Positions 1-64,000 of a stretch of 64,000 bases of DNA are shown in pieces (the stretch's first letter is position 1; every line of letters begins with the position of its first letter). Source of the stretch: a virus; the IMG/VR virus record IMGVR_UViG_3300023174_000053, positions 107,028-171,027 of that record; one strand, 5' to 3'. The notes under the pieces were generated by a model, which ran no database searches, was not told the origin of the DNA, and saw nothing but the letters and a program-made list of their open reading frames with translations. Position numbers and translations under genes: made by a program.

Positions 1-748
1 ATGAAAGAACTGTTTGCTTGTTTCTATCTACAAGACCAGATGTAACATATACAATCGCATCCTTTGCGATTTTTACATTATTTACATCTGATACTCTATA
101 CGTAGCATTTTGTGATGACCCAACATTTGGATCATACATATAATATTCTTCTACTTCTTGGTTGCTAAAATCAACTTGATTTTTTCCATTTACAATATTT
201 CTATATTGAGAACCAAAAGCATCTTTATTGTCTTTTTTGAGTTTTCTTATATACTTAATTTTTAAAGCATCAATATATCTTACTTCCTTGATTCCATCTG
301 ATGGTTTGCTGAAATCAATTACTTTATGGTAATAAATTCTTCCATCAACATACCAATTCCTAAAAATCTCGTGGCACTTCTTATCGAAGTCCATAACTTC
401 TTTCAGATACTTAAACTCTTCTCTGATAATCTCTTTTAGTTTATCAGAAGCAGGAAGATTTGAAAGGTCTATCTCTACTGGAGAATCATTTAAGTCTGAT
501 ACAATTGCTTCATTTATAACATCCTCAATCGCACTATCGCATTCTGGGTGTAAAGACATCTCACGATATCTTCTGATTAAATCTGCTTCACTCTTATAAA
601 CACCCTCAATGTCTACATATTGGCCATAAAAACCACTTGAAATATAAAAATCTGATTTGTCTTCATCATTTTTTGGAATGGGGGAAACAATCTTTTTGGA
701 CTGCTTCTCCCTATTATCTTCAAATTTAAAACCAAACAGTTTTGCCAT
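1..748 (-). CDS. 20: Portal vertex protein gp20, N-terminal part (cut by window edge)
   Basis: The ATG is at 748-746 and the frame stays open to base 1, giving the first 249 residues. T4-like gp20 forms the dodecameric portal at the head vertex through which DNA is packaged. The N-terminus MAKLFGFKFEDNREK, the stretch EADLIRRYREMSLHPECD and the stretch EIFRNWYVDGRIYYHKV are typical of cyanophage gp20, the common cyanomyovirus marker gene. It follows the tube gene gp19, as in T4-like phages. The rest lies to the left of the window. The reading is secure; only the fragment is present. Confidence 0.93.
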   Translation of the reverse strand, partial: MAKLFGFKFEDNREKQSKKIVSPIPKNDEDKSDFYISSGFYGQYVDIEGVYKSEADLIRRYREMSLHPECDSAIEDVINEAIVSDLNDSPVEIDLSNLPASDKLKEIIREEFKYLKEVMDFDKKCHEIFRNWYVDGRIYYHKVIDFSKPSDGIKEVRYIDALKIKYIRKLKKDNKDAFGSQYRNIVNGKNQVDFSNQEVEEYYMYDPNVGSSQNATYRVSDVNNVKIAKDAIVYVTSGLVDRNKQTVLS

Positions 749-795
749 AGTAACGTTATTGTCCTTATTCTACTATTTAGTTCCCCAACAAAACA

Positions 796-1446
796 TTAAA
801 ATTCTTCTTGATCACCTGAACCAAGAATAGTTTTATTATTTCCATCAAGAGCATCCCACCATTGAACTTGAAGGTCTACTGTAAATTCTTCAATAGTATC
901 TGCTTGATCATAAGAAAGATCAATCGCACTAATGGAAGTTGGGAATGTTCCATAAAATTCATAAGCTTTGAGGACTTTTATATCCTTTCCTGATGTAAGA
1001 TCACCACTAATTTCTGCTTTACCAAGTTGATAAACTTTCATATTTCTTTGGTAATTAACAGGATTCAACTCTCCCGAATTGTCTTCGTGCTTATTCATAT
1101 AATTCATCCACTTTTCAAAAGCATTTCTAATTTTGAAGTCAGTATCATTAATTACTGTAATTGTCCAAGGATCAAATGTTCTATCACCAGCAATCTTGAG
1201 ATTTCTTCCTCTAAAAGGAATATCAATTACGTTAATTGTTGAAGCAGGTAATTGTGCTGATTTAATTAAAAATCTAGTTACATCCTCAAGAACATTTCCA
1301 CCAAATCCCAAATTAAGATTGGTGGGAAAGGTAATTTCACATTCAAAGAGGTTAGGTCTTGCTCCACCTCCAGAAATTCTATTCTTGAAGTCGTTTAGAG
1401 TTCTAGATCCAGGTGATACTGGACCACCAGTAAATTGATTAGCCAT
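796..1446 (-). CDS. 19: Tail tube protein gp19
   Basis: This 216-residue protein matches T4-like gp19, the protomer of the inner tail tube that the sheath contracts around. The N-terminus MANQFTGGPVSPGSRTLNDF, followed by RPNLFECEITFP and later FEKWMNYMNKHEDN, is characteristic of cyanophage tube proteins. It is longer than T4 gp19 (163 residues), as usual in cyanophages. It sits 18 bp after the sheath gene and 47 bp before the portal gene, the conserved 18-19-20 order. Confidence 0.92.
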   Translation of the reverse strand: MANQFTGGPVSPGSRTLNDFKNRISGGGARPNLFECEITFPTNLNLGFGGNVLEDVTRFLIKSAQLPASTINVIDIPFRGRNLKIAGDRTFDPWTITVINDTDFKIRNAFEKWMNYMNKHEDNSGELNPVNYQRNMKVYQLGKAEISGDLTSGKDIKVLKAYEFYGTFPTSISAIDLSYDQADTIEEFTVDLQVQWWDALDGNNKTILGSGDQEEF

Positions 1447-1464
1447 TGTTTTTTACCTCGTTAA

Positions 1465-3840
1465 TTAAACAGTACCGATAATTTCTTCAAAACTAACTCC
1501 TGTGCGAGTAGCAACAAAAGTCAATCCGATAAAGTTGATTGTTCTTGCGGGTTTGATGTAGATATCAGCTTTGAACTGATTTCCATCAATAACATCAGGT
1601 GTGTTGTTTGACTCATCGCAGACAACAACGAAATCAGTAATACCTCGTTTTGACTTCACATCACGGAGATAAGGTTCAACGATATTGATAAAGTTTGCTC
1701 TGGTGATTGTATCATTAAACTCAAAGAGTTGTGCTCTTGCTGCACTTTCAATTGATGATTCAAGTGTGAGGAATAAACGACGAACGTTAATTCTATCAAA
1801 AGCTGAGACATATGAAAGAGCAGTCCTATCACCAAATAGAATAATACCAGCACCAGGAGAGAAGATGATTGGATTAATTCTATTAGGATAAAGAATATCT
1901 CTTTGTGCTTGTGAAGGATTGTAAGCAAGTTTAACTGCGTTATTGAGTGCTCCTCTGCTCGCACCAGCAGGTGAGAACCAAGGATACTGATTGATTGATG
2001 TTCTAGCCATCAATCCAGCAACGTCAGCATTACAAGCAACATATCTGAACTGATTGTTAAATCTATCATAAATGTACTTATAACCAGTATCAAATACTGC
2101 ATAAGATGATGAATTTAATGGGCCAAAGAAATTAAAAATATTATTAGTTTGAGTATCAGAGTTTGCTATATTAACAACACCGTCTTTATGTGGTGAAATG
2201 GTAGCAACACAGTCCTTACGAACATCTGCGATTGCGATTAATTCATTTGCCTTTGCTTGTGATTCTTGAATTGTAGTACCACCAGAAGGACCACCAATCA
2301 AAAAGTCAATTTTGTATTCTGCTGGATTTGTGAAGTTTCTGTAAGCACTAATTACATCTGATAAACCAACTGAATAACCACCAACACTACTAACTCCAGA
2401 ATAATCTTTACCACCAGTTAAATTGTAGATAGATGCTCCAATACAATTGAATGTATTGCTTTGTGCTGCTAGACCCCACGTAGTATTAGATGCTGATGCG
2501 ACACCCGATACTGTTGAGAACTTTGTTTTATTTCCAGTTGGAGCAAGTCCAGGGAAAATATATTGTGAATTATTAGCAATAATATCTTTATAGTAATTTG
2601 CTTCTGCTGGAGAAATCTTCGCATCAAATGCTTTGGATAGATTTGTATATTTTTCTAAAATATTTCCAGCAGTACCAGTTACTGCTCCAGTATCATCAAC
2701 AACAACGACGTGAAGTTCATCATTTCTTCCACTTCTTTCGGAAGCATATTGAGATGTTCTTGGTCTTGGTGCGATATTTTTCCAATAAACAGTAGCATTC
2801 GTTAATCCTAATGTTTGTTCATTATACCAATCAGATGCTGTTGCCGTGCGACCACTAGATGCAATACCAAGAACCGCAAGTTCTACTGTTCCTGATGCTG
2901 CTGCTGCTGTACTTATACCAATTGAATTTGCAGTAGATCCAAGTCCAACATAAGTTGTATCTACTGGAATAAAAGAGTTACCTCCAGATACTTCAACAAT
3001 AAACTGACCCGTAGCAATACCAGTGGGAACAGTACTGACATTTATTGATGTCGAACCACTAGAAATTGTACCTGTAAATCTTGCAGTTGAGGTTTCTATT
3101 TTAACAAAAGCACCACTATTGTCTATAATTCTAATAGTTTGATCGTTAGTAAAAGCACTTACACTTCCTTCCGAATAAGAAGTTTCAGTAAATATACTTG
3201 AACCAGAACCAGTTTTTGCAGTAATTTTTACATCAATTGAACCAGCATTAACTTTGGTAATAATACCTTTAAGAGTTCCTGATTCTGTTGTTGTTGTTCC
3301 AATACCAGCAACTGATTGAGAGAAAGCAGCAGTAACAGCATATCCAACTGCATTAGTCAATCCAGCAGTTCCAATTGCAATTCTTTGGTCTGCTGCGGCA
3401 TCAATAACACAAACCTTCAAGTTATTTGCCCAAGAACCTGGGTTTCTAGCAGCCCAAGCCCAATCAGTAGCAGTGGTATAACTATTATTATAATTTTCAG
3501 TTGATTTAATTTTAACTGTAGTTCCTGCGGTAGAACCAATCCCAGTAGAATTTGCGTTGTTTAATGCTGTTCCATCACATCTTACAACTCTCAAAATACC
3601 ACCGTAAGAAAGATATGAAGAAGCACCTAACCAATATTCATATTGTGCGTCTGAAGAAATTGGTTTTCCAAATGTATTGAGTAAATCATTCTCTGTTTCA
3701 ATTAAAATAGGAACATTGACTGGACCCTTTTGGAAAGGACCAGCAATAGCTCCAACTTGATTGTTTGCTGCGGTAATTCCACCAACAGTCAAATCAACTT
3801 CTCTTATTCTGACTCCTGGTGATACTAAATTTAACGCCAT
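1465..3840 (-). CDS. 18: Tail sheath protein gp18
   Basis: This 791-residue protein begins MALNLVSPGVRIREVDLT, the classic start of T4-family contractile sheath subunits. The N-terminal third and the C-terminal part (INVRRLFLTLESSIESAARA, then ITRANFINIVEPYLRDVKSK) are the conserved core that polymerises around the tube. The middle (about residues 150-350) is rich in Ser, Thr, Gly and Ile and probably forms surface-exposed insertions; T4 gp18 has 659 residues. An octamer resembling a late promoter lies 39 bp upstream. Confidence 0.93.
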   Translation of the reverse strand: MALNLVSPGVRIREVDLTVGGITAANNQVGAIAGPFQKGPVNVPILIETENDLLNTFGKPISSDAQYEYWLGASSYLSYGGILRVVRCDGTALNNANSTGIGSTAGTTVKIKSTENYNNSYTTATDWAWAARNPGSWANNLKVCVIDAAADQRIAIGTAGLTNAVGYAVTAAFSQSVAGIGTTTTESGTLKGIITKVNAGSIDVKITAKTGSGSSIFTETSYSEGSVSAFTNDQTIRIIDNSGAFVKIETSTARFTGTISSGSTSINVSTVPTGIATGQFIVEVSGGNSFIPVDTTYVGLGSTANSIGISTAAAASGTVELAVLGIASSGRTATASDWYNEQTLGLTNATVYWKNIAPRPRTSQYASERSGRNDELHVVVVDDTGAVTGTAGNILEKYTNLSKAFDAKISPAEANYYKDIIANNSQYIFPGLAPTGNKTKFSTVSGVASASNTTWGLAAQSNTFNCIGASIYNLTGGKDYSGVSSVGGYSVGLSDVISAYRNFTNPAEYKIDFLIGGPSGGTTIQESQAKANELIAIADVRKDCVATISPHKDGVVNIANSDTQTNNIFNFFGPLNSSSYAVFDTGYKYIYDRFNNQFRYVACNADVAGLMARTSINQYPWFSPAGASRGALNNAVKLAYNPSQAQRDILYPNRINPIIFSPGAGIILFGDRTALSYVSAFDRINVRRLFLTLESSIESAARAQLFEFNDTITRANFINIVEPYLRDVKSKRGITDFVVVCDESNNTPDVIDGNQFKADIYIKPARTINFIGLTFVATRTGVSFEEIIGTV

Positions 3841-3878
3841 CTGTTTCCCCTCGTGAAGAAGTTCATTTTGCCTAAAAG

Positions 3879-3886
3879 TATTTATA
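3879..3886 (-). promoter_or_regulatory. T4-type late promoter octamer for gp18
   Basis: The minus strand reads TATAAATA, an exact match to the T4 late-promoter -10 box recognised by the gp55/gp33/gp45 system. It lies 39 bp upstream of the sheath ATG, in the 85-bp gap after the small zinc-protein gene. It is the only exact TATAAATA I noticed upstream of a virion gene in this window. Confidence 0.75.
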
Positions 3887-3925
3887 AATTGTTATTCTTC
3901 AAATGGGGAAACAATACGTGAACAA

Positions 3926-4159
3926 TTACCAGTCTGGGTATTGAGAATCTATAGATTTTTGTGATTGTTTTTTTCTACTATTGATAATTCTATTCACAGT
4001 ACATTCTTTACATTCATATGAATAAGCAGAGGGGAATCCTCTTCTATTTTTTCTAGTCAAATAAAAATCATTTAGTAAATCTTTTTTTATTTTACAAGTT
4101 CTACATTTTCTTTCTTTGAAGAGTAAATTATCCAATTCAAGTTCTTCTTCAAACTTCAT
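3926..4159 (-). CDS. Small zinc-ribbon / HNH-like protein
   Basis: This 77-residue protein has two CxxC pairs, CRTCKIKKD and CKECTVNR, separated by about 30 residues with NRRGFPSAYSYECKEC between them. That arrangement resembles the zinc-binding part of small phage HNH-type proteins, but no HNH catalytic histidines are visible. I chose the ATG at 4159 because the preceding terminase stop and this start overlap as TAATG, which suggests translational coupling; an upstream in-frame start at 4174 also exists. HNH-like proteins often sit beside terminases and can assist packaging. Function here is inferred only. Confidence 0.7.
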   Translation of the reverse strand: MKFEEELELDNLLFKERKCRTCKIKKDLLNDFYLTRKNRRGFPSAYSYECKECTVNRIINSRKKQSQKSIDSQYPDW

Positions 4160-5808
4160 TATTGATATTCCCACATAAAAGATCTATCCCCATACTCATC
4201 CAAATGCCACCTATCACCGTCATTATCAACAAATGATGTATCATCACTCAATCCATCAGACATAAAACCAAATGGAGCCATATCTTGTTCGATTTGATCT
4301 TTTTGGTCTTCGTATATTCTTTTACGAACATCATTATCAGTCATCTCCTTGAAATAATCCTGAACGACTAACCAAGCAAAAATCACAAGACACATCGCAA
4401 GGTCATCATTACATCCTTCTTCTGCTTCAAATGATTGACTTTTTTGAATAAAAGTTGTTAGTTCACTAATAATATCATAATCTTTAATGACTAACTTATC
4501 ATCTTCAATAATTGTTTTTAGGTTAGAGCATCCAACTTTTTTAACTGTTTTGGACATTTTAATTCCAAGTTGAGTTTTCTTACCAGAAAAACCCTGACCA
4601 ACCATTTGACCTGCTCTTCCTCTCATTGAACACATCAAAATATTATCATATTCCAAATCATAATGAAGAATACTTGAAACTTGCTCTCCGATATCATTTA
4701 CTTCGGCAAGAACAAATGCTTTGTTGTATGCTTTTGCTATATCGTGAATGATATTTGGAAAAAGCATAGGTTTAATTTCATTGTTTCGATATTTTGCGAC
4801 TACCTTGTATGGGAATTGACTAATATCAAATACAATAAAAGCAGAGTAATCATTACTCATTCCACGAGATACGTCCACAGTCATTAGATATGTGTGTTTT
4901 TCGATTGGATCTTCATAGACATCCATTCCTTTGCTTCTATTAAGTGGATCATCATAAACCATCATTCTAAGTTTTGATGGAGTAATCAAAGTATCAACAG
5001 ACCCCAAGAATTCACACTCAAACTCTTGTGTAAACTGTCGTTCAGAAGTATTCGCAATAGTTTGTCGTTTCCACTCTGCGTCCCTTCCAGGCACCGCAGA
5101 CCAATGAACTTCTAGTGGAATATAACCATTCTTTCCTCTTTCCGCATCGTGCCAGAGTTTATAAAACATATTCATCCCATTTGGAGTTGAGATGATAATA
5201 ACTTTTGTACTCGTTCCTGAAGAAATGGTAGGATATACAGAAGAGAAAAACTGTTCTGCGATGTGATTTGGAATGAACGCAAATTCATCCAAGAAAATAA
5301 TATTGAAAGAGTTTCCTCGAACAGCAGATGATGATGTGGATGCTGCTACAATTTTGGATCCATTTTCAAGTTCCAAAGAACCTTTATTCCAAGAACCAAC
5401 ACCTTGCTGTAACCACTTTGGTAAATTTTCATAAGACAGTTGTAATCTACCTAAAAGTTCTCTTGCTGTTTCTGCTTTGTTTGCTAGAATTGCAATTCTT
5501 ATATTATCATTGAATAAAGCATAATGAAGAAGATAAGAAACAACAGTAGTAGATTTTCCTGTCTGTCTTGGAAGTTTTGCGATATTAAATCTATTTTGAT
5601 GAAAGTTTGTAATTAGTTCTTCTTGGAAATCATACATATCAAACGGAACCAATCCGTGATCCAAAGAAACAATTTTCACATAATTTTTTGCAAAATGAAT
5701 TGGGTCACTTTTGCATTTTAAGTATTCTTGAATTTGGTCTGTAGTAAATTCAATTTGGACGTTTTCCGCTTTTAAGTTTGGATTGCCCTTATAATGTTTA
5801 TCAATCAT
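4159..5808 (-). CDS. 17: Terminase large subunit gp17 (packaging ATPase/nuclease)
   Basis: This 549-residue protein is the DNA-packaging motor. The N-terminal ATPase has Walker A RQTGKST at about 81-87 and Walker B IIFLDE at about 170-175. The C-terminal RNase H-like nuclease starts near VDVSRGMSNDY (about 311-321), which supplies acidic metal-binding residues, and continues to CNDDLAMCLVIF. Length and order match T4 gp17 of cyanophages. It overlaps the 60-residue gene upstream by 4 bp and the zinc-protein gene downstream by 1 bp. It docks on the portal (gp20) with gp16. Confidence 0.95.
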   Translation of the reverse strand: MIDKHYKGNPNLKAENVQIEFTTDQIQEYLKCKSDPIHFAKNYVKIVSLDHGLVPFDMYDFQEELITNFHQNRFNIAKLPRQTGKSTTVVSYLLHYALFNDNIRIAILANKAETARELLGRLQLSYENLPKWLQQGVGSWNKGSLELENGSKIVAASTSSSAVRGNSFNIIFLDEFAFIPNHIAEQFFSSVYPTISSGTSTKVIIISTPNGMNMFYKLWHDAERGKNGYIPLEVHWSAVPGRDAEWKRQTIANTSERQFTQEFECEFLGSVDTLITPSKLRMMVYDDPLNRSKGMDVYEDPIEKHTYLMTVDVSRGMSNDYSAFIVFDISQFPYKVVAKYRNNEIKPMLFPNIIHDIAKAYNKAFVLAEVNDIGEQVSSILHYDLEYDNILMCSMRGRAGQMVGQGFSGKKTQLGIKMSKTVKKVGCSNLKTIIEDDKLVIKDYDIISELTTFIQKSQSFEAEEGCNDDLAMCLVIFAWLVVQDYFKEMTDNDVRKRIYEDQKDQIEQDMAPFGFMSDGLSDDTSFVDNDGDRWHLDEYGDRSFMWEYQ

Positions 5809-5987
5809 AAATTAATAGCCATACTTGCGACTGTTTCTTGTTGTTTGAAATAAAGTTTTACATAAGATTTTGATATATTCTTCAAAAGTTCTACATCATC
5901 GCAAGAATCAATTTCCCTAGAAATTTTTTCATATTCAAAAATCTTAGAAAGATTATCTAATTTAATATCATTTGGATCCATTTTCAT
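5805..5987 (-). CDS. Conserved small protein between gp16 and gp17
   Basis: This 60-residue charged protein (MKMDPNDIKLDNLSKIFEYE, then KLYFKQQETV) is predicted mainly helical. It overlaps the end of the upstream gene by 20 bp and the terminase start by 4 bp. From memory, a similar short gene precedes gp17 in many cyanophages. Two in-frame ATGs two codons apart (5987 and 5981) are possible starts; an AGGA lies better spaced for the second. Its position suggests a packaging role, but no function is known to me. Confidence 0.75.
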   Translation of the reverse strand: MKMDPNDIKLDNLSKIFEYEKISREIDSCDDVELLKNISKSYVKLYFKQQETVASMAINL

Positions 5988-7284
5988 TTCCTGTGAATAG
6001 TAAAGGTTTTGTTGGGTCTTTTACGGATGGATTGTATGATAAAACAATCGCACCAGGATATATTTTTCTTACTTCAAAAGTGACCTGATCTTTTGGAGGT
6101 CTAGCAAATTGCGGGAAAAACATTTGAGCTGAAATATATTTTCCTCTCCAATTTAACAGAATACTATAAGTAGATCCACGAGACTGTATCCGTGTATATA
6201 TTTCTTGAATATTTTTTAAATTTTTCATCTTTTTATAATTATATTTTTCTTTCATATGGGATGAAAAAATATTATGAATTATTTCCTTTGTATGATCGTG
6301 TGGTTCTACGGCAAAAGAATATGCTCTCCAAAATTCAGGTCCATGTTTACATACGTGCATATGTTCCATTTTTTTACATTTTGGGCAATACCTTTCTTCT
6401 CCTCCATAAATGGGAGTGTCCCATTCATACGCAAGAGCATCAGTACTTTCCGATTTCGTTCCCCAACTATCGGCACCGACTTTGCGACATTTGACAAGTG
6501 CTCCAGAAGCATATGCAGAAGGCCAAACTTTATATCTTGATTTTACTTTTTTATAGCAAGCGTCTTTTTCACCAGCAGATTCATTTGTGGCAACCATTTT
6601 TGCCTTACCTTTTCTATCTGGATTTGGGTCTTCTCTTCTTTTTCTTCTTGCTGCTGTGTCTTCTTCCTCATCTGACATATTTGCAGCCATTTTTGATGAA
6701 CCACATTTTGGTTTAGTAGTTTGTCCTGGTTGACGGGCACAAGGAGCACCAGCAAACTTTCCACCAATTTGAGTCCATCCTTTTACTTTTTTTCCTGTTT
6801 TTGGATTTGTTCCACTTGATTTCGCAAACCAATCATGGAGAGATTCATCTCCAGATGCAGTTTCTTCACTAACACCTTTCATTCTTTCTGGTTTAATTAA
6901 ATCAATAATTTCTAAAAATGTATTTCCGTTTGCATCTTCAATCGTAACTGTTTCCTTTACATCTTTGAACTTTTTGTGTTCTTTTTTCGCACTTGCTTCC
7001 ATTTTTTTGAGACGAGTATAATAATCTGGTATTTCATCGAGATGCTGAAGAGAAATATAAGTTGCTAATGTTTTATTTTTTGTATGTTCGTGCTCAATAG
7101 GAATTCCCATCTTAAGTTGTTTTTCAATAAAAGACACTTCTAAACGGTGCTTTGTCGCAATTGCTTCAACCGTTTTGTGTGGTTTTACTTTAGGGCACTT
7201 TGCTTTTCCGTGAGTGGGACAATCCATTCCTTTTGGACTTCCATTACAACTTGCCTCTAAAATAAATTCCTGAAAAGTTTTCAT
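5968..7284 (-). CDS. Mosaic protein of small conserved modules, inserted between gp16 and gp17
   Basis: This 438-residue protein appears built from several modules. Residues about 38-95 (KHRLEVSFIEKQLKMGIPIE, HLDEIPDYYTRLKKME) resemble DUF5661. About 148-230 (LHDWFAKSSG, GWTQIGGKFAGAPCARQPGQ, CGSSKM) resemble DUF5872. A stretch KDACYKKVKSRYKVWPSAYA follows, then a CPKCKKMEHMHVCKHG zinc-type segment and a conserved C-terminal region. Such module mixes occur in cyanophage proteins of unknown role. The N-terminus MKTFQEFILEA resembles the leader-like start of some cyanophage virion-associated proteins. Domain names are from memory and need a profile search. Confidence 0.75.
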   Translation of the reverse strand: MKTFQEFILEASCNGSPKGMDCPTHGKAKCPKVKPHKTVEAIATKHRLEVSFIEKQLKMGIPIEHEHTKNKTLATYISLQHLDEIPDYYTRLKKMEASAKKEHKKFKDVKETVTIEDANGNTFLEIIDLIKPERMKGVSEETASGDESLHDWFAKSSGTNPKTGKKVKGWTQIGGKFAGAPCARQPGQTTKPKCGSSKMAANMSDEEEDTAARRKRREDPNPDRKGKAKMVATNESAGEKDACYKKVKSRYKVWPSAYASGALVKCRKVGADSWGTKSESTDALAYEWDTPIYGGEERYCPKCKKMEHMHVCKHGPEFWRAYSFAVEPHDHTKEIIHNIFSSHMKEKYNYKKMKNLKNIQEIYTRIQSRGSTYSILLNWRGKYISAQMFFPQFARPPKDQVTFEVRKIYPGAIVLSYNPSVKDPTKPLLFTGNENGSK

Positions 7285-7298
7285 TAGAAATTTTTTAA

Positions 7299-7721
7299 TT
7301 ATTTAGAGTCCATTAGACCTTTCTTCAATAATTTTTGAAGGTCTGCTGTGGAACCAATAAAAACAGAATTATTAACGGTAGAAGGACCTCTATTGTCTTC
7401 TTCTTTCAGTTTCTTCATCTTGTGTTGTAGATCAATCAACTTATCAGTCACATCACCAACATTTTTAATTAACTGACCTGCTACTTCATATGCTCTTGGA
7501 CTATCACTTTGTTGTGCTAAATCCATAATACTATCAATTGCTTCTTGTCCTTTTTCAATTAGTGAATATAGATTTCCTCTTGTATATTCATAATCCTTAT
7601 CACTCTCTTCCCCAGAAGTCGGTCTTGCTATTGCTTCTTTTGATTTTTTTACAATCTCTTTTGATACAGAAGTTGCTTCTATCTCTAATGCTTCATCTAT
7701 ATTTTCGAATTTACTTTTCAT
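7299..7721 (-). CDS. 16: Terminase small subunit gp16
   Basis: This 140-residue protein matches the cyanophage small terminase: an acidic N-terminus, then a helical core (YTRGNLYSLIEKGQEAIDSI, SPRAYEVAGQLIKNVGDVTD) and a C-terminus with NNSVFIGSTADLQKLLKKG. The small subunit forms rings that regulate gp17 and recognise DNA for packaging. It overlaps the gp15 stop by 4 bp (ATGA) and lies in the conserved 13-14-15-16-17 order, interrupted only by the two unknown genes before gp17. Confidence 0.9.
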   Translation of the reverse strand: MKSKFENIDEALEIEATSVSKEIVKKSKEAIARPTSGEESDKDYEYTRGNLYSLIEKGQEAIDSIMDLAQQSDSPRAYEVAGQLIKNVGDVTDKLIDLQHKMKKLKEEDNRGPSTVNNSVFIGSTADLQKLLKKGLMDSK

Positions 7722-8776
7722 AATGATACATCAATCCCCTTTGTTGTACTGTAAACTTTACCATCACCAAAATCAAAACGAGATTCACTAAATCCAAAAT
7801 CATCGTCCATTTCAACTAATTCATTATCTGCTGTTGTAATTACATCAATTGAATCACCTTCATTGTGAGATTCAATTGATGTACCGTCTTGTCCTCTTAA
7901 TACAGTTAAAATATTTCCAGAAATATTTTTGATATACATTTCCTCATTACTAATCATAATATAAGAATTATTAACCAAGGATACAGCACTTGAAACATTA
8001 AATGCAGTTACTTTATCATCAATATTTTCAGCAAGTGTTGTGGTGTTGTCGTTATTGTAATCCTTAATTGCTCTTGGAGTAGCAGTATATCTCAATTGTC
8101 TTGATGCATTCTTTGTATCTGTATTTGTATAATAATCAACTTGGACTTTTTTGATTATTCCATCTGTACTGTCTGGAATTGGACCAAACAGATATGTTTT
8201 TGCTGTAAAGTTTAAAGTATATACCAAAGCTCTTCTTTCTTTGTAATCACTTTCATAATTATCTTCCATACTAATTCCTTCCAAAATTACAGGAACATCC
8301 TTTTTTTCACCTATTGATGAAATCAAATTGATTGTTAATGAAAAACTTGGTTGAAATGCTGGAAGAATTTGTTCTACAATTTGAAGCATATCATCATTCA
8401 ACTTAGTCATAATACTAAGTTGAAAACCAATATTATAAGGAACAGGCATAAAAACTTTAACTTGTTCTGTTCTATCGGTAGTTTTTATTGCCTTGAATGT
8501 TTGCATAGCAGAAACTTTTCTGCTGCTATCATATTTCAAACTCGTCATCTCAAAAGACATTCGAGGAAGAGTCATCGCAACTCTTTTTCTCAAATCTGGT
8601 TTTTGTTCTACTCTTGCTAAAAACTTTTGAATTGGACCATAAGCAATAGGAACTTTTATAAAACTATAATCAGTACCATCCTGCTCCTCGTGCTTAATGT
8701 ACACTTCATTAAAAAGTGTACCAAAAGCAATGATGGTTTTTCTGATTATTTCATTGTAACTATAAGTTCCTAACAT
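7718..8776 (-). CDS. 15: Tail sheath stabiliser / tail terminator gp15
   Basis: This 352-residue protein begins MLGTYSYNEIIRKTIIAFGT, typical of T4-like gp15, the hexamer that caps the tail and joins it to the head. Conserved core segments are FIKVPIAYGPIQKFLAR and RVAMTLPRMSFEMTSLKYD. It is longer than T4 gp15 (272 residues). The extra C-terminal part (about 265-325; NNSYIMISNEEMYIKNISGN then LTVLRGQDGT) looks like a small beta module also found in the giant virion proteins here. Confidence 0.9.
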   Translation of the reverse strand: MLGTYSYNEIIRKTIIAFGTLFNEVYIKHEEQDGTDYSFIKVPIAYGPIQKFLARVEQKPDLRKRVAMTLPRMSFEMTSLKYDSSRKVSAMQTFKAIKTTDRTEQVKVFMPVPYNIGFQLSIMTKLNDDMLQIVEQILPAFQPSFSLTINLISSIGEKKDVPVILEGISMEDNYESDYKERRALVYTLNFTAKTYLFGPIPDSTDGIIKKVQVDYYTNTDTKNASRQLRYTATPRAIKDYNNDNTTTLAENIDDKVTAFNVSSAVSLVNNSYIMISNEEMYIKNISGNILTVLRGQDGTSIESHNEGDSIDVITTADNELVEMDDDFGFSESRFDFGDGKVYSTTKGIDVSL

Positions 8777-8798
8777 AACAATAGAGTTTATTAATTAT

Positions 8799-10178
8799 TT
8801 AGTAATTACCAAACGGGTTCTTCTGCGAAAAGTCAACAATACCATCTGCTTCATCTTCAATTTCAATATTTTCAGAATAGGGGTCATATTCATCAAATGT
8901 ATTGATTGAATATACTTTATGTGTTGCTGCTGCACCAACTATCAGTTCACCATTAGCAAAGTTTCCACCAACTATTGAAACTTTAAGTACTCTAGTATCC
9001 GCATCCCAATCTTTTACATATCCAGTAGTTCCAGTCGAAACACCTCTAACTGATTCATTAAACTCAAAATTACCAGTAGATATTCCAATAGGACTTGTAA
9101 GTGTAATTGTTGGGTTAACAGTATATCCAGCACCAGCATTAGTGTAACGAATTGCTGTTACAATTCCAGTAACTGTTAAGACTGCTTCTGCTGCTGCGTT
9201 TACTCCTCCAGCAGGAGCAGTAGATATAGAAACAATAGGAGCAGATGAATATTGACTTCCGCCAGAAGTAATATTTACAATTCCCAAAGTTCTAGAAGCA
9301 AGAACAGCAGTAGCAATTCCACCAGAACCAGATTGACCTACAATTGTAACTGATGGTATTTGTGTATAACCAGCACCAGGATTAACCACAAGAATTCTAC
9401 TAATCGAATCTCCAGTTCTTCCTGTTTTGCTAGTCATAATAGCAACTGCAGTAGCATCTGTTCCTCCTACTGGTGCTTTTGTGATTTGAATAGTTGGTGT
9501 AGACAGATATCCAGTTCCATCATTAATCAAATCAATATATTGGACTGATTTGTTTAATGTAGAAGCAATAGAAACCGTAGCAGTTGCTCTGATTGCAGTA
9601 TCTTTAACCATATTAATGGTTTGGATATAACCAAAATCTTGAACTGACCTATCAACTTCATCGATTCCAGTATCAATAAGTTCATCTTCGTATCTGAAGA
9701 TTTCACATCTCAGTTCATAAACATAAAGATTGTTTAACTGATAAAATGGAACTTTTCCTTCAACATATTTGATTTCAAAAAGACCATTATCAATTGGAAG
9801 ATAAATTAAATCTCCCTCTTGTGGTCTTGTGGCAACTTTAATATCTGGATCATCCAATATAAATGGAGATATAAAATCTTCGTATCTTTCCTTTGAAATG
9901 ATAAGAGTTAGTTCATCACTTGTTTTCACACCAAATTTTGATAAAATATCTCCTTGTCCCCCAAATCCATTAAAATTTGAAATATATGCTTCAATTCTAA
10001 AACTATCATCAAATTTTGATACTAAAACTTCTTTAATAATAGTTTTTTCATTAATTAACTGTCTGGGCATATAAACAACATCTTGCCCATACATTTTTAG
10101 TTGTTCATTAATTAAATCCTGAACAAGTCTTTGTTCACTGGAAGAACCTCCCAGAAAATAGGGATTTAGTGGTGCCAT
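8799..10178 (-). CDS. 14: Neck protein gp14 with beta-repeat insertion
   Basis: This 459-residue protein begins MAPLNPYFLGGSSSEQRLVQ, then YGQDVVYMPRQLINEKTIIK, which identifies T4-like gp14, a head-completion/neck protein. T4 gp14 has 256 residues. The extra length sits at about 200-370 as repeated segments ending in GTGYLSTP, GAGYTQIP, GSQYSSAP and GAGYTVNP, the same glycine-tyrosine beta module seen in gp8 and the giant proteins. The conserved C-terminus (YSINTFDEYDPYSENIEIED) follows. It overlaps gp13 as TAATG. Confidence 0.9.
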   Translation of the reverse strand: MAPLNPYFLGGSSSEQRLVQDLINEQLKMYGQDVVYMPRQLINEKTIIKEVLVSKFDDSFRIEAYISNFNGFGGQGDILSKFGVKTSDELTLIISKERYEDFISPFILDDPDIKVATRPQEGDLIYLPIDNGLFEIKYVEGKVPFYQLNNLYVYELRCEIFRYEDELIDTGIDEVDRSVQDFGYIQTINMVKDTAIRATATVSIASTLNKSVQYIDLINDGTGYLSTPTIQITKAPVGGTDATAVAIMTSKTGRTGDSISRILVVNPGAGYTQIPSVTIVGQSGSGGIATAVLASRTLGIVNITSGGSQYSSAPIVSISTAPAGGVNAAAEAVLTVTGIVTAIRYTNAGAGYTVNPTITLTSPIGISTGNFEFNESVRGVSTGTTGYVKDWDADTRVLKVSIVGGNFANGELIVGAAATHKVYSINTFDEYDPYSENIEIEDEADGIVDFSQKNPFGNY

Positions 10179-10993
10179 TATCCTATCATATCCATTGGAG
10201 GTAATTCGTATTCTGTCTTGAGTTCTCTTTCAAGTTCTTCAATTTCTCTAATCGCATCATTTAATATTCTTTCACCATTCATCGTAATTCCACCAGGAAG
10301 TTGAACTCCATTAAACTTAATTAAATTCTGTCCCCATTGTCTTTTGATAATTGCTGTTAAATATCTTTTCAACCACCAATCGTTATATACAGCAGAAAAA
10401 TCTGATGGGTCTACAATTCGAATACAATCAACAATAATATAACTATTTTCATTTACCATTGCCCAGTCTATATCCAAATATAGTCTGTGTTGCTTTTTGT
10501 TAAATCTCAATTGAACATCTGGAGTTATTAATCTACTAATATCTTCCAAATGTGTTTTTACCATTGCATAATTCAATAAATCAAGAGCACCATAATAATA
10601 CAAATCATTCAAAAATATTTGATATTTGATATTAAATAAACCAGATGATATAGTATTTGCATCTGATTTGAATACGTTATTTACTCCAATAATTGTATCT
10701 GGAAGTTGAATAAAATTAGTTGTTTCTTGATAAGATACCGTTGTAATTCCAACAGAAGAATTACCAGTTGAACTTGTAATACCTGTTCTTACTATAGTTT
10801 TTTCATCTGGAAGAAGTTTGTGCTTTAAATATACTCTTGCTGCACCATCATAATGCCTTTCATTAAAAAATTGAATAGCATCATCCACCAAATCGTCAAT
10901 TTGATCGTCATCGACATTGACTTCTAAAACAGGATATCCAAGTTTTCGCAAACAATAATCAATTAATCCCTGACGACTTGATGGTTGAGACAT
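10178..10993 (-). CDS. 13: Neck protein gp13
   Basis: This 271-residue protein matches T4-like gp13 (309 residues in T4). The N-terminus MSQPSSRQGLIDYCLRKLGY and the segment VDDAIQFFNERHYDGAARVY are characteristic. The C-terminal half contains DPSDFSAVYNDWWLKRYLTA and IKRQWGQNLIKFNGVQLPGG, well conserved in cyanophages. With gp14 it seals the packaged head and provides the tail-joining surface. The stop overlaps the gp14 start by one base. Confidence 0.92.
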   Translation of the reverse strand: MSQPSSRQGLIDYCLRKLGYPVLEVNVDDDQIDDLVDDAIQFFNERHYDGAARVYLKHKLLPDEKTIVRTGITSSTGNSSVGITTVSYQETTNFIQLPDTIIGVNNVFKSDANTISSGLFNIKYQIFLNDLYYYGALDLLNYAMVKTHLEDISRLITPDVQLRFNKKQHRLYLDIDWAMVNENSYIIVDCIRIVDPSDFSAVYNDWWLKRYLTAIIKRQWGQNLIKFNGVQLPGGITMNGERILNDAIREIEELERELKTEYELPPMDMIG

Positions 10994-11014
10994 TATTTAA
11001 TTGAAAACTCTAAT

Positions 11015-11022
11015 TATTTATC
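11015..11022 (-). promoter_or_regulatory. Late promoter-like octamer (GATAAATA) before gp13
   Basis: The minus strand reads GATAAATA, one mismatch from the T4 late box and fitting the NATAAATA pattern reported for cyanophages. It lies 22 bp upstream of the gp13 ATG and overlaps the stop codon region of the upstream 75-residue gene. Confidence 0.6.
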
Positions 11023-11248
11023 AGTATGTACCGCCATCAATAAATGGATATGGGTTCCATTCTTCTGTTGCTGAATTGTAAACAAGCACTGAATTATTTG
11101 GAATTCCAGCAGAAGCATTAATGTCATCTAAATCAGAAAGTTTCATTTTTAAATTTGCAACAGCAGAAACTACCCTGTTTGCGTTATCAGCACCAAGTCT
11201 TACTTTTATTAAATTGTCTGAATTAGTTCTTACTCTAATGTCTGACAT
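11021..11248 (-). CDS. Small virion-module protein, unknown
   Basis: This 75-residue protein (MSDIRVRTNSDNLIKVRLGA, then ending WNPYPFIDGGTY) is not assignable to a T4 gene. The C-terminal NNSVLVYNSATEEWNP resembles short segments of phage fibre proteins in which a trimerising beta domain precedes a fibre tip. It lies between gp13 and a small beta protein, 5 bp from its neighbour, within the structural operon, so a virion role is likely. Function unknown. Confidence 0.65.
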   Translation of the reverse strand: MSDIRVRTNSDNLIKVRLGADNANRVVSAVANLKMKLSDLDDINASAGIPNNSVLVYNSATEEWNPYPFIDGGTY

Positions 11249-11253
11249 TGTTT

Positions 11254-11592
11254 TTATGCAGTGGTAATTCCAGCAGTAACTAAGGCACTTCCTTCAACAA
11301 CTCTTGTCTTTGCTGTTCCACTATTCAATAATATATCATAACAATATCTTCCTGGTCTTAAAGATGATGTGATAGTTGAACCTAAAGAAATTTTAACTCT
11401 TCCGTCAGGTCTATTGGGAAAAGAAACTGTAAAAGCAGCAGAAGTGTTTAATGATGCTGGTGATTTTTTTAATTTTGCATATCCAGTATATCCAGTCAAA
11501 TTCAGTGGAGTGTTTGCTGTTGATTCGAGAAAAAATGTCTGATTAAAATCAGCACCTCCTGGAATTGTTATATTAGCTACATATATTGCCAT
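11254..11592 (-). CDS. Small beta-sandwich protein resembling BppU/DUF2479 N-terminal domains
   Basis: This 112-residue protein reads as alternating beta strands: MAIYVANITIPGGADFNQTF, PLNLTGYTGYAKLKKSP, then GRVKISLGS and LRPGRYCYDILLNSG. The pattern (a limited-length load of L-T-G, then P-G-R-Y-x-Y-D) resembles the N-terminal domain of baseplate or receptor-binding adaptor proteins (BppU-like). That would suit a virion protein linking fibres to the baseplate. The similarity is a pattern call, not a search result. Confidence 0.65.
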   Translation of the reverse strand: MAIYVANITIPGGADFNQTFFLESTANTPLNLTGYTGYAKLKKSPASLNTSAAFTVSFPNRPDGRVKISLGSTITSSLRPGRYCYDILLNSGTAKTRVVEGSALVTAGITTA

Positions 11593-11625
11593 TATGATAA
11601 CTAGATAAAATCTTTCCTAATATAT

Positions 11626-11826
11626 TTAGGATTTGTTTTCTAATAGTTTTGCGAGTAATAATTTTATCTCAGTCAATTCAGTTTTTAAATTTTCAATCTC
11701 ACCTTTTTCATTCAATGTAGAGTTTTTAGCTCTCAAATATTCTTGATATTCATAATCATTACAATTTACGATTGCATTTGATTTTTCATCACGATATAAT
11801 CCTTTATGCCCTTCTACTGGTATCAT
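11626..11826 (-). CDS. Conserved small coiled-coil protein
   Basis: This 66-residue protein begins MIPVEGHKGLYRDEKSNAIV and ends in a leucine-rich helix (IENLKTELTEIKLLLAKLLE) suited to coiled-coil formation. From memory, the VEGHxxLYRD start occurs in a small protein of many cyanophages, located near tail genes. It overlaps the stop of the giant 2481-residue gene by 4 bp, so the two are probably translated together. Role unknown; tail assembly is likely from context. Confidence 0.7.
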   Translation of the reverse strand: MIPVEGHKGLYRDEKSNAIVNCNDYEYQEYLRAKNSTLNEKGEIENLKTELTEIKLLLAKLLENKS

Positions 11827-14800
11827 ATTGATGCAATTGCTCTTAGGTCTCTAATAAGTGGAACATATGATTGATTTGTTCCAGTCATAATAATTTTAAT
11901 TTGGAATCCATTGAATGGAGTTATATTTTTACCAGTAAATTCATAATTACCAAAATCATTTAAAGTATTTGATGCTTGGACAAATCTATCAGACCTTCCA
12001 TTATTTTTTGAAGAACTGATTACATTTCCATTCTCATCAAGATTATCATACCCTGGGAAAAATTCATATAACTGTTGTGAATCTGGGGTATCATTTCTAA
12101 GCAATCTATACATAACTCTAATATCATTTGATGAGTGTCTATACGCATCAAAGAGAACTTTTAAACTATCTGCTGATTTTTGTAGTTTTACAAGTTTTGA
12201 AACATAAATTGCTGCGTTTGGATCACCACTTAATTGATTAACTCTTGGTTCTAAAACAAAATCAGAAACAGGATTATTAATTCTATTCATTGTTGTGATA
12301 ATATTTACTCTATGTAAATCAATCATTGGGGATACTTTTCTATCACCTGTTGATAGTAGAAGTTCCATAGTAAATGATCTATTTCCTGGTAAAGTAGTTA
12401 AATTTGAAAGTTCATTTACTTTGGAATAAATTGCAGAGGTTTCACTTAGTTGATTGGTAGAATTTAAAGATATATCCTCAAATCCTCTATTTGCAAATGA
12501 GATTTCATTTCCATTCACACTTGTTCCAGTTGTTGTTCTAATTTTTGCTCCAATTGATGTTGTTTCTGGTAATAATGTTTGTATGTTTGGTCTAATACTA
12601 TTAAATGTAATATTTTGTGTTGCTTTTGGTCCATTAAAAGATCCAACAGTTGGTGTTGATGAATATGTACCACCAGACTTAGTTTGTTTGAAGAACAGTT
12701 CTGTCCCAGAACTTCTAACAAGACCTGATTTTGATTGATCTATCTTTATGTGGTAAGAATCAAGTTCAATTGGATATTTTACCAAATCAACATCTGTAAA
12801 TTTATGAGTTTTATTAATTCTTCTAAGTGAAACTCCATTAAACTCATATTTAAATACAGACGCATTTGCTAAATGTATTGTTGGAACTGTATTATCAATT
12901 CCTCTTGTGATACCAGTTAACGTATTTCCATTAGTTCCTGTGTATGCAATAATTTCATTATCAATAATAACATATCCAATATTACTATTTGAACCAGGAA
13001 CAGCAAGATTTTCAAAGGTTGCTAAAGTACCAATAGAATTTAGTGTAATATCACTAGTAGAAGTAGAAGAATAGTCAGCAGTTAGTTTTACAGGAGCAAT
13101 ATCAGATTCAATGCCACTTAACGTAACTTGATTAATTGGAGAATACATTCCGTGATTTTGATGATTGACTTTGAAGTGCAATCCATCAGTAATATTATTG
13201 GTACTAGTTACTGTTGCTCCTGATATTTCTGTTCCATTATTGGTGATTGTATAACCAGATGTTGTATTTACTTTTCCTTGAATATTATCAACAATAATAG
13301 AATTAACTGCTGAAATAATTCCAACATTATTTGGAATAGTTAAAATAAGATTTTTTCCAAGATTACTTGTATCTGTAGAACTTACAGTTAATGTGTCTCC
13401 AGCAGCATATCCAGTTCCACCATCAGTGATAGTCGCAGCAACTGCTACACCAGAGGAAACTGAAAGATTTACCTTTGCATTTTTCCCAAATCCTGTTAAT
13501 GTTATTAAATTTATATTTGAATATGTCGTTAGAGCACTTGTAAATCCAGAACCAACATTTGTTAATGTTAATGTTGAACCAATTCCAACTGCACCAACCT
13601 TAGATACAAGATTTGAAATAAAATTAGTATTAGAGGTTTGACTAATTGTATTTCCAACGGATAATAAATTCTGATTTGCAACAGATAAACTATTTCCCAA
13701 ACCAATTAATGCTGAGTTTGAATAAGCATTTAGTGGATTTTTTCTCAATGTTACAATTTGATTGTTACCAATATTCAAATCTGGATTATAGAATCTAAAT
13801 GATGCTGGTGAAGTTACAAAGTCTGCTCTATATAAGGTAAACTTCAAATCTTCTAAATCAGATGCAGTCCAAGTTGATCCATTTTGTGATTTAAATAATG
13901 CTCCAAGAGTTGGTTGTTTAGAAACAATAATTTTTTGAGAATCTGGTTTATTTACAGTTGATATATCTGTTTCTCCCATTCTTGAAATCCATACATTATA
14001 TGAATCGGAAGAAGAGAGCAATACAATTGAATAACCAGAACCAACTTTTTCCAAATAAACTGGAGATGGAAAAGTAAATGTAGTTGCGACAGTACCATCT
14101 TCTGATGTTTTAACATCTTTTGGATGTAAGTCCACCTGAGAAAATGGTAAAATTGTTTGCGTTGGAAGACCAGTTTGCATCGTTCTAATTTGAAATCTTA
14201 CTGGAATTCCCTTAGTATCTTTTGTTTTAAAGAAAATGTCACATTTTGTAATATAAACTCCATTAGTATCAGCAACTTCAAATGATTGTGCTAATGGATC
14301 TACCCATCTAGTTGATTCTGATGTTGTTGTTGTGGAAGTATTGGATGAAACTAAATTAGTTTCAGATGAAGTAAATGTTCGTGCATCTGTTTGAGGAATT
14401 CTCTCAACATTTGCGTTTCTGATCCTAAGTGTAGAATTTTCAACATTATCCAAAGTTCCAGCAGAAGTGAAATTGACTTCTGCTGTAGTTTCGTCTGAAG
14501 TAACGACTGTAGTATTTGTTGAACTTGATGTTAAAACAAAAGTTTTTGTTCCAGTTCTAAACGATGGAGTTGATGGAATTGTTGGATCAGGAATAAACAA
14601 TGAACCAATATAAACTCCAGATTCATCTGCAACCAATCTCATATCAGAGATGATTGCAATTGCTCCACTTGTTTGCCCAACTAATTGCATACTTTTTGTA
14701 ATACTACCATAAAAACCAGATGAGACTTGCATTTCTAAACTTGCCGTATCAACATTTAATATTGTAGTTGTTGATGAGTACGAACTAGATAAAGAATTTT

Positions 14801-17800
14801 CTGGTAAATATGGATTTATTGAAAATGTTTCTGTTGGTGAATTATATGGACCATATTTATGATTTTGTGTTGCAAGTCTAAATCTAATACTTTTTGATCC
14901 TAAAGATCCAACTACTGTTTCTCCAGCAGTAAAAGTTCCACTAGACATTGAAACTTCAATTAATTTTGGTATAACATATGAAGTCATATCAACATTATCA
15001 AAAAATGCATAAACTCTTGAGGATGGTTTCAATGCCTTAGAAATAATTTCAATATTTCTAGATCTCATTGTTGTTATAATTTCTCTAGAAACAATTTTAT
15101 CTCCAAGATTTTTTGAATCAAATCTTTCTTTAACACCAAATTGAATTCCTTGCCTGGATTGTTTTGTTGCTGTAGTGACTGTTTGATTTTTAAATTCTAT
15201 AAAATCACTTACAGTTGTTGTTGTATCAGTTACCTGTCTTCTGCCTCCACCTGGATCAAAAGTTGTTGTGGAACTTGTACTTCCAGTTTGTAATCTACCC
15301 AAAGATGGACCATTAAAGGTGTTGGTTCCAGTCCAAGTAGTTTCCCAAGCATTCCAATCAATTGGAGAAAGACCAGTATTGCTATCTACACCAAGTTGTT
15401 GTATTGTTGTATTATAATTACCTTCAATGTCATCAATTCTTTCGGATCTTCTTGTTTCATTCCAAGTATCACTTGATGGATTTAATTGAATTGAACCAAT
15501 CCAGTTAATTACATTAAATGGATTTACATTTTCACTTCTTGTAGCAAATTGATTTTTTACATATTCAACCTCAGAATAATTTAAACAAACAACATCTCCA
15601 ATTCTTTTTATATTTGGTGAACCCAAATCACTAACAAAACGCAAATCAGCATCTGGATTTGATGTTTGTCCAATTCCAATAACTGCTTCAGATCCTAAAA
15701 GTAAATCTATAGAAGTTGTATAATGGGTTGGTTTCAATATCCCATTAGCAGTATCGATACTTGCTTTATAGTCCCTATTTGTTATTTCTCCACCATTATA
15801 GGATCTAAAATTATCAACAAAGAAACCACATTTAAATCTATCTAATTTTGTTGTGGTGTCTCTTATTGTTAAATTTTGAGTATCTGTTTCCAGTAAAGAT
15901 AGTGACGTATAATATTCAACATTTGAAAGTCTATCTTCCAATCTGGAGATATCTTTCATTGTATATCGTTTGTGTTGCACTAAAGATGTTGATGCATCTT
16001 CTGAATTATTTAAATAAGCAGGTAAACGAATTGTTGCTATTTCTAAACAAGAATCTAAACCATTTGGAAGTTTTGGTTGGAGTGATGGAACCCCCTTGTT
16101 TACAATAAATGAACCTTCTTTTGTTAAGAATAATTTATCAATTCTTGGTAAATAATAATCATAAGATAAATTTATTGCTTTATTTTGTGCAAAGATATTT
16201 TGTGTAGAATTTTGTCCAGTAAATAATCTTGATTCATACTCAAATGGTGATTTTGTACCAGAATATGGAGAAACTCTTGGTCTTAAATCAATAACATCAC
16301 TCAGAGATATTCCGTCAACTGATGATATATCATCTCCATATCTATCTTTATCATAAGAATTTACTCCAACAAAATCACCAGCATCAGATGAATCAATTGT
16401 ATAATTATTGTAAATAATTGTAATCTGTTTTGTTGGTGCAGCAACCTGTGGTTTTCTGATAAGTCTTGAAAAATCAAGGTATTCTGATCTTTGCCCTTCA
16501 TCTAAAATAAAGTTAGTTCTAATATTTTTATCACCAACTTGAATTGAGTCAACAGTTCCAGAAATTTGAGATTCTTCAAACGTAACTTTTTCACCAACAG
16601 AAAAAATATTTTCATTTAGATAAACAAATTTCACTTCATTTGTTCCATCATTTGATACTAAACTTGCAACTGCTCCAGTATCTTTACCAACTATTCTCTC
16701 TCCTTTAATTGAATTTAAAATATTTGAATTCAATCCAATTATTGTGATTGCTGGCAATATTGGAGTCGTTGAAGAAGATGACTCAAAAACCCCAATAACT
16801 GATTCTACGTCTGGAACATTTAATGAAATCTCATCATCTTCAACTCTTAAACCATAAACAGTACTAGTAGTTAATCCATTTATAGACGTAGAAATACCAG
16901 AAGAAGTTTTGTTGATTGTTAGACTAGAGCATCTATTATATGACTTTTTACGAGTTTTTGTGTTTATTTTTTTAAGAGTAGCAGTCAATATTGCTGCACC
17001 ATTGCCAGTAATATTTTGAATTGATATAGTTCTTCCACTTGGAACTAATTTTTGATTGTCTAATGCTACTACAGTTCCATCATTATAGGCCAAATTATAA
17101 TCTTCTTCATCAAACGGTTCAAATGTTAATGAAGTGTCTGTTTCTAATGTATTACTATATGCGTTGTTTGCTATAGTAATATTATAAGATTTTTTGAATA
17201 CTACATCAGAACCAGTTAAATCTAAATTTGAAACTTTTGAGTTATTTAAACGTGCGTATAAAAATGCATTTTTTGTATTTAAAACATTTAAAGATACTAC
17301 TTTGAAGTCATTTACAGTAATTGTTGAACTTGGAAGAGCACCAGAACAAACACCAGAAACAGAAGTCGTTGCTACAATAGTTAAAGACTTTGAAGATCCA
17401 CTAACAACAGAAACTTTGTTATAAGTAGGTACACTTTCTCCTTGCTTTGTATATGATACAATATCACCTACATTAATTCCAACGTAAAAGTTTTGATTGG
17501 AAGTTGTTACTGTGGAAATTCCACTACCACCAGATGTGATGGTAAATTGAGTTCCTGGTTCCGCAACAGATAATGTTTTTGATAAAATTGGATCAGCAGT
17601 AAAAGTTCCTACACCAGATACAGATTCATTTGCAACTATTTGATGAACATCGGATAAGGAATAATCTTTTGCAGATGCAATTGTGCGAGAAACATCTAAA
17701 CCGTTAATTTTGATCTGCTCGTTTGTTATAAATGAACCAGAAACTTGATATAAGGTTAAAGTAGTAGATGCCGATGCATTACTAATCAAATAACCTTTAG

Positions 17801-19268
17801 CACCACTATTTTTTCCTTCAATGTATGCTGGAGCAGTTTGTGTTAAAGCAGTATTGATCGTTAATACTGTATATGTTTGAATATCATAGAGAGAACTTTC
17901 AAATTGAGTTGAAGCATTTGAATATGCTGCATTTTTTAATTTTAAATCATAAAGTCTAGCAACTCCAATCTTTGTTCCAGAAGAAACCCCAACAGTTGAT
18001 GTTCTATCACTATAAAGACTCACTTGTGTTGTTAAACCAACACCAATAGAACTACGAACATTATTTAATAATATTTGTCTTCCAACATTAAATGGAATTG
18101 ATGCATTCTCTGCTCGTTCTGTTGTTCTTGGTTTTTCTATATCTACAATAGTATTACTAATCGTTTCAATCTCATATCCACGAACATAAGCTTTTCCTGG
18201 ACTTATTGAAATACAAGCAAGATCTTTTGATGGAGTATTTCCTTGTTTAGTTTTTTGATTGGAATAATAAACTCCATTATTTCCAATTCTATCATTTAAT
18301 GATTCTTTTACTTGAATATCAAAAGGTCTTACATAATAATCACCAGATTCATCATAAGTTCTTCTTGCTAACTCATCTTTAATTAAATTATAATCAGTCT
18401 TATCTACAAATTTAGTCAATCCACCATTTTCTACTCGCAGCAATTCTACAAAATCCTGATCATTGAAGTCATCAATTTCTTTTTTGATTAAAGTTGTAGA
18501 GATTTTTAATCTATCAGCACCTGGAGCAGCATAATTTGAAAATCCTTGAGCATTATCAAATAAATCATTATAATTATTTGTTGCTACAGCAATTTCCTCA
18601 TCGATCAAAAGACCAACACGATATGTTGGAGTGTTTGCGTATTGGTCTAAAATTGCTACTTGTTTTGGAACAGTAATGAAAAATCCACGAACAAAATACA
18701 CACCTTCTTCAATTTTTGCTGCTGATCCTTTACCAACAGAACCAGAAATAATTGAAGTTGCAAAAGATGTGTTTGTTCTAATTGAAGATAATGTATAATC
18801 AACATTTTCTAATGAAATTAAATTTTCACCATCAACAAAAGTTTTACTTGTGAAATTTGTATCACTAGAACTCTTATATTTTACATATAATGTATAGTTA
18901 TTTTTTTCTGATTGTGTATTTGTAATATAATTTTCTACTACCGCAGTAACCCCACTTGTTTCCCCTTTTATACTTTTACCTACAAACTTATCAATATATG
19001 CTGATACGGGAATTCCCAAATGTGTATCATCAATTTGTACATAACTATATTCCGAATCATATCCAATTTGACCTGGAATGACCATAGAACCTTCTTTGAA
19101 GAAGTGTTTCCCAAACTTTTCAACTTGATTTTGTAAAATTGATTGAAGAGTTGTTAATTCCCTTGCTTGAATTGGAGTTCCTGGTTTAAATAAAACTCTT
19201 TGATAACTTTTTTTGTCATCAAAGTCATCAAAGTATGGAGATACGTTTAGGTTAGTATTCTGTGGCAT
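11823..19268 (-). CDS. Giant tail/baseplate structural protein with DUF4815-type N-terminus
   Basis: This 2481-residue protein begins MPQNTNLNVSPYFDDFDDKK and continues with FKPGTPIQARELTTLQSILQ, the signature of the DUF4815 family of large phage tail proteins. The rest is Ser/Thr/Asn-rich beta sequence. A module around residues 2090-2150 contains YVIIDNEIIAYTGTNGN then LTGITRGID, also seen in other virion proteins here. Near the C-terminus a conserved segment (SDFVLEPRVNQLSGD, FPGYDNLDENGNVI) is typical of cyanophage homologues. It follows gp8 by 6 bp, so a baseplate or peripheral tail location is likely. Confidence 0.85.
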   Translation of the reverse strand: MPQNTNLNVSPYFDDFDDKKSYQRVLFKPGTPIQARELTTLQSILQNQVEKFGKHFFKEGSMVIPGQIGYDSEYSYVQIDDTHLGIPVSAYIDKFVGKSIKGETSGVTAVVENYITNTQSEKNNYTLYVKYKSSSDTNFTSKTFVDGENLISLENVDYTLSSIRTNTSFATSIISGSVGKGSAAKIEEGVYFVRGFFITVPKQVAILDQYANTPTYRVGLLIDEEIAVATNNYNDLFDNAQGFSNYAAPGADRLKISTTLIKKEIDDFNDQDFVELLRVENGGLTKFVDKTDYNLIKDELARRTYDESGDYYVRPFDIQVKESLNDRIGNNGVYYSNQKTKQGNTPSKDLACISISPGKAYVRGYEIETISNTIVDIEKPRTTERAENASIPFNVGRQILLNNVRSSIGVGLTTQVSLYSDRTSTVGVSSGTKIGVARLYDLKLKNAAYSNASTQFESSLYDIQTYTVLTINTALTQTAPAYIEGKNSGAKGYLISNASASTTLTLYQVSGSFITNEQIKINGLDVSRTIASAKDYSLSDVHQIVANESVSGVGTFTADPILSKTLSVAEPGTQFTITSGGSGISTVTTSNQNFYVGINVGDIVSYTKQGESVPTYNKVSVVSGSSKSLTIVATTSVSGVCSGALPSSTITVNDFKVVSLNVLNTKNAFLYARLNNSKVSNLDLTGSDVVFKKSYNITIANNAYSNTLETDTSLTFEPFDEEDYNLAYNDGTVVALDNQKLVPSGRTISIQNITGNGAAILTATLKKINTKTRKKSYNRCSSLTINKTSSGISTSINGLTTSTVYGLRVEDDEISLNVPDVESVIGVFESSSSTTPILPAITIIGLNSNILNSIKGERIVGKDTGAVASLVSNDGTNEVKFVYLNENIFSVGEKVTFEESQISGTVDSIQVGDKNIRTNFILDEGQRSEYLDFSRLIRKPQVAAPTKQITIIYNNYTIDSSDAGDFVGVNSYDKDRYGDDISSVDGISLSDVIDLRPRVSPYSGTKSPFEYESRLFTGQNSTQNIFAQNKAINLSYDYYLPRIDKLFLTKEGSFIVNKGVPSLQPKLPNGLDSCLEIATIRLPAYLNNSEDASTSLVQHKRYTMKDISRLEDRLSNVEYYTSLSLLETDTQNLTIRDTTTKLDRFKCGFFVDNFRSYNGGEITNRDYKASIDTANGILKPTHYTTSIDLLLGSEAVIGIGQTSNPDADLRFVSDLGSPNIKRIGDVVCLNYSEVEYVKNQFATRSENVNPFNVINWIGSIQLNPSSDTWNETRRSERIDDIEGNYNTTIQQLGVDSNTGLSPIDWNAWETTWTGTNTFNGPSLGRLQTGSTSSTTTFDPGGGRRQVTDTTTTVSDFIEFKNQTVTTATKQSRQGIQFGVKERFDSKNLGDKIVSREIITTMRSRNIEIISKALKPSSRVYAFFDNVDMTSYVIPKLIEVSMSSGTFTAGETVVGSLGSKSIRFRLATQNHKYGPYNSPTETFSINPYLPENSLSSSYSSTTTILNVDTASLEMQVSSGFYGSITKSMQLVGQTSGAIAIISDMRLVADESGVYIGSLFIPDPTIPSTPSFRTGTKTFVLTSSSTNTTVVTSDETTAEVNFTSAGTLDNVENSTLRIRNANVERIPQTDARTFTSSETNLVSSNTSTTTTSESTRWVDPLAQSFEVADTNGVYITKCDIFFKTKDTKGIPVRFQIRTMQTGLPTQTILPFSQVDLHPKDVKTSEDGTVATTFTFPSPVYLEKVGSGYSIVLLSSSDSYNVWISRMGETDISTVNKPDSQKIIVSKQPTLGALFKSQNGSTWTASDLEDLKFTLYRADFVTSPASFRFYNPDLNIGNNQIVTLRKNPLNAYSNSALIGLGNSLSVANQNLLSVGNTISQTSNTNFISNLVSKVGAVGIGSTLTLTNVGSGFTSALTTYSNINLITLTGFGKNAKVNLSVSSGVAVAATITDGGTGYAAGDTLTVSSTDTSNLGKNLILTIPNNVGIISAVNSIIVDNIQGKVNTTSGYTITNNGTEISGATVTSTNNITDGLHFKVNHQNHGMYSPINQVTLSGIESDIAPVKLTADYSSTSTSDITLNSIGTLATFENLAVPGSNSNIGYVIIDNEIIAYTGTNGNTLTGITRGIDNTVPTIHLANASVFKYEFNGVSLRRINKTHKFTDVDLVKYPIELDSYHIKIDQSKSGLVRSSGTELFFKQTKSGGTYSSTPTVGSFNGPKATQNITFNSIRPNIQTLLPETTSIGAKIRTTTGTSVNGNEISFANRGFEDISLNSTNQLSETSAIYSKVNELSNLTTLPGNRSFTMELLLSTGDRKVSPMIDLHRVNIITTMNRINNPVSDFVLEPRVNQLSGDPNAAIYVSKLVKLQKSADSLKVLFDAYRHSSNDIRVMYRLLRNDTPDSQQLYEFFPGYDNLDENGNVISSSKNNGRSDRFVQASNTLNDFGNYEFTGKNITPFNGFQIKIIMTGTNQSYVPLIRDLRAIASI

Positions 19269-19274
19269 TTTTCT

Positions 19275-20831
19275 TTAGAACTCCAAAACGATTTTAATAT
19301 CTTCTTTTTGACTTGCTGACCTTGGTATTGGTGGTCTGTTGTCAATATAAATGATTTCACCAGACTTTTTGTTGTATTCTGCAGATGCAATACCAGCAAC
19401 AAAGTTGCTTCCCAGTTGATATGTCCTACTATTTATTACAGTACTAATACCAGTAAATGAAGTATCAATACTCAGTGGTGTTCCAGAAGCAGCACCATTT
19501 ATTACTAAAGATGAACCAGTAGAACTAAAGTTATTAATTTTATATCCAACACCAACTGTTGCTAGTCCAACTGGTTGATAATATTTCAAAACACCTGTTA
19601 CATTGTTCCAAGAAGCAACAAATCCAATTGCAGTAGTTCCAGCACTAATTGTTTGAGTTATTTTTGAATCAACTGCATAAGTTGTTAATGTAGTAGCAGC
19701 ACCAGTTAATTTTAATGCTTTCAAAGCACTTACTTCTGCTGTGGCCAATGGTTCAACATCACTTGTTGTTTTTGTTGGATTTTTGATAATTCCAATTCTA
19801 GCAAAATCATTTCCAATAATAGTATCAGGGTTTGTCTCATCAGTATTATAACGAGAATAAACTAAAACTCTATAAGCACCTAGTTCTCTGTAGATATCAT
19901 ACCCATGACCTCCCTTTGGTGGAATAATTACATCAAATTTGGCAATAGTTCCAGTATTTGATAGTGTGTCTGAAATTCCTGGTGCTCCTGGTTCAAATTG
20001 AATAATTCCTTTGGTATATCCAGTTCCACCATCAGTCACATAAGCATCCGAAACTTTTCCAAAAGAATCAACAACAACAGTTGCTTTTCCTCCAGTTCCA
20101 TCACCAAGAATTGGAATATTTGCAAATGTTTTTGAGATTGGGGCATACCCAGAACCTCTATTGGTTATGGTTAAAATTTGAACCTTTCCGTTGATGGCAT
20201 TATTTTTAGTTGAAATACTTTCACCGACTGTTCCCCAATCTTCTGGAACTGGAATGAATTCAATAGAATCAAATTTTACAATTTCGGATGGTTTGATGGT
20301 GTAAAGATATTTCCAAATATAACCATCACCACTCGTTCCTGCAGGTCTTGGTTCTAAATCTACAAAATCTGGTTGATCTACTGATGGTTTTCCTTTTGTA
20401 TTTTCTGGATCTGTTCCATTTTGTAAACAAATATAAACTCTCAAATCTTCATTAATTACATAATAGTTTGCATCATACAATGATGGGGAGTTTGTAATTG
20501 GGGATAAATTGTAAATTGTATAATCATGTCTATACATTTCATAAGTAGTACCACTTCCCCAAGTGTTTTTTCTTACCATTCTTCTTACGTCACTTCCAGT
20601 GACTTTTTTCATAGAAATGATAGTTTCTTTTATTTCATCTTCTTCTTTAAATCCATCCAATGGAGGTAATCCTTCACCCCAAGACGATGATCCATTTGCT
20701 TGAGAATTTAAAGCATTTGGTTGCCCTATAAAAGTATAATAAGTATTGAATGTATTTCCAACACCAACAAGACTTTTTGTAAAAGTCTCAGCATTCATTA
20801 TTCTAAATTGATCTGATATAATTGCAGACAT
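19275..20831 (-). CDS. 8: Baseplate wedge protein gp8, enlarged
   Basis: This 518-residue protein matches T4 gp8 (334 residues) at two ends: GDGYIWKYLYTI resembles T4 GDGYVWEYLFEI, and the C-terminus EIIYIDNRPPIPRSASQKED resembles T4 MIYMENRPPIIMAMDQTEE. gp8 dimerises in the baseplate wedge. The extra length is a glycine-tyrosine beta module (GSGYAPI, GGTGYTKGI) at about 230-300 and a Thr/Ala-rich stretch at about 385-480. It lies between the 2481- and 1675-residue proteins. The assignment rests on these motif matches. Confidence 0.82.
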   Translation of the reverse strand: MSAIISDQFRIMNAETFTKSLVGVGNTFNTYYTFIGQPNALNSQANGSSSWGEGLPPLDGFKEEDEIKETIISMKKVTGSDVRRMVRKNTWGSGTTYEMYRHDYTIYNLSPITNSPSLYDANYYVINEDLRVYICLQNGTDPENTKGKPSVDQPDFVDLEPRPAGTSGDGYIWKYLYTIKPSEIVKFDSIEFIPVPEDWGTVGESISTKNNAINGKVQILTITNRGSGYAPISKTFANIPILGDGTGGKATVVVDSFGKVSDAYVTDGGTGYTKGIIQFEPGAPGISDTLSNTGTIAKFDVIIPPKGGHGYDIYRELGAYRVLVYSRYNTDETNPDTIIGNDFARIGIIKNPTKTTSDVEPLATAEVSALKALKLTGAATTLTTYAVDSKITQTISAGTTAIGFVASWNNVTGVLKYYQPVGLATVGVGYKINNFSSTGSSLVINGAASGTPLSIDTSFTGISTVINSRTYQLGSNFVAGIASAEYNKKSGEIIYIDNRPPIPRSASQKEDIKIVLEF

Positions 20832-20852
20832 TTTAATCGTATACTTTTTTTC

Positions 20853-20860
20853 TATTTATT
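20853..20860 (-). promoter_or_regulatory. Late promoter-like octamer (AATAAATA) before gp8
   Basis: The minus strand reads AATAAATA 22 bp upstream of the gp8 ATG, followed by an A-rich leader. It fits the NATAAATA cyanophage late pattern. It is immediately after the stop of the 1675-residue gene. Confidence 0.6.
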
Positions 20861-20861
20861 A

Positions 20862-23800
20862 CTAAATCAAACCACGAGTTCTATAAACTTCTGCTGCTGT
20901 AGATAGTCCAGTCAATCCATTATTTGTATTTACAACAAAGTCTTTTGGATTTTCTCTTGCTCTATTTTGATAATCATATATTTTACTCCAAGTATATCTT
21001 CCATAAAATGTATTAATGCCAACATTTATTGCTTTATTGACACCGTTGGGAACAGGTACAAAATCACATCTTACAGTTACTATTCCAGATGATGGATTTG
21101 AAGCATTTTCCACTCTGTAAAGACCATCAATAAATGAAGTTGATGTTCCAACTCTAATTCCAGTAGTAGTTGTTATTCCTGTTAAAGCATAACCAGAAGT
21201 TACATTACTGTCATAAATTACAAAATAATCACCTTGTTCCAACTGACTATATGTTACACCAAACTTATCAAGTGATGAATATCCAATACCAAGATTGGTA
21301 TTGTCATAAGTTTCTGATTTTAATTTAAATTCCAAAGATGATAAACCAATTCCTATAGTATTAATACCAATAATAGTTCCAAAATCACCTTTTGCTTTTA
21401 TTGAATAAACTTTTTCTCTGTTTGGTTTTGGACTTTCAAAAATAACAGGAGGAATATTTGTTTGTGAGTAACCAAATCCACCATTTGTGATTGTTACTGA
21501 AGATACAATACCGTTTGAAGTTGAAGACGTTGCTGTTGCTCTATTATAAACTGGTTCCGAGTACATAATTGTTGCGGCAGAACCAACTACAACATATCTT
21601 CCTTCAGAACTTAATGATGGAACAAAAATCAAATCTTTAATTGTATTTGATTGATTTGTTGATCTTTGTTCCCAAGTTGATAGATCTAATGAATAATATA
21701 ACTTTCCATCAGTATCCAATACAACATAAACACCATCATAGTAGTTTATATTTGTTAAATTATTTGTAATATTTACATTAGTTTGTAAATCCCAAGTTAT
21801 TCCATTTTGAGATGTTATAATTACACCACTATTTCCCACTGCAACAAATTTAGATCCATCCCATATAACTTTATTTAAATTTTGTGTTGTTAAATTTGAT
21901 ATATTCCATTTATTTACATCAGGAGTGTTATTTACATCAGGAGTGGAATAATAAATTCTTCCACCATCTCCAACTACAACAAAAGTACTATTATTATTTG
22001 AGACTGAATTTAGATTTTTTGTGTTTGTTTTATTTTTTTCAAAAAATTCTGTTGTTCCAATTCCAACTGCAATAAAAATTGGGGACTTATTGACGATTGA
22101 AGTTTTACCAACAGCAACAAAAGTTTCTTTAGATGAGGAATAAGAGATGTCTTTAAATTCTCCATCGTATGTACTAACGTTGTCTTCTGGTAATTGGTTA
22201 TCATTTCCCTCACTAATTCTATTAGTTAATTTACATTCTACCCAAGTAGATAATCCAGTCCCAATCCCTGTTGCTCTTATAATTTTTCCAGTTTGTCCTA
22301 CAGCAACATAAGTATTTGTTCCCGCAAATGTAACAGAATTAAATGCTATTGAATTTCCATATCCAACATTACTATTAGACCAAGAAATTCCATCTACACT
22401 CTTAACTAAAAGACTGCTTGTTCCAACACCAACAAAAATATTTCCATAAGTGATTGATTTTATTTCATAATTTGTAGTTATTCCAGTAGTTCCTTTCCAA
22501 TCATAAATTGGATCCTTTCTTGTTATAAATGCCGAAGAAATTGTAACCGATGGATTTGCAACTTGATATCCAGAACCAGAATCTATAATTGTAATACTTG
22601 AAACAGTCGATGCCACAGAAACACTAGCAGTTCCAGTTGCAAACCCAACTGTTTTATTATCAAGAACAATAATATCTCTTAGATCTTCTGCTAATCCTCT
22701 ACCAACATCTTCCATGAATAATGGAAAAGCATTATTTACGTATATTGTAGTATCATTTTTTTCAACTGATTTGATAATTCTTGTTGTTGGTGTATTTCTT
22801 GATTTTAAATCTGGTCTTCCTTTTGAATACAAAACACCATTAATAATTCTATCTCTTGTTTGTTTTGTCCATCTAAGAGGTCTTGCTTTTTTCGAATCAG
22901 TATTAATTCCAAGACTATCATAAGGAAATGTATCAAATATATCTTCAGAAACAATTTTCTTCACCACACGTTCAAACTGTTCTCTATCATATGGATCTGA
23001 TATATTTTCTCCAATTTGAATCGAGTCACCTTCTTTAATTGTTCTTGGTGGATCTATTATTTCTACATCCAAATCTGACCCTCTATAATATAAAATTAAA
23101 CATTTTGAATTTGCTTTTGGTGCTTCACTAAAAATTATTTGAGACCCAATTATATTATAAGATTCTCCTGGTTTTTGTAAAATATCGTTTATAAAAATAA
23201 AAAAGTTATTACTTTTATTTAAATCCGAACCTGGAATTGTTCTCACCGAAAACGTATCTGTTACACCAAGAGTTGTAACAGTTAATAAGAATTTGCGTTT
23301 TTTCCCAGTAAAAAATGGGGCAAGACTGTTAATTCTAACAAATTGTCCTGGATAAAAACCACCAAATTTATCTGTAAATGTTTCCAACACCGTCATTCTA
23401 AATTCACTAAATCCCACCCCGACTAATGGATTTGTAGTAATACCAACAACTTTTAATACTTCACCAACTTTGTAACCATATCCAGGATCATCCAAATTGA
23501 GTCCAGTAATACTAGAACCATTACTTACAATCATAGAGATCTTTGCTCCTTCTCCAACACCACTAGAACCACCAGTATAAGCAACACCAAGATTGCTATA
23601 ATTTGGGGGAATTGGTATGTTGATTATTGGTTTTGCAGCAGTTGTATAACCAGTTCCTGCATTTACTATAGTCAGTGAGGTTACTGTTCCTCCAGAACCA
23701 ATTGAAGCAGTGATCGTAGCACCACTACCAATTGTAGAAGCAATACTAATTACTGGAGCAATCCTATAACCACTTCCAGCACCAGTTAAGTAAATATTTG

Positions 23801-25889
23801 ATATTGTGCCAGCAACAGAAACAGAAACCGTTGCAGAGGCACCTACAAGGGGTTGATAACCATATCCAGTCGTAATGGCAACTCTAACAATTTTTCCAAC
23901 ATTTGGAACTCCACCTATAAACTTAATAGTATTATTTCCTTCAGTATCAATAATAAAATCACTATCAGATATTTGTGAAATATTATTCAATAAAATAAAT
24001 GGGTTATTGTTTATACTTGAACTGCTATTAGTATTAGAATATAATGCGGATACATTTTCACCATTTGATTTTAACACAACATTCAATCTTGTAATATTGA
24101 ATGTTGTTGTGGCAATTCCAGTATTTACATTATGATTTGGAGCAATAGTAATTGACCCAACACCTATAGATTGAATAACTGTATTTCTTACAATATATTC
24201 ATTTTCTGTATATTCTAAATTTAGAACATCTCCTAAACTTAAAGAAGATGTAATAATTCCACTAATTATATTTTTACTTGAAAAATTTAGAGTTCCTGTT
24301 TTAATTCCTACTGTTTCTGCCTTTCCGGTAAAATCTTTAGAAATGTCATCAATAATTAAATTTTTATCTGATGGTTTTCCTGGATCAAATCTTCTTGAGA
24401 ACAATCTTCCTTGAAATGACGAATTTACCTGCAAACTTTCTTGACCTATTTTTCCATATGGTGGATCGGTAAAATAAATTGTATCTTTAACTATATTAAA
24501 ATCACCTCTCATTACAGTAACTGCTGCTCCAACAGTATGACCTGCTGCTGTTGTTCCATAATATCCACGATCTACAATCACACTATTAGTTGAACCAATA
24601 CCAACCGATCTGACTTTCATTAATTCAGAATCAATCATCAAAACATCCAAAGATGTTAATGAAGAAATACCAGATCTCAAATAGATTGTATTTCCAATCC
24701 CAATTGATGTTGCTGCGTATGATACATTACCTCTTCTGTATAGTGGTGATTGGATTATATTATCAATCGTGATTAAAGCACTTGAATTTGGTTCTGGGTA
24801 GGTGAATGAATGAGTTCCAATTCCATAAGTTTTAATATCTAAATCAGAAGATGAAGATAGGCCAGATACTTTGAATTGATTATCATTTAATTTATCAATA
24901 TATAAAATTTTTGGTAAAATATCAGTTCCCAAAAGTGTTGGTGAAAGATATAAATTATCTGCTGGTGTAGAACCACCAATATATGTTCCAGCAATACTAA
25001 TAATGTCTGTAGGAGTTGAAGATGTGCTTGTAGTTCCAACACCAACCACTCCTATCGAATAACTTCTTCCACCATTTGCAACTTGAACTGAACTAATTTT
25101 TCCTGTAGAATCTCTTGATACATTAAATGTTGCTCCAGAACCAACACCAACTGTTGTAGTGCCAGCAACACCAGTATATGTTGCATTTGCTGCTGCTACT
25201 ATTGCTGTACTTGAAACTTTAGATACTTTAAATGATAATGTATTGGTTGGATTTGTTCCTCCAAAATTAGTTCCAGCAATTGAAACCGTATTTCCTATTC
25301 CATATCCTCTTCCACCATCTTTAAGAATGATAGATGTTGAAATTGGATTTCCAGTTGCTAAACCATCATAAGTAATCCAAACTTCAAATGTTGCTCCAGT
25401 TCCAATTCCAGACGTAGTAGATTGAAGTGGATTTCCAAATCCATAAATGCGACTTAAAGCATTTGGTATTGAAGTAGACACACCAGTGATTGTAGTAGTG
25501 ATTGCTACATTATATCCATTTTCAAATATTGCACTTCCTATACCACCACTCACACCCATTATAATCCCACCACCATATTCTTTAGTCACAAATTGTGATT
25601 CAACTAAAGATGTTGTGCCAATACCAATTTTTGTTCCTGTTTCTGTTACTACTGGATAATATCCAGATCCACCATTAATTATTTTTACACTTTTAATGGA
25701 ACCACCAGAAATTATAGGATAAAAAACTCCTTCTATTACTGGTGTTGCAGTATTTTGTATGGTAATTTTTGGTGGATTTGTTGAAGCATATCCAGAACCA
25801 CCATTAAAAACAAGAATTTTTGAGACAGTATAAAACTCTGTCTCAAACTCTGGTTGAAGAATTGCACCTGACCCCGGAACTGTTCGCAT
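20862..25889 (-). CDS. Giant virion protein with Gly-Tyr beta modules and propeller-like repeats
   Basis: This 1675-residue protein is dominated by repeated beta modules ending in GGSGY or GAGY, for example FNGGSGYASTNPPKITI near the N-terminus. Residues about 1140-1445 hold repeats of the type YVAVGQTGKII, VVVGDGGRIYYS, FVAVGNSGVIITSQNGITW and YVVVGSAATIMYS. These look like sialidase/BNR or Ycf48-like beta-propeller blades. The C-terminus (GINTFYGRYTWSKIYDYQNR) is conserved-looking and could anchor it. From position it is a tail or baseplate-attached protein. Propeller blades often bind glycans, but that is inference. Confidence 0.8.
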   Translation of the reverse strand: MRTVPGSGAILQPEFETEFYTVSKILVFNGGSGYASTNPPKITIQNTATPVIEGVFYPIISGGSIKSVKIINGGSGYYPVVTETGTKIGIGTTSLVESQFVTKEYGGGIIMGVSGGIGSAIFENGYNVAITTTITGVSTSIPNALSRIYGFGNPLQSTTSGIGTGATFEVWITYDGLATGNPISTSIILKDGGRGYGIGNTVSIAGTNFGGTNPTNTLSFKVSKVSSTAIVAAANATYTGVAGTTTVGVGSGATFNVSRDSTGKISSVQVANGGRSYSIGVVGVGTTSTSSTPTDIISIAGTYIGGSTPADNLYLSPTLLGTDILPKILYIDKLNDNQFKVSGLSSSSDLDIKTYGIGTHSFTYPEPNSSALITIDNIIQSPLYRRGNVSYAATSIGIGNTIYLRSGISSLTSLDVLMIDSELMKVRSVGIGSTNSVIVDRGYYGTTAAGHTVGAAVTVMRGDFNIVKDTIYFTDPPYGKIGQESLQVNSSFQGRLFSRRFDPGKPSDKNLIIDDISKDFTGKAETVGIKTGTLNFSSKNIISGIITSSLSLGDVLNLEYTENEYIVRNTVIQSIGVGSITIAPNHNVNTGIATTTFNITRLNVVLKSNGENVSALYSNTNSSSSINNNPFILLNNISQISDSDFIIDTEGNNTIKFIGGVPNVGKIVRVAITTGYGYQPLVGASATVSVSVAGTISNIYLTGAGSGYRIAPVISIASTIGSGATITASIGSGGTVTSLTIVNAGTGYTTAAKPIINIPIPPNYSNLGVAYTGGSSGVGEGAKISMIVSNGSSITGLNLDDPGYGYKVGEVLKVVGITTNPLVGVGFSEFRMTVLETFTDKFGGFYPGQFVRINSLAPFFTGKKRKFLLTVTTLGVTDTFSVRTIPGSDLNKSNNFFIFINDILQKPGESYNIIGSQIIFSEAPKANSKCLILYYRGSDLDVEIIDPPRTIKEGDSIQIGENISDPYDREQFERVVKKIVSEDIFDTFPYDSLGINTDSKKARPLRWTKQTRDRIINGVLYSKGRPDLKSRNTPTTRIIKSVEKNDTTIYVNNAFPLFMEDVGRGLAEDLRDIIVLDNKTVGFATGTASVSVASTVSSITIIDSGSGYQVANPSVTISSAFITRKDPIYDWKGTTGITTNYEIKSITYGNIFVGVGTSSLLVKSVDGISWSNSNVGYGNSIAFNSVTFAGTNTYVAVGQTGKIIRATGIGTGLSTWVECKLTNRISEGNDNQLPEDNVSTYDGEFKDISYSSSKETFVAVGKTSIVNKSPIFIAVGIGTTEFFEKNKTNTKNLNSVSNNNSTFVVVGDGGRIYYSTPDVNNTPDVNKWNISNLTTQNLNKVIWDGSKFVAVGNSGVIITSQNGITWDLQTNVNITNNLTNINYYDGVYVVLDTDGKLYYSLDLSTWEQRSTNQSNTIKDLIFVPSLSSEGRYVVVGSAATIMYSEPVYNRATATSSTSNGIVSSVTITNGGFGYSQTNIPPVIFESPKPNREKVYSIKAKGDFGTIIGINTIGIGLSSLEFKLKSETYDNTNLGIGYSSLDKFGVTYSQLEQGDYFVIYDSNVTSGYALTGITTTTGIRVGTSTSFIDGLYRVENASNPSSGIVTVRCDFVPVPNGVNKAINVGINTFYGRYTWSKIYDYQNRARENPKDFVVNTNNGLTGLSTAAEVYRTRGLI

Positions 25890-25917
25890 TATTACGAAAA
25901 TTACTCTTTTATTCTTA

Positions 25918-25925
25918 TATTTATT
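25918..25925 (-). promoter_or_regulatory. Late promoter-like octamer (AATAAATA) before the 1675-residue gene
   Basis: The minus strand reads AATAAATA, 29 bp upstream of the ATG, in the 57-bp gap after the pectate-lyase-like fibre gene. It fits the late NATAAATA pattern. Confidence 0.6.
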
Positions 25926-25946
25926 GGGTATTAAAAAGTCAATGAC

Positions 25947-28448
25947 TTATGGAACTAAAACTGTACTTAAAAGACCTGCATTACTTACTATTAGTCTATA
26001 TTTTGTTCCATTTTGGGAGGTTAATATTATGCCTTGTGATGTGTCAATACCAACTCTTATGTCTCCACCAACAACGTGAAGTTTTGATGTTGGATTTGTA
26101 GTTCCAATACCAATATTTCCATTTTTTCTAACATCTAAACTATATTTTGAACCCAAAGTATACATTTCACCAGTTTTATTCCCAGTGAAAGCACTAAAAT
26201 TATTATTAATAAAAGTAACTTCAGTTATAGTTGAACCAACTCCAAGAGGATATGATCCTACTAGACTAGGAACAGTTGAATTTGAAGGATAAGATTGGTC
26301 TTCATATCCATAAGATTGCCCAGTTCCAGTATAATTTGTTGTCAATCCAACAATATTATTAATATATTTCGAATATGATGAATCAAAGTTTTTATCTACA
26401 ATCGTGTTGCTATTGAGCATAAGTACTCGACCAGCAATCCCAGAATTTCCTGGTGAGGTTATTCCATTATCATAAATTAAATTATCACTTACAATACAAT
26501 ATTTTCCACCTTGGTCAATTCCAGCACCAGAGTTTCCATATATTACGTTATTTGTAATCTTGGAATTAAAGGCCCAGTTTTCAATTCCACCACATTTATA
26601 ATCATTTACATCTGTTCCAGATCCACCAGTAATAATATTTTTATCAATATGAATATTATAAACATTCTTATAACCGAGAGTTGTATAATAAGGATCTACG
26701 TCAATTGTAATACCTGCACCAAATCCAAATCCTTTAATATAATTATTTGTGATTATAGAGGAATGACAAGCAAAAATTGTAGCAGAATTTATAAATGTAT
26801 TTGAATCTACAATAATATTATATGATAGACGTAAAGGTGTATAATAAGTAGAATATGTTACAGTTAGTCCCTGATTTTGGGTGTTTGCTGTAGATGTTCT
26901 GTAAAAATAATTATCTTTTACTATTCCATTCACTACTGAATTTAAGAATAAACCCTGTTTATCAAATTTAATAAATGAACAATTTTTTACATTTATACTA
27001 TCAGTAAATGTAAAATTCAATAGTGCGTCAGTTGAATCATTAGTATAATTATTTCCATCAAAAGTTATATGTTCAATAGTGATATTATTTTTACCAGTAG
27101 CTGATAGTAAAGATATACCCGCAGTTAAACCAACATTTTGTCTTAGATACGTTGCACTTACTCCAGCACCAACAACTCTAACATTAGAAGGAATAGTAAC
27201 TCCTGTTGTGCCACTCAATATATAAGTTCCAGGAGGAATATATAAAGTTCCACCAGAAGTCAAAGAGTTTAAAGCATTTTGAATCGAAGTAGTATCATTT
27301 GTCGTGCCATCACCTTTTGCTCCAAAATTCTTTGCACTTATCCACATTCCAGAAAATCCACCAGTAGCAGTTATAATACCAGTAGTATTAATGCTAGCAG
27401 TTGTAGAGAACCCAAGAGCAGTTGTAGCAGTAGATGCTATACCAACAAGACCTCCTACAAATCTAGTAGCAGTTATAATACCAGTAGTATTAATACTAGC
27501 AGTTGTGGAGAACCCAAGAGCAGTTGTAGCAGTAGATGCTATACCAACAAGACCTCCTACAAATCTAGTAGCAGTTATAATACCAGAAGTGTTTATACTA
27601 GCAGTTGTAGAGAACCCAAGAGCAGTAGTTGCTGTTGTAGCAGTTCCAGTAATTGTTCCTGATACTTTCAAACTACCAACAACTTCAAGAGTTGCAGTTG
27701 GATTTGTGATTCCTATACCAAGATTACCAGAAACATAAGCACCACCAATAACATCAAGTTTATTATTTGGAAGTGTGCTTCCAATACCAACTCTTCTATC
27801 GGCGATTGATTGTAATACTAAAGGAGTTCCAGCAGCCGAAGTATTGAGAACAAGTGGTTTTGCAAAAGAATTTATAATTTGACTATTTAATGAAGAATCA
27901 TAACCAATAACTAATCCTCTTATAATACCAGTCCCTTCTACTGCATTAGTAATCTGTATGAAACTATCATGAACTTGTAATTTATAATCACTTGATGGTG
28001 TATTTGTGTTGATGCCGACATAACCATTTTGATTAATTACAAAAGGAGTTGCATCTGGATTTGTTTCGTCTTCAACCACCAAGGCATTACCAGAACCAGT
28101 TTGAGTAATTCTTAATGCATCAGTCGAACTATTAACTGATATTGTTGAAACCCCAGCATTAATCTGACCATTAAATGTAGTTGCTGTTACAACACCAGTA
28201 AAGTTTCCATCACCAACCACTGATAGTTTTGCTGTTGGATTTGTGCTTCCAATACCAAGATTACCAGAAACATAAGCACCACCAGTTACTTGGAGTGGTT
28301 GTGATGTAGTACCTGTAACTGATGTTGAACCAATTAAACAATTCCCATAAAGGTGATTAATCATCACCTTACCATCAGTTGAAACACCAACTAAAGGTAT
28401 TCCATCATTATCATTAATGTTAAAAAATGTTCCTGTGTTGTTTGCCAT
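25947..28448 (-). CDS. Tailspike-like fibre with pectate-lyase beta-helix domain
   Basis: This 833-residue protein has three parts. The N-terminal region carries GIGSTNPTAKLSVVGDG-type fibre repeats. About 275-370 holds tandem 34-residue repeats (TTGIITATRFVGGLVGIAS). About 370-640 is a right-handed beta-helix starting ISAKNFGAKGDGTTNDTTSI and continuing with GGTLYIPPGTYILSG, the hallmark of the Pectate_lyase_3 superfamily used by tailspikes to bind or cut polysaccharide. The C-terminus repeats NIGIGTTNPTSKLHVVGG. It is a good candidate receptor-binding or capsule-degrading protein; catalytic residues cannot be assigned by eye. Confidence 0.8.
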   Translation of the reverse strand: MANNTGTFFNINDNDGIPLVGVSTDGKVMINHLYGNCLIGSTSVTGTTSQPLQVTGGAYVSGNLGIGSTNPTAKLSVVGDGNFTGVVTATTFNGQINAGVSTISVNSSTDALRITQTGSGNALVVEDETNPDATPFVINQNGYVGINTNTPSSDYKLQVHDSFIQITNAVEGTGIIRGLVIGYDSSLNSQIINSFAKPLVLNTSAAGTPLVLQSIADRRVGIGSTLPNNKLDVIGGAYVSGNLGIGITNPTATLEVVGSLKVSGTITGTATTATTALGFSTTASINTSGIITATRFVGGLVGIASTATTALGFSTTASINTTGIITATRFVGGLVGIASTATTALGFSTTASINTTGIITATGGFSGMWISAKNFGAKGDGTTNDTTSIQNALNSLTSGGTLYIPPGTYILSGTTGVTIPSNVRVVGAGVSATYLRQNVGLTAGISLLSATGKNNITIEHITFDGNNYTNDSTDALLNFTFTDSINVKNCSFIKFDKQGLFLNSVVNGIVKDNYFYRTSTANTQNQGLTVTYSTYYTPLRLSYNIIVDSNTFINSATIFACHSSIITNNYIKGFGFGAGITIDVDPYYTTLGYKNVYNIHIDKNIITGGSGTDVNDYKCGGIENWAFNSKITNNVIYGNSGAGIDQGGKYCIVSDNLIYDNGITSPGNSGIAGRVLMLNSNTIVDKNFDSSYSKYINNIVGLTTNYTGTGQSYGYEDQSYPSNSTVPSLVGSYPLGVGSTITEVTFINNNFSAFTGNKTGEMYTLGSKYSLDVRKNGNIGIGTTNPTSKLHVVGGDIRVGIDTSQGIILTSQNGTKYRLIVSNAGLLSTVLVP
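27364..27632. repeat. 102-bp tandem repeat in the tailspike gene (about 2.6 copies)
   Basis: Copies begin at 27364, 27466 and 27568, exactly 102 bp apart, each starting GTAGCAGTTATAATACCAG. The first two are nearly identical; the third diverges after about 65 bp. In frame they encode 34-residue units just before the beta-helix domain. Near identity implies recent expansion. Confidence 0.9.
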
Positions 28449-28463
28449 TTTTCTTTAATACCT

Positions 28464-30365
28464 TTATTGATTTATATTGTTTCCAACCTGATTTGTTGGG
28501 AATAATCTAGAAAACTTAGAACTTGGAGACCATATAATCCTCACAACACCTTGTCCTCCATTTCCACCACTATTTGTTCCTGAGGTAGTACCATCACCTC
28601 CTCCACCTCCACCACCATACAAACCACCAGCAGCACCATTAATAGTTGATGCCGTTACTCCATTTGATCCACCAGATCCAGCATTTCCACCCCCATTAGA
28701 CGTAGAAACACCAGAAGAACCTTGTCCTAATATACCAGTTCCTCCACCACCATTAGCACCAAAAGTAGAAGAATTAATATCACCTCTAGAACCACCGCCT
28801 GCTCCACCGCCAGACCCAGCAGCACCATTATCATCACCATCACCACCACCAGAACCACCATTACCTACATATCCAGCAGTACCTCCACCTCCAGCACCAT
28901 AAGTTAATGTTGATTTTCCTCCCACACCTCCTGTTGCTCCTCCAATGTTGATAGTTCCAGTACCACCAAGACCAATTGGATCACCGATAGTCCAGGTTGA
29001 ACCGCCCTTTCCTCCAAATGCTGTGGCAATTCCTACAATTTGACTATCTCCACCATTACCTCCATTACCAACACCACCAGCACCACCAGCACCAACAATA
29101 ACACTAAAAACTTGACCTGCAGATACTGGGAAATCATTAATATATCTTAATCCTCCTCCACCTCCACCTTGTCCTCCACCAGAACCTCCGCCACCACCAC
29201 CTGCTCCACCACCACCAATCAATACAGCAGAAATCTTTGTTACACCAGTAGGAACAGTAAAGGTATTACTTCCAGCAGTAGTAAATGTACTAGATAAACC
29301 AGTCATATTCAATATCTGTGTTCCAATCACCGTTGAACCATTTACAGATAGTGAAGATGCTGGGTTTGTGGTTCCAATGCCTATTGAATTGGAAAAATAA
29401 GAATTACCAACAAAAGTAGAAACACCAGAAACATAAACATTAGTAGCAGTAATAAAACCTACTGTTGCAACTCCAACATAAGCATTAGTAGCAGTAATAA
29501 AACCTACTGTTGCAACTCCAACATAAGCATTAGTAGCAGTTAAGAATCCTACTGTTGCAATTCCAATATAAGCACTAGTAGCAGTTAAGAATCCTACTGT
29601 CGTAATGCCAGGACCGACTTGAAGTTGTGTAATAGAACCAATACCACCAATAACATTTGTAGAAGTTCTAGCAGTTGCAACAATACTAGAAACCTCACCA
29701 GTAATTGTTCCAGTAACTTTTAGATTTCCTTGAACATGAAGAGATTCTGTTGGATTTGTAGTTCCAATACCAACTGAACCACCAACATAAACACCACTAC
29801 TAATACCAGTAATCTGAAGAACTTGACCTGTTGTTCCTGTAGAAGTTCCACCACCTATCAGAACTGGTCCGTTTGTAAATGTAGAAATTCCAGTAACTTG
29901 AAGTTGTGTAATGGAACCAATACCACCAATAACACTTGTAGAAGTTCCAGCATTAGTAGCGTAAGTTGCTATACCTGCTGTTACAGCATAACCAGCAGAA
30001 GAAGCATTGCCACTAAAACTTAATGCGGTAACTACTCCCGTAAATCTACCATCACCAATAACATGAAGGTTTGATGATGGATTTGTGGTTCCAATACCAA
30101 CAGAACCTGTGATAAAAGTATCTCCAGATACTTGAAGTTTTGAGGTTCCTGTTTGTATTCCAGAACCAACTAATATTGGTCCATTAGTAAATGTAGAAAG
30201 TCCAGCAACTGTGATGGATAAAAGACTATTTGTTATATTTGTTCCGTCCCCAAGAGCAGTATAAATTTCACTAAAGTTGCTATTAATCTTTACAGCACCT
30301 TGAGCTAAGGTATCTCCAGTAGTATCATTTGCTGAGGTTCCAGTAAATATTCCTAGTTTCGCCAT
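28464..30365 (-). CDS. Tail fibre protein with glycine-rich C-terminal domain
   Basis: This 633-residue protein has an N-terminus GIFTGTSANDTTGDTLAQGA, typical of cyanophage fibres, then GIGTTNPSSNLHVIGDG-type repeats and a run of 15-residue repeats. From about residue 378 it is extremely Gly-rich (AVLIGGGGAGGGGGGSGGG), ending QGVVRIIWSPSSKFS. Gly-rich fibre tips that end in VVRIIW-type strands fold as polyglycine sandwiches in some T4-like adhesins and vary quickly between phages. I infer it is a receptor-binding or accessory fibre. It follows the 2809-residue gene and lies 15 bp before the tailspike gene. Confidence 0.82.
   Translation of the reverse strand: MAKLGIFTGTSANDTTGDTLAQGAVKINSNFSEIYTALGDGTNITNSLLSITVAGLSTFTNGPILVGSGIQTGTSKLQVSGDTFITGSVGIGTTNPSSNLHVIGDGRFTGVVTALSFSGNASSAGYAVTAGIATYATNAGTSTSVIGGIGSITQLQVTGISTFTNGPVLIGGGTSTGTTGQVLQITGISSGVYVGGSVGIGTTNPTESLHVQGNLKVTGTITGEVSSIVATARTSTNVIGGIGSITQLQVGPGITTVGFLTATSAYIGIATVGFLTATNAYVGVATVGFITATNAYVGVATVGFITATNVYVSGVSTFVGNSYFSNSIGIGTTNPASSLSVNGSTVIGTQILNMTGLSSTFTTAGSNTFTVPTGVTKISAVLIGGGGAGGGGGGSGGGQGGGGGGLRYINDFPVSAGQVFSVIVGAGGAGGVGNGGNGGDSQIVGIATAFGGKGGSTWTIGDPIGLGGTGTINIGGATGGVGGKSTLTYGAGGGGTAGYVGNGGSGGGDGDDNGAAGSGGGAGGGSRGDINSSTFGANGGGGTGILGQGSSGVSTSNGGGNAGSGGSNGVTASTINGAAGGLYGGGGGGGDGTTSGTNSGGNGGQGVVRIIWSPSSKFSRLFPTNQVGNNINQ
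29431..29610. repeat. 45-bp tandem repeat in the fibre gene (4 copies)
   Basis: Four units begin at 29431, 29476, 29521 and 29566, each 45 bp and encoding a 15-residue unit of the type NAYVGVATVGFITAT. The middle copies are almost identical. They lie just before the Gly-rich domain and probably set the length of a fibre shaft. Confidence 0.88.
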
Positions 30366-30389
30366 TATTTAATAGACTGCCTTTTTGTT

Positions 30390-30397
30390 TATTTATG
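30390..30397 (-). promoter_or_regulatory. Late promoter-like octamer (CATAAATA) before the Gly-rich fibre gene
   Basis: The minus strand reads CATAAATA 25 bp upstream of the fibre ATG and overlaps the last codons of the 2809-residue gene. It fits NATAAATA. Confidence 0.55.
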
Positions 30398-33300
30398 TGT
30401 TTGAATCAAATGTAATTCCACCAACAGTCATATCAAATGAAACCCAGATAGTATCATCAAATCTTTTGTTTATACTATAAGCAAAAGCATTGTCTACATA
30501 TGTGGTTGCTGTTCCTGCTGGACCAGAATCTGAAATTACAGAAGAATACAATATTTTTTGTCCTGTTTGGAAATTGTGATTTGTAAGATTAATGACATCA
30601 TTATTAATATCAACAATACTACTAGCAGAACTAACAAATGTACGATGAAATAATGGTGTTTGTTTGCTAGTTAATTTAAAAGATTTACTTCCAATCACAG
30701 TATTCCCAGGAAGTCTTCTTCTAATTTTTACCTCAGAAGTTTGAATGCCGATATTTAATCTGTGTGGAAGATTTAATCTTATACTTCCAATACCAATTGC
30801 ATCAATAACAGTACTGTCTGGGATAAGTAAAGTAGAAAATCCCACATAATCACCAACCCTCAAATTATCAGTATTAAGATTTATATAATATGGATAGAAA
30901 CTATTAAATGTAGCAGTTTTTATTCCAATTGAAATATATTCATTCGAACCATCAAACTGACTACTTATATCGTCCATTATCAAAACCTTATTTGTTTTAC
31001 TTAAAGTATAAGGTTTGAGTGCTAACCCAAAAATAGGTCCAGTTATACCAATACCAGCAACATTTGCTTCTTCTGCTCCAATATTTACTCTTTCAATTGA
31101 ACCATCTTCAAATAAACTGTCAGATTCTTCGGTAACTAATGATAAATTGTTTCTACTATAAAATGATGATATATCATCAAGATTTATAAGTAAATCTAAA
31201 GTAGAATTTGCAATTCCAACTTTTAAATCATTTTTTATTACACTTCCAATTCCAACATAAGTTAAAAACTTAGGAGAAACACTTATAATATCCAAATCAG
31301 AAAATTCTTTAAATCCTGCTGGATGAATTACAGAACGAACTGATTCTTTCCAGACATCATAAGATACTTCACTCTTAATTGAATATGAAAACTTTTGATA
31401 ATAAGAATTGTCTGAAATCCTTTGTTGATAATTATTTAAAAATCCAACTTCATTTCCAGCATCATTAACTTTATCTCTTGTTGCTCCAAGTGTTGATTTT
31501 AAGTTGAACTTATTAACAAATTCGACAGTACCATTCAATAATGATTTTTCACCTTTTAGTTTATTTCCAATTTCCAATTCACCTTTTGCATCAATCAATC
31601 GCAATTGATTGATATCATTATCCCAACCATTTTCCATAACAGTTGCGGAAAATACTATATTTCCATTTGATGTTGTAATTCCAATAACTTTTTCCCCAGA
31701 AATATAACTTAAATCATCAATAAGAATCATCTCAAACTCAGGCATATCCTTTTTATTGATTACAACTCCATAACCATTACTATTGGTATAATTGCCTTCA
31801 CGATTTGGTTGATTCAAACTTAATGTATCTTTCACTCCAGTCATGCTGAATGTTACTGTGAAGTTTTCTGAACTTATTCCAGTTACAGTAAAGAACTTAT
31901 ATCCATAATCTTTTGAGTTGAAATTGTCTATTTTTTTCTTATTATTATCTTCTGTTTTTATTTGCCTACATTTTTCTATAAAGATTTCATCTCCAATAGC
32001 AAATGGGAATATAGTTTCTGTTTTTCCATATCCAGTTGTGATTAGTGGATATAATTGAGTATCATTTAATAATTCCAATCTTATCTCAGAACCATCATCT
32101 TCTGCTACAATATCGTCAATCTCGTATCCATTAGAATTGTTTATAGGTACAATTCTTAATGGTGTGATTAAATCATTAGTGTTTTCAACAACTTTTACCC
32201 CAACAATACTTCCACTTTGTAATTCGGCAGATAACTTTATCTTATCATTTCCAATAACTTTGAGTGATGGGGCAGTATTGTATCCCTTTCCTCCAGTTGT
32301 TATACCAATATAATCAATTCTTGCAATATCTTTAATTTGAACTATTGCTGGAGAACTTAAAAATGGAGTTAATGTAGTATCAGTTGGGTAGTTAAAACCA
32401 TCTTTAACTCTTTCTAACTGACTAACTTTTCCTATTGTTGATGATGATGACCTAAGAATAGAATTTTTACCAGAAATAGTTTCAATTGAAGAAATTTTTG
32501 GTAATTTTGTATATCTTTTTCCGCCAAAATTAACTTTTATTTTTGATATTGGTCCAGAAGTATTGGTAGAATTTGTATCATAAAAAACACTTGATGATGT
32601 GTGTGAGGTATTCTCTGGTTTTGTATTTAAATTAAACTTGAATGTTGTACTTCCAATTCCTATAATTGGATATTCATTATTAAATGTGCTAGGAATAATT
32701 TTAATTCTGTTATTTGCTACAACTTCTTTATCGGAAGAAATTTGGAATAATTCAGAAGAAGAATTTGTTGATGGTATTAAATTATAATATAGTTCATTTT
32801 GATTAATGATCAATTCTTTTGGAATATTAGTTGTTCTAGTGTTTAATTTTCTATTATTATTGTCAATATATTTGAAACTTTCAATTTCTTTAGAAAAATT
32901 TGGATCTCTGTATAATCTTAAATCCATACCAGAAGCATCAGTCAAATCAAAAGTTAATATATCTCCTTCCGTAATACTGATTGGTGGATTAATGAGAGCA
33001 ATACTATGAATAGAAACACCAACATTTGTAAAACTAATACAAGTTCCAACTGCTGTATCATAAAGATAATTTGATAACTTTATCTTATCTGGATTCTGTT
33101 TTAGAACATAATAAGTATTGTTATTGGTCAATCCACCAATAACAGTATTTGTATTGGTATAATAAACAACTTTATCACCAGTTTTTAATTTATTACCAGT
33201 TATAGTAATCTCATTTGTTTGTGTATTTACACCAACCGAAGAAGCATCAAAATCAATTTTATCTGTTGTGATTTTTCTAAGTGTAGTATCGTATCTTAAT

Positions 33301-36300
33301 TTTATTGTGTTTGAAAAACTTGGGAGCACATTAAATTTTATTTTATCGTCTGTTTGTAATCCATGTGTTTGTGCTGTAGAAACAGTTACAGAATAATTTT
33401 CAAAAGTTCCAGTAATTTTGGAATATTGTGTTGTTAATGAATGTGCTAATCCAATATTTGTTATTGGTGAAAAGAAATATAATGAGTTATTTGATGTGCC
33501 AATTCCTGTGGTTGTTGTAAATCCTAAAGTTGATAAACCAACATAATCATTTCCCAAATTGACTGCATATACTGTTTGATTTTGATTTATTCTAAATGTA
33601 GAACCTGTACCAGTATTTGATACTACAATCCCGGTCCCCCCCAATCCAACATTATAGGTTAATAATTGTCCTGTGTAATATTTGTGATTTGGTATATAAA
33701 TTGAACGAGATGGAACAAATTTATCATATACTGATCTTTGGATGAAATACGTAGTAGTAAAAATTCCACCACCAAGAGTATTATTTGATGAAATTTGGAT
33801 ACTTCCAATTCCAATATTTACAATAGTTGTTCCAACAGAAACATAAGTTCCTGAAACATAATCACCATTTTTTAGTGCAATAGTATTAATTCCAATATAA
33901 CTGGTTCCAGTACTAATTGTACCAAAATCAGTTTTAACTCCAACCAATTTATAGTAATTTGTTCCACTTGTTCCTATTCCTATTGTATTGCTGGGATTGA
34001 AATAAATGGTTTTATTCTCTATGATAGCATCATCATATTGTGAAGCATTAAATGTAAATGTATTTGGAAGTAATATAACAGAAACAATGCCTGCAGTATG
34101 AATTCCAGCATAATTTTGATATCGATTTACAAATAATTTTGATTCTGAAGATGAAATATCAATAACTCTTAAAGTTTCTGTATTGATTCCAATTAAGTTA
34201 TCAACTTCAAATCCAGAAACATCATTTACAGAAATATAAGTTGTTACACCAGTAGTTGATTGGTTTGGAATATCATTTATTAAACTAACACTTTTTTGAT
34301 TTACTAATACTTTTTTAAATCCTTGAATGTAATTATAAGGACTAGAAGAAATGGAAGTAACTAAAATTTCATCATTTGTAATTAAATTGTGAGGTGTTCC
34401 TGTAATTCCTTTTACTCTTGTTCCCTTTGTAATAAAAGTAACACCAGAAAAAGTAGATACACCAATTTGAATATTGGAAACTTCTTTTCCTTCGACTCTT
34501 GAAATTGCAGCAGATATTCCAGTTCCACCAGAAGTAGAATCATCAAAAATAATATTATCACCTGGTTTATAATCTTGGCCTGGATCATAAATTGATACGG
34601 AATTTATACTAGAGGACTGTATTTGTTTTACTATAAATTCTTGTTTATATTTTGATTCTATTTTATTAATTAAATCATAAGATGCATATGAAGAATTTAA
34701 ATAATATGGACCAGTATTTCTTACTATATCTAAATTATTAAAATTCAATTCCTGATTGAATGATGGTTCGAAATTTTCTTCTATCGGCAAATCTTTAAAT
34801 TCTGAACCGATCAGATATGGGTATTGTGGTTTTTTTACTCCATTGGAATCATCAAGAGTAAGAAAATATCCATAATTGATATTTGGAAAATCACTATTGG
34901 TTATAAACATTCCATTATATTCATCCAAATGACCTCCAGATGTTGCTTTATCATAAACAAAATCTTGAATAAAAAATCCAGATGAATAATTAGGTCTTAT
35001 ATTCGAATTAATCAATCCATCTATTTCTGGTTTACTAGTTTGCTTATAACTTGATTTTATTTGTGCAATTGTTCCATTTATTTTGCCATAAGGGCCAAAA
35101 ATAGGATTTCCATCATATGCCCATCCTAAAATACGATATGGATTTATTGCTCCTTCTGGTGGTTGTTCTGTTCCATCTTCTTTATTGATGAAATTCTTTA
35201 AATTTTTTCTTAATTTTTTAGAAGGGTAATAATTTATAAATTCCAATCCAAATTCATCAACATCACTTGGTATAATAATACCTTCATCTTCAGAATTGAT
35301 AATTGACTTATTTTTTTCAATTTGATTTATTTGCCATTCAAAAACGTTACCTTCAAATCTAGCACCAGAACCCCTTTTCTTTATAATTAGTTCTGTATTT
35401 GTTTCATCGTAGTTTATTCCAGAATTAATAACTGAGACTTGAGTTATTTTTCCATTTACTATAGTCGGAAATAGTTCAGCGTATTTTCCGTTTTTACTAG
35501 TAATAATAATATCAATATCATTTGCATATCCTTTTCCTGCATTTAATATTTGAACATCAACAATTAAACCATCCGAAATAACTGGTTTTAATATTGCTTC
35601 TGATATTTGTTTGCTTACAGAAACAAGTGGTTTTCTGTGAAAGTTAATAATATCTGGTGTTCCATATTTACTTCCACTATTTTCTATAAAAATATTATCA
35701 AAAGAACCAAGAACAATCGGATCTAATGATGGTTCTATAATTGTAGTAGTAATTCCACTAATTGCCTCAACATTAATTTGAATTGGTGGATATGAAAATT
35801 TGTGTGTTCCGACACCAATAGAAGCAAAACTTATATATTTTTTATTAATATAATTTTCTCTAGAAATATTTGTAGAAAGTCCAGCAATTGATAGTTTAAA
35901 TTTATTTTCATCAACTACTGTTACATGGTAATTGGTTTGAGTTGATAAACCAGATATTACAGCATCTGATGTTGTATATAATATTAAATCTTCATTTTTA
36001 AAGTTATGATTTTTTGCAAAAATATAATCATCAAATGTATTAATTCCAACTGTTTGATTATCTGCTGATAATAATGATGGAACTGCTACAAATCTATTTG
36101 AATATCCAGAACCACCATTCTTTACATATATTTTTGTTATTGTATTTTTTGAATTTAATGTTTTTAAACTATGAATTCCAGAATATCCAATACCACTAAT
36201 TGAAATAGTATTAATTCCAGATATAGCATCTATTTTTGTATTATATAATTTAATTTGTGTTGTGCTTGTTACTCCAACAAAATATGAAGAACTGTCAATA

Positions 36301-38822
36301 AGAGGAGATATGGAAGTATTTGAGTTTTTGTTATAAAAAACCTCTTCAAAATTATCAAAATTGTGATTTTGTGAAAAAATGATACTATTGCTGTATATAC
36401 TAGTTGCTTTAAAATTTGAAGTAATTCTTGTTTTTACTAAATTTGATTCTAATACAGCACCAGAACCATTACCACCAGTTAAAGTGATTTTTGGTTTTGA
36501 TTGATAACCAATTCCTGGTGATAATAATTTTACTTCATTTAAACTTCCTGTTATACAACCATTTACTATGGCACCAGATCCAGAGTTATCTTCAACGGTT
36601 ATTCCAGAAAAATTAATTACATCATATCCTTGTCCTGACGCATTAACATTTACAGAGTCTAGTTTTCCGTAATAAATATTATCTTGGAAAGTAGTGGTTG
36701 AAAATATTTCAACTCCATCTGCCAAAATACCTATTTTTTTATTGATTGTTTTTCTTTTTTCTGGGTCATCAAAAAATTGTTCTTTTTTAGTTAAATTGAA
36801 TTTTTTAAATAATTTCTGATGTTCTAACGTTTTATTTTGATAATTTAATTTTACAAAAGAATCTTCGATTCCTACATTTGAAAATTTAATATAATTTTTG
36901 GTATATAAATCAGTATTACTATAAGAAAGTTTAATATTATCTTTATCAAAATTTGTCAAAAAGTAAGTAGAACTTTTAATCCCAGAATTGGATGAAGAAG
37001 AATAATAAATTTTTTCCCCAGTATAAAAATTATGATTAGGGCAATTTAATACACTTGTAATCCCTACATCAGTAATCCAATTTGAATTTGTGGTTTTAGT
37101 GACGTTTGTTCTTCTGTCTGTTGAATAAATTGTATCATTCGGCAATCCAGAAGAAGTAACATAAAAATTATCAAAATCATAATCAACATAAGTATTCTGT
37201 ACTCCTGTTGGTAGAATGGAAATTGATGAAAAATAGTTATTATTGCTATTTGCTTTTCTGGTTATTTTTTTAATTTCAGTTTTTGATGTTGTATTTAATG
37301 TTTCATTAATATCAACATAATATCCATTAGTATCATCAAAACCATAATCTTTTACTGTTGCGGATAAAACATTATCATTTTCATCATCTGGATTCAATAA
37401 ATTAAATTTATCCCCAATAATAAAAGTCAATCTATCATAAAAATATATTCTATTACCAGAAGTGGATTTTATTTTATGAGTTGTTGGTATATTATAGTTC
37501 CAAAAATTAAATTCCTTTCTATCATTCAGATCAGTTCCAAATTCAGAAAGTTGTATTTTATCTCCAACTCTTAGACTAGATGTTTGAGAATAATCAATAG
37601 TATCAATAATATTAATTAATCTAAATTCAACTTTAGTTCCATCATCTAGATACGAATATAAAAAGTTTTCCTCTACCAATTCTTCACCAAAATTTAAATC
37701 CGCAATAACACCAGAAACTCCAAGAAATTCAGTTGAAGTTTTGTCTGTATAAGTTAAAGTTATTGGATTTGCTAATTTTGATGTTTTTATAAACAAAGAA
37801 CCACTTTTCTTAAATCCAACTGTGGAATCTACTATAATAGAAGTAGAATTTTCAGTAACAGTTTCGGAAATATTTGTTTTTTTTGTAGGTTCAAAATTAA
37901 ATATAAAAGAAGTAAAATCTAAAGAAATTTCATACAAATCTCTATCATCTACTGGTCTATATTCTACATTATAAATTGAAGCACTAGCAGTTTTTCCATT
38001 TCCTAAAATTTCAAATATAGTTTTTCCTTTTAATTGTTTTCTTAAATCAGAGTCATTAACTCTGAGTGTTTCATCTCTAACTATCTGTTCTACTAGAATA
38101 TTTTTAGTCACCAAATAATTATTATCTGATGGTCTTAAAATATAATCCTGTGGTTTAATGACTTGAATATCTTTACCAAAAAGAATGCTGAATAGAATTT
38201 TATAAGATGTATCAGTTCCTTTTGTAATATAAAAATCTTTTGCTCTAGATAAAATATTTTTTAAATTCAATCCTTTTACAAATTGCCTATCTTCAAATCC
38301 AGGTAAAAATTGAGTTTTAAACTTTTTAAATATTTCATTAAAGAATAATAAATTTAAATTCGTTACTGTTTTTGCTTTAATGTGAGGTGCTGAATTTGTT
38401 TTTGAAAATACAAAAGATTCATTATTTGAATGTTGGTCTATCCCACTAAATCCACGAACACATCCAGTAAAACTATTTGTAGTAATACCAGTATATGTGA
38501 TAATTTCATCATCAATTTTTAATAGACCGTATTTTTGCGGAAATCCAATTGTATGGTTAACTGCAATCACATCATCAAAAGATGTTACATCTTCTGCTAA
38601 GGTACAAATTCCAACTTTGCTGTAAAATGTTTCGTTATTGAAATTATCAATACTCTTATATTGTTGCAAATTGACTGCTAAATCTACAACACCAGTTTGA
38701 TGCTCTTGAGAAATATAATACTGCTCTAAAAATTCTCTAAAAAGTGGTGAATCGTCATTTAAAAATTCTGGAATTTGTGATTCAACAATAGATTGAATTT
38801 TTACTCTTTTAATTTCCGACAT
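30393..38822 (-). CDS. Giant virion protein (2809 residues) with YHYH-like segment
   Basis: The largest protein in the window begins MSEIKRVKIQSIVESQIPEF then DDSPLFREFLEQYYISQE, a start found in very large cyanophage tail proteins. Residues about 85-130 contain KIDDEIITYTGITTN and CVRGFSGIDQ, a small beta module. Around 1225-1250 RILGWAYDGNPIFGPYG matches the YHYH-domain motif. Many Gly-Tyr modules (GSGYSNR, GKGYAND, GGKGYNTAP) fill the rest. It follows the wedge gene gp6 by 1 bp, so it probably attaches to the baseplate. The exact role is unknown. Confidence 0.82.
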   Translation of the reverse strand: MSEIKRVKIQSIVESQIPEFLNDDSPLFREFLEQYYISQEHQTGVVDLAVNLQQYKSIDNFNNETFYSKVGICTLAEDVTSFDDVIAVNHTIGFPQKYGLLKIDDEIITYTGITTNSFTGCVRGFSGIDQHSNNESFVFSKTNSAPHIKAKTVTNLNLLFFNEIFKKFKTQFLPGFEDRQFVKGLNLKNILSRAKDFYITKGTDTSYKILFSILFGKDIQVIKPQDYILRPSDNNYLVTKNILVEQIVRDETLRVNDSDLRKQLKGKTIFEILGNGKTASASIYNVEYRPVDDRDLYEISLDFTSFIFNFEPTKKTNISETVTENSTSIIVDSTVGFKKSGSLFIKTSKLANPITLTYTDKTSTEFLGVSGVIADLNFGEELVEENFLYSYLDDGTKVEFRLINIIDTIDYSQTSSLRVGDKIQLSEFGTDLNDRKEFNFWNYNIPTTHKIKSTSGNRIYFYDRLTFIIGDKFNLLNPDDENDNVLSATVKDYGFDDTNGYYVDINETLNTTSKTEIKKITRKANSNNNYFSSISILPTGVQNTYVDYDFDNFYVTSSGLPNDTIYSTDRRTNVTKTTNSNWITDVGITSVLNCPNHNFYTGEKIYYSSSSNSGIKSSTYFLTNFDKDNIKLSYSNTDLYTKNYIKFSNVGIEDSFVKLNYQNKTLEHQKLFKKFNLTKKEQFFDDPEKRKTINKKIGILADGVEIFSTTTFQDNIYYGKLDSVNVNASGQGYDVINFSGITVEDNSGSGAIVNGCITGSLNEVKLLSPGIGYQSKPKITLTGGNGSGAVLESNLVKTRITSNFKATSIYSNSIIFSQNHNFDNFEEVFYNKNSNTSISPLIDSSSYFVGVTSTTQIKLYNTKIDAISGINTISISGIGYSGIHSLKTLNSKNTITKIYVKNGGSGYSNRFVAVPSLLSADNQTVGINTFDDYIFAKNHNFKNEDLILYTTSDAVISGLSTQTNYHVTVVDENKFKLSIAGLSTNISRENYINKKYISFASIGVGTHKFSYPPIQINVEAISGITTTIIEPSLDPIVLGSFDNIFIENSGSKYGTPDIINFHRKPLVSVSKQISEAILKPVISDGLIVDVQILNAGKGYANDIDIIITSKNGKYAELFPTIVNGKITQVSVINSGINYDETNTELIIKKRGSGARFEGNVFEWQINQIEKNKSIINSEDEGIIIPSDVDEFGLEFINYYPSKKLRKNLKNFINKEDGTEQPPEGAINPYRILGWAYDGNPIFGPYGKINGTIAQIKSSYKQTSKPEIDGLINSNIRPNYSSGFFIQDFVYDKATSGGHLDEYNGMFITNSDFPNINYGYFLTLDDSNGVKKPQYPYLIGSEFKDLPIEENFEPSFNQELNFNNLDIVRNTGPYYLNSSYASYDLINKIESKYKQEFIVKQIQSSSINSVSIYDPGQDYKPGDNIIFDDSTSGGTGISAAISRVEGKEVSNIQIGVSTFSGVTFITKGTRVKGITGTPHNLITNDEILVTSISSSPYNYIQGFKKVLVNQKSVSLINDIPNQSTTGVTTYISVNDVSGFEVDNLIGINTETLRVIDISSSESKLFVNRYQNYAGIHTAGIVSVILLPNTFTFNASQYDDAIIENKTIYFNPSNTIGIGTSGTNYYKLVGVKTDFGTISTGTSYIGINTIALKNGDYVSGTYVSVGTTIVNIGIGSIQISSNNTLGGGIFTTTYFIQRSVYDKFVPSRSIYIPNHKYYTGQLLTYNVGLGGTGIVVSNTGTGSTFRINQNQTVYAVNLGNDYVGLSTLGFTTTTGIGTSNNSLYFFSPITNIGLAHSLTTQYSKITGTFENYSVTVSTAQTHGLQTDDKIKFNVLPSFSNTIKLRYDTTLRKITTDKIDFDASSVGVNTQTNEITITGNKLKTGDKVVYYTNTNTVIGGLTNNNTYYVLKQNPDKIKLSNYLYDTAVGTCISFTNVGVSIHSIALINPPISITEGDILTFDLTDASGMDLRLYRDPNFSKEIESFKYIDNNNRKLNTRTTNIPKELIINQNELYYNLIPSTNSSSELFQISSDKEVVANNRIKIIPSTFNNEYPIIGIGSTTFKFNLNTKPENTSHTSSSVFYDTNSTNTSGPISKIKVNFGGKRYTKLPKISSIETISGKNSILRSSSSTIGKVSQLERVKDGFNYPTDTTLTPFLSSPAIVQIKDIARIDYIGITTGGKGYNTAPSLKVIGNDKIKLSAELQSGSIVGVKVVENTNDLITPLRIVPINNSNGYEIDDIVAEDDGSEIRLELLNDTQLYPLITTGYGKTETIFPFAIGDEIFIEKCRQIKTEDNNKKKIDNFNSKDYGYKFFTVTGISSENFTVTFSMTGVKDTLSLNQPNREGNYTNSNGYGVVINKKDMPEFEMILIDDLSYISGEKVIGITTSNGNIVFSATVMENGWDNDINQLRLIDAKGELEIGNKLKGEKSLLNGTVEFVNKFNLKSTLGATRDKVNDAGNEVGFLNNYQQRISDNSYYQKFSYSIKSEVSYDVWKESVRSVIHPAGFKEFSDLDIISVSPKFLTYVGIGSVIKNDLKVGIANSTLDLLINLDDISSFYSRNNLSLVTEESDSLFEDGSIERVNIGAEEANVAGIGITGPIFGLALKPYTLSKTNKVLIMDDISSQFDGSNEYISIGIKTATFNSFYPYYINLNTDNLRVGDYVGFSTLLIPDSTVIDAIGIGSIRLNLPHRLNIGIQTSEVKIRRRLPGNTVIGSKSFKLTSKQTPLFHRTFVSSASSIVDINNDVINLTNHNFQTGQKILYSSVISDSGPAGTATTYVDNAFAYSINKRFDDTIWVSFDMTVGGITFDSNT

Positions 38823-38823
38823 C

Positions 38824-40704
38824 TTATCTTGTATAATTTCCGTTTACGTAACTTGATGTGACCGCATATTGTGTTGCTGAAGTATTTTCACCAGATGTAA
38901 TTACATCCTCCAGAACACTTACATTAAGTTTAGTTGTATCTAGTTCCAAGTATATATCCTTTAACGCAAGGACATCATTTGACTCTGGTATCGCTTGAAT
39001 TTCAATCCCAGCAGTACTAGTAGATGATGTGAATATTATTGTAGTTAATTTAATTTCACCTCTCATATAATTTACGGTTCCAGCATTATTGTTTACAACT
39101 ACAGGGGAACCATCAACTAATTTAAAGAAAAATATAATTCCAGTTTCATTAGTTTTTGGAACATCACTCATATACAAAGTTCCACTAGTATCTTTTACTG
39201 TAAACCCAGTTGATTTGATATTATATCCTCTGCCATCAGAATTTAATTTCTTAATATGAAATTGATTTCCAAAACATATTTCATACGTTGCTAATTTATT
39301 ATATTCTGGTTGTAAATCTCTTCTAATTTTAATTTTAGTAATATTGGAAGTAATGGATGTACTTGTATTGTCAATCAACGAAGAAACTTTACTATATTTA
39401 AATCTACCACCAAAACTATTCAACTCGGTTGATTTGCTATATGATTCTAAATTTTTTATAACTCTTAGTTGTAGATTGTTTGAATCTATTGTAGTACTTT
39501 TATCATAATAAACTGTTGTATCTATTTCAACATACATATACTTCAAATCAATAATTTCTGGTTTAATCCCAGCAATTGAATATTGTTTTAAATCTTTTTT
39601 AATACTATCTTTTGTAATTTGAGAAAGGAACTTACCTTTTCTTGGTTTGATTGAAATATAAACTTTACCATACTCTGGAGGATCTAACTCATCCCCACCA
39701 TATGCCGTCACAGTATCCACATTTGGAAACAGATATGGGATTAGTCCTTTATAATCATTTGCGGTTACTGCACGGTATTGTGAAGCATATACTCTAGGTC
39801 CAAGATACTTAACTGAATCAATTGATTCAATATCATCACCGTTTTCGGATGATTGAATGGTAGTTAATAAGGAAATATTGTTTGTGATTGATGTGCTATT
39901 ATTATCAGTTAAAATACCAGAAAAAGTAAAGTTTGCTGCTCCATTTGCTTCTTTTCCATTTGTAATAATATAACTAATAAAAATAGTACTTCCACTAATT
40001 GGTTTTCTTCCTATAATATCATCACCAAATAAAATTTCATATTTCTCATCATCTATTTCTTGTATTAGAAAAATCCTTGAATTTTTATTTACTTGAAAAA
40101 TATTTTTATATGATTGATATTTTTCTGCAATAACACCAGTAACTTTTACACGAATTGTAGACGAATCTACACCAGTATTTGGAATTGTAAATCTTTGATT
40201 TGTTTGTGATTTATCTACTGTATATGACTTTGTTAAATATGAACCTTCATAGACATCAATACTTGTGAAATTTGCAAATCCATTATTATCAACGACTACT
40301 GTGATGTCTTCTGGAATTGAAAATATATAATTACCATTCTCAACAGCACCCAAAGCAACGATTCCTGCTTTTAGAGTAACTGTTTTTGAATTTAACCCTG
40401 TAGTATTGACAGTAAAACTAACCTTTGCCTTTGACGCACTTTTGGATCTGGGGACGTATCCTATGTTACGTGCAAGAGAGACTACATTTTCTCGAAGAGT
40501 TGCACTATCAATAAAGGATTCATTTACTGCCATGTTAGTATTGAAGGCAGTAATATAAGAGTTGTATGCTAATACATCAATTAAACTTGAAAAATTAGAC
40601 CCTTCAAAATCAAAATCCGTGAAATTACTATTCGATCTCAAATAATCCTTTATCTGAGTGCGTAAATCATTAAAATCTAGATTGGTAAAATTATTGAAGG
40701 GCAT
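38824..40704 (-). CDS. 6: Baseplate wedge protein gp6
   Basis: This 626-residue protein matches T4 gp6 (660 residues), the core of the baseplate wedge that forms the ring fastening around the tail hub. The start MPFNNFTNLDFNDLRTQIKD, then LIDVLAYNSYITAFNTNMAV and GRKPISGSTIFISYI are typical of the gp6/J family. Its ATG overlaps the gp25 stop as TAATG, preserving the 25-6 order of cyanophages. Confidence 0.93.
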   Translation of the reverse strand: MPFNNFTNLDFNDLRTQIKDYLRSNSNFTDFDFEGSNFSSLIDVLAYNSYITAFNTNMAVNESFIDSATLRENVVSLARNIGYVPRSKSASKAKVSFTVNTTGLNSKTVTLKAGIVALGAVENGNYIFSIPEDITVVVDNNGFANFTSIDVYEGSYLTKSYTVDKSQTNQRFTIPNTGVDSSTIRVKVTGVIAEKYQSYKNIFQVNKNSRIFLIQEIDDEKYEILFGDDIIGRKPISGSTIFISYIITNGKEANGAANFTFSGILTDNNSTSITNNISLLTTIQSSENGDDIESIDSVKYLGPRVYASQYRAVTANDYKGLIPYLFPNVDTVTAYGGDELDPPEYGKVYISIKPRKGKFLSQITKDSIKKDLKQYSIAGIKPEIIDLKYMYVEIDTTVYYDKSTTIDSNNLQLRVIKNLESYSKSTELNSFGGRFKYSKVSSLIDNTSTSITSNITKIKIRRDLQPEYNKLATYEICFGNQFHIKKLNSDGRGYNIKSTGFTVKDTSGTLYMSDVPKTNETGIIFFFKLVDGSPVVVNNNAGTVNYMRGEIKLTTIIFTSSTSTAGIEIQAIPESNDVLALKDIYLELDTTKLNVSVLEDVITSGENTSATQYAVTSSYVNGNYTR

Positions 40705-41102
40705 TATATTCTAGTTGGTTGTAAAAGAAACTCTATATTTTGAAGAGGAAATGGAAGTCCAACAATATCGTAAGAAATTTTTACATTCAATTCATTTGAA
40801 TCTTCAATCGATTCAACCATTACTTCTTTAACTACAATTCTTGGTTCAAAGTTACTTAATACTGTTTTAATTTCTTCATCAAGTATTGTCGAAACTTCTG
40901 GTCCATTAAGTTCAAATAAAGAATTATCAACAGAGGTTCCCAATAAATTATTGAAGAACCTCTCACCAATACGAGTTCTGATTAAGTTAATAACAGATTT
41001 TTTAATCGCATCCTCATTTTTTAATACAAGAACATCGTTCGTCACTGGATGTCTAGAAAAAGACAAACTAATGTCCTTAAAACTTCTAGAAATACTAAGC
41101 AT
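40704..41102 (-). CDS. 25: Baseplate wedge protein gp25
   Basis: This 132-residue protein is T4-like gp25 (132 residues in T4), a lysozyme-like-fold wedge subunit with no enzymatic role, conserved in all contractile injection systems. Segments SFSRHPVTNDVLVLKNEDAI, LIRTRIGERFFNNLLGTSVD and FEPRIVVKEVMVE include the family EPR core. It precedes gp6 with a 1-bp overlap. Confidence 0.94.
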   Translation of the reverse strand: MLSISRSFKDISLSFSRHPVTNDVLVLKNEDAIKKSVINLIRTRIGERFFNNLLGTSVDNSLFELNGPEVSTILDEEIKTVLSNFEPRIVVKEVMVESIEDSNELNVKISYDIVGLPFPLQNIEFLLQPTRI

Positions 41103-41140
41103 TTAAACAATGAGCATGATTAATATATCTATAATACTTT

Positions 41141-41380
41141 TTAGATTATTTTTCCGTATGTTGGTTCAGTTCCATAGTCCCAATCATCATAATCTTCATC
41201 ATTTCTAATTTTTTCATGCAATTCAGTTTGTTTCTTTAGATCGTGCTTTGGTGCATAATCGTGCATAATCTCCTGAATAACTCTTTTTGGTTTTTCTTTA
41301 TCAGTATCTGTAATGGGTTTTGTAGTTCCCCACATTTCTCTCATATAGTTTTTGTCTTGATTAATTTGATAAAATGCCAT
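41141..41380 (-). CDS. Small charged protein of unknown function
   Basis: This 79-residue hydrophilic protein (MAFYQINQDKNYMREMWGTT, ending YDDWDYGTEPTYGKII) shows no domain I recognise. It is highly charged and probably largely disordered or helical. It lies between the baseplate genes and speD, preceded by two hairpins. Size and context fit a real gene; function unknown. Confidence 0.65.
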   Translation of the reverse strand: MAFYQINQDKNYMREMWGTTKPITDTDKEKPKRVIQEIMHDYAPKHDLKKQTELHEKIRNDEDYDDWDYGTEPTYGKII

Positions 41381-41388
41381 TTTAGCTC

Positions 41389-41438
41389 CTGTTTTTTGAT
41401 AAAAACAGAACTTTTAAGGAGGTTTCTATCTCCTTTAA
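41389..41438 (-). terminator. Double hairpin between speD and the 79-residue gene
   Basis: Two stems lie back to back. CTGTTTTT at 41389-41396 pairs with AAAAACAG at 41401-41408 (loop 4). TTAAGGAG at 41414-41421 pairs with CTCCTTTAA at 41430-41438 with one bulged base. The second, read on the minus strand, ends in CTCCTTAAAAG just after the speD stop and could end the speD transcript, though it lacks a long U-run. Confidence 0.5.
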
Positions 41439-41442
41439 CTAT

Positions 41443-41784
41443 TTAACGACCTAACTGACGAAGTTTATAATTTTCCGAATTAAGATACTTCAACAGTTCT
41501 AATGCTACTAATTTTGGATTTCCTTCACCACAAGTATAAACATCTATCGCAATACAACCTTTCTCAGGCCATGTATGACAAGAAACGTGACTTTCTGAGA
41601 GTGCAATCACAATTGTAAGACCTTGAGGATGAAAACAGTGCTGAAAAATATTTAAAATTGTCATTCCAGCACGTTGAATGCCACGTTCCATGACTCCCTG
41701 AAGGGCAATACCATCGTTTAGAAGGTTGTGTTCTACGTTATAAACCTCCAAAAGAAGGTGATTGCCCATCGAAAACTGTTTCAA
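41443..41784 (-). CDS. speD: S-adenosylmethionine decarboxylase proenzyme SpeD
   Basis: This 113-residue protein is a bacterial-type (class 1B) AdoMet decarboxylase, which makes decarboxylated AdoMet for spermidine synthesis. The self-processing site is the Glu64-Ser65 bond in LSESHVSCHTWPE; Ser65 would become the pyruvoyl cofactor. His70 and Cys85 (in DVYTCGEGNP) are the expected proton donor/processing residues. speD is a known cyanophage auxiliary gene. The first start is a TTG at 41784; the first ATG in frame is 41769, giving MGNHLLLEVY, which keeps the whole fold, so the true start is unsettled. A late octamer lies just upstream. Confidence 0.93.
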   Translation of the reverse strand: MKQFSMGNHLLLEVYNVEHNLLNDGIALQGVMERGIQRAGMTILNIFQHCFHPQGLTIVIALSESHVSCHTWPEKGCIAIDVYTCGEGNPKLVALELLKYLNSENYKLRQLGR

Positions 41785-41805
41785 TTCAATATCTTTAGTA
41801 AAAAG

Positions 41806-42444
41806 TTATTTATTTTGATTTAAATTTGTAATTTCGTACATGTAATGATCAGATGTTTCGATTTTTCTTTTATTTTCAACCGAATACACTGTTAAATCAA
41901 TTTCATATCCTGGATTTTTGTCGATTCTATTGAATGTCCAGGCATTATCGTACCAAATAATACGATTATTTGGATATGCATAGTAATTTCCAGTTTCCAC
42001 CTTGAATAAATGAGCACATTTATGTTCAGGAGTCTCTGAAAAATTAAGATCAGTGACTCCTTTATTTTCCCATGACCAATCAAGAGTAAACATATAACTT
42101 CCAATCACCTTTCTTCCATCAGGACGAATTAATTCTGCTTGTAATCCAGCAAGACGAGCACGTTTTTGAACATCAACATATGGTGAAAAGCAGTCCCAGT
42201 ACATAATATCCTCTAGAGGTTCTATTTCTGCATCTGATTTCCAACAAAAGGCATGAAGAGGTCTACGAGTCCAATTCACACCATTTTCAAGGAATGCCTC
42301 AAATAAAGGAACTCTTTTTTCAATACTGGCAACGCAATGTACATCACATTTAGTTACTTCACCGTGACCCTGCTTATGATTAAAAAGAAATTCATTACGA
42401 ATATAACAAGACCAATCTGGAAGACTGTGATTTAGATAAGCCAT
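41806..42444 (-). CDS. Conserved cyanophage protein of unknown function
   Basis: This 212-residue soluble protein begins MAYLNHSLPDWSCYIRNEFL and contains WTRRPLHAFCWKSDAEIEPL and NYYAYPNNRIIWYDNAWTF. It is rich in Trp, Tyr, His and Cys, consistent with a compact globular or metal-binding fold. From memory, close relatives occur beside speD in other cyanophages, but I know of no function. It lies 21 bp before speD and 3 bp after a 45-residue basic gene. Confidence 0.8.
   Translation of the reverse strand: MAYLNHSLPDWSCYIRNEFLFNHKQGHGEVTKCDVHCVASIEKRVPLFEAFLENGVNWTRRPLHAFCWKSDAEIEPLEDIMYWDCFSPYVDVQKRARLAGLQAELIRPDGRKVIGSYMFTLDWSWENKGVTDLNFSETPEHKCAHLFKVETGNYYAYPNNRIIWYDNAWTFNRIDKNPGYEIDLTVYSVENKRKIETSDHYMYEITNLNQNK
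41807..41814 (-). promoter_or_regulatory. Late promoter-like octamer (AATAAATA) before speD
   Basis: The minus strand reads AATAAATA 23 bp upstream of the TTG and 38 bp upstream of the ATG of speD, overlapping the stop codon of the upstream gene. It would place speD under late control. Confidence 0.55.
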
Positions 42445-42447
42445 TAT

Positions 42448-42585
42448 TTACCGTCCTTGCCCTCTATATTTTTTACGTGACGAATTACGACTCGTAGCAC
42501 TATATTTAGTGTTTCTTCCCTCACCTTGACGAGTATTTTTTGGAACACTTGCAATCTGCATATCCTTCCGACTCTTTTGTGCCAT
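42448..42585 (-). CDS. 45-residue basic protein
   Basis: A short frame from ATG 42585 to TAA 42448 encodes a peptide starting MAQKSRKDMQIASVPKNTRQ and ending SSRKKYRGQGR. It has about 13 Lys/Arg and almost no hydrophobic residues, so it is probably a disordered nucleic-acid-binding peptide. It ends 3 bp before the 212-residue gene. I recall very similar peptides in cyanophages. It is too short for standard length cut-offs. Confidence 0.7.
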   Translation of the reverse strand: MAQKSRKDMQIASVPKNTRQGEGRNTKYSATSRNSSRKKYRGQGR

Positions 42586-42648
42586 TTTTTAATTCTCCAT
42601 CTAACGGTTTTTATAAGGGGTTTTTATAAGATCTCTCAGGCCATTAAA

Positions 42649-42688
42649 AATGCTCCTATAAGACTTATCAAAACCTCATAGGAGCATT
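42649..42688 (-). terminator. Intrinsic terminator after the glycosyltransferase gene
   Basis: AATGCTCCTAT at 42649-42659 pairs perfectly with ATAGGAGCATT at 42678-42688 (11 bp, loop 18). On the minus strand the stem is followed by a T-rich stretch (TTTTTAATGG), the usual Rho-independent form. It lies 49 bp after the stop of the glycosyltransferase gene. Confidence 0.8.
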
Positions 42689-42736
42689 CTATCATAACGT
42701 CTTAAAGAAGGTCAAGAGAGACCCTCTAAACACTCA

Positions 42737-43489
42737 TCAGATGATTCGTGTCTTCTCGTGTCCAACACGAATCAAAGGATCACACCAAATCTCATATCCT
42801 TGCTCTTTAGCATCCAAACAGAATGAAACATCCTCTCCACACATATCTTGAACCTCTCCAGATTCAAAGACTTGCATCTTCGGTGCAAACCATGGATACT
42901 CAAGACTTTCAAATACTCCTTTCTTAATCAATACCCATCCAAATCCAGTATAGTCAACTGTAAATGGTTTGCGACGCTTACTAATAGAGTCCAAAGTCTC
43001 ATGATTCATTACACCACCAGACTTACGGAAATCATCTTCCTCTAACCAATGTGCAACAGATGTGGTGTGACCATCCTCAGTGCAATACCATCCAGCAGCA
43101 ATATCCTTATCCATTGCAACAAGACGATAGAACTTCTCAGTATCAAATACAATATCACTATCAATCCAGAGTTGATAATCATACTGTAACTTGCCATCCC
43201 AAGGAATCTGCTTGGGTCCTCTGAGTACATTTGCTCCAAGACATTTGCATCGAGCAAAGTTTACCATACTCGAATAATCTTGTGAAATCTGAATACTCGC
43301 ACCACTCTGTACTAAATCAAAACAAAGTTGTACAAAGTTCTTCAAATAAATGTAAGATACTCCTCGTCCTGGAAGACAAAATACAATTGACTTCCCTCGA
43401 ATCATCTCCTTTGCTGCTTCCAAATTAAATTCACCACTACCTGACGAACTCTTCGGTGCTACTGTTTTTACCGTAAATCCTTTAGCCAT
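42737..43489 (-). CDS. GT-A fold glycosyltransferase
   Basis: This 250-residue protein has the layout of a GT2-like glycosyltransferase: SIVFCLPGRGVSYIYLKNF at the nucleotide-binding N-terminus, LRGPKQIPWDG, and a DxD-type motif WIDSDIVF (Asp110, Asp112) that binds the metal and sugar nucleotide. Later GEDVSFCLDAKEQGYEIWCD and the terminal VGHEK fit the acceptor side. The first 20 residues are Ser/Gly-rich. It could modify virion proteins, DNA or host surface sugars; the target is unknown. A strong terminator follows it. Confidence 0.82.
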   Translation of the reverse strand: MAKGFTVKTVAPKSSSGSGEFNLEAAKEMIRGKSIVFCLPGRGVSYIYLKNFVQLCFDLVQSGASIQISQDYSSMVNFARCKCLGANVLRGPKQIPWDGKLQYDYQLWIDSDIVFDTEKFYRLVAMDKDIAAGWYCTEDGHTTSVAHWLEEDDFRKSGGVMNHETLDSISKRRKPFTVDYTGFGWVLIKKGVFESLEYPWFAPKMQVFESGEVQDMCGEDVSFCLDAKEQGYEIWCDPLIRVGHEKTRII

Positions 43490-43532
43490 AAAAAATAATT
43501 TTTTCGATACTACATTATTTTACCACAGCAAA

Positions 43533-43703
43533 TCATTTATTGCAAATGGTTTCATCCTTATTTAGTTCTACCTGAATATCCTTATCATTTCCCCCAGATG
43601 TCCACACAAGTCCTCTGATTGTTCTCAGATTCTCCTGTAAATCACTCTGCGGCACTTGACTTAATATCTCATTTCCATTGACTGAAATATTATAAGTATT
43701 CAT
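43533..43703 (-). CDS. Small conserved-type protein, unknown
   Basis: Starting at the ATG at 43703 this gives 56 residues, MNTYNISVNGNEILSQVPQS and onwards to KDETICNK. A start at 43733 is possible but would overlap the upstream gene more deeply. It resembles short cyanophage proteins with a YNxxVNGxEI beginning. It overlaps the 50-residue gene upstream by 14 bp, suggesting a two-gene operon. No function recognised. Confidence 0.55.
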   Translation of the reverse strand: MNTYNISVNGNEILSQVPQSDLQENLRTIRGLVWTSGGNDKDIQVELNKDETICNK

Positions 43704-43842
43704 CCTCTTCCACCTTTCGAAGCAAATCTTCAATCTCCTCTCTCAAACTATTATTGATAACTAAAATCTTATCAGTATCTAACCGATGTTGAATTGTATC
43801 AATCAATAAATCTCTCTCATAATCATCAAAATCTATTCTCAT
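43690..43842 (-). CDS. 50-residue acidic helical protein
   Basis: A frame from ATG 43842 to TAA 43690 encodes MRIDFDDYERDLLIDTIQHR and a second helix LREEIEDLLRKVEEDEYL. The heptad-like spacing suggests a helical hairpin. It has a promoter-like sequence immediately upstream and is the first gene left of the large gene-free region. Function unknown. Confidence 0.6.
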   Translation of the reverse strand: MRIDFDDYERDLLIDTIQHRLDTDKILVINNSLREEIEDLLRKVEEDEYL

Positions 43843-43863
43843 TGTTCTCTCAGGGCATTTTTT

Positions 43864-43892
43864 ATTATATATCCTTTTAAATCTTTATACAA
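43864..43892 (-). promoter_or_regulatory. Possible sigma70 promoter for the 50-residue gene
   Basis: The minus strand shows a perfect -10 TATAAT at 43869-43864 and a weak -35 TTGTAT at 43892-43887 with 17-bp spacing. It lies 22 bp before the ATG at 43842. AT-rich surroundings make chance matches likely. Confidence 0.45.
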
Positions 43893-44359
43893 AAAAATAT
43901 TTGGGGCAGAATTTTTTTATTTGAAAGACAATTTCGAGCTCGTTTTCGGTCCGTTGTAGGTTAGGGTAGTGTTGCGTTTTTATATACGGGGGGCAACGGT
44001 TTATAATAAGAATACAACAACACAAAATATAACTGTCAAACAGTGCTGTTGTATAAGAATAAACGAACAAGTATAATAGTTTATAATCAGTACTGTTTGA
44101 TTCTTAACTCATAATAATGGGGGGTGGGTATAAACAGCACTAAGTTAGATCGTGTATAAACGAAGGAAAACTGTATAAGAATAAAACAATACTGTGTGAT
44201 TGTTATAACGAACTGTAGATCCTGGTTGGGTAAACGAAGATATTTGTAAAATATAAGATAGGGAGACTACAAGTTAGTACACAGAACTGTGTACAACGAA
44301 TAGTATAGCACTGTTTGATTCTTATGTCAAATAAAGTGGGGGTGGGCACAAATCACAAA

Positions 44360-44398
44360 ACTGTTATATTGTTGTGATATAACTGTTATATTGTTGTG
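44360..44398. repeat. Direct repeat pair, 17 bp, 22-bp period
   Basis: ACTGTTATATTGTTGTG occurs exactly at 44360-44376 and 44382-44398, followed in each case by a near-identical GATATA or CTATA. It is part of the repeat field upstream of the TTTTCCACA cluster and may be an iteron-like element. Confidence 0.8.
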
Positions 44399-44518
44399 CT
44401 ATAAGACGAGCATATACTTATAGTGTGTGTATAACGAAGTGATATAACGAACTGTTATGTATAACGAACTGTTATGTATAACGAAGTCTTATGACGAAGT
44501 GCTATGAATAACGAACAG

Positions 44519-44729
44519 TTTTCCACAAGTTATAACGAACCCTGTGGAGTATAACGAATAGTTTTCCACAAGTTTTCCACAGGTTTTGAATAGTTTTCCA
44601 CAGGGCAAATCTTATAAACCCTTACAAACACTAAGAATACTCATAAACCTGTGGAAAACTATTATGTGGAAAACTAACGACTTGCCCTATAGAAAACTGT
44701 TGCCTCCTGTGGAAAACTATTTTTCCACA
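44519..44729. other. Cluster of eight DnaA-box-like sites (candidate replication origin)
   Basis: Eight exact copies of TTTTCCACA occur in 211 bp. On the plus strand they are at 44519, 44562, 44573, 44594 and 44721; on the minus strand at 44650-44658, 44665-44673 and 44708-44716. The word is one base from the E. coli DnaA box TTATCCACA and, from memory, is the form reported for cyanobacterial origins. Clustering plus the gene-free, AT-rich and repeat-rich setting supports an origin. It could instead be a site for a phage protein that mimics DnaA. Confidence 0.72.
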
Positions 44730-44966
44730 AGTATAATAACTATAAACATCAGCAGTTCTTATACTATTCCCTCCCCCCCTACCCTATAAGTCTACCGCGG
44801 AATCACTGAGTCTTACGAGACACTGTGCCAGTTCTCAAAGTGTCCTGCGTCTCATAAGTCTTACGAGTAACTAGCAAAAAACTCCCAAGACTCATAAGAT
44901 GTATGAGTCTCATGGGTTTCATTGTCAATATGCCCTGTGCCAGTCCTATAAGTGTCTGTGAGGCAC

Positions 44967-44995
44967 TTGACATTTTTTTGTTCTTATGGTATAAT
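44967..44995 (+). promoter_or_regulatory. Perfect sigma70 promoter on the plus strand
   Basis: TTGACA (44967-44972), a 17-bp spacer with seven T's, and TATAAT (44990-44995) match the full consensus. It points rightward, against all genes, into an AT-rich stretch with no plus-strand gene, and then antisense to the operon at 45210-45643. Possible products are an origin primer/activator RNA or an antisense RNA. Confidence 0.75.
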
Positions 44996-45209
44996 GCTCG
45001 CTTAGACAACAAGACCCAGAGGCATTTATAAGAGTATAAAGAGGGTATAAGCATCTTTATAATAACCTTTATATAGCACAGTACAAAACACGTAACTATG
45101 TTTTTTAATACATTTAATTTAATTATGATATGTAACGTAATTGTGTTGTAATTGATAATCTATGCTTATGAGCATGAGGAATAGTGTGTGAGAGAGTAGA
45201 GAGATAGAC

Positions 45210-45413
45210 TCAGTATCGCACATTAGATGAAGCAGCAATCAGTTCATTTTGAATATCTAGAACTTCGTATTCATCATCACATGCATCTAAATCTACTGGT
45301 GCAAACTCATTCAGGTTGATTGTATTATCAGTATAGATGGGAGCATAGAATAGTTCATTCTCCTCACCTAACGTATAAACACAACCGTGATCTTCTTTGT
45401 GTAGGATAAGCAT
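45210..45413 (-). CDS. Small acidic protein, last gene of a three-gene operon
   Basis: From ATG 45413 this gives 67 residues, MLILHKEDHGCVYTLGEENE through FAPVDLDACDDEYEVLD to SSNVRY. I prefer this ATG to the in-frame start at 45449 because it lies 1 bp past the stop of the 32-residue gene. It is acidic with no recognised domain. It ends at the border of the gene-free region. Confidence 0.65.
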   Translation of the reverse strand: MLILHKEDHGCVYTLGEENELFYAPIYTDNTINLNEFAPVDLDACDDEYEVLDIQNELIAASSNVRY

Positions 45414-45414
45414 G

Positions 45415-45513
45415 TTAGTTCTTTTGTGAAGTGATGATAGCATGAGCAATTAAAATCAACTCATTTCCATTTTGTGCTTTGGATAAGAGATTGAACTTTT
45501 CTTTCTTTTTCAT
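45415..45513 (-). CDS. 32-residue peptide
   Basis: A tiny frame from ATG 45513 to TAA 45415 begins MKKKEKFNLLSKAQNGNELI and ends IITSQKN. It sits exactly between two genes, 1 bp from each, and this tight packing is the main support. It has a Lys-rich start and a helical middle. Function unknown. Confidence 0.5.
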   Translation of the reverse strand: MKKKEKFNLLSKAQNGNELILIAHAIITSQKN

Positions 45514-45514
45514 T

Positions 45515-45643
45515 TCAGTTTTTTTGAGTGAGTTTAATAGCATCAGTGATAGAAGTAGTCAGATACACACAAGTACCATCTTTATCAACAAGAGCATAAA
45601 CAAGTTGTTGAGTTTTGATGTCGTAGGTGAAACGAGTTGTCAT
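45515..45643 (-). CDS. 42-residue protein, first gene of operon
   Basis: ATG 45643 to TGA 45515 encodes MTTRFTYDIKTQQLVYALVD then KDGTCVYLTTSITDAIKLTQ. It reads as a small beta-beta-alpha fold. A consensus sigma70 promoter lies 31 bp upstream, and two more genes follow with 1-bp gaps. Function unknown. Confidence 0.65.
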   Translation of the reverse strand: MTTRFTYDIKTQQLVYALVDKDGTCVYLTTSITDAIKLTQKN

Positions 45644-45673
45644 TTGCTTTGTGTTTTGTTTGACTGTCCCCTT

Positions 45674-45702
45674 ATCATAGCACGTTTTGGGGTGGTTGTC
45701 AA
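45674..45702 (-). promoter_or_regulatory. Strong sigma70 promoter (TTGACA-17-TATGAT)
   Basis: The minus strand has TTGACA at 45702-45697, a 17-bp spacer and TATGAT at 45679-45674 preceded by TGC (extended -10). It is the only cassette here with a perfect -35. It drives the 45643-45210 operon. An imperfect AGCATCCC/GGGTATGCT hairpin lies just upstream at about 45729-45750. Confidence 0.75.
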
Positions 45703-45757
45703 GGGGTCTACGGTTCTTCTACCTATCAGCATCCCTGATGGGTATGCTAACCGTTGG

Positions 45758-45967
45758 TTATGTAATGAATTGATGAAAGTCAGGCACCCAGAGGATTTCT
45801 ACTGGTTCTTCGTGATCTTCATGCGTAAAGATTTCTCCCCATTCATAAAAGATTGCTCGGGCATTGTTTCTATGTTTCTTACCTTTCTTGTTAAGAAGTT
45901 TATGAAACCTTTGTTCAATGTGATCAAATGTAATATCCATCTGGTCGTTGAGTTGTTCGTCAGTCAT
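45758..45967 (-). CDS. Small hydrophilic protein, unknown
   Basis: This 69-residue protein (MTDEQLNDQMDITFDHIEQR, KGKKHRNNARAIFYEWGEIF) has a helical N-terminus, a basic middle and a C-terminus PVEILWVPDFHQFIT. Its ATG overlaps the stop of the 57-residue gene as TAATG. No family recognised. Confidence 0.65.
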   Translation of the reverse strand: MTDEQLNDQMDITFDHIEQRFHKLLNKKGKKHRNNARAIFYEWGEIFTHEDHEEPVEILWVPDFHQFIT

Positions 45968-46140
45968 TAGATAGAAGCAAATGCAGATTGATCTTGTTTT
46001 TGTGATTTGATCTGTTTATTATAAGCAGACTTGTTCTTTTGATTGAACTGTGAAGGCAATTTTGTTTTACCTTGAACCTCGTTGATAAGAGCAAAACATT
46101 TGATGAGAAATGCTTTTTCTAGTTTTTGTGAGGTTGTCAT
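45967..46140 (-). CDS. 57-residue basic protein, paralogue of 48700-48873
   Basis: ATG 46140 to TAA 45967 encodes MTTSQKLEKAFLIKCFALIN then EVQGKTKLPSQFNQKNKSAY. It matches the product of 48700-48873 at roughly 60% of positions, including EVQGKxKLPSQF. The N-terminal part is helical and the C-terminal part Lys/Gln-rich. It is probably a small DNA-, RNA- or protein-binding factor, which I infer from its charge alone. Confidence 0.7.
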   Translation of the reverse strand: MTTSQKLEKAFLIKCFALINEVQGKTKLPSQFNQKNKSAYNKQIKSQKQDQSAFASI

Positions 46141-46175
46141 CTGTTTTGTTGTTTGTTTGTTGGTTGTATGTAAGA

Positions 46176-46382
46176 CTAGGAAAGAATGATACGATAATCA
46201 ATAGACTTAATGCACCAACCAGTGGCACAAGTAATTTCTTCTACTAAATCATCTTCATTATCAGCATCCCAGATTTGACCGATTGTGTCATCAATGATTT
46301 GTTCTTGTTTGGAAGGTTGAAGTTCATACTCACCATCATCGGTGGTGAAATCAAACTCAATTTCAGTAACTTGAAACTTCAT
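46176..46382 (-). CDS. Small acidic protein, unknown
   Basis: This 68-residue protein (MKFQVTEIEFDFTTDDGEYE, WDADNEDDLVEEITCATGWC) is acidic and ends IKSIDYRIILS. The pattern of beta strand, acidic loop, helix and beta strand is common among small cyanophage proteins. It is the first gene after a cassette promoter with a palindromic operator-like sequence, and heads a three-gene operon. Confidence 0.68.
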   Translation of the reverse strand: MKFQVTEIEFDFTTDDGEYELQPSKQEQIIDDTIGQIWDADNEDDLVEEITCATGWCIKSIDYRIILS

Positions 46383-46393
46383 CGTTTTGTCTT

Positions 46394-46464
46394 GATTACT
46401 CCGTAATCATAGCACGGATTGAGGGGGTTTGGGGATATAGTGTGCCACCCCTACAAGTGGCACA
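46394..46464 (-). promoter_or_regulatory. Hairpin-promoter cassette with palindrome
   Basis: Read on the minus strand: hairpin TGTGCCAC/GTGGCACA (46441-46464, loop 8), spacer, extended -10 TGCTATGAT (TATGAT at 46411-46406), then palindrome GATTAC-GGA-GTAATC (46394-46408) overlapping the -10 and likely start site. It ends the 46498-47172 unit and drives 46382-45758. Confidence 0.7.
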
Positions 46465-46497
46465 CCGTATCATTGGACTTATGTGAGACAGGTTATA

Positions 46498-47172
46498 CTA
46501 TACACCACACAGAGCACGTTGAGTAGAACCTGATGCTTGACGATTCAAAGAAACACCAGCACCAACATTTGACCCAATAGCAGCACCTTCTCCACTTCCA
46601 CCATTCATTTTACGAGCACGTCCAAATCGCATCGTAGAAAGTTTATCACTCACTGCTTGCTTGTCTTCGTGAACTCGGTTTTCTTCTTTCTTCATTTCAA
46701 ACAAACGCAGTGCTACTTTATCAGCAAATGCTTTGCGGAAATTAAGTTTGAAACTACGAGAAACACTCTTACCAGTTAGGTTAGAAAGAATCTTCTCTGC
46801 TTGATGTGCAACTTCTGCTTCTTTCTCCATCACCTGAACCAGGTAATCATAATAGAGACGCACTTGAATTTGTTGTGCATCACTACCAATGATTTGAAGT
46901 GATTTTTCATCACCATTCTTCATATATGCTTTTGCATCATAAAATGTTGCAATCGCATTGAGAAGAGTGGTAAGTGCATAGTTCGCACGTTTGAAAGTAG
47001 CAAAAGATTCATCAAATACTTGAGTTTCAGTTGCTTCAGTAATCGTAACACCATACTGCTTGCAAAGTTTATCAATCATCTTTGCAGCAGCATCTGCTTC
47101 ACCATCAAAAGAAGTTCCTTCCTGAAGTTTCAGGATAGACTGAATCTTGGAGATGACTTGTGAACGGTCCAT
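46498..47172 (-). CDS. DUF2786-type protein
   Basis: I place the start at ATG 47172 (224 residues, MDRSQVISKIQSILKLQEGT), because a cassette -10 at 47226-47231 makes the in-frame start at 47235 impossible. The N-terminus KIQSILKLQE, then FDGEADAAAKMIDKLCKQYG, matches the DUF2786 signature. A helical region with KSVSRSFKLNFRKAFADKVA and a Gly-rich tail follow. DUF2786 proteins are common in T4-like phages; the function is unknown, though the basic C-terminal half could bind nucleic acid. Confidence 0.8.
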   Translation of the reverse strand: MDRSQVISKIQSILKLQEGTSFDGEADAAAKMIDKLCKQYGVTITEATETQVFDESFATFKRANYALTTLLNAIATFYDAKAYMKNGDEKSLQIIGSDAQQIQVRLYYDYLVQVMEKEAEVAHQAEKILSNLTGKSVSRSFKLNFRKAFADKVALRLFEMKKEENRVHEDKQAVSDKLSTMRFGRARKMNGGSGEGAAIGSNVGAGVSLNRQASGSTQRALCGV

Positions 47173-47225
47173 GTTAAAAGAATAAAGATTGAGACTCGGG
47201 TGGGACTTGCTCCCTCCACTCCTTA

Positions 47226-47283
47226 AGAATACCACATTTTCAGGTCTGTGCCGGTTTACTGTGCCAGAAGGATTAGTGGCACA
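47226..47283 (-). promoter_or_regulatory. Hairpin-promoter cassette with leader hairpin
   Basis: Hairpin TGTGCCA/TGGCACA (47260-47283), spacer, then -10 TATTCT (47231-47226) preceded by TGTGG. The leader after the start site contains GGGA/TCCC pairing (about 47198-47216). It drives the DUF2786 gene. Confidence 0.6.
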
Positions 47284-47284
47284 A

Positions 47285-47327
47285 AGGAACCTTTAATAAG
47301 GATTTGTCTTATTAAAGGATATGTTCC
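47285..47327 (-). terminator. Strong hairpin after the ArdA-like operon
   Basis: CCTTTAATAAG (47290-47300) pairs with CTTATTAAAGG (47308-47318), 11 bp with loop 7; outer GGAAC/GTTCC arms extend it. A second small stem CCAGT/ACTGG follows at 47326-47341. It lies between the stop at 47350 and the next promoter, so it probably ends the upstream operon, though there is no long U-run. Confidence 0.65.
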
Positions 47328-47349
47328 AGTGCTACAACTGGCACACCGA

Positions 47350-47532
47350 CTATAATTTGATTGCCGATTCCATATTAACTTCACGGTCTTCCATTCTGGC
47401 ATAATCAAAACCTTCATTTACAACCAAATTCTTACGGTAAGCATCAGCAGAAGATTTACAATCAAATAGTTGCAGAGTATCAAACTGTTCTCCTTCAAAA
47501 TCAACACCACCAATCACAGCATAAACTTTCAT
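47350..47532 (-). CDS. Small conserved-type protein, unknown
   Basis: This 60-residue protein begins MKVYAVIGGVDFEGEQFDTL and continues LFDCKSSADAYRKNLV. The two-strand start followed by CKSSADAY helix occurs in other cyanophages, as I recall. It lies 6 bp after the 87-residue gene and is the last gene of the ArdA-like operon. Function unknown. Confidence 0.65.
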   Translation of the reverse strand: MKVYAVIGGVDFEGEQFDTLQLFDCKSSADAYRKNLVVNEGFDYARMEDREVNMESAIKL

Positions 47533-47538
47533 AATAAT

Positions 47539-47802
47539 TCAGACAGAAAATGGTTGAACAAAATGGTCTTCCACAAATTGAGGAAGTGTATTGAAATCTA
47601 CAATCTCAAAGGGGATTGAATCATTATTCAAATAAGTTTGAACTTCAAGATTCATCTCAACCCGATTGAGCATCATCTTGGATAATGTCTTTCCTTGAAT
47701 TGTAATAGTTTTGAGAAACCACTCTTTGGATACATTACCAGTCAAGGTTTTGGTGGGATAAAAATCAACCACCGAAGTATTGTCTTGCGATTGGAGTTTC
47801 AT
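47539..47802 (-). CDS. Small protein, unknown
   Basis: This 87-residue protein (MKLQSQDNTSVVDFYPTKTL, then VSKEWFLKTITIQGKTLSKM, ending PQFVEDHFVQPFSV) shows mixed alpha/beta character and no known motif. It is between the ArdA-like gene and the 60-residue gene with 6-bp gaps on both sides, so it belongs to the same mRNA. Confidence 0.65.
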   Translation of the reverse strand: MKLQSQDNTSVVDFYPTKTLTGNVSKEWFLKTITIQGKTLSKMMLNRVEMNLEVQTYLNNDSIPFEIVDFNTLPQFVEDHFVQPFSV

Positions 47803-47808
47803 AATGAT

Positions 47809-48228
47809 TCAGAATTGAGTGTCAAACACATAACCATTGCTGTTGAAAACAACATCCAAATTATTGAATGATGCTTCCCAATCAATCTCCAGAAAACCAG
47901 GAAGATCAACAACATAGCAATCACTTACATAACTCTCCGCATAATCTGCTTTGGAATCATATTGACCCCGATAAGAGTCTTGAAAGTTATCACCAACCAA
48001 AGAATAAAGACCAAACTCTTCAATGAAAGCATCTACTGCACCGTAAGAATACTCTTCACCAATTTCAACATAGTTTTGATAATAACTGCGGAAAGATTCT
48101 TCCGAAGTTTCAGCAATGAACTCTACAATATCTTCTAGACAATAAGAATCAGCAATCAGTTCTTCAATTTTATCCACAGTCTCCTGCGAATAAACTTCTT
48201 TGTAATTCATAGTGAAAGGAACAGACAT
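47809..48228 (-). CDS. ArdA-like antirestriction protein
   Basis: This acidic 139-residue protein resembles the C-terminal part of ArdA, a DNA mimic that blocks type I restriction enzymes. The match is the stretch FQDSYRGQYDSKADYAESYV, followed by LEIDWEASFNNLDVVF and GYVFDT, against the ArdA pattern F-x-D-x-Y-x-G-x-Y and ID-(Y/W)-E. The middle segment SYGAVDAFIEEFGLYSLV fits the preceding ArdA domain. It is shorter than full ArdA (about 165). It is first in an operon behind a cassette promoter, which suits early expression against host restriction. Confidence 0.7.
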   Translation of the reverse strand: MSVPFTMNYKEVYSQETVDKIEELIADSYCLEDIVEFIAETSEESFRSYYQNYVEIGEEYSYGAVDAFIEEFGLYSLVGDNFQDSYRGQYDSKADYAESYVSDCYVVDLPGFLEIDWEASFNNLDVVFNSNGYVFDTQF

Positions 48229-48240
48229 CGGTTTTCTTTT

Positions 48241-48311
48241 GATTACTCCGTAATCATAGCACGGATTGAGGTGGTTTGGGAGTGTTATGTGCCAGTGCTA
48301 CATCTGGCACA
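48241..48311 (-). promoter_or_regulatory. Hairpin-promoter cassette with palindrome (drives ArdA-like operon)
   Basis: Hairpin TGTGCCAG/CTGGCACA (48288-48311), spacer, extended -10 TGCTATGAT (TATGAT at 48258-48253) and palindrome GATTAC-GGA-GTAATC (48241-48255). The hairpin overlaps the last codons of the upstream 58-residue gene. Confidence 0.7.
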
Positions 48312-48474
48312 TTGACCATGCGAGACACATAAGACTGGCACTAGATTCTACACCTTGCCAATCTTCTTCATTAGTTTCATAAATTGATTCCCAATGAATA
48401 GCACAATCCAAATCTTCCAAGAGTTGATTGATTGTGTTTTCTTCAATTTGAATTTCATCAAGAAAAGGATTCAT
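48298..48474 (-). CDS. 58-residue acidic protein
   Basis: ATG 48474 to TAG 48298 encodes MNPFLDEIQIEENTINQLLE then DLDCAIHWESIYETNEEDWQ and ends LAWSMCQM. It starts inside the stop of the membrane-protein gene (ATGA overlap). The last few codons run through the cassette hairpin, so the C-terminus may be dispensable. Function unknown. Confidence 0.6.
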   Translation of the reverse strand: MNPFLDEIQIEENTINQLLEDLDCAIHWESIYETNEEDWQGVESSASLMCLAWSMCQM

Positions 48475-48671
48475 TTGAAAAGTCCAGCAACAATAGCAGC
48501 AATGAGAAGAACACCAATAACAGTCAAACCAATTAGCAAACTAATCCAAATGGGAGACAATACCCACAACCAAGGCCAAGAAATAACGTGAGTGAGTTTT
48601 AGACCAATAAACAATACAGTCAGAGCACCAGTGAAACTAATGCCGGAGGAAGAAGAGGAAGAAGAAGACAT
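48471..48671 (-). CDS. Small membrane protein with Ser-rich N-terminus
   Basis: This 66-residue protein starts with a run of eight serines (MSSSSSSSSGISFTGALTVL) and has two predicted membrane segments, about 12-30 and 38-63, separated by a short WPWLWVLSP stretch. Similar cyanophage proteins are often annotated as transmembrane Fragile-X-F proteins; that label carries no tested function. It lies in the inner membrane by prediction and overlaps the next gene by 4 bp. Confidence 0.75.
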   Translation of the reverse strand: MSSSSSSSSGISFTGALTVLFIGLKLTHVISWPWLWVLSPIWISLLIGLTVIGVLLIAAIVAGLFK

Positions 48672-48699
48672 AATAGAAGAAGAAATGAGTTAGTTGAGT

Positions 48700-48873
48700 T
48701 CAAACACGGGAAAAAGCATCTTTCTTTTGCTTGGGATTGTGATTTTGCTTCACCCAAGAAGAACGTTGCTTAGAATGAAACTGCGAAGGAAGTTTGTGCT
48801 TACCTTGAACTTCATTCACCAAAGAAAAAACATTCAAAAGAAATGCTTTTTCCAACTTTTGTGCGGTCGTCAT
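48700..48873 (-). CDS. 57-residue basic protein, paralogue of 45967-46140
   Basis: ATG 48873 to TGA 48700 encodes MTTAQKLEKAFLLNVFSLVN then EVQGKHKLPSQFHSKQRSSW and a Lys/Gln-rich tail ending DAFSRV. It has the same length and layout as the product of 45967-46140 about 2.7 kb away. It is first behind a cassette promoter and is followed by the membrane-protein gene 28 bp later. Confidence 0.72.
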   Translation of the reverse strand: MTTAQKLEKAFLLNVFSLVNEVQGKHKLPSQFHSKQRSSWVKQNHNPKQKKDAFSRV

Positions 48874-48902
48874 CAAGTCCGTTCCTTTGCTTGTGTCCTC
48901 TT

Positions 48903-48960
48903 ATTATAGCAGGTTTTGGGGTCTGTGCTCGTTTAGTGTGCCAGTGCTACAAGTGGCACA
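48903..48960 (-). promoter_or_regulatory. Hairpin-promoter cassette (TATAAT, AGAGGACAC subtype)
   Basis: Hairpin TGTGCCA/TGGCACA (48937-48960), conserved spacer with GAGCACAGACCCC, then extended -10 TGCTATAAT (TATAAT at 48908-48903) followed by AAGAGGACACAAGCA. Drives the 48873-48298 operon. Confidence 0.7.
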
Positions 48961-48976
48961 TAGGGTCAATCACTAA

Positions 48977-49243
48977 TCACCAATCGTATGATTTAATATA
49001 AGGTACTACATTAGCATCAGGGTCAAACAATACATAAGCAACATCATTATATTGTTCCTTAACCAATTTCAGCAATTCTACTAAACAAGGCATACTTTCT
49101 TTGATATAATAATCATATATGTCTGGGTCAGTATTTACCAGAGCACAAGTATCACTAGCAATATAAGCAACCTTATCAATCTTTGCTCCTTCTAAAGGAT
49201 GAAGGTGTGCCGTGGATAGTGTGAGGATTTGTGAGAGTTCCAT
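48977..49243 (-). CDS. DUF5983-like protein
   Basis: This 88-residue protein begins MELSQILTLSTAHLHPLEGA and ends VAYVLFDPDANVVPYIKSYD followed by W. The STAH motif near the start and the terminal DxDAxVVPxxxxYDW resemble DUF5983, a small family of plasmids and phages of unknown role. It is the last gene of a three-gene operon, 5 bp after its neighbour. Confidence 0.62.
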   Translation of the reverse strand: MELSQILTLSTAHLHPLEGAKIDKVAYIASDTCALVNTDPDIYDYYIKESMPCLVELLKLVKEQYNDVAYVLFDPDANVVPYIKSYDW

Positions 49244-49248
49244 TTGAA

Positions 49249-49422
49249 TTAAGAAGGACGTGTGTAAAATTGTTGTTTGTATTCAATCATATAATCTAAC
49301 ATCTCACCAAGATTCTTGCGAACTTGCTCATCACAAGGTCCAGAGTAAGCATAAGCATCATAGAGTTTGGAATACAATTGATTCCACTCTACTTGATTCA
49401 TATTACAATTAGTAAGTTTCAT
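49249..49422 (-). CDS. Small protein, unknown
   Basis: From ATG 49422 this gives 57 residues, MKLTNCNMNQVEWNQLYSKL then DEQVRKNLGEMLDYMIEYKQ. I chose this start because it overlaps the upstream stop as ATGA; an in-frame ATG at 49401 (MNQVEWNQL) is an alternative. Mostly helical. Function unknown. Confidence 0.6.
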   Translation of the reverse strand: MKLTNCNMNQVEWNQLYSKLYDAYAYSGPCDEQVRKNLGEMLDYMIEYKQQFYTRPS

Positions 49423-49634
49423 TCCCAGTTCCACTCCAATGGATTATCATAAAAAGGCAACCATTGACTATAAGTTCTCGTGATGTCTGCTCTAACTCTG
49501 GTGCGAATATAAACATATTCCCAATCACCTTCAACATCATTCCACAACCAAAGATTTCCATCCTCATCAACATCACCTTGCCCAGGCAAACCATCACTAA
49601 AAAGAACGGGAATTGGTAAAGTCGTAGTGTCCAT
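49419..49634 (-). CDS. Small Trp-rich protein, unknown
   Basis: From ATG 49634 this gives 71 residues, MDTTTLPIPVLFSDGLPGQG then DEDGNLWLWNDVEGDWEYVY and ending NPLEWNWE. The longer in-frame start at 49688 lies upstream of the cassette -10 (49659-49664), so it would not be on the mRNA. The WLWNDVEGDWEYV pattern suggests a small beta sheet. First gene of its operon. Confidence 0.65.
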   Translation of the reverse strand: MDTTTLPIPVLFSDGLPGQGDVDEDGNLWLWNDVEGDWEYVYIRTRVRADITRTYSQWLPFYDNPLEWNWE

Positions 49635-49658
49635 TGGTTTGGTTGCTTGTGTCCTTTT

Positions 49659-49716
49659 ATTATAGCAGGTTTTGGGGTCGGTGCTCATTTACTGTGCCAC
49701 CTCTACAAGTGGCACA
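49659..49716 (-). promoter_or_regulatory. Hairpin-promoter cassette (TATAAT, AGAGGACAC subtype)
   Basis: Hairpin TGTGCCAC/GTGGCACA (49693-49716), spacer, extended -10 TGCTATAAT (TATAAT at 49664-49659), then AAAAGGACACAAGCA. Nearly the same as the cassettes at 48903 and 61117. Confidence 0.7.
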
Positions 49717-49721
49717 CAGGG

Positions 49722-49925
49722 TCAATCAGCAAGCACCAAGTTTGCTACTCTATCTTCCCCCGGTCGTTCTAGCAATTTAGAATGAATGAGTTCAAATTGT
49801 TGAATCATATTCTGATAATAAGCAGCACCTTGATGGTCTCCATCATCATATACTCCTTCTTCTACAAGTTGAAGAGCAGAGATAATATCAAACAACTCAC
49901 CAGATGTGAAAGAGATTTGTGTCAT
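49722..49925 (-). CDS. Small acidic protein, unknown
   Basis: This 67-residue protein (MTQISFTSGELFDIISALQL, GDHQGAAYYQNMIQQFELIH) is predicted helical. It overlaps the 85-residue gene upstream by 4 bp and is the last gene of a five-gene operon. No family recognised. Confidence 0.65.
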   Translation of the reverse strand: MTQISFTSGELFDIISALQLVEEGVYDDGDHQGAAYYQNMIQQFELIHSKLLERPGEDRVANLVLAD

Positions 49926-50179
49926 TTTGTGTAATCCTTGATGTAATCTTCAATACAGTCAAATGCCCTATTCAAAATGTAATCAGTTTCATCCAAATCA
50001 TTGAGGACTTTGTTGGTGATTTCCTCACTACAATAGACCCGCTCACCATAGAATCTGGTATCATCCATCTCAAATACATCCTCTTTGGTGAAGATGAACG
50101 CAGCACAAGATGCGTCTGCTCCTTGTTGTTCAATCAGTTTTTCTACTGATTCTTTCAGTTGTTGTAGTGTGCGGTTCAT
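49922..50179 (-). CDS. Small acidic protein, unknown
   Basis: This 85-residue protein (MNRTLQQLKESVEKLIEQQG, AAFIFTKEDVFEMDDTRFYG, ending CIEDYIKDYTK) has a helical N-terminus, a central beta segment and an acidic helical C-terminus. It follows the 59-residue gene by 2 bp. Unknown function. Confidence 0.65.
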   Translation of the reverse strand: MNRTLQQLKESVEKLIEQQGADASCAAFIFTKEDVFEMDDTRFYGERVYCSEEITNKVLNDLDETDYILNRAFDCIEDYIKDYTK

Positions 50180-50181
50180 GA

Positions 50182-50361
50182 TCAGAAACGAATGATAGGG
50201 TGGTCAATGTCGAGGACATCACATTCTTCAGTTGCAAACACAAACTCTACACTTGCTTGATAATACTCATCGTTGATGCCACAATCATAAACAGCAACAT
50301 CCTGATTGAGTTGTTCTTCGGTGAGTTGTTGAAGTTCAGCAAGAAGTTCTTTGTAAGTCAT
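50182..50361 (-). CDS. 59-residue acidic protein
   Basis: ATG 50361 to TGA 50182 encodes MTYKELLAELQQLTEEQLNQ then DVAVYDCGINDEYYQASVEF and DVLDIDHPIIRF. From memory, the MTYKELLxELQxLxxEQLxQ start with VxVYDxxxDEYY is a widespread small phage and plasmid protein whose function is unknown. It overlaps the upstream stop by 4 bp. Confidence 0.7.
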   Translation of the reverse strand: MTYKELLAELQQLTEEQLNQDVAVYDCGINDEYYQASVEFVFATEECDVLDIDHPIIRF

Positions 50362-50543
50362 ACAATATCAAAAATGGTGAAGAGTTCTCGTTGTGTTTGA
50401 GTGAATAGAGTATCAGGTTCAGGATAGTCATAGATTTCTTCCTGAAACTCTTTGTAGTGATACAACATATCACGCAAAGCAGCTAGTTGTTTGTCAGTCA
50501 GTGCTTCTTCAATCATTAGAACTTTCTCCAATAAATCAGGCAT
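50358..50543 (-). CDS. Small protein, C-terminus paralogous to 52581-52895
   Basis: From ATG 50543 this gives 61 residues, MPDLLEKVLMIEEALTDKQL and ending TLFTQTQRELFTIFDIV. The second half (LTDKQL, then YxEFQEEIYDYPEPDTLFTQ) matches the C-terminal half of the 104-residue protein at 52581-52895 (FTDKQL, TLFTKTQRELFELLDLN). It overlaps the upstream stop by 8 bp. Function unknown. Confidence 0.68.
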   Translation of the reverse strand: MPDLLEKVLMIEEALTDKQLAALRDMLYHYKEFQEEIYDYPEPDTLFTQTQRELFTIFDIV

Positions 50544-50733
50544 TGTAAATGGCATTGCGGCAGGTGGCAGAGAACTTATCAGCAACGTTTGTATAATCTT
50601 CTATACGTTGCCTCCAATAACTTTTATGATCCACAGACTCTTCTTCATAACGTTTCATCAGTGCAACAGCACTATAAAGTGCTGAAATCATTTCAGTTTC
50701 CTCATTGAAAGTAAAACCAGGAACGACTGCCAT
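50536..50733 (-). CDS. Small helical protein, first gene of operon
   Basis: From ATG 50733 this gives 65 residues, MAVVPGFTFNEETEMISALY then SAVALMKRYEEESVDHKSYW and ending CRNAIYNA. The in-frame start at 50817 lies upstream of the cassette -10 at 50758-50763, so it is rejected. Predicted helical. Unknown function. Confidence 0.65.
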   Translation of the reverse strand: MAVVPGFTFNEETEMISALYSAVALMKRYEEESVDHKSYWRQRIEDYTNVADKFSATCRNAIYNA

Positions 50734-50745
50734 TGCTTTTCTCTT

Positions 50746-50816
50746 GATTACTCCGTAATCATAGCACCCCAGAGGGGTCTGTGCTCTTTTAGTGTGCCAG
50801 TGCCACAAGTGGCACA
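50746..50816 (-). promoter_or_regulatory. Hairpin-promoter cassette with palindrome
   Basis: Hairpin TGTGCCA/TGGCACA (50793-50816), spacer, extended -10 TGCTATGAT (TATGAT at 50763-50758) and palindrome GATTAC-GGA-GTAATC (50746-50760). Drives the five-gene operon 50733-49722. Confidence 0.7.
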
Positions 50817-50830
50817 TCTCAACACGAGAC

Positions 50831-50995
50831 TCACGTTAGATTGTGTATAAACTTCTTTAGCAAGTGTTTGCCCTTATCTACATCAAAACGATTGTCAAAT
50901 GTAACCATCAATTCCAAAATAAGGTCAGCATAAACTTTTGGAACTCGTATGTGTGTTGTTTCACCTGATTGTGGGAACTTCTTTGTGAAAGGCAT
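50831..50995 (-). CDS. 54-residue basic protein
   Basis: ATG 50995 to TGA 50831 encodes MPFTKKFPQSGETTHIRVPK then VYADLILELMVTFDNRFDVD and LKKFIHNLT. The strand TTHIRVPKVYADLI followed by a helix resembles a ribbon-helix-helix start, seen in small DNA-binding proteins, but this is only a pattern. It lies 28 bp after the helicase gene, probably on its mRNA. Confidence 0.65.
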   Translation of the reverse strand: MPFTKKFPQSGETTHIRVPKVYADLILELMVTFDNRFDVDKGKHLLKKFIHNLT

Positions 50996-51023
50996 AGATT
51001 ATATGTGGGACAGATACAATTAT

Positions 51024-52259
51024 CTATACGCACAACTCTCCTTTTACAAATACAGTATCAATCACACTCTGGAGTTGCTTTGCAATCTTATCTCCATAGT
51101 TATTATTGACGGGAATGGTAATAGTTCCAAAAGGTTTGCGATAAAATGCAAACTCTCCTGCTTTCATCTTACCTTCTTGAATTGCTTTACGGTCATCCTT
51201 ATGAACTCGAATAACCCTACCAATAGTCTGGCACATTTCAATCATAGGAAGATTGCGAAGCATAATGCAATGAGTCAGACCGTGAATACTAATACCCTCA
51301 CTCATAATTGAGTAATGAAACACAATGAGCTTCTTGTCTGGGTCAGCACCAAACTCACTCATTTTCTCAAAGAATACTTCACGAGACACTTTCTGCTTGT
51401 CAATGTAAGCACCGTGCTTGGAAGTGATATGCATAATTGTGTAACCCATATCATTGAGTTGTTGAAGCAAATCACTTTCAGTAAACATAGACCAAATTAC
51501 TTTGGTGCTGGGTGCAGCAACAAGAACTTTAGGTGCATCACAATCAGAAATCTCTGACAGAATACCTACAATGTTCTCTGCATCTACAAATGCAGCATTT
51601 TCTTTAGTGCGAATAGTTTGTGCTTCATAAGGCACAACTTTAGGAGGAATGATACTACCAGCATCAATGAGTTCTTGTGCTGGAATACTGATGATGTTGT
51701 TGCCATAAACATCAGTATTATTCATAGACTCCATACTGTTATTGAACTTCGGAGTTGCAGTGAAGAAATAAGCATTATTTGCAACTGATGAAGTGTGAGC
51801 AATACCCACAAAGTTAGAAGGTTTCACACAATGATGTGCTTCATCAAAATACACAACATCAATCTCAATATCTGATTCATTCACACGACCAATGGAATTG
51901 TATGTGGTGAAGATAAAGTTGTGCTTACCACTTCCGATTGCAGTGTCATTGTATTCTGCAATAACTTCTGAACGTGTAGAGGATTGATGATGTGTTTCTC
52001 CACTGTGGCAGTGCATATAAGCAACATTGAGTCCTTGTAAATATGCTTCAAACTCCGAACAAAGTTGATTTGCAAGCAGAATACGAGGAGCAACAACAAC
52101 AAACGTCATCGGTTCTGTTGCATTCAGAATCCTTTGACGGGCATCTTCCATCATCACAACAGTTTTCCCACCACCAGTAGGAATATAACAGGTGCCTTTG
52201 ATGACTTTCTGCACAGCATCAAGAGCACGTTGTTGATAGTTGAGAAGGGTAAGCATCAT
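51024..52259 (-). CDS. Superfamily 2 DNA/RNA helicase (UvsW-like)
   Basis: From ATG 52259 this gives 411 residues. Motifs are clear: Q-like start TLLNYQQRALDAV, Walker A YIPTGGGKT, motif Ia VVVAPRILLANQL, motif II VVYFDEAHHC, motif III FFTATP, and motif VI QTIGRVIRVHKDDRK. It fits DEAD/DEAH helicases such as T4 UvsW, which remodels replication and recombination intermediates, though it is shorter than UvsW. A TTG at 52265 is an alternative start. It has its own cassette promoter (TACAAT). Confidence 0.88.
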   Translation of the reverse strand: MMLTLLNYQQRALDAVQKVIKGTCYIPTGGGKTVVMMEDARQRILNATEPMTFVVVAPRILLANQLCSEFEAYLQGLNVAYMHCHSGETHHQSSTRSEVIAEYNDTAIGSGKHNFIFTTYNSIGRVNESDIEIDVVYFDEAHHCVKPSNFVGIAHTSSVANNAYFFTATPKFNNSMESMNNTDVYGNNIISIPAQELIDAGSIIPPKVVPYEAQTIRTKENAAFVDAENIVGILSEISDCDAPKVLVAAPSTKVIWSMFTESDLLQQLNDMGYTIMHITSKHGAYIDKQKVSREVFFEKMSEFGADPDKKLIVFHYSIMSEGISIHGLTHCIMLRNLPMIEMCQTIGRVIRVHKDDRKAIQEGKMKAGEFAFYRKPFGTITIPVNNNYGDKIAKQLQSVIDTVFVKGELCV

Positions 52260-52277
52260 AATCAATTCAATACAAGT

Positions 52278-52336
52278 ATTGTAGCACGTTTTAGGTGCCT
52301 GCGGTCAATTATAGGGACAGTGCTACGAGTGTCCCT
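52278..52336 (-). promoter_or_regulatory. Hairpin-promoter cassette before the helicase
   Basis: Hairpin AGGGACA/TGTCCCT (52313-52336), with the cassette loop TGCTACGAG but different stem, spacer, then extended -10 TGCTACAAT (TACAAT at 52283-52278). It lies between the tRNA and the helicase gene. Confidence 0.6.
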
Positions 52337-52351
52337 TGGTGTAAAGTATAA

Positions 52352-52435
52352 GCTGGAGACAGGATTTGAACCTGCGATGACTTTTCAGTGCCGCATTACA
52401 AGTGCGGTGCGTTCGACCTCTACGCTAACTCCAGC
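52352..52435 (-). tRNA. tRNA with anticodon UGU (Thr) and long variable arm
   Basis: The minus strand folds as an 84-nt cloverleaf. The acceptor stem is GCTGGAG/CTCCAGC (7 perfect pairs); D stem GCG/CGC with a GG-containing loop; anticodon stem CCGCA/TGCGG with loop CTTGTAA (anticodon TGT); T stem GCAGG/CCTGT with loop TTCAAAT. Between the anticodon and T stems are 15 nt, CACTGAAAAGTCATC, able to form ACT-GAAA-AGT, a class II-type variable arm unusual for tRNA-Thr. No CCA is encoded; the discriminator is T. Confidence 0.88.
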
Positions 52436-52455
52436 ATAAAACTATGTGTTACATA

Positions 52456-52463
52456 TATTTATT
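52456..52463 (-). promoter_or_regulatory. Late promoter-like octamer (AATAAATA) before the tRNA
   Basis: The minus strand reads AATAAATA 21 bp upstream of the tRNA 5' end, overlapping the stop codon of the 39-residue gene. It could allow separate late expression of the tRNA, but it may be chance in AT-rich DNA. Confidence 0.4.
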
Positions 52464-52581
52464 ACATAAACTCCATCAAGTAATAATCAACAGTTACTTC
52501 AAAAGATGCAGCAAGTTCCTCAACAGTAGCATCCTCACAATCAGGATGCTCACAAAACAAATCAAGAACGTCATCATTCAT
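52462..52581 (-). CDS. 39-residue acidic peptide
   Basis: ATG 52581 to TAA 52462 encodes MNDDVLDLFCEHPDCEDATV then EELAASFEVTVDYYLMEFM. The stretch CEDATVEELAASFEVTVDYY looks like a single helix-turn-helix fragment (two helices with a short turn). Its ATG overlaps the upstream stop as TGATG, and the tRNA follows 26 bp later. Function unknown. Confidence 0.62.
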   Translation of the reverse strand: MNDDVLDLFCEHPDCEDATVEELAASFEVTVDYYLMEFM

Positions 52582-52895
52582 CAATTTAAGTCCAAAAGTT
52601 CAAACAACTCACGTTGAGTTTTTGTAAACAAAGTAACAGATGGAGGATTATCATAAAGGTCCAGTTGATATGCTCTATAACTTTCTACCATCTCTTTTAT
52701 ACAATCAAGTTGCTTATCTGTAAACTCAAGTTTCTCTACATCATAATAAGCATAAGAAACAGTAGAAGGAACACCAGCAAGTTGTAGATTACGATTGATG
52801 CGATTTACTTCATCTTGTGCTTGGTCTTCATCTTCATATTCATAAAGTTCTGTGACAGAACCATTGTGAGATTGATAAACAGTGAAGTGTGTCAT
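52581..52895 (-). CDS. 104-residue protein, C-terminus paralogous to 50358-50543
   Basis: The N-terminal half (MTHFTVYQSHNGSVTELYEY, EDQAQDEVNRINRNLQLAG) reads as a small alpha/beta domain. The C-terminal half (FTDKQLDCIKEMVESYRAYQ, TLFTKTQRELFELLDLN) is a copy of the 61-residue protein encoded at 50358-50543. So it looks like a fusion of a separate N-terminal domain with that family. Starts within an ATGA overlap. Unknown function. Confidence 0.68.
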   Translation of the reverse strand: MTHFTVYQSHNGSVTELYEYEDEDQAQDEVNRINRNLQLAGVPSTVSYAYYDVEKLEFTDKQLDCIKEMVESYRAYQLDLYDNPPSVTLFTKTQRELFELLDLN

Positions 52896-53131
52896 TGATA
52901 TTGAGGAAGAATGGAGAAAGAATTACAGAACTTTTGAACCCAATGTAGAGTATCAAAATACCCACGAGGATTAGACATCACCATACTTGTATCCTTGCGA
53001 GGATTGTAAGCAACAGCAACATACCTATAAACATCAGGTGCTTCTTCAATCTCTTGAATCCACATTTGATTCACATCACCAGTATGCCAATCCCAACGAG
53101 AAGTAGTATAATGAAAAACGTCAAGAATCAT
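52892..53131 (-). CDS. Small Trp-rich protein, unknown
   Basis: This 79-residue protein (MILDVFHYTTSRWDWHTGDV, MWIQEIEEAPDVYRYVAVAY, ending SFSILPQYQ) has mixed beta character. It is first in a three-gene operon that also covers the tRNA side, with a leader of about 100 nt from the cassette promoter at 53241. No family recognised. Confidence 0.65.
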   Translation of the reverse strand: MILDVFHYTTSRWDWHTGDVNQMWIQEIEEAPDVYRYVAVAYNPRKDTSMVMSNPRGYFDTLHWVQKFCNSFSILPQYQ

Positions 53132-53208
53132 TTGTTTGTTGAATTGAAGTTTGAAGTGATGAGGTTTACTAACAGCATACTTGCCAAGATGTCAGTTGAC
53201 GTTAGCAG

Positions 53209-53298
53209 GGTGGTCTTACTGCCCCCCTCACCACCTTCTTAATATACCACATTTTGAGGTCTGTGCCCGTTTAGTGTGCCAGTTCCACAACTGGCACA
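53209..53298 (-). promoter_or_regulatory. Hairpin-promoter cassette with leader hairpin
   Basis: Hairpin TGTGCCAG/CTGGCACA (53275-53298), spacer, -10 TATATT (53246-53241) preceded by TGTGG, then near the mRNA 5' end a second hairpin GGTGGT/ACCACC (53209-53214 with 53230-53235, loop 15, G/C-rich). It belongs to the leader-hairpin subtype. Confidence 0.65.
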
Positions 53299-53306
53299 TC
53301 AGTCAA

Positions 53307-54227
53307 TCATTCATCCCCAAATAAAAGTGAGGTTGTTTCAACTTTAGTTGTATTTTGTATTCTTTCTTGAGACTTTTTGAAGTATTCTTCATCTATTTCA
53401 CAACCAACAAAATTTCTATCATGTTTTACACAAGAGACGGCAGTAGAACCAGAACCAGAAAAACAATCTAATACTTTATCTCCAGGATTGGATGAAGATA
53501 AGATAATTCTATCCATTAAATCTATAGGTTTTTGAGTACTATGAAACTTGGGTTCTTTTTTATCGTAAAAATTGATGTCGTCCCAGACATCAGTTAATCC
53601 AGAAATAATATTAAACTTATAAACAACATCTTCATATGAAGGAAGATTTCCAAGAGTTGATAACTTTTTCCAATCTTCTTTTGTTGGATAAGTTCTATGT
53701 TCTCTTGGTTTTTTGGGAGATGCAATGCAAGAAAATGTACCTCCACCAGTTGTTGCTTTGCCCAATAATTCATTCATGTCGTTTCCGTTCATGTTATTTT
53801 TTTTCTTGATATCTAGCAACAAATCACGAATATGATCTTTTGCATCATAATGAAAAAAGAAAATAGATTCTGTTGCTGTAGGAAACATTTTAAGATTTGC
53901 ACTTGTTCTTCCTGCAACAGATCTCATACCTTTATTAACAACAATTTGTTGCCTAAAAGTAAATCCTGCATTTTCGATAAGAGGAAGAAGATAAGTGAGT
54001 TGTTGAGGAAATCCAAATATCCACAAACTTCCAGACCATTTAGATACTCTCCCCAATTCACTAATCCATTCTTCACACCATTTATAGTATTCATCAATTG
54101 TGAACCACTGATTATCCCATTTATCATTTACAACTCTATAATAAGGAGGATCTATAGCAATTAAATCAATTGTTCTATTATCAATTTCTTTAAGAAAAGA
54201 AATACAGTCCTTATTTTGATAATTCAT
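53307..54227 (-). CDS. DNA adenine methyltransferase (beta class)
   Basis: From ATG 54227 this gives 306 residues; a GTG at 54245 is possible. Catalytic motif IV DLIAIDPPYY lies near the N-terminus and the AdoMet-binding motif I, VLDCFSGSGSTAVSCVKHDR, near the C-terminus. This IV-before-I order marks the beta class, and DPPY favours N6-adenine. FHSTQKPIDLMDRII is motif X. The middle (about 120-215) would hold target recognition. It lies 27 bp after a gene that may encode its partner endonuclease, and shares its promoter. Confidence 0.88.
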   Translation of the reverse strand: MNYQNKDCISFLKEIDNRTIDLIAIDPPYYRVVNDKWDNQWFTIDEYYKWCEEWISELGRVSKWSGSLWIFGFPQQLTYLLPLIENAGFTFRQQIVVNKGMRSVAGRTSANLKMFPTATESIFFFHYDAKDHIRDLLLDIKKKNNMNGNDMNELLGKATTGGGTFSCIASPKKPREHRTYPTKEDWKKLSTLGNLPSYEDVVYKFNIISGLTDVWDDINFYDKKEPKFHSTQKPIDLMDRIILSSSNPGDKVLDCFSGSGSTAVSCVKHDRNFVGCEIDEEYFKKSQERIQNTTKVETTSLLFGDE

Positions 54228-54254
54228 TATTTTAATTGAACTCACAATAGTCTA

Positions 54255-55067
54255 TCAAAAATTAGTGTTTCTGTCAAGGTTCCCTCGTTCTTTTCCATGA
54301 GTTGATTTTTTAACACCAATCACATTAACTGCGTCTTCAACTAGCACAAAATTACCAGGAAGTTTATTTAATTTGTTTTTTTCATTTTTATTAAACAGAG
54401 TAATTGGCATTTTACTAATTCCATCTTGATTCTCTGGACAATAAAAATCATAGTCAACTTCTACGTCATTTTCTGTTACGTTAATTACACAATCAACAAG
54501 AGGAATAGGAGCGCACATATAAAAATCACGACCAAAAGGCATAAAGTTTTTGTGTGGTTTTTTGCCTTTTTGAAGTTGACATTCAAGAATGTCATTGAAC
54601 ATTTTATTAGTGGAAAGAATACGAAAAACTTGAATACGATACTTAGGATTATTATAATCTTTATTAAGAGGTTCTACGGAAGAGAAAATATAACAAGGTA
54701 TTTGATCATGATACTTAAAATGTGCTTTAGAATCAATTCCCCACCGACTATCATTAGGATCTTTCCTATTGGTTGATCCACATTTATAACACTCTTGGGA
54801 ATAATAATTATTTTTTGACTTACAATCAGGACATTTATAAGTTTGTGCAAGAAAGCAATTTTTTCCCTCTGCTCCACTTGCACTATCAAATGCACATCCT
54901 CCGTTAGAAGGAATACCTTTAGTATTTTCTACGACAAATAACACTCTTTCTCCAAACTTTCCAGTATCAAAAGTAAATCCTTGGTTGTAATCAAGACACC
55001 ATTTAATTTCACTTTGAATGTTATTAAAAGTGTGCTTGAGGAGTTGAGTAAAAGTGTGTTGAGACAA
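54255..55067 (-). CDS. Possible restriction endonuclease beside the methyltransferase
   Basis: I place the start at TTG 55067 (270 residues), because the cassette -10 at 55095-55100 excludes earlier starts and no ATG follows for a long way; an 11-A run on the mRNA lies just before it. The stretch GGCAFDSASGAEGKNCF holds an acidic residue and E-x-K as in PD-(D/E)XK nucleases. It runs into a zinc ribbon, CPDCKSKNN and ECYKCGST. I infer a type II endonuclease from these motifs and the methyltransferase partner. It could equally be an unrelated DNA-binding protein. Confidence 0.5.
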   Translation of the reverse strand: MSQHTFTQLLKHTFNNIQSEIKWCLDYNQGFTFDTGKFGERVLFVVENTKGIPSNGGCAFDSASGAEGKNCFLAQTYKCPDCKSKNNYYSQECYKCGSTNRKDPNDSRWGIDSKAHFKYHDQIPCYIFSSVEPLNKDYNNPKYRIQVFRILSTNKMFNDILECQLQKGKKPHKNFMPFGRDFYMCAPIPLVDCVINVTENDVEVDYDFYCPENQDGISKMPITLFNKNEKNKLNKLPGNFVLVEDAVNVIGVKKSTHGKERGNLDRNTNF

Positions 55068-55094
55068 TGTTTTTTTTTTTGTTTGTATCCCTGT

Positions 55095-55153
55095 ATTATA
55101 GGGCATTAAGGGGGTCCGTGCCCGTTTAGTGTGCCAGTTCAAAAATTGGACTT
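55095..55153 (-). promoter_or_regulatory. Hairpin-promoter cassette for the methyltransferase operon
   Basis: A weak hairpin CCAGTT/AATTGG (55133-55149), which overlaps the end of the upstream gene, precedes the spacer CTAAACGGGCACGGACC and a perfect -10 TATAAT (55100-55095). The TG of the extended -10 is absent here. Confidence 0.6.
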
Positions 55154-55351
55154 CCTGAAACAAATCCTATCCATAATGCATAATGAGAGTTCAAACTTCA
55201 AATCCTCATCTACATCACCAAGATAAGATTGAACGGCATCAGGAATCAATTCCTGCATAAAATCCACATAACGTGAATCTTCTTCAATATATTTGATTAC
55301 ATCAAGAACAAGTGATGATGCAATCTCTTGAGTTGATTTATTGGAGAGCAT
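55139..55351 (-). CDS. Small acidic helical protein, unknown
   Basis: From ATG 55351 this gives 70 residues, MLSNKSTQEIASSLVLDVIK then DFMQELIPDAVQSYLGDVDE and CIMDRICFRKSNF. A TTG at 55369 is a less likely start. The helical, acidic layout is frequent in small phage proteins. Its end overlaps the next cassette hairpin. Unknown function. Confidence 0.62.
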   Translation of the reverse strand: MLSNKSTQEIASSLVLDVIKYIEEDSRYVDFMQELIPDAVQSYLGDVDEDLKFELSLCIMDRICFRKSNF

Positions 55352-55418
55352 GAGATTTTTCAGGAACAAATGTAATGTAGAATGATTTGAGGGGATTTGA
55401 GGATTTTATGTGTCAGTA

Positions 55419-55610
55419 TCACTTACCACTCTCTTTTGCCAATGTTATTTCACCATATTGACTTGGATAAACTAATAGACATACATCTTTTGATTTGTGG
55501 TCCATTCTACAAACACAAACTGTAATGTACTTTTCACAGATGAAATCAACTACACCGTGCATTCCACGATAATAAACTTCAATTCCTTTTGCGAATGTTA
55601 TATTTGACAT
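55419..55610 (-). CDS. Conserved small beta protein
   Basis: From ATG 55610 this gives 63 residues, MSNITFAKGIEVYYRGMHGV then DFICEKYITVCVCRMDHKSK and CLLVYPSQYGEITLAKESGK. It reads as an SH3-like small beta barrel (GxxVYY, G-V-V-D-F-I-C-E-K-Y-I-T-V-C). Close relatives occur in many T4-like cyanophages, as I recall. It overlaps the end of the 40-residue gene by 13 bp. Function unknown. Confidence 0.72.
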   Translation of the reverse strand: MSNITFAKGIEVYYRGMHGVVDFICEKYITVCVCRMDHKSKDVCLLVYPSQYGEITLAKESGK

Positions 55611-55720
55611 TTGGTAGGTAAAAAGCAATTCTCTTGTAATAATTTATCAGCATTATGAGATACTGTAAATCCTATTACAAGAGATGCCAAAGTAAAGCAG
55701 CAAATGATGAGACTATTCAT
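55598..55720 (-). CDS. 40-residue membrane or secreted peptide
   Basis: ATG 55720 to TAA 55598 encodes a hydrophobic start MNSLIICCFTLASLVIGFTV (one membrane segment or signal-like peptide) followed by a short soluble tail ENCFLPTKCQI with two cysteines. It overlaps the 133-residue gene stop by 4 bp and the beta-protein start by 13 bp. The two Cys could form a disulfide if exported. Function unknown. Confidence 0.6.
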   Translation of the reverse strand: MNSLIICCFTLASLVIGFTVSHNADKLLQENCFLPTKCQI

Positions 55721-56118
55721 CGTGCGTAAAGATACGACCCTGCCCAATCGGCACGTTTGTACATTTCCTCACGAGATGTATCATCTAGGAGATTATACCG
55801 AATACCTTTGGCAGGTGCTTTCCAGGATGCTGCTTTATAAACATCACCAGTCACTTTATCTACAAAGAGATGAACGTGATTTTGATTATAATCTTTCATT
55901 ATAATCTTATGATACTTGCGAAGAGTATTGATATAAAACTCTGGCACATCTTCACCTTCACATAGTTTGTCAATTTGCTCTTTGTGATACTCTACACTCT
56001 CACCTTTTTCAATGTATTGCCGATGTAATTCAATGCGATACGATTGATAATTGGTGCGAAGAACCTCACAAAGAGTTTGAGTGTATTGAATAACTTTGTC
56101 AGCAGTCACAGTAGTCAT
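55717..56118 (-). CDS. Conserved phage protein, unknown
   Basis: This 133-residue protein (MTTVTADKVIQYTQTLCEVL) has a conserved C-terminal block HVHLFVDKVTGDVYKAASWK then PAKGIRYNLLD and EMYKRADWAGSYLYAR. From memory, this block is shared by many tailed phages, including non-cyanophages, with no function established. It lies in a five-gene operon and overlaps the 41-residue basic gene by 4 bp. Confidence 0.75.
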   Translation of the reverse strand: MTTVTADKVIQYTQTLCEVLRTNYQSYRIELHRQYIEKGESVEYHKEQIDKLCEGEDVPEFYINTLRKYHKIIMKDYNQNHVHLFVDKVTGDVYKAASWKAPAKGIRYNLLDDTSREEMYKRADWAGSYLYAR

Positions 56119-56240
56119 TTGAAGTTCAGTTTGAGTTTGAGTGATTGAAGTGCCTGTTTTCTTGCTTTGAGTTGCCCCTTACAAGTCCCTTTGGTTTTCT
56201 TGTTTTTGTTTGAGTTATGTTGCCAATTTGGGGTAGTCAT
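56115..56240 (-). CDS. 41-residue basic protein, first gene of operon
   Basis: ATG 56240 to TGA 56115 encodes MTTPNWQHNSNKNKKTKGTC then KGQLKARKQALQSLKLKLNF and K. It carries about 12 Lys/Arg and is probably a disordered or helical nucleic-acid-binding peptide. The cassette -10 at 56266-56271 rules out the longer frame that begins further upstream. A GGAG lies directly before the ATG. Confidence 0.68.
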   Translation of the reverse strand: MTTPNWQHNSNKNKKTKGTCKGQLKARKQALQSLKLKLNFK

Positions 56241-56265
56241 CTCCGTTTTGTTTGGTTGTGAGACT

Positions 56266-56325
56266 ATTATAGGGCATCTGTTGGGAGTTTGGGGGGTGTA
56301 GTGTGCCACTAGAAGAAGTGGCACA
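56266..56325 (-). promoter_or_regulatory. Hairpin-promoter cassette
   Basis: Hairpin TGTGCCACT/AGTGGCACA (56302-56325, 9 bp, loop 6), spacer, then perfect -10 TATAAT (56271-56266). The hairpin begins right after the HNH gene stop and could also end that transcript. Drives 56240-55139. Confidence 0.68.
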
Positions 56326-56802
56326 TCAGTTATAAGAATACTTCTTCCATTCGTCAACATCTGCTCTATCCAAAGAAAACAACATTTTGTTAAATGGTTT
56401 CTTTGGAGTAGTTTCAAGAATTAAATTGGTTTCTTCTAATAGTTTATCACCTTTCCTTGTATTACAAGGCATACAAGCAACTACTAGGTTTTCCCAACTA
56501 TTATCACCACCTTTAGAAGTTGGAAAGATGTGGTCTATTGTGAGATTTCTTGTAGAACCACAATACTGACATTTGTGACCATCACGTTTATAAATCATTG
56601 CTCGTGATGGTTTATTTTGCATTAGTTTTTTGTATGGTATCTTAATGTAATTGACCAAACGGATAACTCTTTTGCCAAGTGCTTGTGCTTTGTTCTTAAT
56701 AAGCAACACAACTGCTCTCCTCCAATTTGTGAAATTTAGAGGTTCATAAGAAGCATTAAGAACAAGTATTGTTTGATTTGGTTCAAGTTTTGAGTAGTCC
56801 AT
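56326..56802 (-). CDS. HNH endonuclease
   Basis: This 158-residue protein has a Cys-rich HNH core: CQYCG (Cys78, Cys81), LTIDHIFPTSKGGDNSWENL (Asp90-His91), then ACMPCNTRKGDK (Cys110, Cys113). The N-terminal VLNASYEPLNFTNWRRAVVL, then GKRVIRLVNYIKIPYKKLM, matches the family common in cyanobacteria and their phages. It may be a free-standing homing or host-DNA-nicking enzyme; the substrate is unknown. Confidence 0.88.
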   Translation of the reverse strand: MDYSKLEPNQTILVLNASYEPLNFTNWRRAVVLLIKNKAQALGKRVIRLVNYIKIPYKKLMQNKPSRAMIYKRDGHKCQYCGSTRNLTIDHIFPTSKGGDNSWENLVVACMPCNTRKGDKLLEETNLILETTPKKPFNKMLFSLDRADVDEWKKYSYN

Positions 56803-56823
56803 CGACCTTTGAATAAGTTTAAA

Positions 56824-56849
56824 AGTATGAGAGTTTTATCTCTCATACT
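56824..56849 (-). terminator. Intrinsic terminator after the metallophosphoesterase gene
   Basis: AGTATGAGA (56824-56832) pairs with TCTCATACT (56841-56849), 9 bp, loop 8. On the minus strand the stem is followed by TTTTAAACTT. It begins 3 bp after the phosphoesterase stop and is in the leader of the HNH gene. Confidence 0.78.
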
Positions 56850-56851
56850 AT

Positions 56852-57622
56852 CTAGATGTCAAATAGCAAATCAGGATTAAATCCTGTTGCTTGACCTGGA
56901 TAACCCGAAGGGTTACAAATTACACGACAATCTCCAATCATATAATTGAAAGCATTGTGTGTATGACCATGGCACCAATATTTGATTTGAGGATGACTTA
57001 AAATCAAATCATCCAAATCACTGACATGAGCACCATTTGCATTCTTCTTGTATTGTTGTGGAACCGATTGATAACTTGGTCCCATATGACTAATCACAAA
57101 TACATTCTCATTCAATTCTTGAAGTTGATTGAGAAGATACTCTTTACTTCTCTTATGAAAAGCAAGTGTATCATTTGGTTTGAGTTTCCTATAGTTAGGA
57201 CCAACCCGAATGGTTTTGTAATCATTCATTAGACTTTGAGCATCCATCATTTCTAATGGATTTTCATTTCGGAAATCAGTCCAAAGAGTGAAACCAATGA
57301 AGTTCCAATCTTCAATACTTACAGTATCATTCTCAAGCAAATGAAAGTTATCTGGAAGATGTTCTTGAATAGTTTTGTGTGTTCCTTCGTAGTTGTATCC
57401 ATAGTATTCGTGATTACCAAATACATAAAGAACCTTTTGATAGTTCACACTACAATCATCAAGAAACCTTTTATACACATCGGCAATATAACCATTCTTC
57501 TTTAAGTGCCGAGCACAAAGAATGTCCCCAGCAAGAACAAGAACATCACCACTACCAACAGGATATACCTGACAAGCAACACAATGCTCTAAATGTAAAT
57601 CGCTGAGGACTTTCAGTTTCAT
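56852..57622 (-). CDS. Calcineurin-like metallophosphoesterase
   Basis: This 256-residue protein has the full motif set: DLHLEH (Asp8, His10), VLAGDIL (Asp33), VFGNHEYYG (Asn70, His71), VISHMGP and WCHGHTHNAF, the last close to the C-terminus. These residues bind two metals and hydrolyse phosphodi- or monoesters. The substrate is unknown; phage relatives can act on nucleotides, RNA ends or host signalling molecules. It is followed by a terminator and sits in the middle of an operon. Confidence 0.88.
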   Translation of the reverse strand: MKLKVLSDLHLEHCVACQVYPVGSGDVLVLAGDILCARHLKKNGYIADVYKRFLDDCSVNYQKVLYVFGNHEYYGYNYEGTHKTIQEHLPDNFHLLENDTVSIEDWNFIGFTLWTDFRNENPLEMMDAQSLMNDYKTIRVGPNYRKLKPNDTLAFHKRSKEYLLNQLQELNENVFVISHMGPSYQSVPQQYKKNANGAHVSDLDDLILSHPQIKYWCHGHTHNAFNYMIGDCRVICNPSGYPGQATGFNPDLLFDI

Positions 57623-57640
57623 TTTTAATTAAAATAAAGG

Positions 57641-57663
57641 GACCAAGTATATGAAACTTGGTC
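57641..57663 (-). terminator. Intrinsic terminator after the 80-residue gene
   Basis: GACCAAGT (57641-57648) pairs with ACTTGGTC (57656-57663), 8 bp, loop 7. On the minus strand it is followed by CCTTTATTTTAATT, a loose U-rich tail. It lies 12 bp after the stop at 57675, so the downstream phosphoesterase may be partly insulated. Confidence 0.72.
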
Positions 57664-57674
57664 TCAAATACTCA

Positions 57675-57917
57675 TCAAACAGTGGTTACAACATTCTCTG
57701 GGTCAAGTTTATCCAGAACATACTGAATTGGTTTCAGTTGATCTTGAATATCACTTTCCAGTTCACGGAAAGTACCAACCAGTGCTTCAAGAAAGTCAGA
57801 ACCAGTCATACCTTCGTAATCACAATCATCAAGAATACTATCACGAAAGCATTCTACGAGGGTTTCTTGTAGAGATTCAACCATTTCACGAGACTTAGAG
57901 ATGCTACGACGTGCCAT
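57675..57917 (-). CDS. Small acidic helical protein, unknown
   Basis: This 80-residue protein (MARRSISKSREMVESLQETL, ECFRDSILDDCDYEGMTGSD, LVGTFRELESDIQDQLKPIQ) is predicted almost entirely helical with a basic start. It ends at a terminator. No family recognised. Confidence 0.7.
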   Translation of the reverse strand: MARRSISKSREMVESLQETLVECFRDSILDDCDYEGMTGSDFLEALVGTFRELESDIQDQLKPIQYVLDKLDPENVVTTV

Positions 57918-57946
57918 AATAAAATTAGTTAGTTAAAGAATTAGAA

Positions 57947-58162
57947 TCAAACAGTGACTACAACACCATCAGCACCAGTCAGGGTCACATCCCCATCATC
58001 AACTGCTTGGGTATAGTTCTCAAGCACAGTGGAATCATAATTATCAAGTGCCTCAACGAGTTCAGCACCAGTTTCTGCGTTAGTGATATTTACAATCAGT
58101 TGAGCACCAGCAGGGTTAGTATCAACGAGTTCAGCAGCAAGAGCAATCAGTTTGGCAGACAT
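57947..58162 (-). CDS. Small alanine-rich protein, unknown
   Basis: From ATG 58162 this gives 71 residues, MSAKLIALAAELVDTNPAGA then VNITNAETGAELVEALDNYD and GADGVVVTV. The longer in-frame start at 58234 overlaps the neighbouring gene and has no supporting site. It has an alpha-helical start and a beta C-terminus. Unknown function. Confidence 0.65.
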   Translation of the reverse strand: MSAKLIALAAELVDTNPAGAQLIVNITNAETGAELVEALDNYDSTVLENYTQAVDDGDVTLTGADGVVVTV

Positions 58163-58243
58163 TATAAAGAAAAGCAAGGTTAATAAGTGGGTAACTTTGT
58201 TGGTCAGATGTTTCCAACCCATAGGCAAACCCATTCCCAGAAA

Positions 58244-58387
58244 TCAAAAACTCAAAGAGTATTCAATTTCAATTTCATCTTCGTCAGGAATACCGAGTTG
58301 AAGACCTACAAAGTCTTCATATTCAATACCAAGAAACTTTTGAGCAAAGTCCTCGTAATCATCGTGAAGAACACAGGTGTCAATCAT
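58244..58387 (-). CDS. 47-residue acidic protein with strong ribosome binding site
   Basis: ATG 58387 to TGA 58244 encodes MIDTCVLHDDYEDFAQKFLG then IEYEDFVGLQLGIPDEDEIE. Two adjacent ATGs exist (58390 and 58387). AAGGAGGT lies 5 nt before the second, which decides the start. It is acidic, which may suit protein or metal binding or DNA mimicry. First gene after a cassette promoter. Confidence 0.7.
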   Translation of the reverse strand: MIDTCVLHDDYEDFAQKFLGIEYEDFVGLQLGIPDEDEIEIEYSLSF

Positions 58388-58413
58388 CATAACCTCCTTG
58401 ACTTGATGAATAC

Positions 58414-58473
58414 ATCATAGCACGGTCAGGACCGTTTGGGAAGTGTTATGTGCCAGAAGGATTACTGGCACAT
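58414..58473 (-). promoter_or_regulatory. Hairpin-promoter cassette
   Basis: Hairpin ATGTGCCAG/CTGGCACAT (58448-58473, 9 bp, loop 8), spacer, extended -10 TGCTATGAT (TATGAT at 58419-58414). Drives the operon 58387-56326, which also contains internal terminators. Confidence 0.68.
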
Positions 58474-58477
58474 CGTA

Positions 58478-58654
58478 TCAACAATCATACAGTTTGTATT
58501 GGTCAAATTCTTCTTGAAAGAAAAAGTTATCAACTTCAGTATTGAGTGAAGAAAGACCCAACATAAAGTTGTAATGGTCCATAAAAGATCTACAAGTCAT
58601 ATTAAGAATTTGATAATCATTTTGATAAACATTAGCAGAATCAAGAGTCAGCAT
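58478..58654 (-). CDS. Small acidic protein, single-gene unit
   Basis: From ATG 58654 this gives 58 residues, MLTLDSANVYQNDYQILNMT then MLGLSSLNTEVDNFFFQEEF and DQYKLYDC. The cassette -10 at 58679-58684 excludes the longer in-frame start at 58729. It is flanked by cassettes on both sides, so it is transcribed alone. Unknown function. Confidence 0.62.
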   Translation of the reverse strand: MLTLDSANVYQNDYQILNMTCRSFMDHYNFMLGLSSLNTEVDNFFFQEEFDQYKLYDC

Positions 58655-58666
58655 CGGTTTTTGATT

Positions 58667-58737
58667 GATTACGAAGTAATTATAGCACCCTTTGGGGGTC
58701 TGTGCTGATTGACTGTGCCAGAAGCACAAGTGTCACA
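58667..58737 (-). promoter_or_regulatory. Hairpin-promoter cassette with palindrome variant
   Basis: Imperfect hairpin TGTGCCA/TGTCACA (58714-58737), spacer with GGGTC, extended -10 TGCTATAAT (TATAAT at 58684-58679), then ATTAC-TTC-GTAAT-type palindrome (58667-58681). The hairpin overlaps the stop of the 77-residue gene. Confidence 0.63.
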
Positions 58738-58966
58738 CGGCATCAGCATCCTCAAGCAATTCTGGGCAGTAATCTGTAACTTCTGTGAGAAGTTCTTCGT
58801 CAGTATAATCAGTAAGATTTTCTACCATAGTATCATAAACAAAACGTTCCATAGTTTTGTAATCCATACCCTCAATCATTTGCTGGACGTAATCTTCAAC
58901 AAGTTGGTCACGGTCAATGTTTTTCATTTTTTCAAATTCAAGGATTTCAGTATAAAGGTCAGACAT
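58733..58966 (-). CDS. Small acidic helical protein, unknown
   Basis: This 77-residue protein (MSDLYTEILEFEKMKNIDRD, MIEGMDYKTMERFVYDTMVE, TDYCPELLEDADAV) is strongly acidic and helical. Its start overlaps the upstream gene's stop by one base. Similar short proteins are frequent in cyanophages. Function unknown. Confidence 0.7.
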   Translation of the reverse strand: MSDLYTEILEFEKMKNIDRDQLVEDYVQQMIEGMDYKTMERFVYDTMVENLTDYTDEELLTEVTDYCPELLEDADAV

Positions 58967-59184
58967 TAAACATCAATTTCAGCAAGTTTCTTTTGTTTCC
59001 GCAAGTCGGTAATCGTCATTTGAAGATCAGCAATATCCTCATACAATACTTCTGCTTCATCAGAAAGATTGTAATAATGATAATCAGACCTTGCTTTCTT
59101 CATTTGCTTGAGAAGTTTCTCATACTTCTTCTTTGATTCTTTGAGATCCTTTTCGTAATCTTGAATAGACTTTGAGTAATTCAT
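58966..59184 (-). CDS. Small coiled-coil protein
   Basis: This 72-residue protein (MNYSKSIQDYEKDLKESKKK, KLLKQMKKARSDYHYYNLSD, LQMTITDLRKQKKLAEIDV) is Lys-rich with heptads over most of its length, so it is probably a two-helix coiled coil. It overlaps the membrane-protein gene by 4 bp. Function unknown. Confidence 0.7.
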   Translation of the reverse strand: MNYSKSIQDYEKDLKESKKKYEKLLKQMKKARSDYHYYNLSDEAEVLYEDIADLQMTITDLRKQKKLAEIDV

Positions 59185-59306
59185 TTGCGTAGAGGAGAAT
59201 TACGAAAACGACGGAAAGAAGTAAAGACGATGAGAGCAGTTGATGCTATACCGATAAGACCTAAAAATGTAATCCAGTCTCCGGTGAAGTCTAGTGTTTG
59301 AGGCAT
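59181..59306 (-). CDS. 41-residue single-span membrane protein
   Basis: From ATG 59306 this gives MPQTLDFTGDWITFLGLIGI then ASTALIVFTSFRRFRNSPLR and K. One hydrophobic segment (about 12-30) is followed by a basic tail, so the C-terminus should face the cytoplasm. The cassette -10 at 59329-59334 excludes longer frames. First gene of its operon. Confidence 0.68.
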   Translation of the reverse strand: MPQTLDFTGDWITFLGLIGIASTALIVFTSFRRFRNSPLRK

Positions 59307-59328
59307 TTGCTTGTTTGTGAACTCTGTT

Positions 59329-59386
59329 AGTATAGCACCTTTTGGGTGCGGAATCAAGGGCAAAGGGACGGTTGCTGAACTGTCCC
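59329..59386 (-). promoter_or_regulatory. Hairpin-promoter cassette, variant stem
   Basis: Hairpin GGGACGGTT/AACTGTCCC (59365-59386, 9 pairs including one G-T, loop 4), then extended -10 TGCTATACT (TATACT at 59334-59329). The stem differs from most cassettes but resembles the one before the helicase. Drives 59306-58733. Confidence 0.6.
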
Positions 59387-59393
59387 AAGGCAA

Positions 59394-59648
59394 TCACTGG
59401 TCGGTTGAATTGTAAAAGAGAAAATCAACAACACGATTAGTGTTTGTCGTAATACTATTTACAATACTTTCACCATTATCTTCCCAATACAACTGAAATG
59501 CGGTGTAGGCATAAGATACAACACCAACCACAACCGCACAAATTGTAGCAAGAATGAAGATAAAATCTTCACCAAGTTTTACATAATCAAGTTTCCTCAG
59601 GGAATTGTAAAAACCATCAACAGGAGGAAATCCAAAAGTTTGTTCCAT
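59394..59648 (-). CDS. Small membrane protein
   Basis: From ATG 59648 this gives 84 residues, MEQTFGFPPVDGFYNSLRKL then GEDFIFILATICAVVVGVVS and YAYTAFQLYWEDN. One strong membrane segment lies at about 29-50. A start at 59687 would sit inside the 5' leader hairpin, so I reject it. Transcribed alone from a cassette with a leader hairpin. Unknown function. Confidence 0.7.
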   Translation of the reverse strand: MEQTFGFPPVDGFYNSLRKLDYVKLGEDFIFILATICAVVVGVVSYAYTAFQLYWEDNGESIVNSITTNTNRVVDFLFYNSTDQ

Positions 59649-59667
59649 TTTAGTTAGAAATAAAAAA

Positions 59668-59699
59668 GAGTGGTCTGCTTTGACCACTCCTTTAATATA
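59668..59699 (-). promoter_or_regulatory. Promoter with 5'-terminal leader hairpin and U-run
   Basis: -10 TATATT (59699-59694) preceded by CGTGG. The expected mRNA then begins almost at the stem GAGTGGTC/GACCACTC (59682-59689 with 59668-59675, loop 6), followed by six U's and 18 nt later the ATG. It could be an mRNA-stabilising cap hairpin or an attenuator. The usual upstream cassette hairpin is degenerate here. Confidence 0.65.
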
Positions 59700-59749
59700 C
59701 CACGTTTTGGGGTCTGTGCCGGTTTAGTGTGCCAGTTCAGGAAGTGGTC

Positions 59750-60259
59750 TCACTTCTTTGGATGCTTTTTGAGAAACTCCTGTGCTTGGTCTGCTTTTTT
59801 TTGTTTTTGAAAAGGAAGTTCTCCACTTTTATACTTTCGTAGGTGTTCATCACGAACTTCTTGACTTTCTTTTTCTCTTTTCTCATAATCATCTTGATTT
59901 TTAGCACCACCCATTCCTTCCACAATACTTTCCCTCCAATCTTCACTCATATTGACCATAATGATTTCTGCTTGTTCTTGTGTTTCAGCATAACCTTCAT
60001 CAAGTAAGTGAGAAAGAATGATGTCGTAGAGGTCATAACTATCAGAAACCACTTTACTATCTCTTGTTCCTGTTATTTGACTTACTCTTGAAATAAGTTT
60101 TCCTGCTTCGGGACTTCCAGGTTTTGATTTTAAAAATTTTGATTTCAATTCTTTTGCTTTTGCGTCCATCTTTCCAACAGGAAGAGGTGTCTTTGCTTCA
60201 TCAAGTCCATAAACATCCATATATGCTTCTTGAAGATTGTGAAGGTCTTGTGAGTTCAT
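59750..60259 (-). CDS. Conserved cyanophage protein under late-type promoter
   Basis: This 169-residue protein begins MNSQDLHNLQEAYMDVYGLD, contains LYDIILSHLLDEGYAETQEQ then AEIIMVNMSEDWRESIVEG, and ends in a Lys/Glu-rich tail EFLKKHPKK. The LQEAYMxVY start and the DEGYAxTxEQAExIMxNMSEDW block recur in cyanophage proteins of unknown, possibly virion-associated, function. Unlike its neighbours it has a late octamer (GATAAATA) 22 bp upstream instead of a cassette. So I infer late expression. Confidence 0.75.
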   Translation of the reverse strand: MNSQDLHNLQEAYMDVYGLDEAKTPLPVGKMDAKAKELKSKFLKSKPGSPEAGKLISRVSQITGTRDSKVVSDSYDLYDIILSHLLDEGYAETQEQAEIIMVNMSEDWRESIVEGMGGAKNQDDYEKREKESQEVRDEHLRKYKSGELPFQKQKKADQAQEFLKKHPKK

Positions 60260-60280
60260 CTTTACAAATACTTTTTTATG

Positions 60281-60288
60281 TATTTATC
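60281..60288 (-). promoter_or_regulatory. Late promoter-like octamer (GATAAATA) before 59750-60259
   Basis: The minus strand reads GATAAATA, 22 bp before the ATG and overlapping the stop of the upstream gene. It uses the same spacing as the octamers before gp13 and gp8. Confidence 0.6.
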
Positions 60289-60553
60289 AAGAATGAAGTT
60301 GTAAATGCTCCTGCCAAGCAGCAGAAAGTCTTTCATTCGCAGTCATAAGAGGTTCCCCACCAGAATTATCATAAAGATAATAAGGTGTTGGGTCATAATT
60401 CACGATGTCTTCAATCATAGAAATGACTTCTTCAAGGGTATTCACATCAGATTGATTGAGGGTCATATCCATCATATGAAGTGAGTTTTCAAACTTCACA
60501 ATCTCCTTCAACTCTTTGTAAATCCGTTCCAGTTTTTGTGTAGAAAGTTCCAT
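60287..60553 (-). CDS. Small helical protein, unknown
   Basis: From ATG 60553 this gives 88 residues, MELSTQKLERIYKELKEIVK then QSDVNTLEEVISMIEDIVNY and ANERLSAAWQEHLQLHS. I prefer it to the ATG two codons upstream because it overlaps the preceding stop as TAATG. It is mainly helical. Unknown function. Confidence 0.66.
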   Translation of the reverse strand: MELSTQKLERIYKELKEIVKFENSLHMMDMTLNQSDVNTLEEVISMIEDIVNYDPTPYYLYDNSGGEPLMTANERLSAAWQEHLQLHS

Positions 60554-60816
60554 TACCATTCACCTCGTTGAACAAGAATTTTTTTGATTTCAATGTAAAT
60601 AAACTGTTTCAGTTTCTCATCATTTGTATTTTCAAAAGCAGCATACAATCGTTTCAAGTAATCTTCTTGCTTTACGACATTAACGACTTTTGCGTTAGTT
60701 ACACCAATATCACGCATAGAAGAACCTGCTTTTGCTTTTGGTCTTCCAAAGTTTCCTGTTACATTACCTTGTGTGCGAAGTTTAGGTTTGATTTTGGAAA
60801 GGTTTGAAGTAATCAT
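60553..60816 (-). CDS. Small basic protein, unknown
   Basis: This 87-residue protein (MITSNLSKIKPKLRTQGNVT, NFGRPKAKAGSSMRDIGVTN) has a basic, probably disordered, N-terminal half and a helical C-terminal half (EDYLKRLYAAFENTNDEKLK, EIKKILVQRGEW). It may contact nucleic acid. It overlaps the upstream gene by 4 bp. Confidence 0.68.
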   Translation of the reverse strand: MITSNLSKIKPKLRTQGNVTGNFGRPKAKAGSSMRDIGVTNAKVVNVVKQEDYLKRLYAAFENTNDEKLKQFIYIEIKKILVQRGEW

Positions 60817-61094
60817 CGGATGTTTTTGAGTATCAGTTCAATTTCTACTAGTTTTTTGTATTCTTTTACATATTGTTCATCATCACCACCATTGGAAGTA
60901 ATAAATTCATAGTATTTCACTAATCCATTTACAAGTCTTTTGATGAGTTGTAGTGTGAAATCCACAGAACCAACTTTCTCATCCAGAGAACAAATAAAAT
61001 CTTTTAGTTGTTCTTTATCTAAAGAAAAGAAAATATCATTTTCTAATTCGTCAATTGGTTTTGTGATGGTTGCGTGAATATCAATGCTAGACAT
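60813..61094 (-). CDS. Small helical protein, first gene of operon
   Basis: This 93-residue protein (MSSIDIHATITKPIDELEND, FSLDKEQLKDFICSLDEKVG, VKEYKKLVEIELILKNIR) is predicted helical. The cassette -10 at 61117-61122 puts the mRNA start about 15 nt before the ATG. Function unknown. Confidence 0.68.
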   Translation of the reverse strand: MSSIDIHATITKPIDELENDIFFSLDKEQLKDFICSLDEKVGSVDFTLQLIKRLVNGLVKYYEFITSNGGDDEQYVKEYKKLVEIELILKNIR

Positions 61095-61116
61095 TTTCCT
61101 CTGCTTGTGTCCTCTT

Positions 61117-61174
61117 ATTATAGCAGGTCCTACGACCTGTGCTCATTTAGTGTGCCAGTGCTACAAGTGGCACA
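61117..61174 (-). promoter_or_regulatory. Hairpin-promoter cassette (TATAAT, AGAGGACAC subtype)
   Basis: Hairpin TGTGCCA/TGGCACA (61151-61174), spacer, extended -10 TGCTATAAT (TATAAT at 61122-61117) followed by AAGAGGACACAAGCA. Closest relatives are at 48903 and 49659, 11-12 kb away. Confidence 0.7.
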
Positions 61175-61185
61175 GCACTATCCAA

Positions 61186-61563
61186 TCACTCGTCGTCTAA
61201 CTCCACATCTTTTACAAGGTCTTTTAGTCTATCAAAGAAATCTTCATCAAGTGGAACTGTCTCCACCTTACCAGTTCTTACATCTTCTGCCATTTCCATA
61301 AGATACTCAAGGAACTCTTTGGGATAAACCTCATCTTCTCCAAGAGTTGCCCAGAACCATTCAATACATTCTTCTTCTGGGTTTTCTGCTGTTCTTGGTA
61401 GTGCATAATTCTCATAGTTGTTACCCATCAAGTCTGCCCAGATGCGGAAAGTATCACCAATACTCTGCCATCCAGTCATCCAGCAGTGTAGAATCCAATA
61501 CTCAAACCAGTTGAGTGTGGTTTTCTTTTTATCAGTTGCTAGTAGTGGTTTTGAGAATGTCAT
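61186..61563 (-). CDS. Trp-rich acidic protein, unknown
   Basis: This 125-residue protein contains NWFEYWILHCWMTGWQSIGD then ENPEEECIEWFWATLGEDEV and a Asp/Glu-rich end. The Trp-rich amphipathic segment may associate with membrane or a protein groove. It overlaps the anchored proline-rich protein gene by 4 bp, and the pair may act together at the membrane. No family recognised. Confidence 0.68.
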   Translation of the reverse strand: MTFSKPLLATDKKKTTLNWFEYWILHCWMTGWQSIGDTFRIWADLMGNNYENYALPRTAENPEEECIEWFWATLGEDEVYPKEFLEYLMEMAEDVRTGKVETVPLDEDFFDRLKDLVKDVELDDE

Positions 61564-61874
61564 TTGATTTCTCCATTTTGTGACGGTAATGTAGGTGCCA
61601 CTGGAACTGTAGGAACAGTAGGTGAAACTACTGGTGTAGGAAGCACGGGAGCAGGAGGAGTAGCAGGTTCAGTGGAAACAATAGGAGAAGGAACAGAAGG
61701 TTCTGTCACCACTGCTGACTTCTCATTCAGTTTTTGTTGAAGTTGTTCAATTTGTTGTTGTTGTGATTGATCTTCGTGTTTTTTATTTTCAATATTATAA
61801 TACACAGTTGCGACTGTCACAGAAATGGTAAGGAGGGCAGATACTGTGCCGATAGTAGAACTAAATTTGTTCAT
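61560..61874 (-). CDS. Membrane-anchored protein with coiled coil and Pro-rich tail
   Basis: This 104-residue protein has an N-terminal signal anchor (MNKFSSTIGTVSALLTISVT, about 5-27), a Gln-rich coiled coil (DQSQQQQIEQLQQKLNEKSA), and a Pro/Val/Thr-rich tail (PATPPAPVLPTPVVSPTVP). The layout suits a protein anchored in the inner membrane that reaches across the periplasm, similar to spanin- or TonB-like spacers. It has no lysis motif, so this is speculative. Confidence 0.68.
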   Translation of the reverse strand: MNKFSSTIGTVSALLTISVTVATVYYNIENKKHEDQSQQQQIEQLQQKLNEKSAVVTEPSVPSPIVSTEPATPPAPVLPTPVVSPTVPTVPVAPTLPSQNGEIK

Positions 61875-61896
61875 CAGTTCATCAAGTAACTTACAT

Positions 61897-61951
61897 ATTA
61901 TAGGGTATTTTTAGGGATATTGGTGTTCATCTTGTGCCAGTTCTACAACTG
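61897..61951 (-). promoter_or_regulatory. Hairpin-promoter cassette (degenerate)
   Basis: A short stem CAGTT/AACTG (61938-61951) overlaps the stop of the 112-residue gene; the -10 TATAAT is at 61902-61897 with CCC instead of TGC. The stretch is about 80% identical to the cassette at 62657, so it was duplicated with the gene. Confidence 0.55.
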
Positions 61952-62281
61952 TTCTTCAATTACATCTGCGATTTGTTCAAAGGTATATGCATTATCATTA
62001 AGATTCGCAAAAGTTCTTGCATTAATATCAAGTAGATTATGATTTGGAATACCAGACCATTCTACCACAGAAAGAGGAAGATCTGCCACCCCATCTTGAA
62101 AAACATAAACATTGTCATCATATCTTGAAGGTTCCCATTCTAAGTTGTTCTCTTTGATATAAAGATCACAAAGAACTCCTAGACAACAGAACCCATATTC
62201 GTCGTGAAGATGACGTTGAGTTTGCTTATATTCACCAGACCGAAGGGCACTAACCCATTTTTGTTTGATTTGAGGATTCAT
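61943..62281 (-). CDS. Small phage protein, tandem paralogue 1
   Basis: This 112-residue protein begins MNPQIKQKWVSALRSGEYKQ, then YGFCCLGVLCDLYIKENNLE and ADLPLSVVEWSGIPNHNLLD. The FCCLGVLCDL block is known from a family found in many phages, sometimes in many copies, with no assigned function. It is about 60% identical to the next gene upstream (62290-62631). C-terminal EQIADVIEEQL. Confidence 0.82.
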   Translation of the reverse strand: MNPQIKQKWVSALRSGEYKQTQRHLHDEYGFCCLGVLCDLYIKENNLEWEPSRYDDNVYVFQDGVADLPLSVVEWSGIPNHNLLDINARTFANLNDNAYTFEQIADVIEEQL

Positions 62282-62289
62282 AAGGATTT

Positions 62290-62631
62290 CTACAACTGTT
62301 CTTCAATCAGATTTGCGATTTCAATAAAGGTGCTTCCAGCATCATTAAGTCCCGTAAGAGTTGATTTTCCGACATTAACATGTGGATTATAATCTTCCAG
62401 ATCTGCCCATTCTACCACAGAGAGAGGAAGAGATGCCACCATATCTTGGAACATATAAACATTACCATTATGCCTTGAAGATTCCCATTCTAACTGATTT
62501 TCTTTCCCATAAAGGTCACAAAGAACTCCTAGGCAACAGAAACCATCTTCGTCGCGAAGACGACGTTGAGTTTGCTTATATTCACCAGACCGAAGGGCAT
62601 AAACCCATTTTTGTTTGATTTGAGGATTCAT
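62290..62631 (-). CDS. Small phage protein, tandem paralogue 2
   Basis: This 113-residue protein begins MNPQIKQKWVYALRSGEYKQ, then DGFCCLGVLCDLYGKENQLE and ASLPLSVVEWADLEDYNPHV, ending EIANLIEEQL. It duplicates 61943-62281, 8 bp away, sharing start, the FCCLGVLCDL block and LPLSVVEW. A cassette -10 lies 26 bp upstream. Confidence 0.82.
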   Translation of the reverse strand: MNPQIKQKWVYALRSGEYKQTQRRLRDEDGFCCLGVLCDLYGKENQLEWESSRHNGNVYMFQDMVASLPLSVVEWADLEDYNPHVNVGKSTLTGLNDAGSTFIEIANLIEEQL

Positions 62632-62656
62632 AAAAGTTTCAGGTGGTTATGAAGTC

Positions 62657-62700
62657 ATTATAGTGTATTTTTAGAGATATTGGTGTTCCTCTTGTGCCAG
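62657..62700 (-). promoter_or_regulatory. Promoter -10 with degenerate cassette
   Basis: -10 TATAAT at 62662-62657, preceded by TACAC, with the upstream stretch nearly the same as at 61897. The CCAG/CTGG stem is mostly lost. Drives the two paralogues. Confidence 0.52.
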
Positions 62701-62704
62701 TTCG

Positions 62705-62890
62705 TCAAGTGTTTTTCAATAAACAATTTTTCCAAGGGAATTTATCAAATTTACAACCTAATAATTTGGCAATTTCCATCGCAGTTTCTACTGTCGTGGT
62801 ATCTGTTTCAAGTTCTTCTAATGAAGCAAATTGGAGAAAAAATGAATACGCATCATCAGAAAAATCTTTTGATGGAATATAATCCATCAT
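62705..62890 (-). CDS. Small acidic protein, unknown
   Basis: From ATG 62890 this gives 61 residues, MMDYIPSKDFSDDAYSFFLQ then LEELETDTTTVETAMEIAKL and CKFDKFPWKNCLLKNT. The TGATG overlap with the upstream stop supports this start. Mixed acidic helix and a basic tail with two Cys. Unknown function. Confidence 0.65.
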   Translation of the reverse strand: MMDYIPSKDFSDDAYSFFLQFASLEELETDTTTVETAMEIAKLLGCKFDKFPWKNCLLKNT

Positions 62891-63060
62891 CAAGTGTCTA
62901 CAAGAGTCTCCACATAAACATCACTCACAGAAACACTACCTTTACACAAATAAAAGGAACGCAATTGTTTCGCAGTCATATCACTATTGACCAGAAACTG
63001 AATGCTTACCGTCGCACCATCCACAAGACTTGAAAGAACCACAGCAAATTTGTTATGCAT
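62890..63060 (-). CDS. 56-residue protein after the Tyr/Gly array
   Basis: ATG 63060 to TGA 62890 encodes MHNKFAVVLSSLVDGATVSI then QFLVNSDMTAKQLRSFYLCK and VYVETLVDT. It has a beta-rich start and helical middle. AGGAGG lies 8 nt before the ATG, embedded in the last Arg codons of the previous gene as in the array. Unknown function. Confidence 0.68.
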   Translation of the reverse strand: MHNKFAVVLSSLVDGATVSIQFLVNSDMTAKQLRSFYLCKGSVSVSDVYVETLVDT

Positions 63061-63065
63061 TTTTA

Positions 63066-63326
63066 TCACCTCCTACGAGTTCTTGTGGATATTGTAGCAC
63101 AACCATATCCACCTCCATAACCATAACCATATCCACCTCCATAAGCATCACCATATCCATAACCATAACCATCACCAGACCCATCCCCATCACCATCTCC
63201 ATATTCATCACCATCACCAAATCCATTACCATATCCATCACCAAATCCATTACCATATCCATCACCAAATCCATATGTATAACCATATACATTACCACAA
63301 CCAACGGGATAAAGGAATTCAGTCAT
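63066..63326 (-). CDS. Tyr/Gly-rich repeat protein, copy 1
   Basis: This 86-residue protein starts MTEFLYPVGCGNVYGYTYGF and then repeats GDGYGNGFGDGYGNG-type dipeptides; it ends CATISTRTRRR. The start is set by AGGAGG 8 nt before ATG, and the whole frame continues without stop, while the same DNA in the other frame would give Met/Val repeats. It is likely low-complexity and possibly aggregating, structural or metal-binding. Function unknown. Confidence 0.72.
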   Translation of the reverse strand: MTEFLYPVGCGNVYGYTYGFGDGYGNGFGDGYGNGFGDGDEYGDGDGDGSGDGYGYGYGDAYGGGYGYGYGGGYGCATISTRTRRR

Positions 63327-63328
63327 TT

Positions 63329-63676
63329 CTAGTGCCTCCTACGAGTTGTTGTTGATGTTGATATTGTGGCATCACCATACCCATAACCATATTCATCACC
63401 ATTGCCATATCCATAACCATATCCATCACCATTGCCATATCCATTACGATAACCATATCCATCACCATACCCATAACCATATCCATTACCATACCCATCA
63501 CCACAACCATATCCATAACCATAACCACAACCATAACCATATCCACCACCATACCCATTACCATAACCATAACCATAACCATATCCATCACCATACCCAT
63601 TACCATTACCATAACCATATCCATCACAATATCCATTACCATACCCATTACCAATGGGATAAAAGTATTCAGTCAT
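63329..63676 (-). CDS. Tyr/Gly-rich repeat protein, copy 2
   Basis: From ATG 63676 this gives 115 residues, MTEYFYPIGNGYGNGYCDGY and long runs of GYGYGNG, GCGYGYGYG and GDGYGNG, ending in SRTRRRH-like basic residues after ATISTST. It is the longest copy. AGGAGG lies 8 nt before the ATG, inside the previous gene's Arg codons. The repeats differ in length between copies, which suggests slippage. Confidence 0.72.
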   Translation of the reverse strand: MTEYFYPIGNGYGNGYCDGYGYGNGNGYGDGYGYGYGYGNGYGGGYGYGCGYGYGYGCGDGYGNGYGYGYGDGYGYRNGYGNGDGYGYGYGNGDEYGYGYGDATISTSTTTRRRH

Positions 63677-63678
63677 TT

Positions 63679-63921
63679 TTACCACCTCCTACGAGTTCTT
63701 GTGGATATTGTGGCATAACCACGTCCATATCCATTACCATATCCATCACCATATCCAACACCGTATCCACCATATCCAGAACCAGATTGATAACCAGATT
63801 TATAATAACTAACAAGTCCATAACCATCACAATCACCATATCCATAACTATTTAAATCACCGTCACCATTGCCATATCCATTACCATAACCATCACCAAC
63901 GGGATAAAAGTATTCAGTCAT
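63679..63921 (-). CDS. Tyr/Gly-rich repeat protein, copy 3
   Basis: This 80-residue protein begins MTEYFYPVGDGYGNGYGNGD and includes a less regular middle (DLNSYGYGDCDGYGLVSYYK, SGYQSGSGYGGYG), then ends ATISTRTRRRW. The less regular middle shows that selection acts on the protein, not only on the DNA repeat. Same ribosome binding site arrangement as the other copies. Confidence 0.72.
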   Translation of the reverse strand: MTEYFYPVGDGYGNGYGNGDGDLNSYGYGDCDGYGLVSYYKSGYQSGSGYGGYGVGYGDGYGNGYGRGYATISTRTRRRW

Positions 63922-63923
63922 TT

Positions 63924-64000
63924 CTAGTGCCTCCTACGAGTTCTTGTGGATATTGTAGCACAACCATATCCATCACCATAACCATAACCATAACCATCAC
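63924..64000 (-). CDS. Tyr/Gly-rich repeat protein, copy 4 (3' end only)
   Basis: Only the last 24 residues lie in the window: DGYGYGYGYGDGYG-like repeats then CATISTRTRRH and stop TAG at 63924-63926. The 5' end is beyond the right edge. The terminal Arg codons CGT-AGG-AGG again contain the ribosome binding site for copy 3. Confidence 0.7.
   Translation of the reverse strand, partial: DGYGYGYGDGYGCATISTRTRRRH

Follow-up and report, generated by a model that had tools for sequence, protein, structure and literature searches.

A DnaA-box array between gp25 and uvsW as a likely component of a replication origin in T4-like cyanophages

A stretch of 64,000 nucleotides from an IMG/VR viral record (G000; 171,027 bp), corresponding to positions 107028-171027 of that record and referred to here as the window, carries eight exact copies of the cyanobacterial DnaA box TTTTCCACA within 211 bp. 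Judging from sequence comparisons, we think it rather likely that T4-like cyanophages (Kyanoviridae) have their main early replication origin here, as the counterpart of T4 oriF, and that the array forms the DnaA-binding part of it. These phages probably start DNA copying with help from host DnaA. T4-like cyanophages are abundant marine viruses, and in the literature searched (open-licence full texts) we found no description of a replication origin for them; the array site would provide a precise, testable one for S-PM2, Syn9 and dozens of relatives.

The array and its internal gap are located as follows.

44519..44729, no strand assigned: exact cyanobacterial DnaA boxes TTTTCCACA, 8 copies, from an exact-word count
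44604..44645, no strand assigned: box-free gap between the left arm (plus-strand) and the right arm (mostly minus-strand) of the array, from sequence and alignment

A recount placed the boxes at 44519+, 44562+, 44573+, 44594+, 44650-, 44665-, 44708- and 44721+; the number and the strands (five plus, three minus) agree with the sequence-only reading. The boxes at 44562 and 44573 form a tandem pair with 2 nt between them. The surrounding ~43.76-45.21 kb are gene-poor, with short and unlikely ORFs only. Rfam returned only weak miRNA or snoRNA matches, reflecting the inverted boxes. There is no exact copy of TTTTCCACA in the rest of the window, and the whole 171,027-bp record holds 11, of which the three outside the array are each single; the word is thus not dense elsewhere in the phage, a check that the sequence-only reading had proposed. 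Dinucleotide shuffles of the window gave a mean of 2.2 copies and at most 6, never 8, and in 60 simulated third-order Markov genomes (mean 5.1 copies) no 211 bp held more than two, in agreement with the claim of clustering beyond chance. When all 9-mers of the record were compared, only low-complexity tandem words clustered as tightly as TTTTCCACA or more so. When one mismatch was permitted, the entire window showed no enrichment (34 found versus 41.8 expected), and thus the signal is that of the exact word at this single place. The GC skew at four-fold sites along G000 showed no clear inflection, and this test is uninformative. At the end of the record (window ~63170-63870, G000 170196-170900) we observed dense CCATAACCA/CCATATCCA repeats with strong GC skew.

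Alignment to the relative L121, which was found by a pattern requiring two boxes and therefore carries a mild bias, showed that all 72 box bases are identical, versus 77% identity for the rest of 44300-44960 (Fisher p=2e-8). The box-free gap is also identical in L121. Boxes on the same strand are spaced by 11-12, 21-22 and 32-33 bp (Rayleigh R=0.61, n=231), and convergent boxes by 13, 23, 35 and 56 bp. These values indicate that the array is under selection and that its boxes are helically phased. A second repeat family, poorly conserved in L121, lies alongside:

44428..44559, plus strand: repeat family TATAACGAA with 6 copies in 250 bp, extending from the left into the array

The word TTTTCCACA is the published cyanobacterial DnaA box; boxes of the Cyanothece 51142 oriC were footprinted with DNase I using DnaA domain IV, which bound two perfect boxes 2 nt apart better than imperfect boxes 10 nt apart (PMC4674748). 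The pair at 44562/44573 has the same 2-nt spacing as the best-bound Cyanothece boxes. We took picocyanobacteria as the presumed host family and centred the family search on the Cyanobium genome L180, one of the few picocyanobacterial genomes reached by a psbA scan. Direct pairs of TTTTCCACA occur in 13 of 81 picocyanobacterial genomes (reversed-word control, 0). Within 500 bp upstream of dnaN, 23 copies were found in 13 of 21 genomes, versus none for the reversed word, and TTTTCCACA is the second most frequent 9-mer of these regions. The identity that the sequence-only reading had put forward, a DnaA box of cyanobacterial origins, is thus confirmed both by the published box and by the count in host genomes that it had suggested. 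Spacings of 11-12 and 20-22 bp, as in the phage, separate the dnaN-side boxes of one of these genomes, G009. The same reading had pictured a host array copied by the phage. Repeats of the DnaA-trio type, TAGTAGTAG, which occur at 11 of 21 host origins, are present in 3 of 160 phage loci and number 0 in the window stretch. With these repeats and the dnaN context both missing, we rejected the view that the phage copied a host oriC.

A phage-encoded protein, rather than DnaA, could bind TTTTCCACA, the match to the host box being coincidental or mimicry, since such sites could serve any oligomerising protein. We regard this as improbable: the word is identical to that of the dnaN-side origins of the host family, its spacings are those seen in G009, and in phage S-SKS1 TTTTCCACA and two copies of the standard DnaA box variant TTATCCACA are spaced by 21 bp. 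In addition, the initiator-like C-terminal domain of DnaA (PF08299) is absent from G000 and 21 phages, and was found in control bacteria. G000 encodes its own DnaB-like helicase, loader, primase, clamp loader, split polymerase, UvsX, UvsY, gp59 and UvsW, and with such a set of enzymes the phage may need no host initiator. Taken together with the missing domain, this suggests that any DnaA involved would be that of the host, and would serve melting or timing rather than fork progression. The split DNA polymerase gp43 is encoded at G000 84087-85196 and 85891-87366 (369 and 491 aa), 694 bp apart.

The array sits between two landmark genes, which define the uvsW-25 interval:

40704..41102, minus strand: gp25 baseplate wedge gene, left landmark
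51024..52265, minus strand: uvsW-like helicase gene, right landmark

We compared this interval in G000 and 23 named phages, 24 cyanophage records in all; where uvsW was not found (e.g. DSL-LC03, S-CAM1), the 15 kb next to gp25 on the corresponding side took its place. The interval makes up 4-15% of each genome and holds 61 of the 125 copies of TTTTCCACA, versus 9.8 expected, and clusters (at least two boxes within 60 bp), present in 14 of the 24 records, all fall inside it. Eight of the named phages had been chosen because the array query matched them; among the 15 chosen otherwise, six have clusters (ACG-2014d, S-PM2, Syn9, Syn33, S-SM2 and P-TIM68), again all in the interval; those of S-PM2 and Syn9 are located at ~19.2 kb and ~52.6 kb, respectively. 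The product of the interval fractions for these six is ~6e-8, which is not a true probability since the phages are related, and the shared position may simply reflect common ancestry of the site. The other ten records, including S-SCSM2R, which infects WH7803, the host of S-PM2, have no cluster of exact boxes, and some of these phages still keep the promoter and AT block described below. DnaA thus cannot be essential throughout the group.

A blastn query with the whole intergenic stretch matched only one named phage, and queries with short elements were used instead. A three-box pattern found 110 stretches in IMG/VR, versus 0 for a reversed control; of 99 loci newly retrieved, 97 show homologues in cyanophages, and in 48 of 48 clusters with a visible gp25 the boxes lie on its 5' side. 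This recurrence in dozens of contigs with zero control matches, the mixed orientations and phased spacing, and the perfect retention of boxes between diverged relatives contradict an origin by chance or simple repeat expansion; such a functionless array is scarcely credible, even with other repeats present in the neighbourhood. It is also quite unlikely that the array is a sink which, in the manner of datA, titrates host DnaA and stops initiation on the host chromosome, with an effect that grows with phage copies. Its eight perfect boxes do exceed the zero to five held by each host dnaN-side origin, and a phage with its own replisome need not use DnaA. However, titration needs no fixed place, no phasing and no tie to a promoter and AT block, and although most phages hold just two to seven boxes, the uvsW-25 slot is always where they are.

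Matches to the array or to its word were also seen in other viral sequences. Two gut or faecal microviruses, MZ089777 and MK496718, match the array (E 1e-5 and 3e-6), one of them in nine places, and microviruses could possibly carry DnaA-box arrays too. The viral contigs L091, L102, L125 and L047 hold 4-6 copies of TTTTCCACA within 500 bp, but homologues of the landmark genes of cyanophages are absent from them; in L125 there is a 15-bp tandem, and L047 also carries TAGTAGTAG repeats.

To the right of the array, three further features follow one another on the plus strand.

44967..44995, plus strand: perfect sigma-70 promoter (TTGACA-17-TATAAT), the -10 preceded by TG
45000..45095, plus strand: conserved leader of a presumed non-coding transcript, candidate primer RNA
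45096..45120, plus strand: conserved AT-rich block CTATGTTTTTTAATACATTTAATTT, putative DNA unwinding element

The promoter is kept in relatives and drives no gene on its strand, and its full TTGACA -35 argues against a promoter of the MotA type. In S-PM2, S-CAM1 and S-RIM44 the -35 (TTGACA/T) is retained and the -10 is not recognisable, so that promoter type may vary. The transcript would start near CTTAGACAACAAG, and its leader is 98.8% identical in L121 over 45011-45090. The AT block, 100 nt downstream of the promoter, lies in a segment (45090-45170) in which 81 of 81 positions are identical in L121; the 25 bp starting at 45101 are the least stable of the region, and only 0.1% of the genome is less stable. 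The AT block is also present in S-PM2, S-CAM1, DSL-LC03 and S-SRM01, as well as in S-SCSM2R and Sf-FS3, both of which have no boxes.

In the clade of the window the boxes do not adjoin the AT block but are found 375-577 bp upstream of it, whereas S-PM2, S-CAM1, S-RIM44, S-CREM1 and many contigs have 2-3 boxes after it, at about +22/+34 or +33/+45. A combined pattern (AT block with a box within 20 bp) matched 32 contigs, and its scrambled controls matched 1 and 0; in most of the contigs newly retrieved in this way, cyanophage neighbours of the uvsW-25 interval are present. Some of the loci for which the AT-block matrix is shown had served to train it, which gives weight to this independent pattern scan with controls. 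The same arrangement bears on the possibility that DnaA, a known regulator of transcription, acts here as a transcription factor, the boxes controlling the non-coding promoter or the flanking operons and the RNA being an early regulatory or antisense species rather than a primer. We consider this unlikely. The boxes do flank a strong conserved promoter, and in some relatives they lie within ~100 nt of it, but such a role does not account for the finding that conservation is highest and stability lowest in the AT block, with boxes adjoining it in many phages, nor for the slot and polarity in common with T4 oriF.

Another conserved element lies near the other end of the intergenic stretch:

43940..43990, no strand assigned: conserved element with core TGTAGGTTAGGGTAGT

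A 61-bp query from it matched 261 cyanophage records, mostly outside annotated genes, and it is also found in phages with no DnaA boxes. Its minus strand reads as a putative late-promoter-like site, TATAAAAA, followed by a conserved 5' leader, CTACCCTAACCTACAA, which would serve the gp25 side.

From these elements we infer DnaA binding, melting and origin firing in the following form. Early in infection, host RNA polymerase would start a non-coding RNA at the 44967-44995 promoter, directed away from gene 25 and towards uvsW, and host DnaA would bind the helically phased boxes as an oligomer. Bound DnaA could then help melt the AT-rich block (~45096-45160), aiding or replacing simple R-loop formation, and the RNA, or a primer on the melted strand, would start leading-strand synthesis, to be continued by the helicase, loader and polymerase that the phage encodes. 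Since some relatives have no boxes, DnaA probably enhances initiation and is not the only route.

Given the uvsW-25 slot, the oriF-like polarity and the box-less relatives that keep the module, the boxes seem to have been added to an origin of the T4 style. We are evenly divided as to whether this is a hybrid origin, kept throughout the T4-like cyanophages, in which host DnaA boxes were added to an ancestral module of the T4 oriF type and the phage depends on DnaA or tunes its start by it. The suggestion that the phage departs from T4 by recruiting or titrating host DnaA therefore stands in part: the boxes are of the host type, under selection and in a conserved place, but they do not amount to a simple switch from the T4 strategy. 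If the hybrid reading is true, a lytic phage that encodes a complete replisome depends on host DnaA, or tunes its start by it, possibly according to the cell-cycle or light state of the host. The data also suggest that the position of oriF outlived the divergence from T4, and that host DnaA, which in cells is coupled to growth, can be drafted into T4-type initiation.

The closest known system is T4 oriF (ori(uvsY), an R-loop origin), annotated at 115321 between uvsW and 25 with its primer RNA running from the 25 side towards uvsW; the minimal origin consists of a promoter and a downstream AT-rich unwinding element (PMC3016281). The cyanophage site shares the uvsW-25 position and the order of promoter and AT-rich element, with the same polarity relative to gene 25 and uvsW. 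It differs in that the T4 promoter is a MotA middle promoter and the uvsY mRNA serves as primer there, whereas the cyanophage promoter has a perfect -35/-10 and its RNA is presumed non-coding; in that T4 oriF has no DnaA-box cluster; and in the orientation of uvsW relative to 25, with uvsY located elsewhere. The dnaN-side oriC of cyanobacteria (Cyanothece 51142, Anabaena 7120, Synechococcus PCC 7942) shares the 9-mer, its clustering in both orientations and the helical spacings, including pairs 2 nt apart, but the phage array is not beside dnaN or dnaA, has no TAGTAGTAG repeats and is attached to a phage-specific promoter and AT block. The datA locus of E. coli, which titrates DnaA, is likewise a cluster of DnaA boxes outside oriC, whereas in the phage a promoter and a candidate melting element accompany the boxes, in an origin slot that is conserved. 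Lambda and P1 oriR are replicons that combine host DnaA boxes with iterons and an initiator protein of their own; G000 yielded no initiator gene, and what the cyanophage is proposed to share with them is the recruitment of host DnaA by a mobile replicon.
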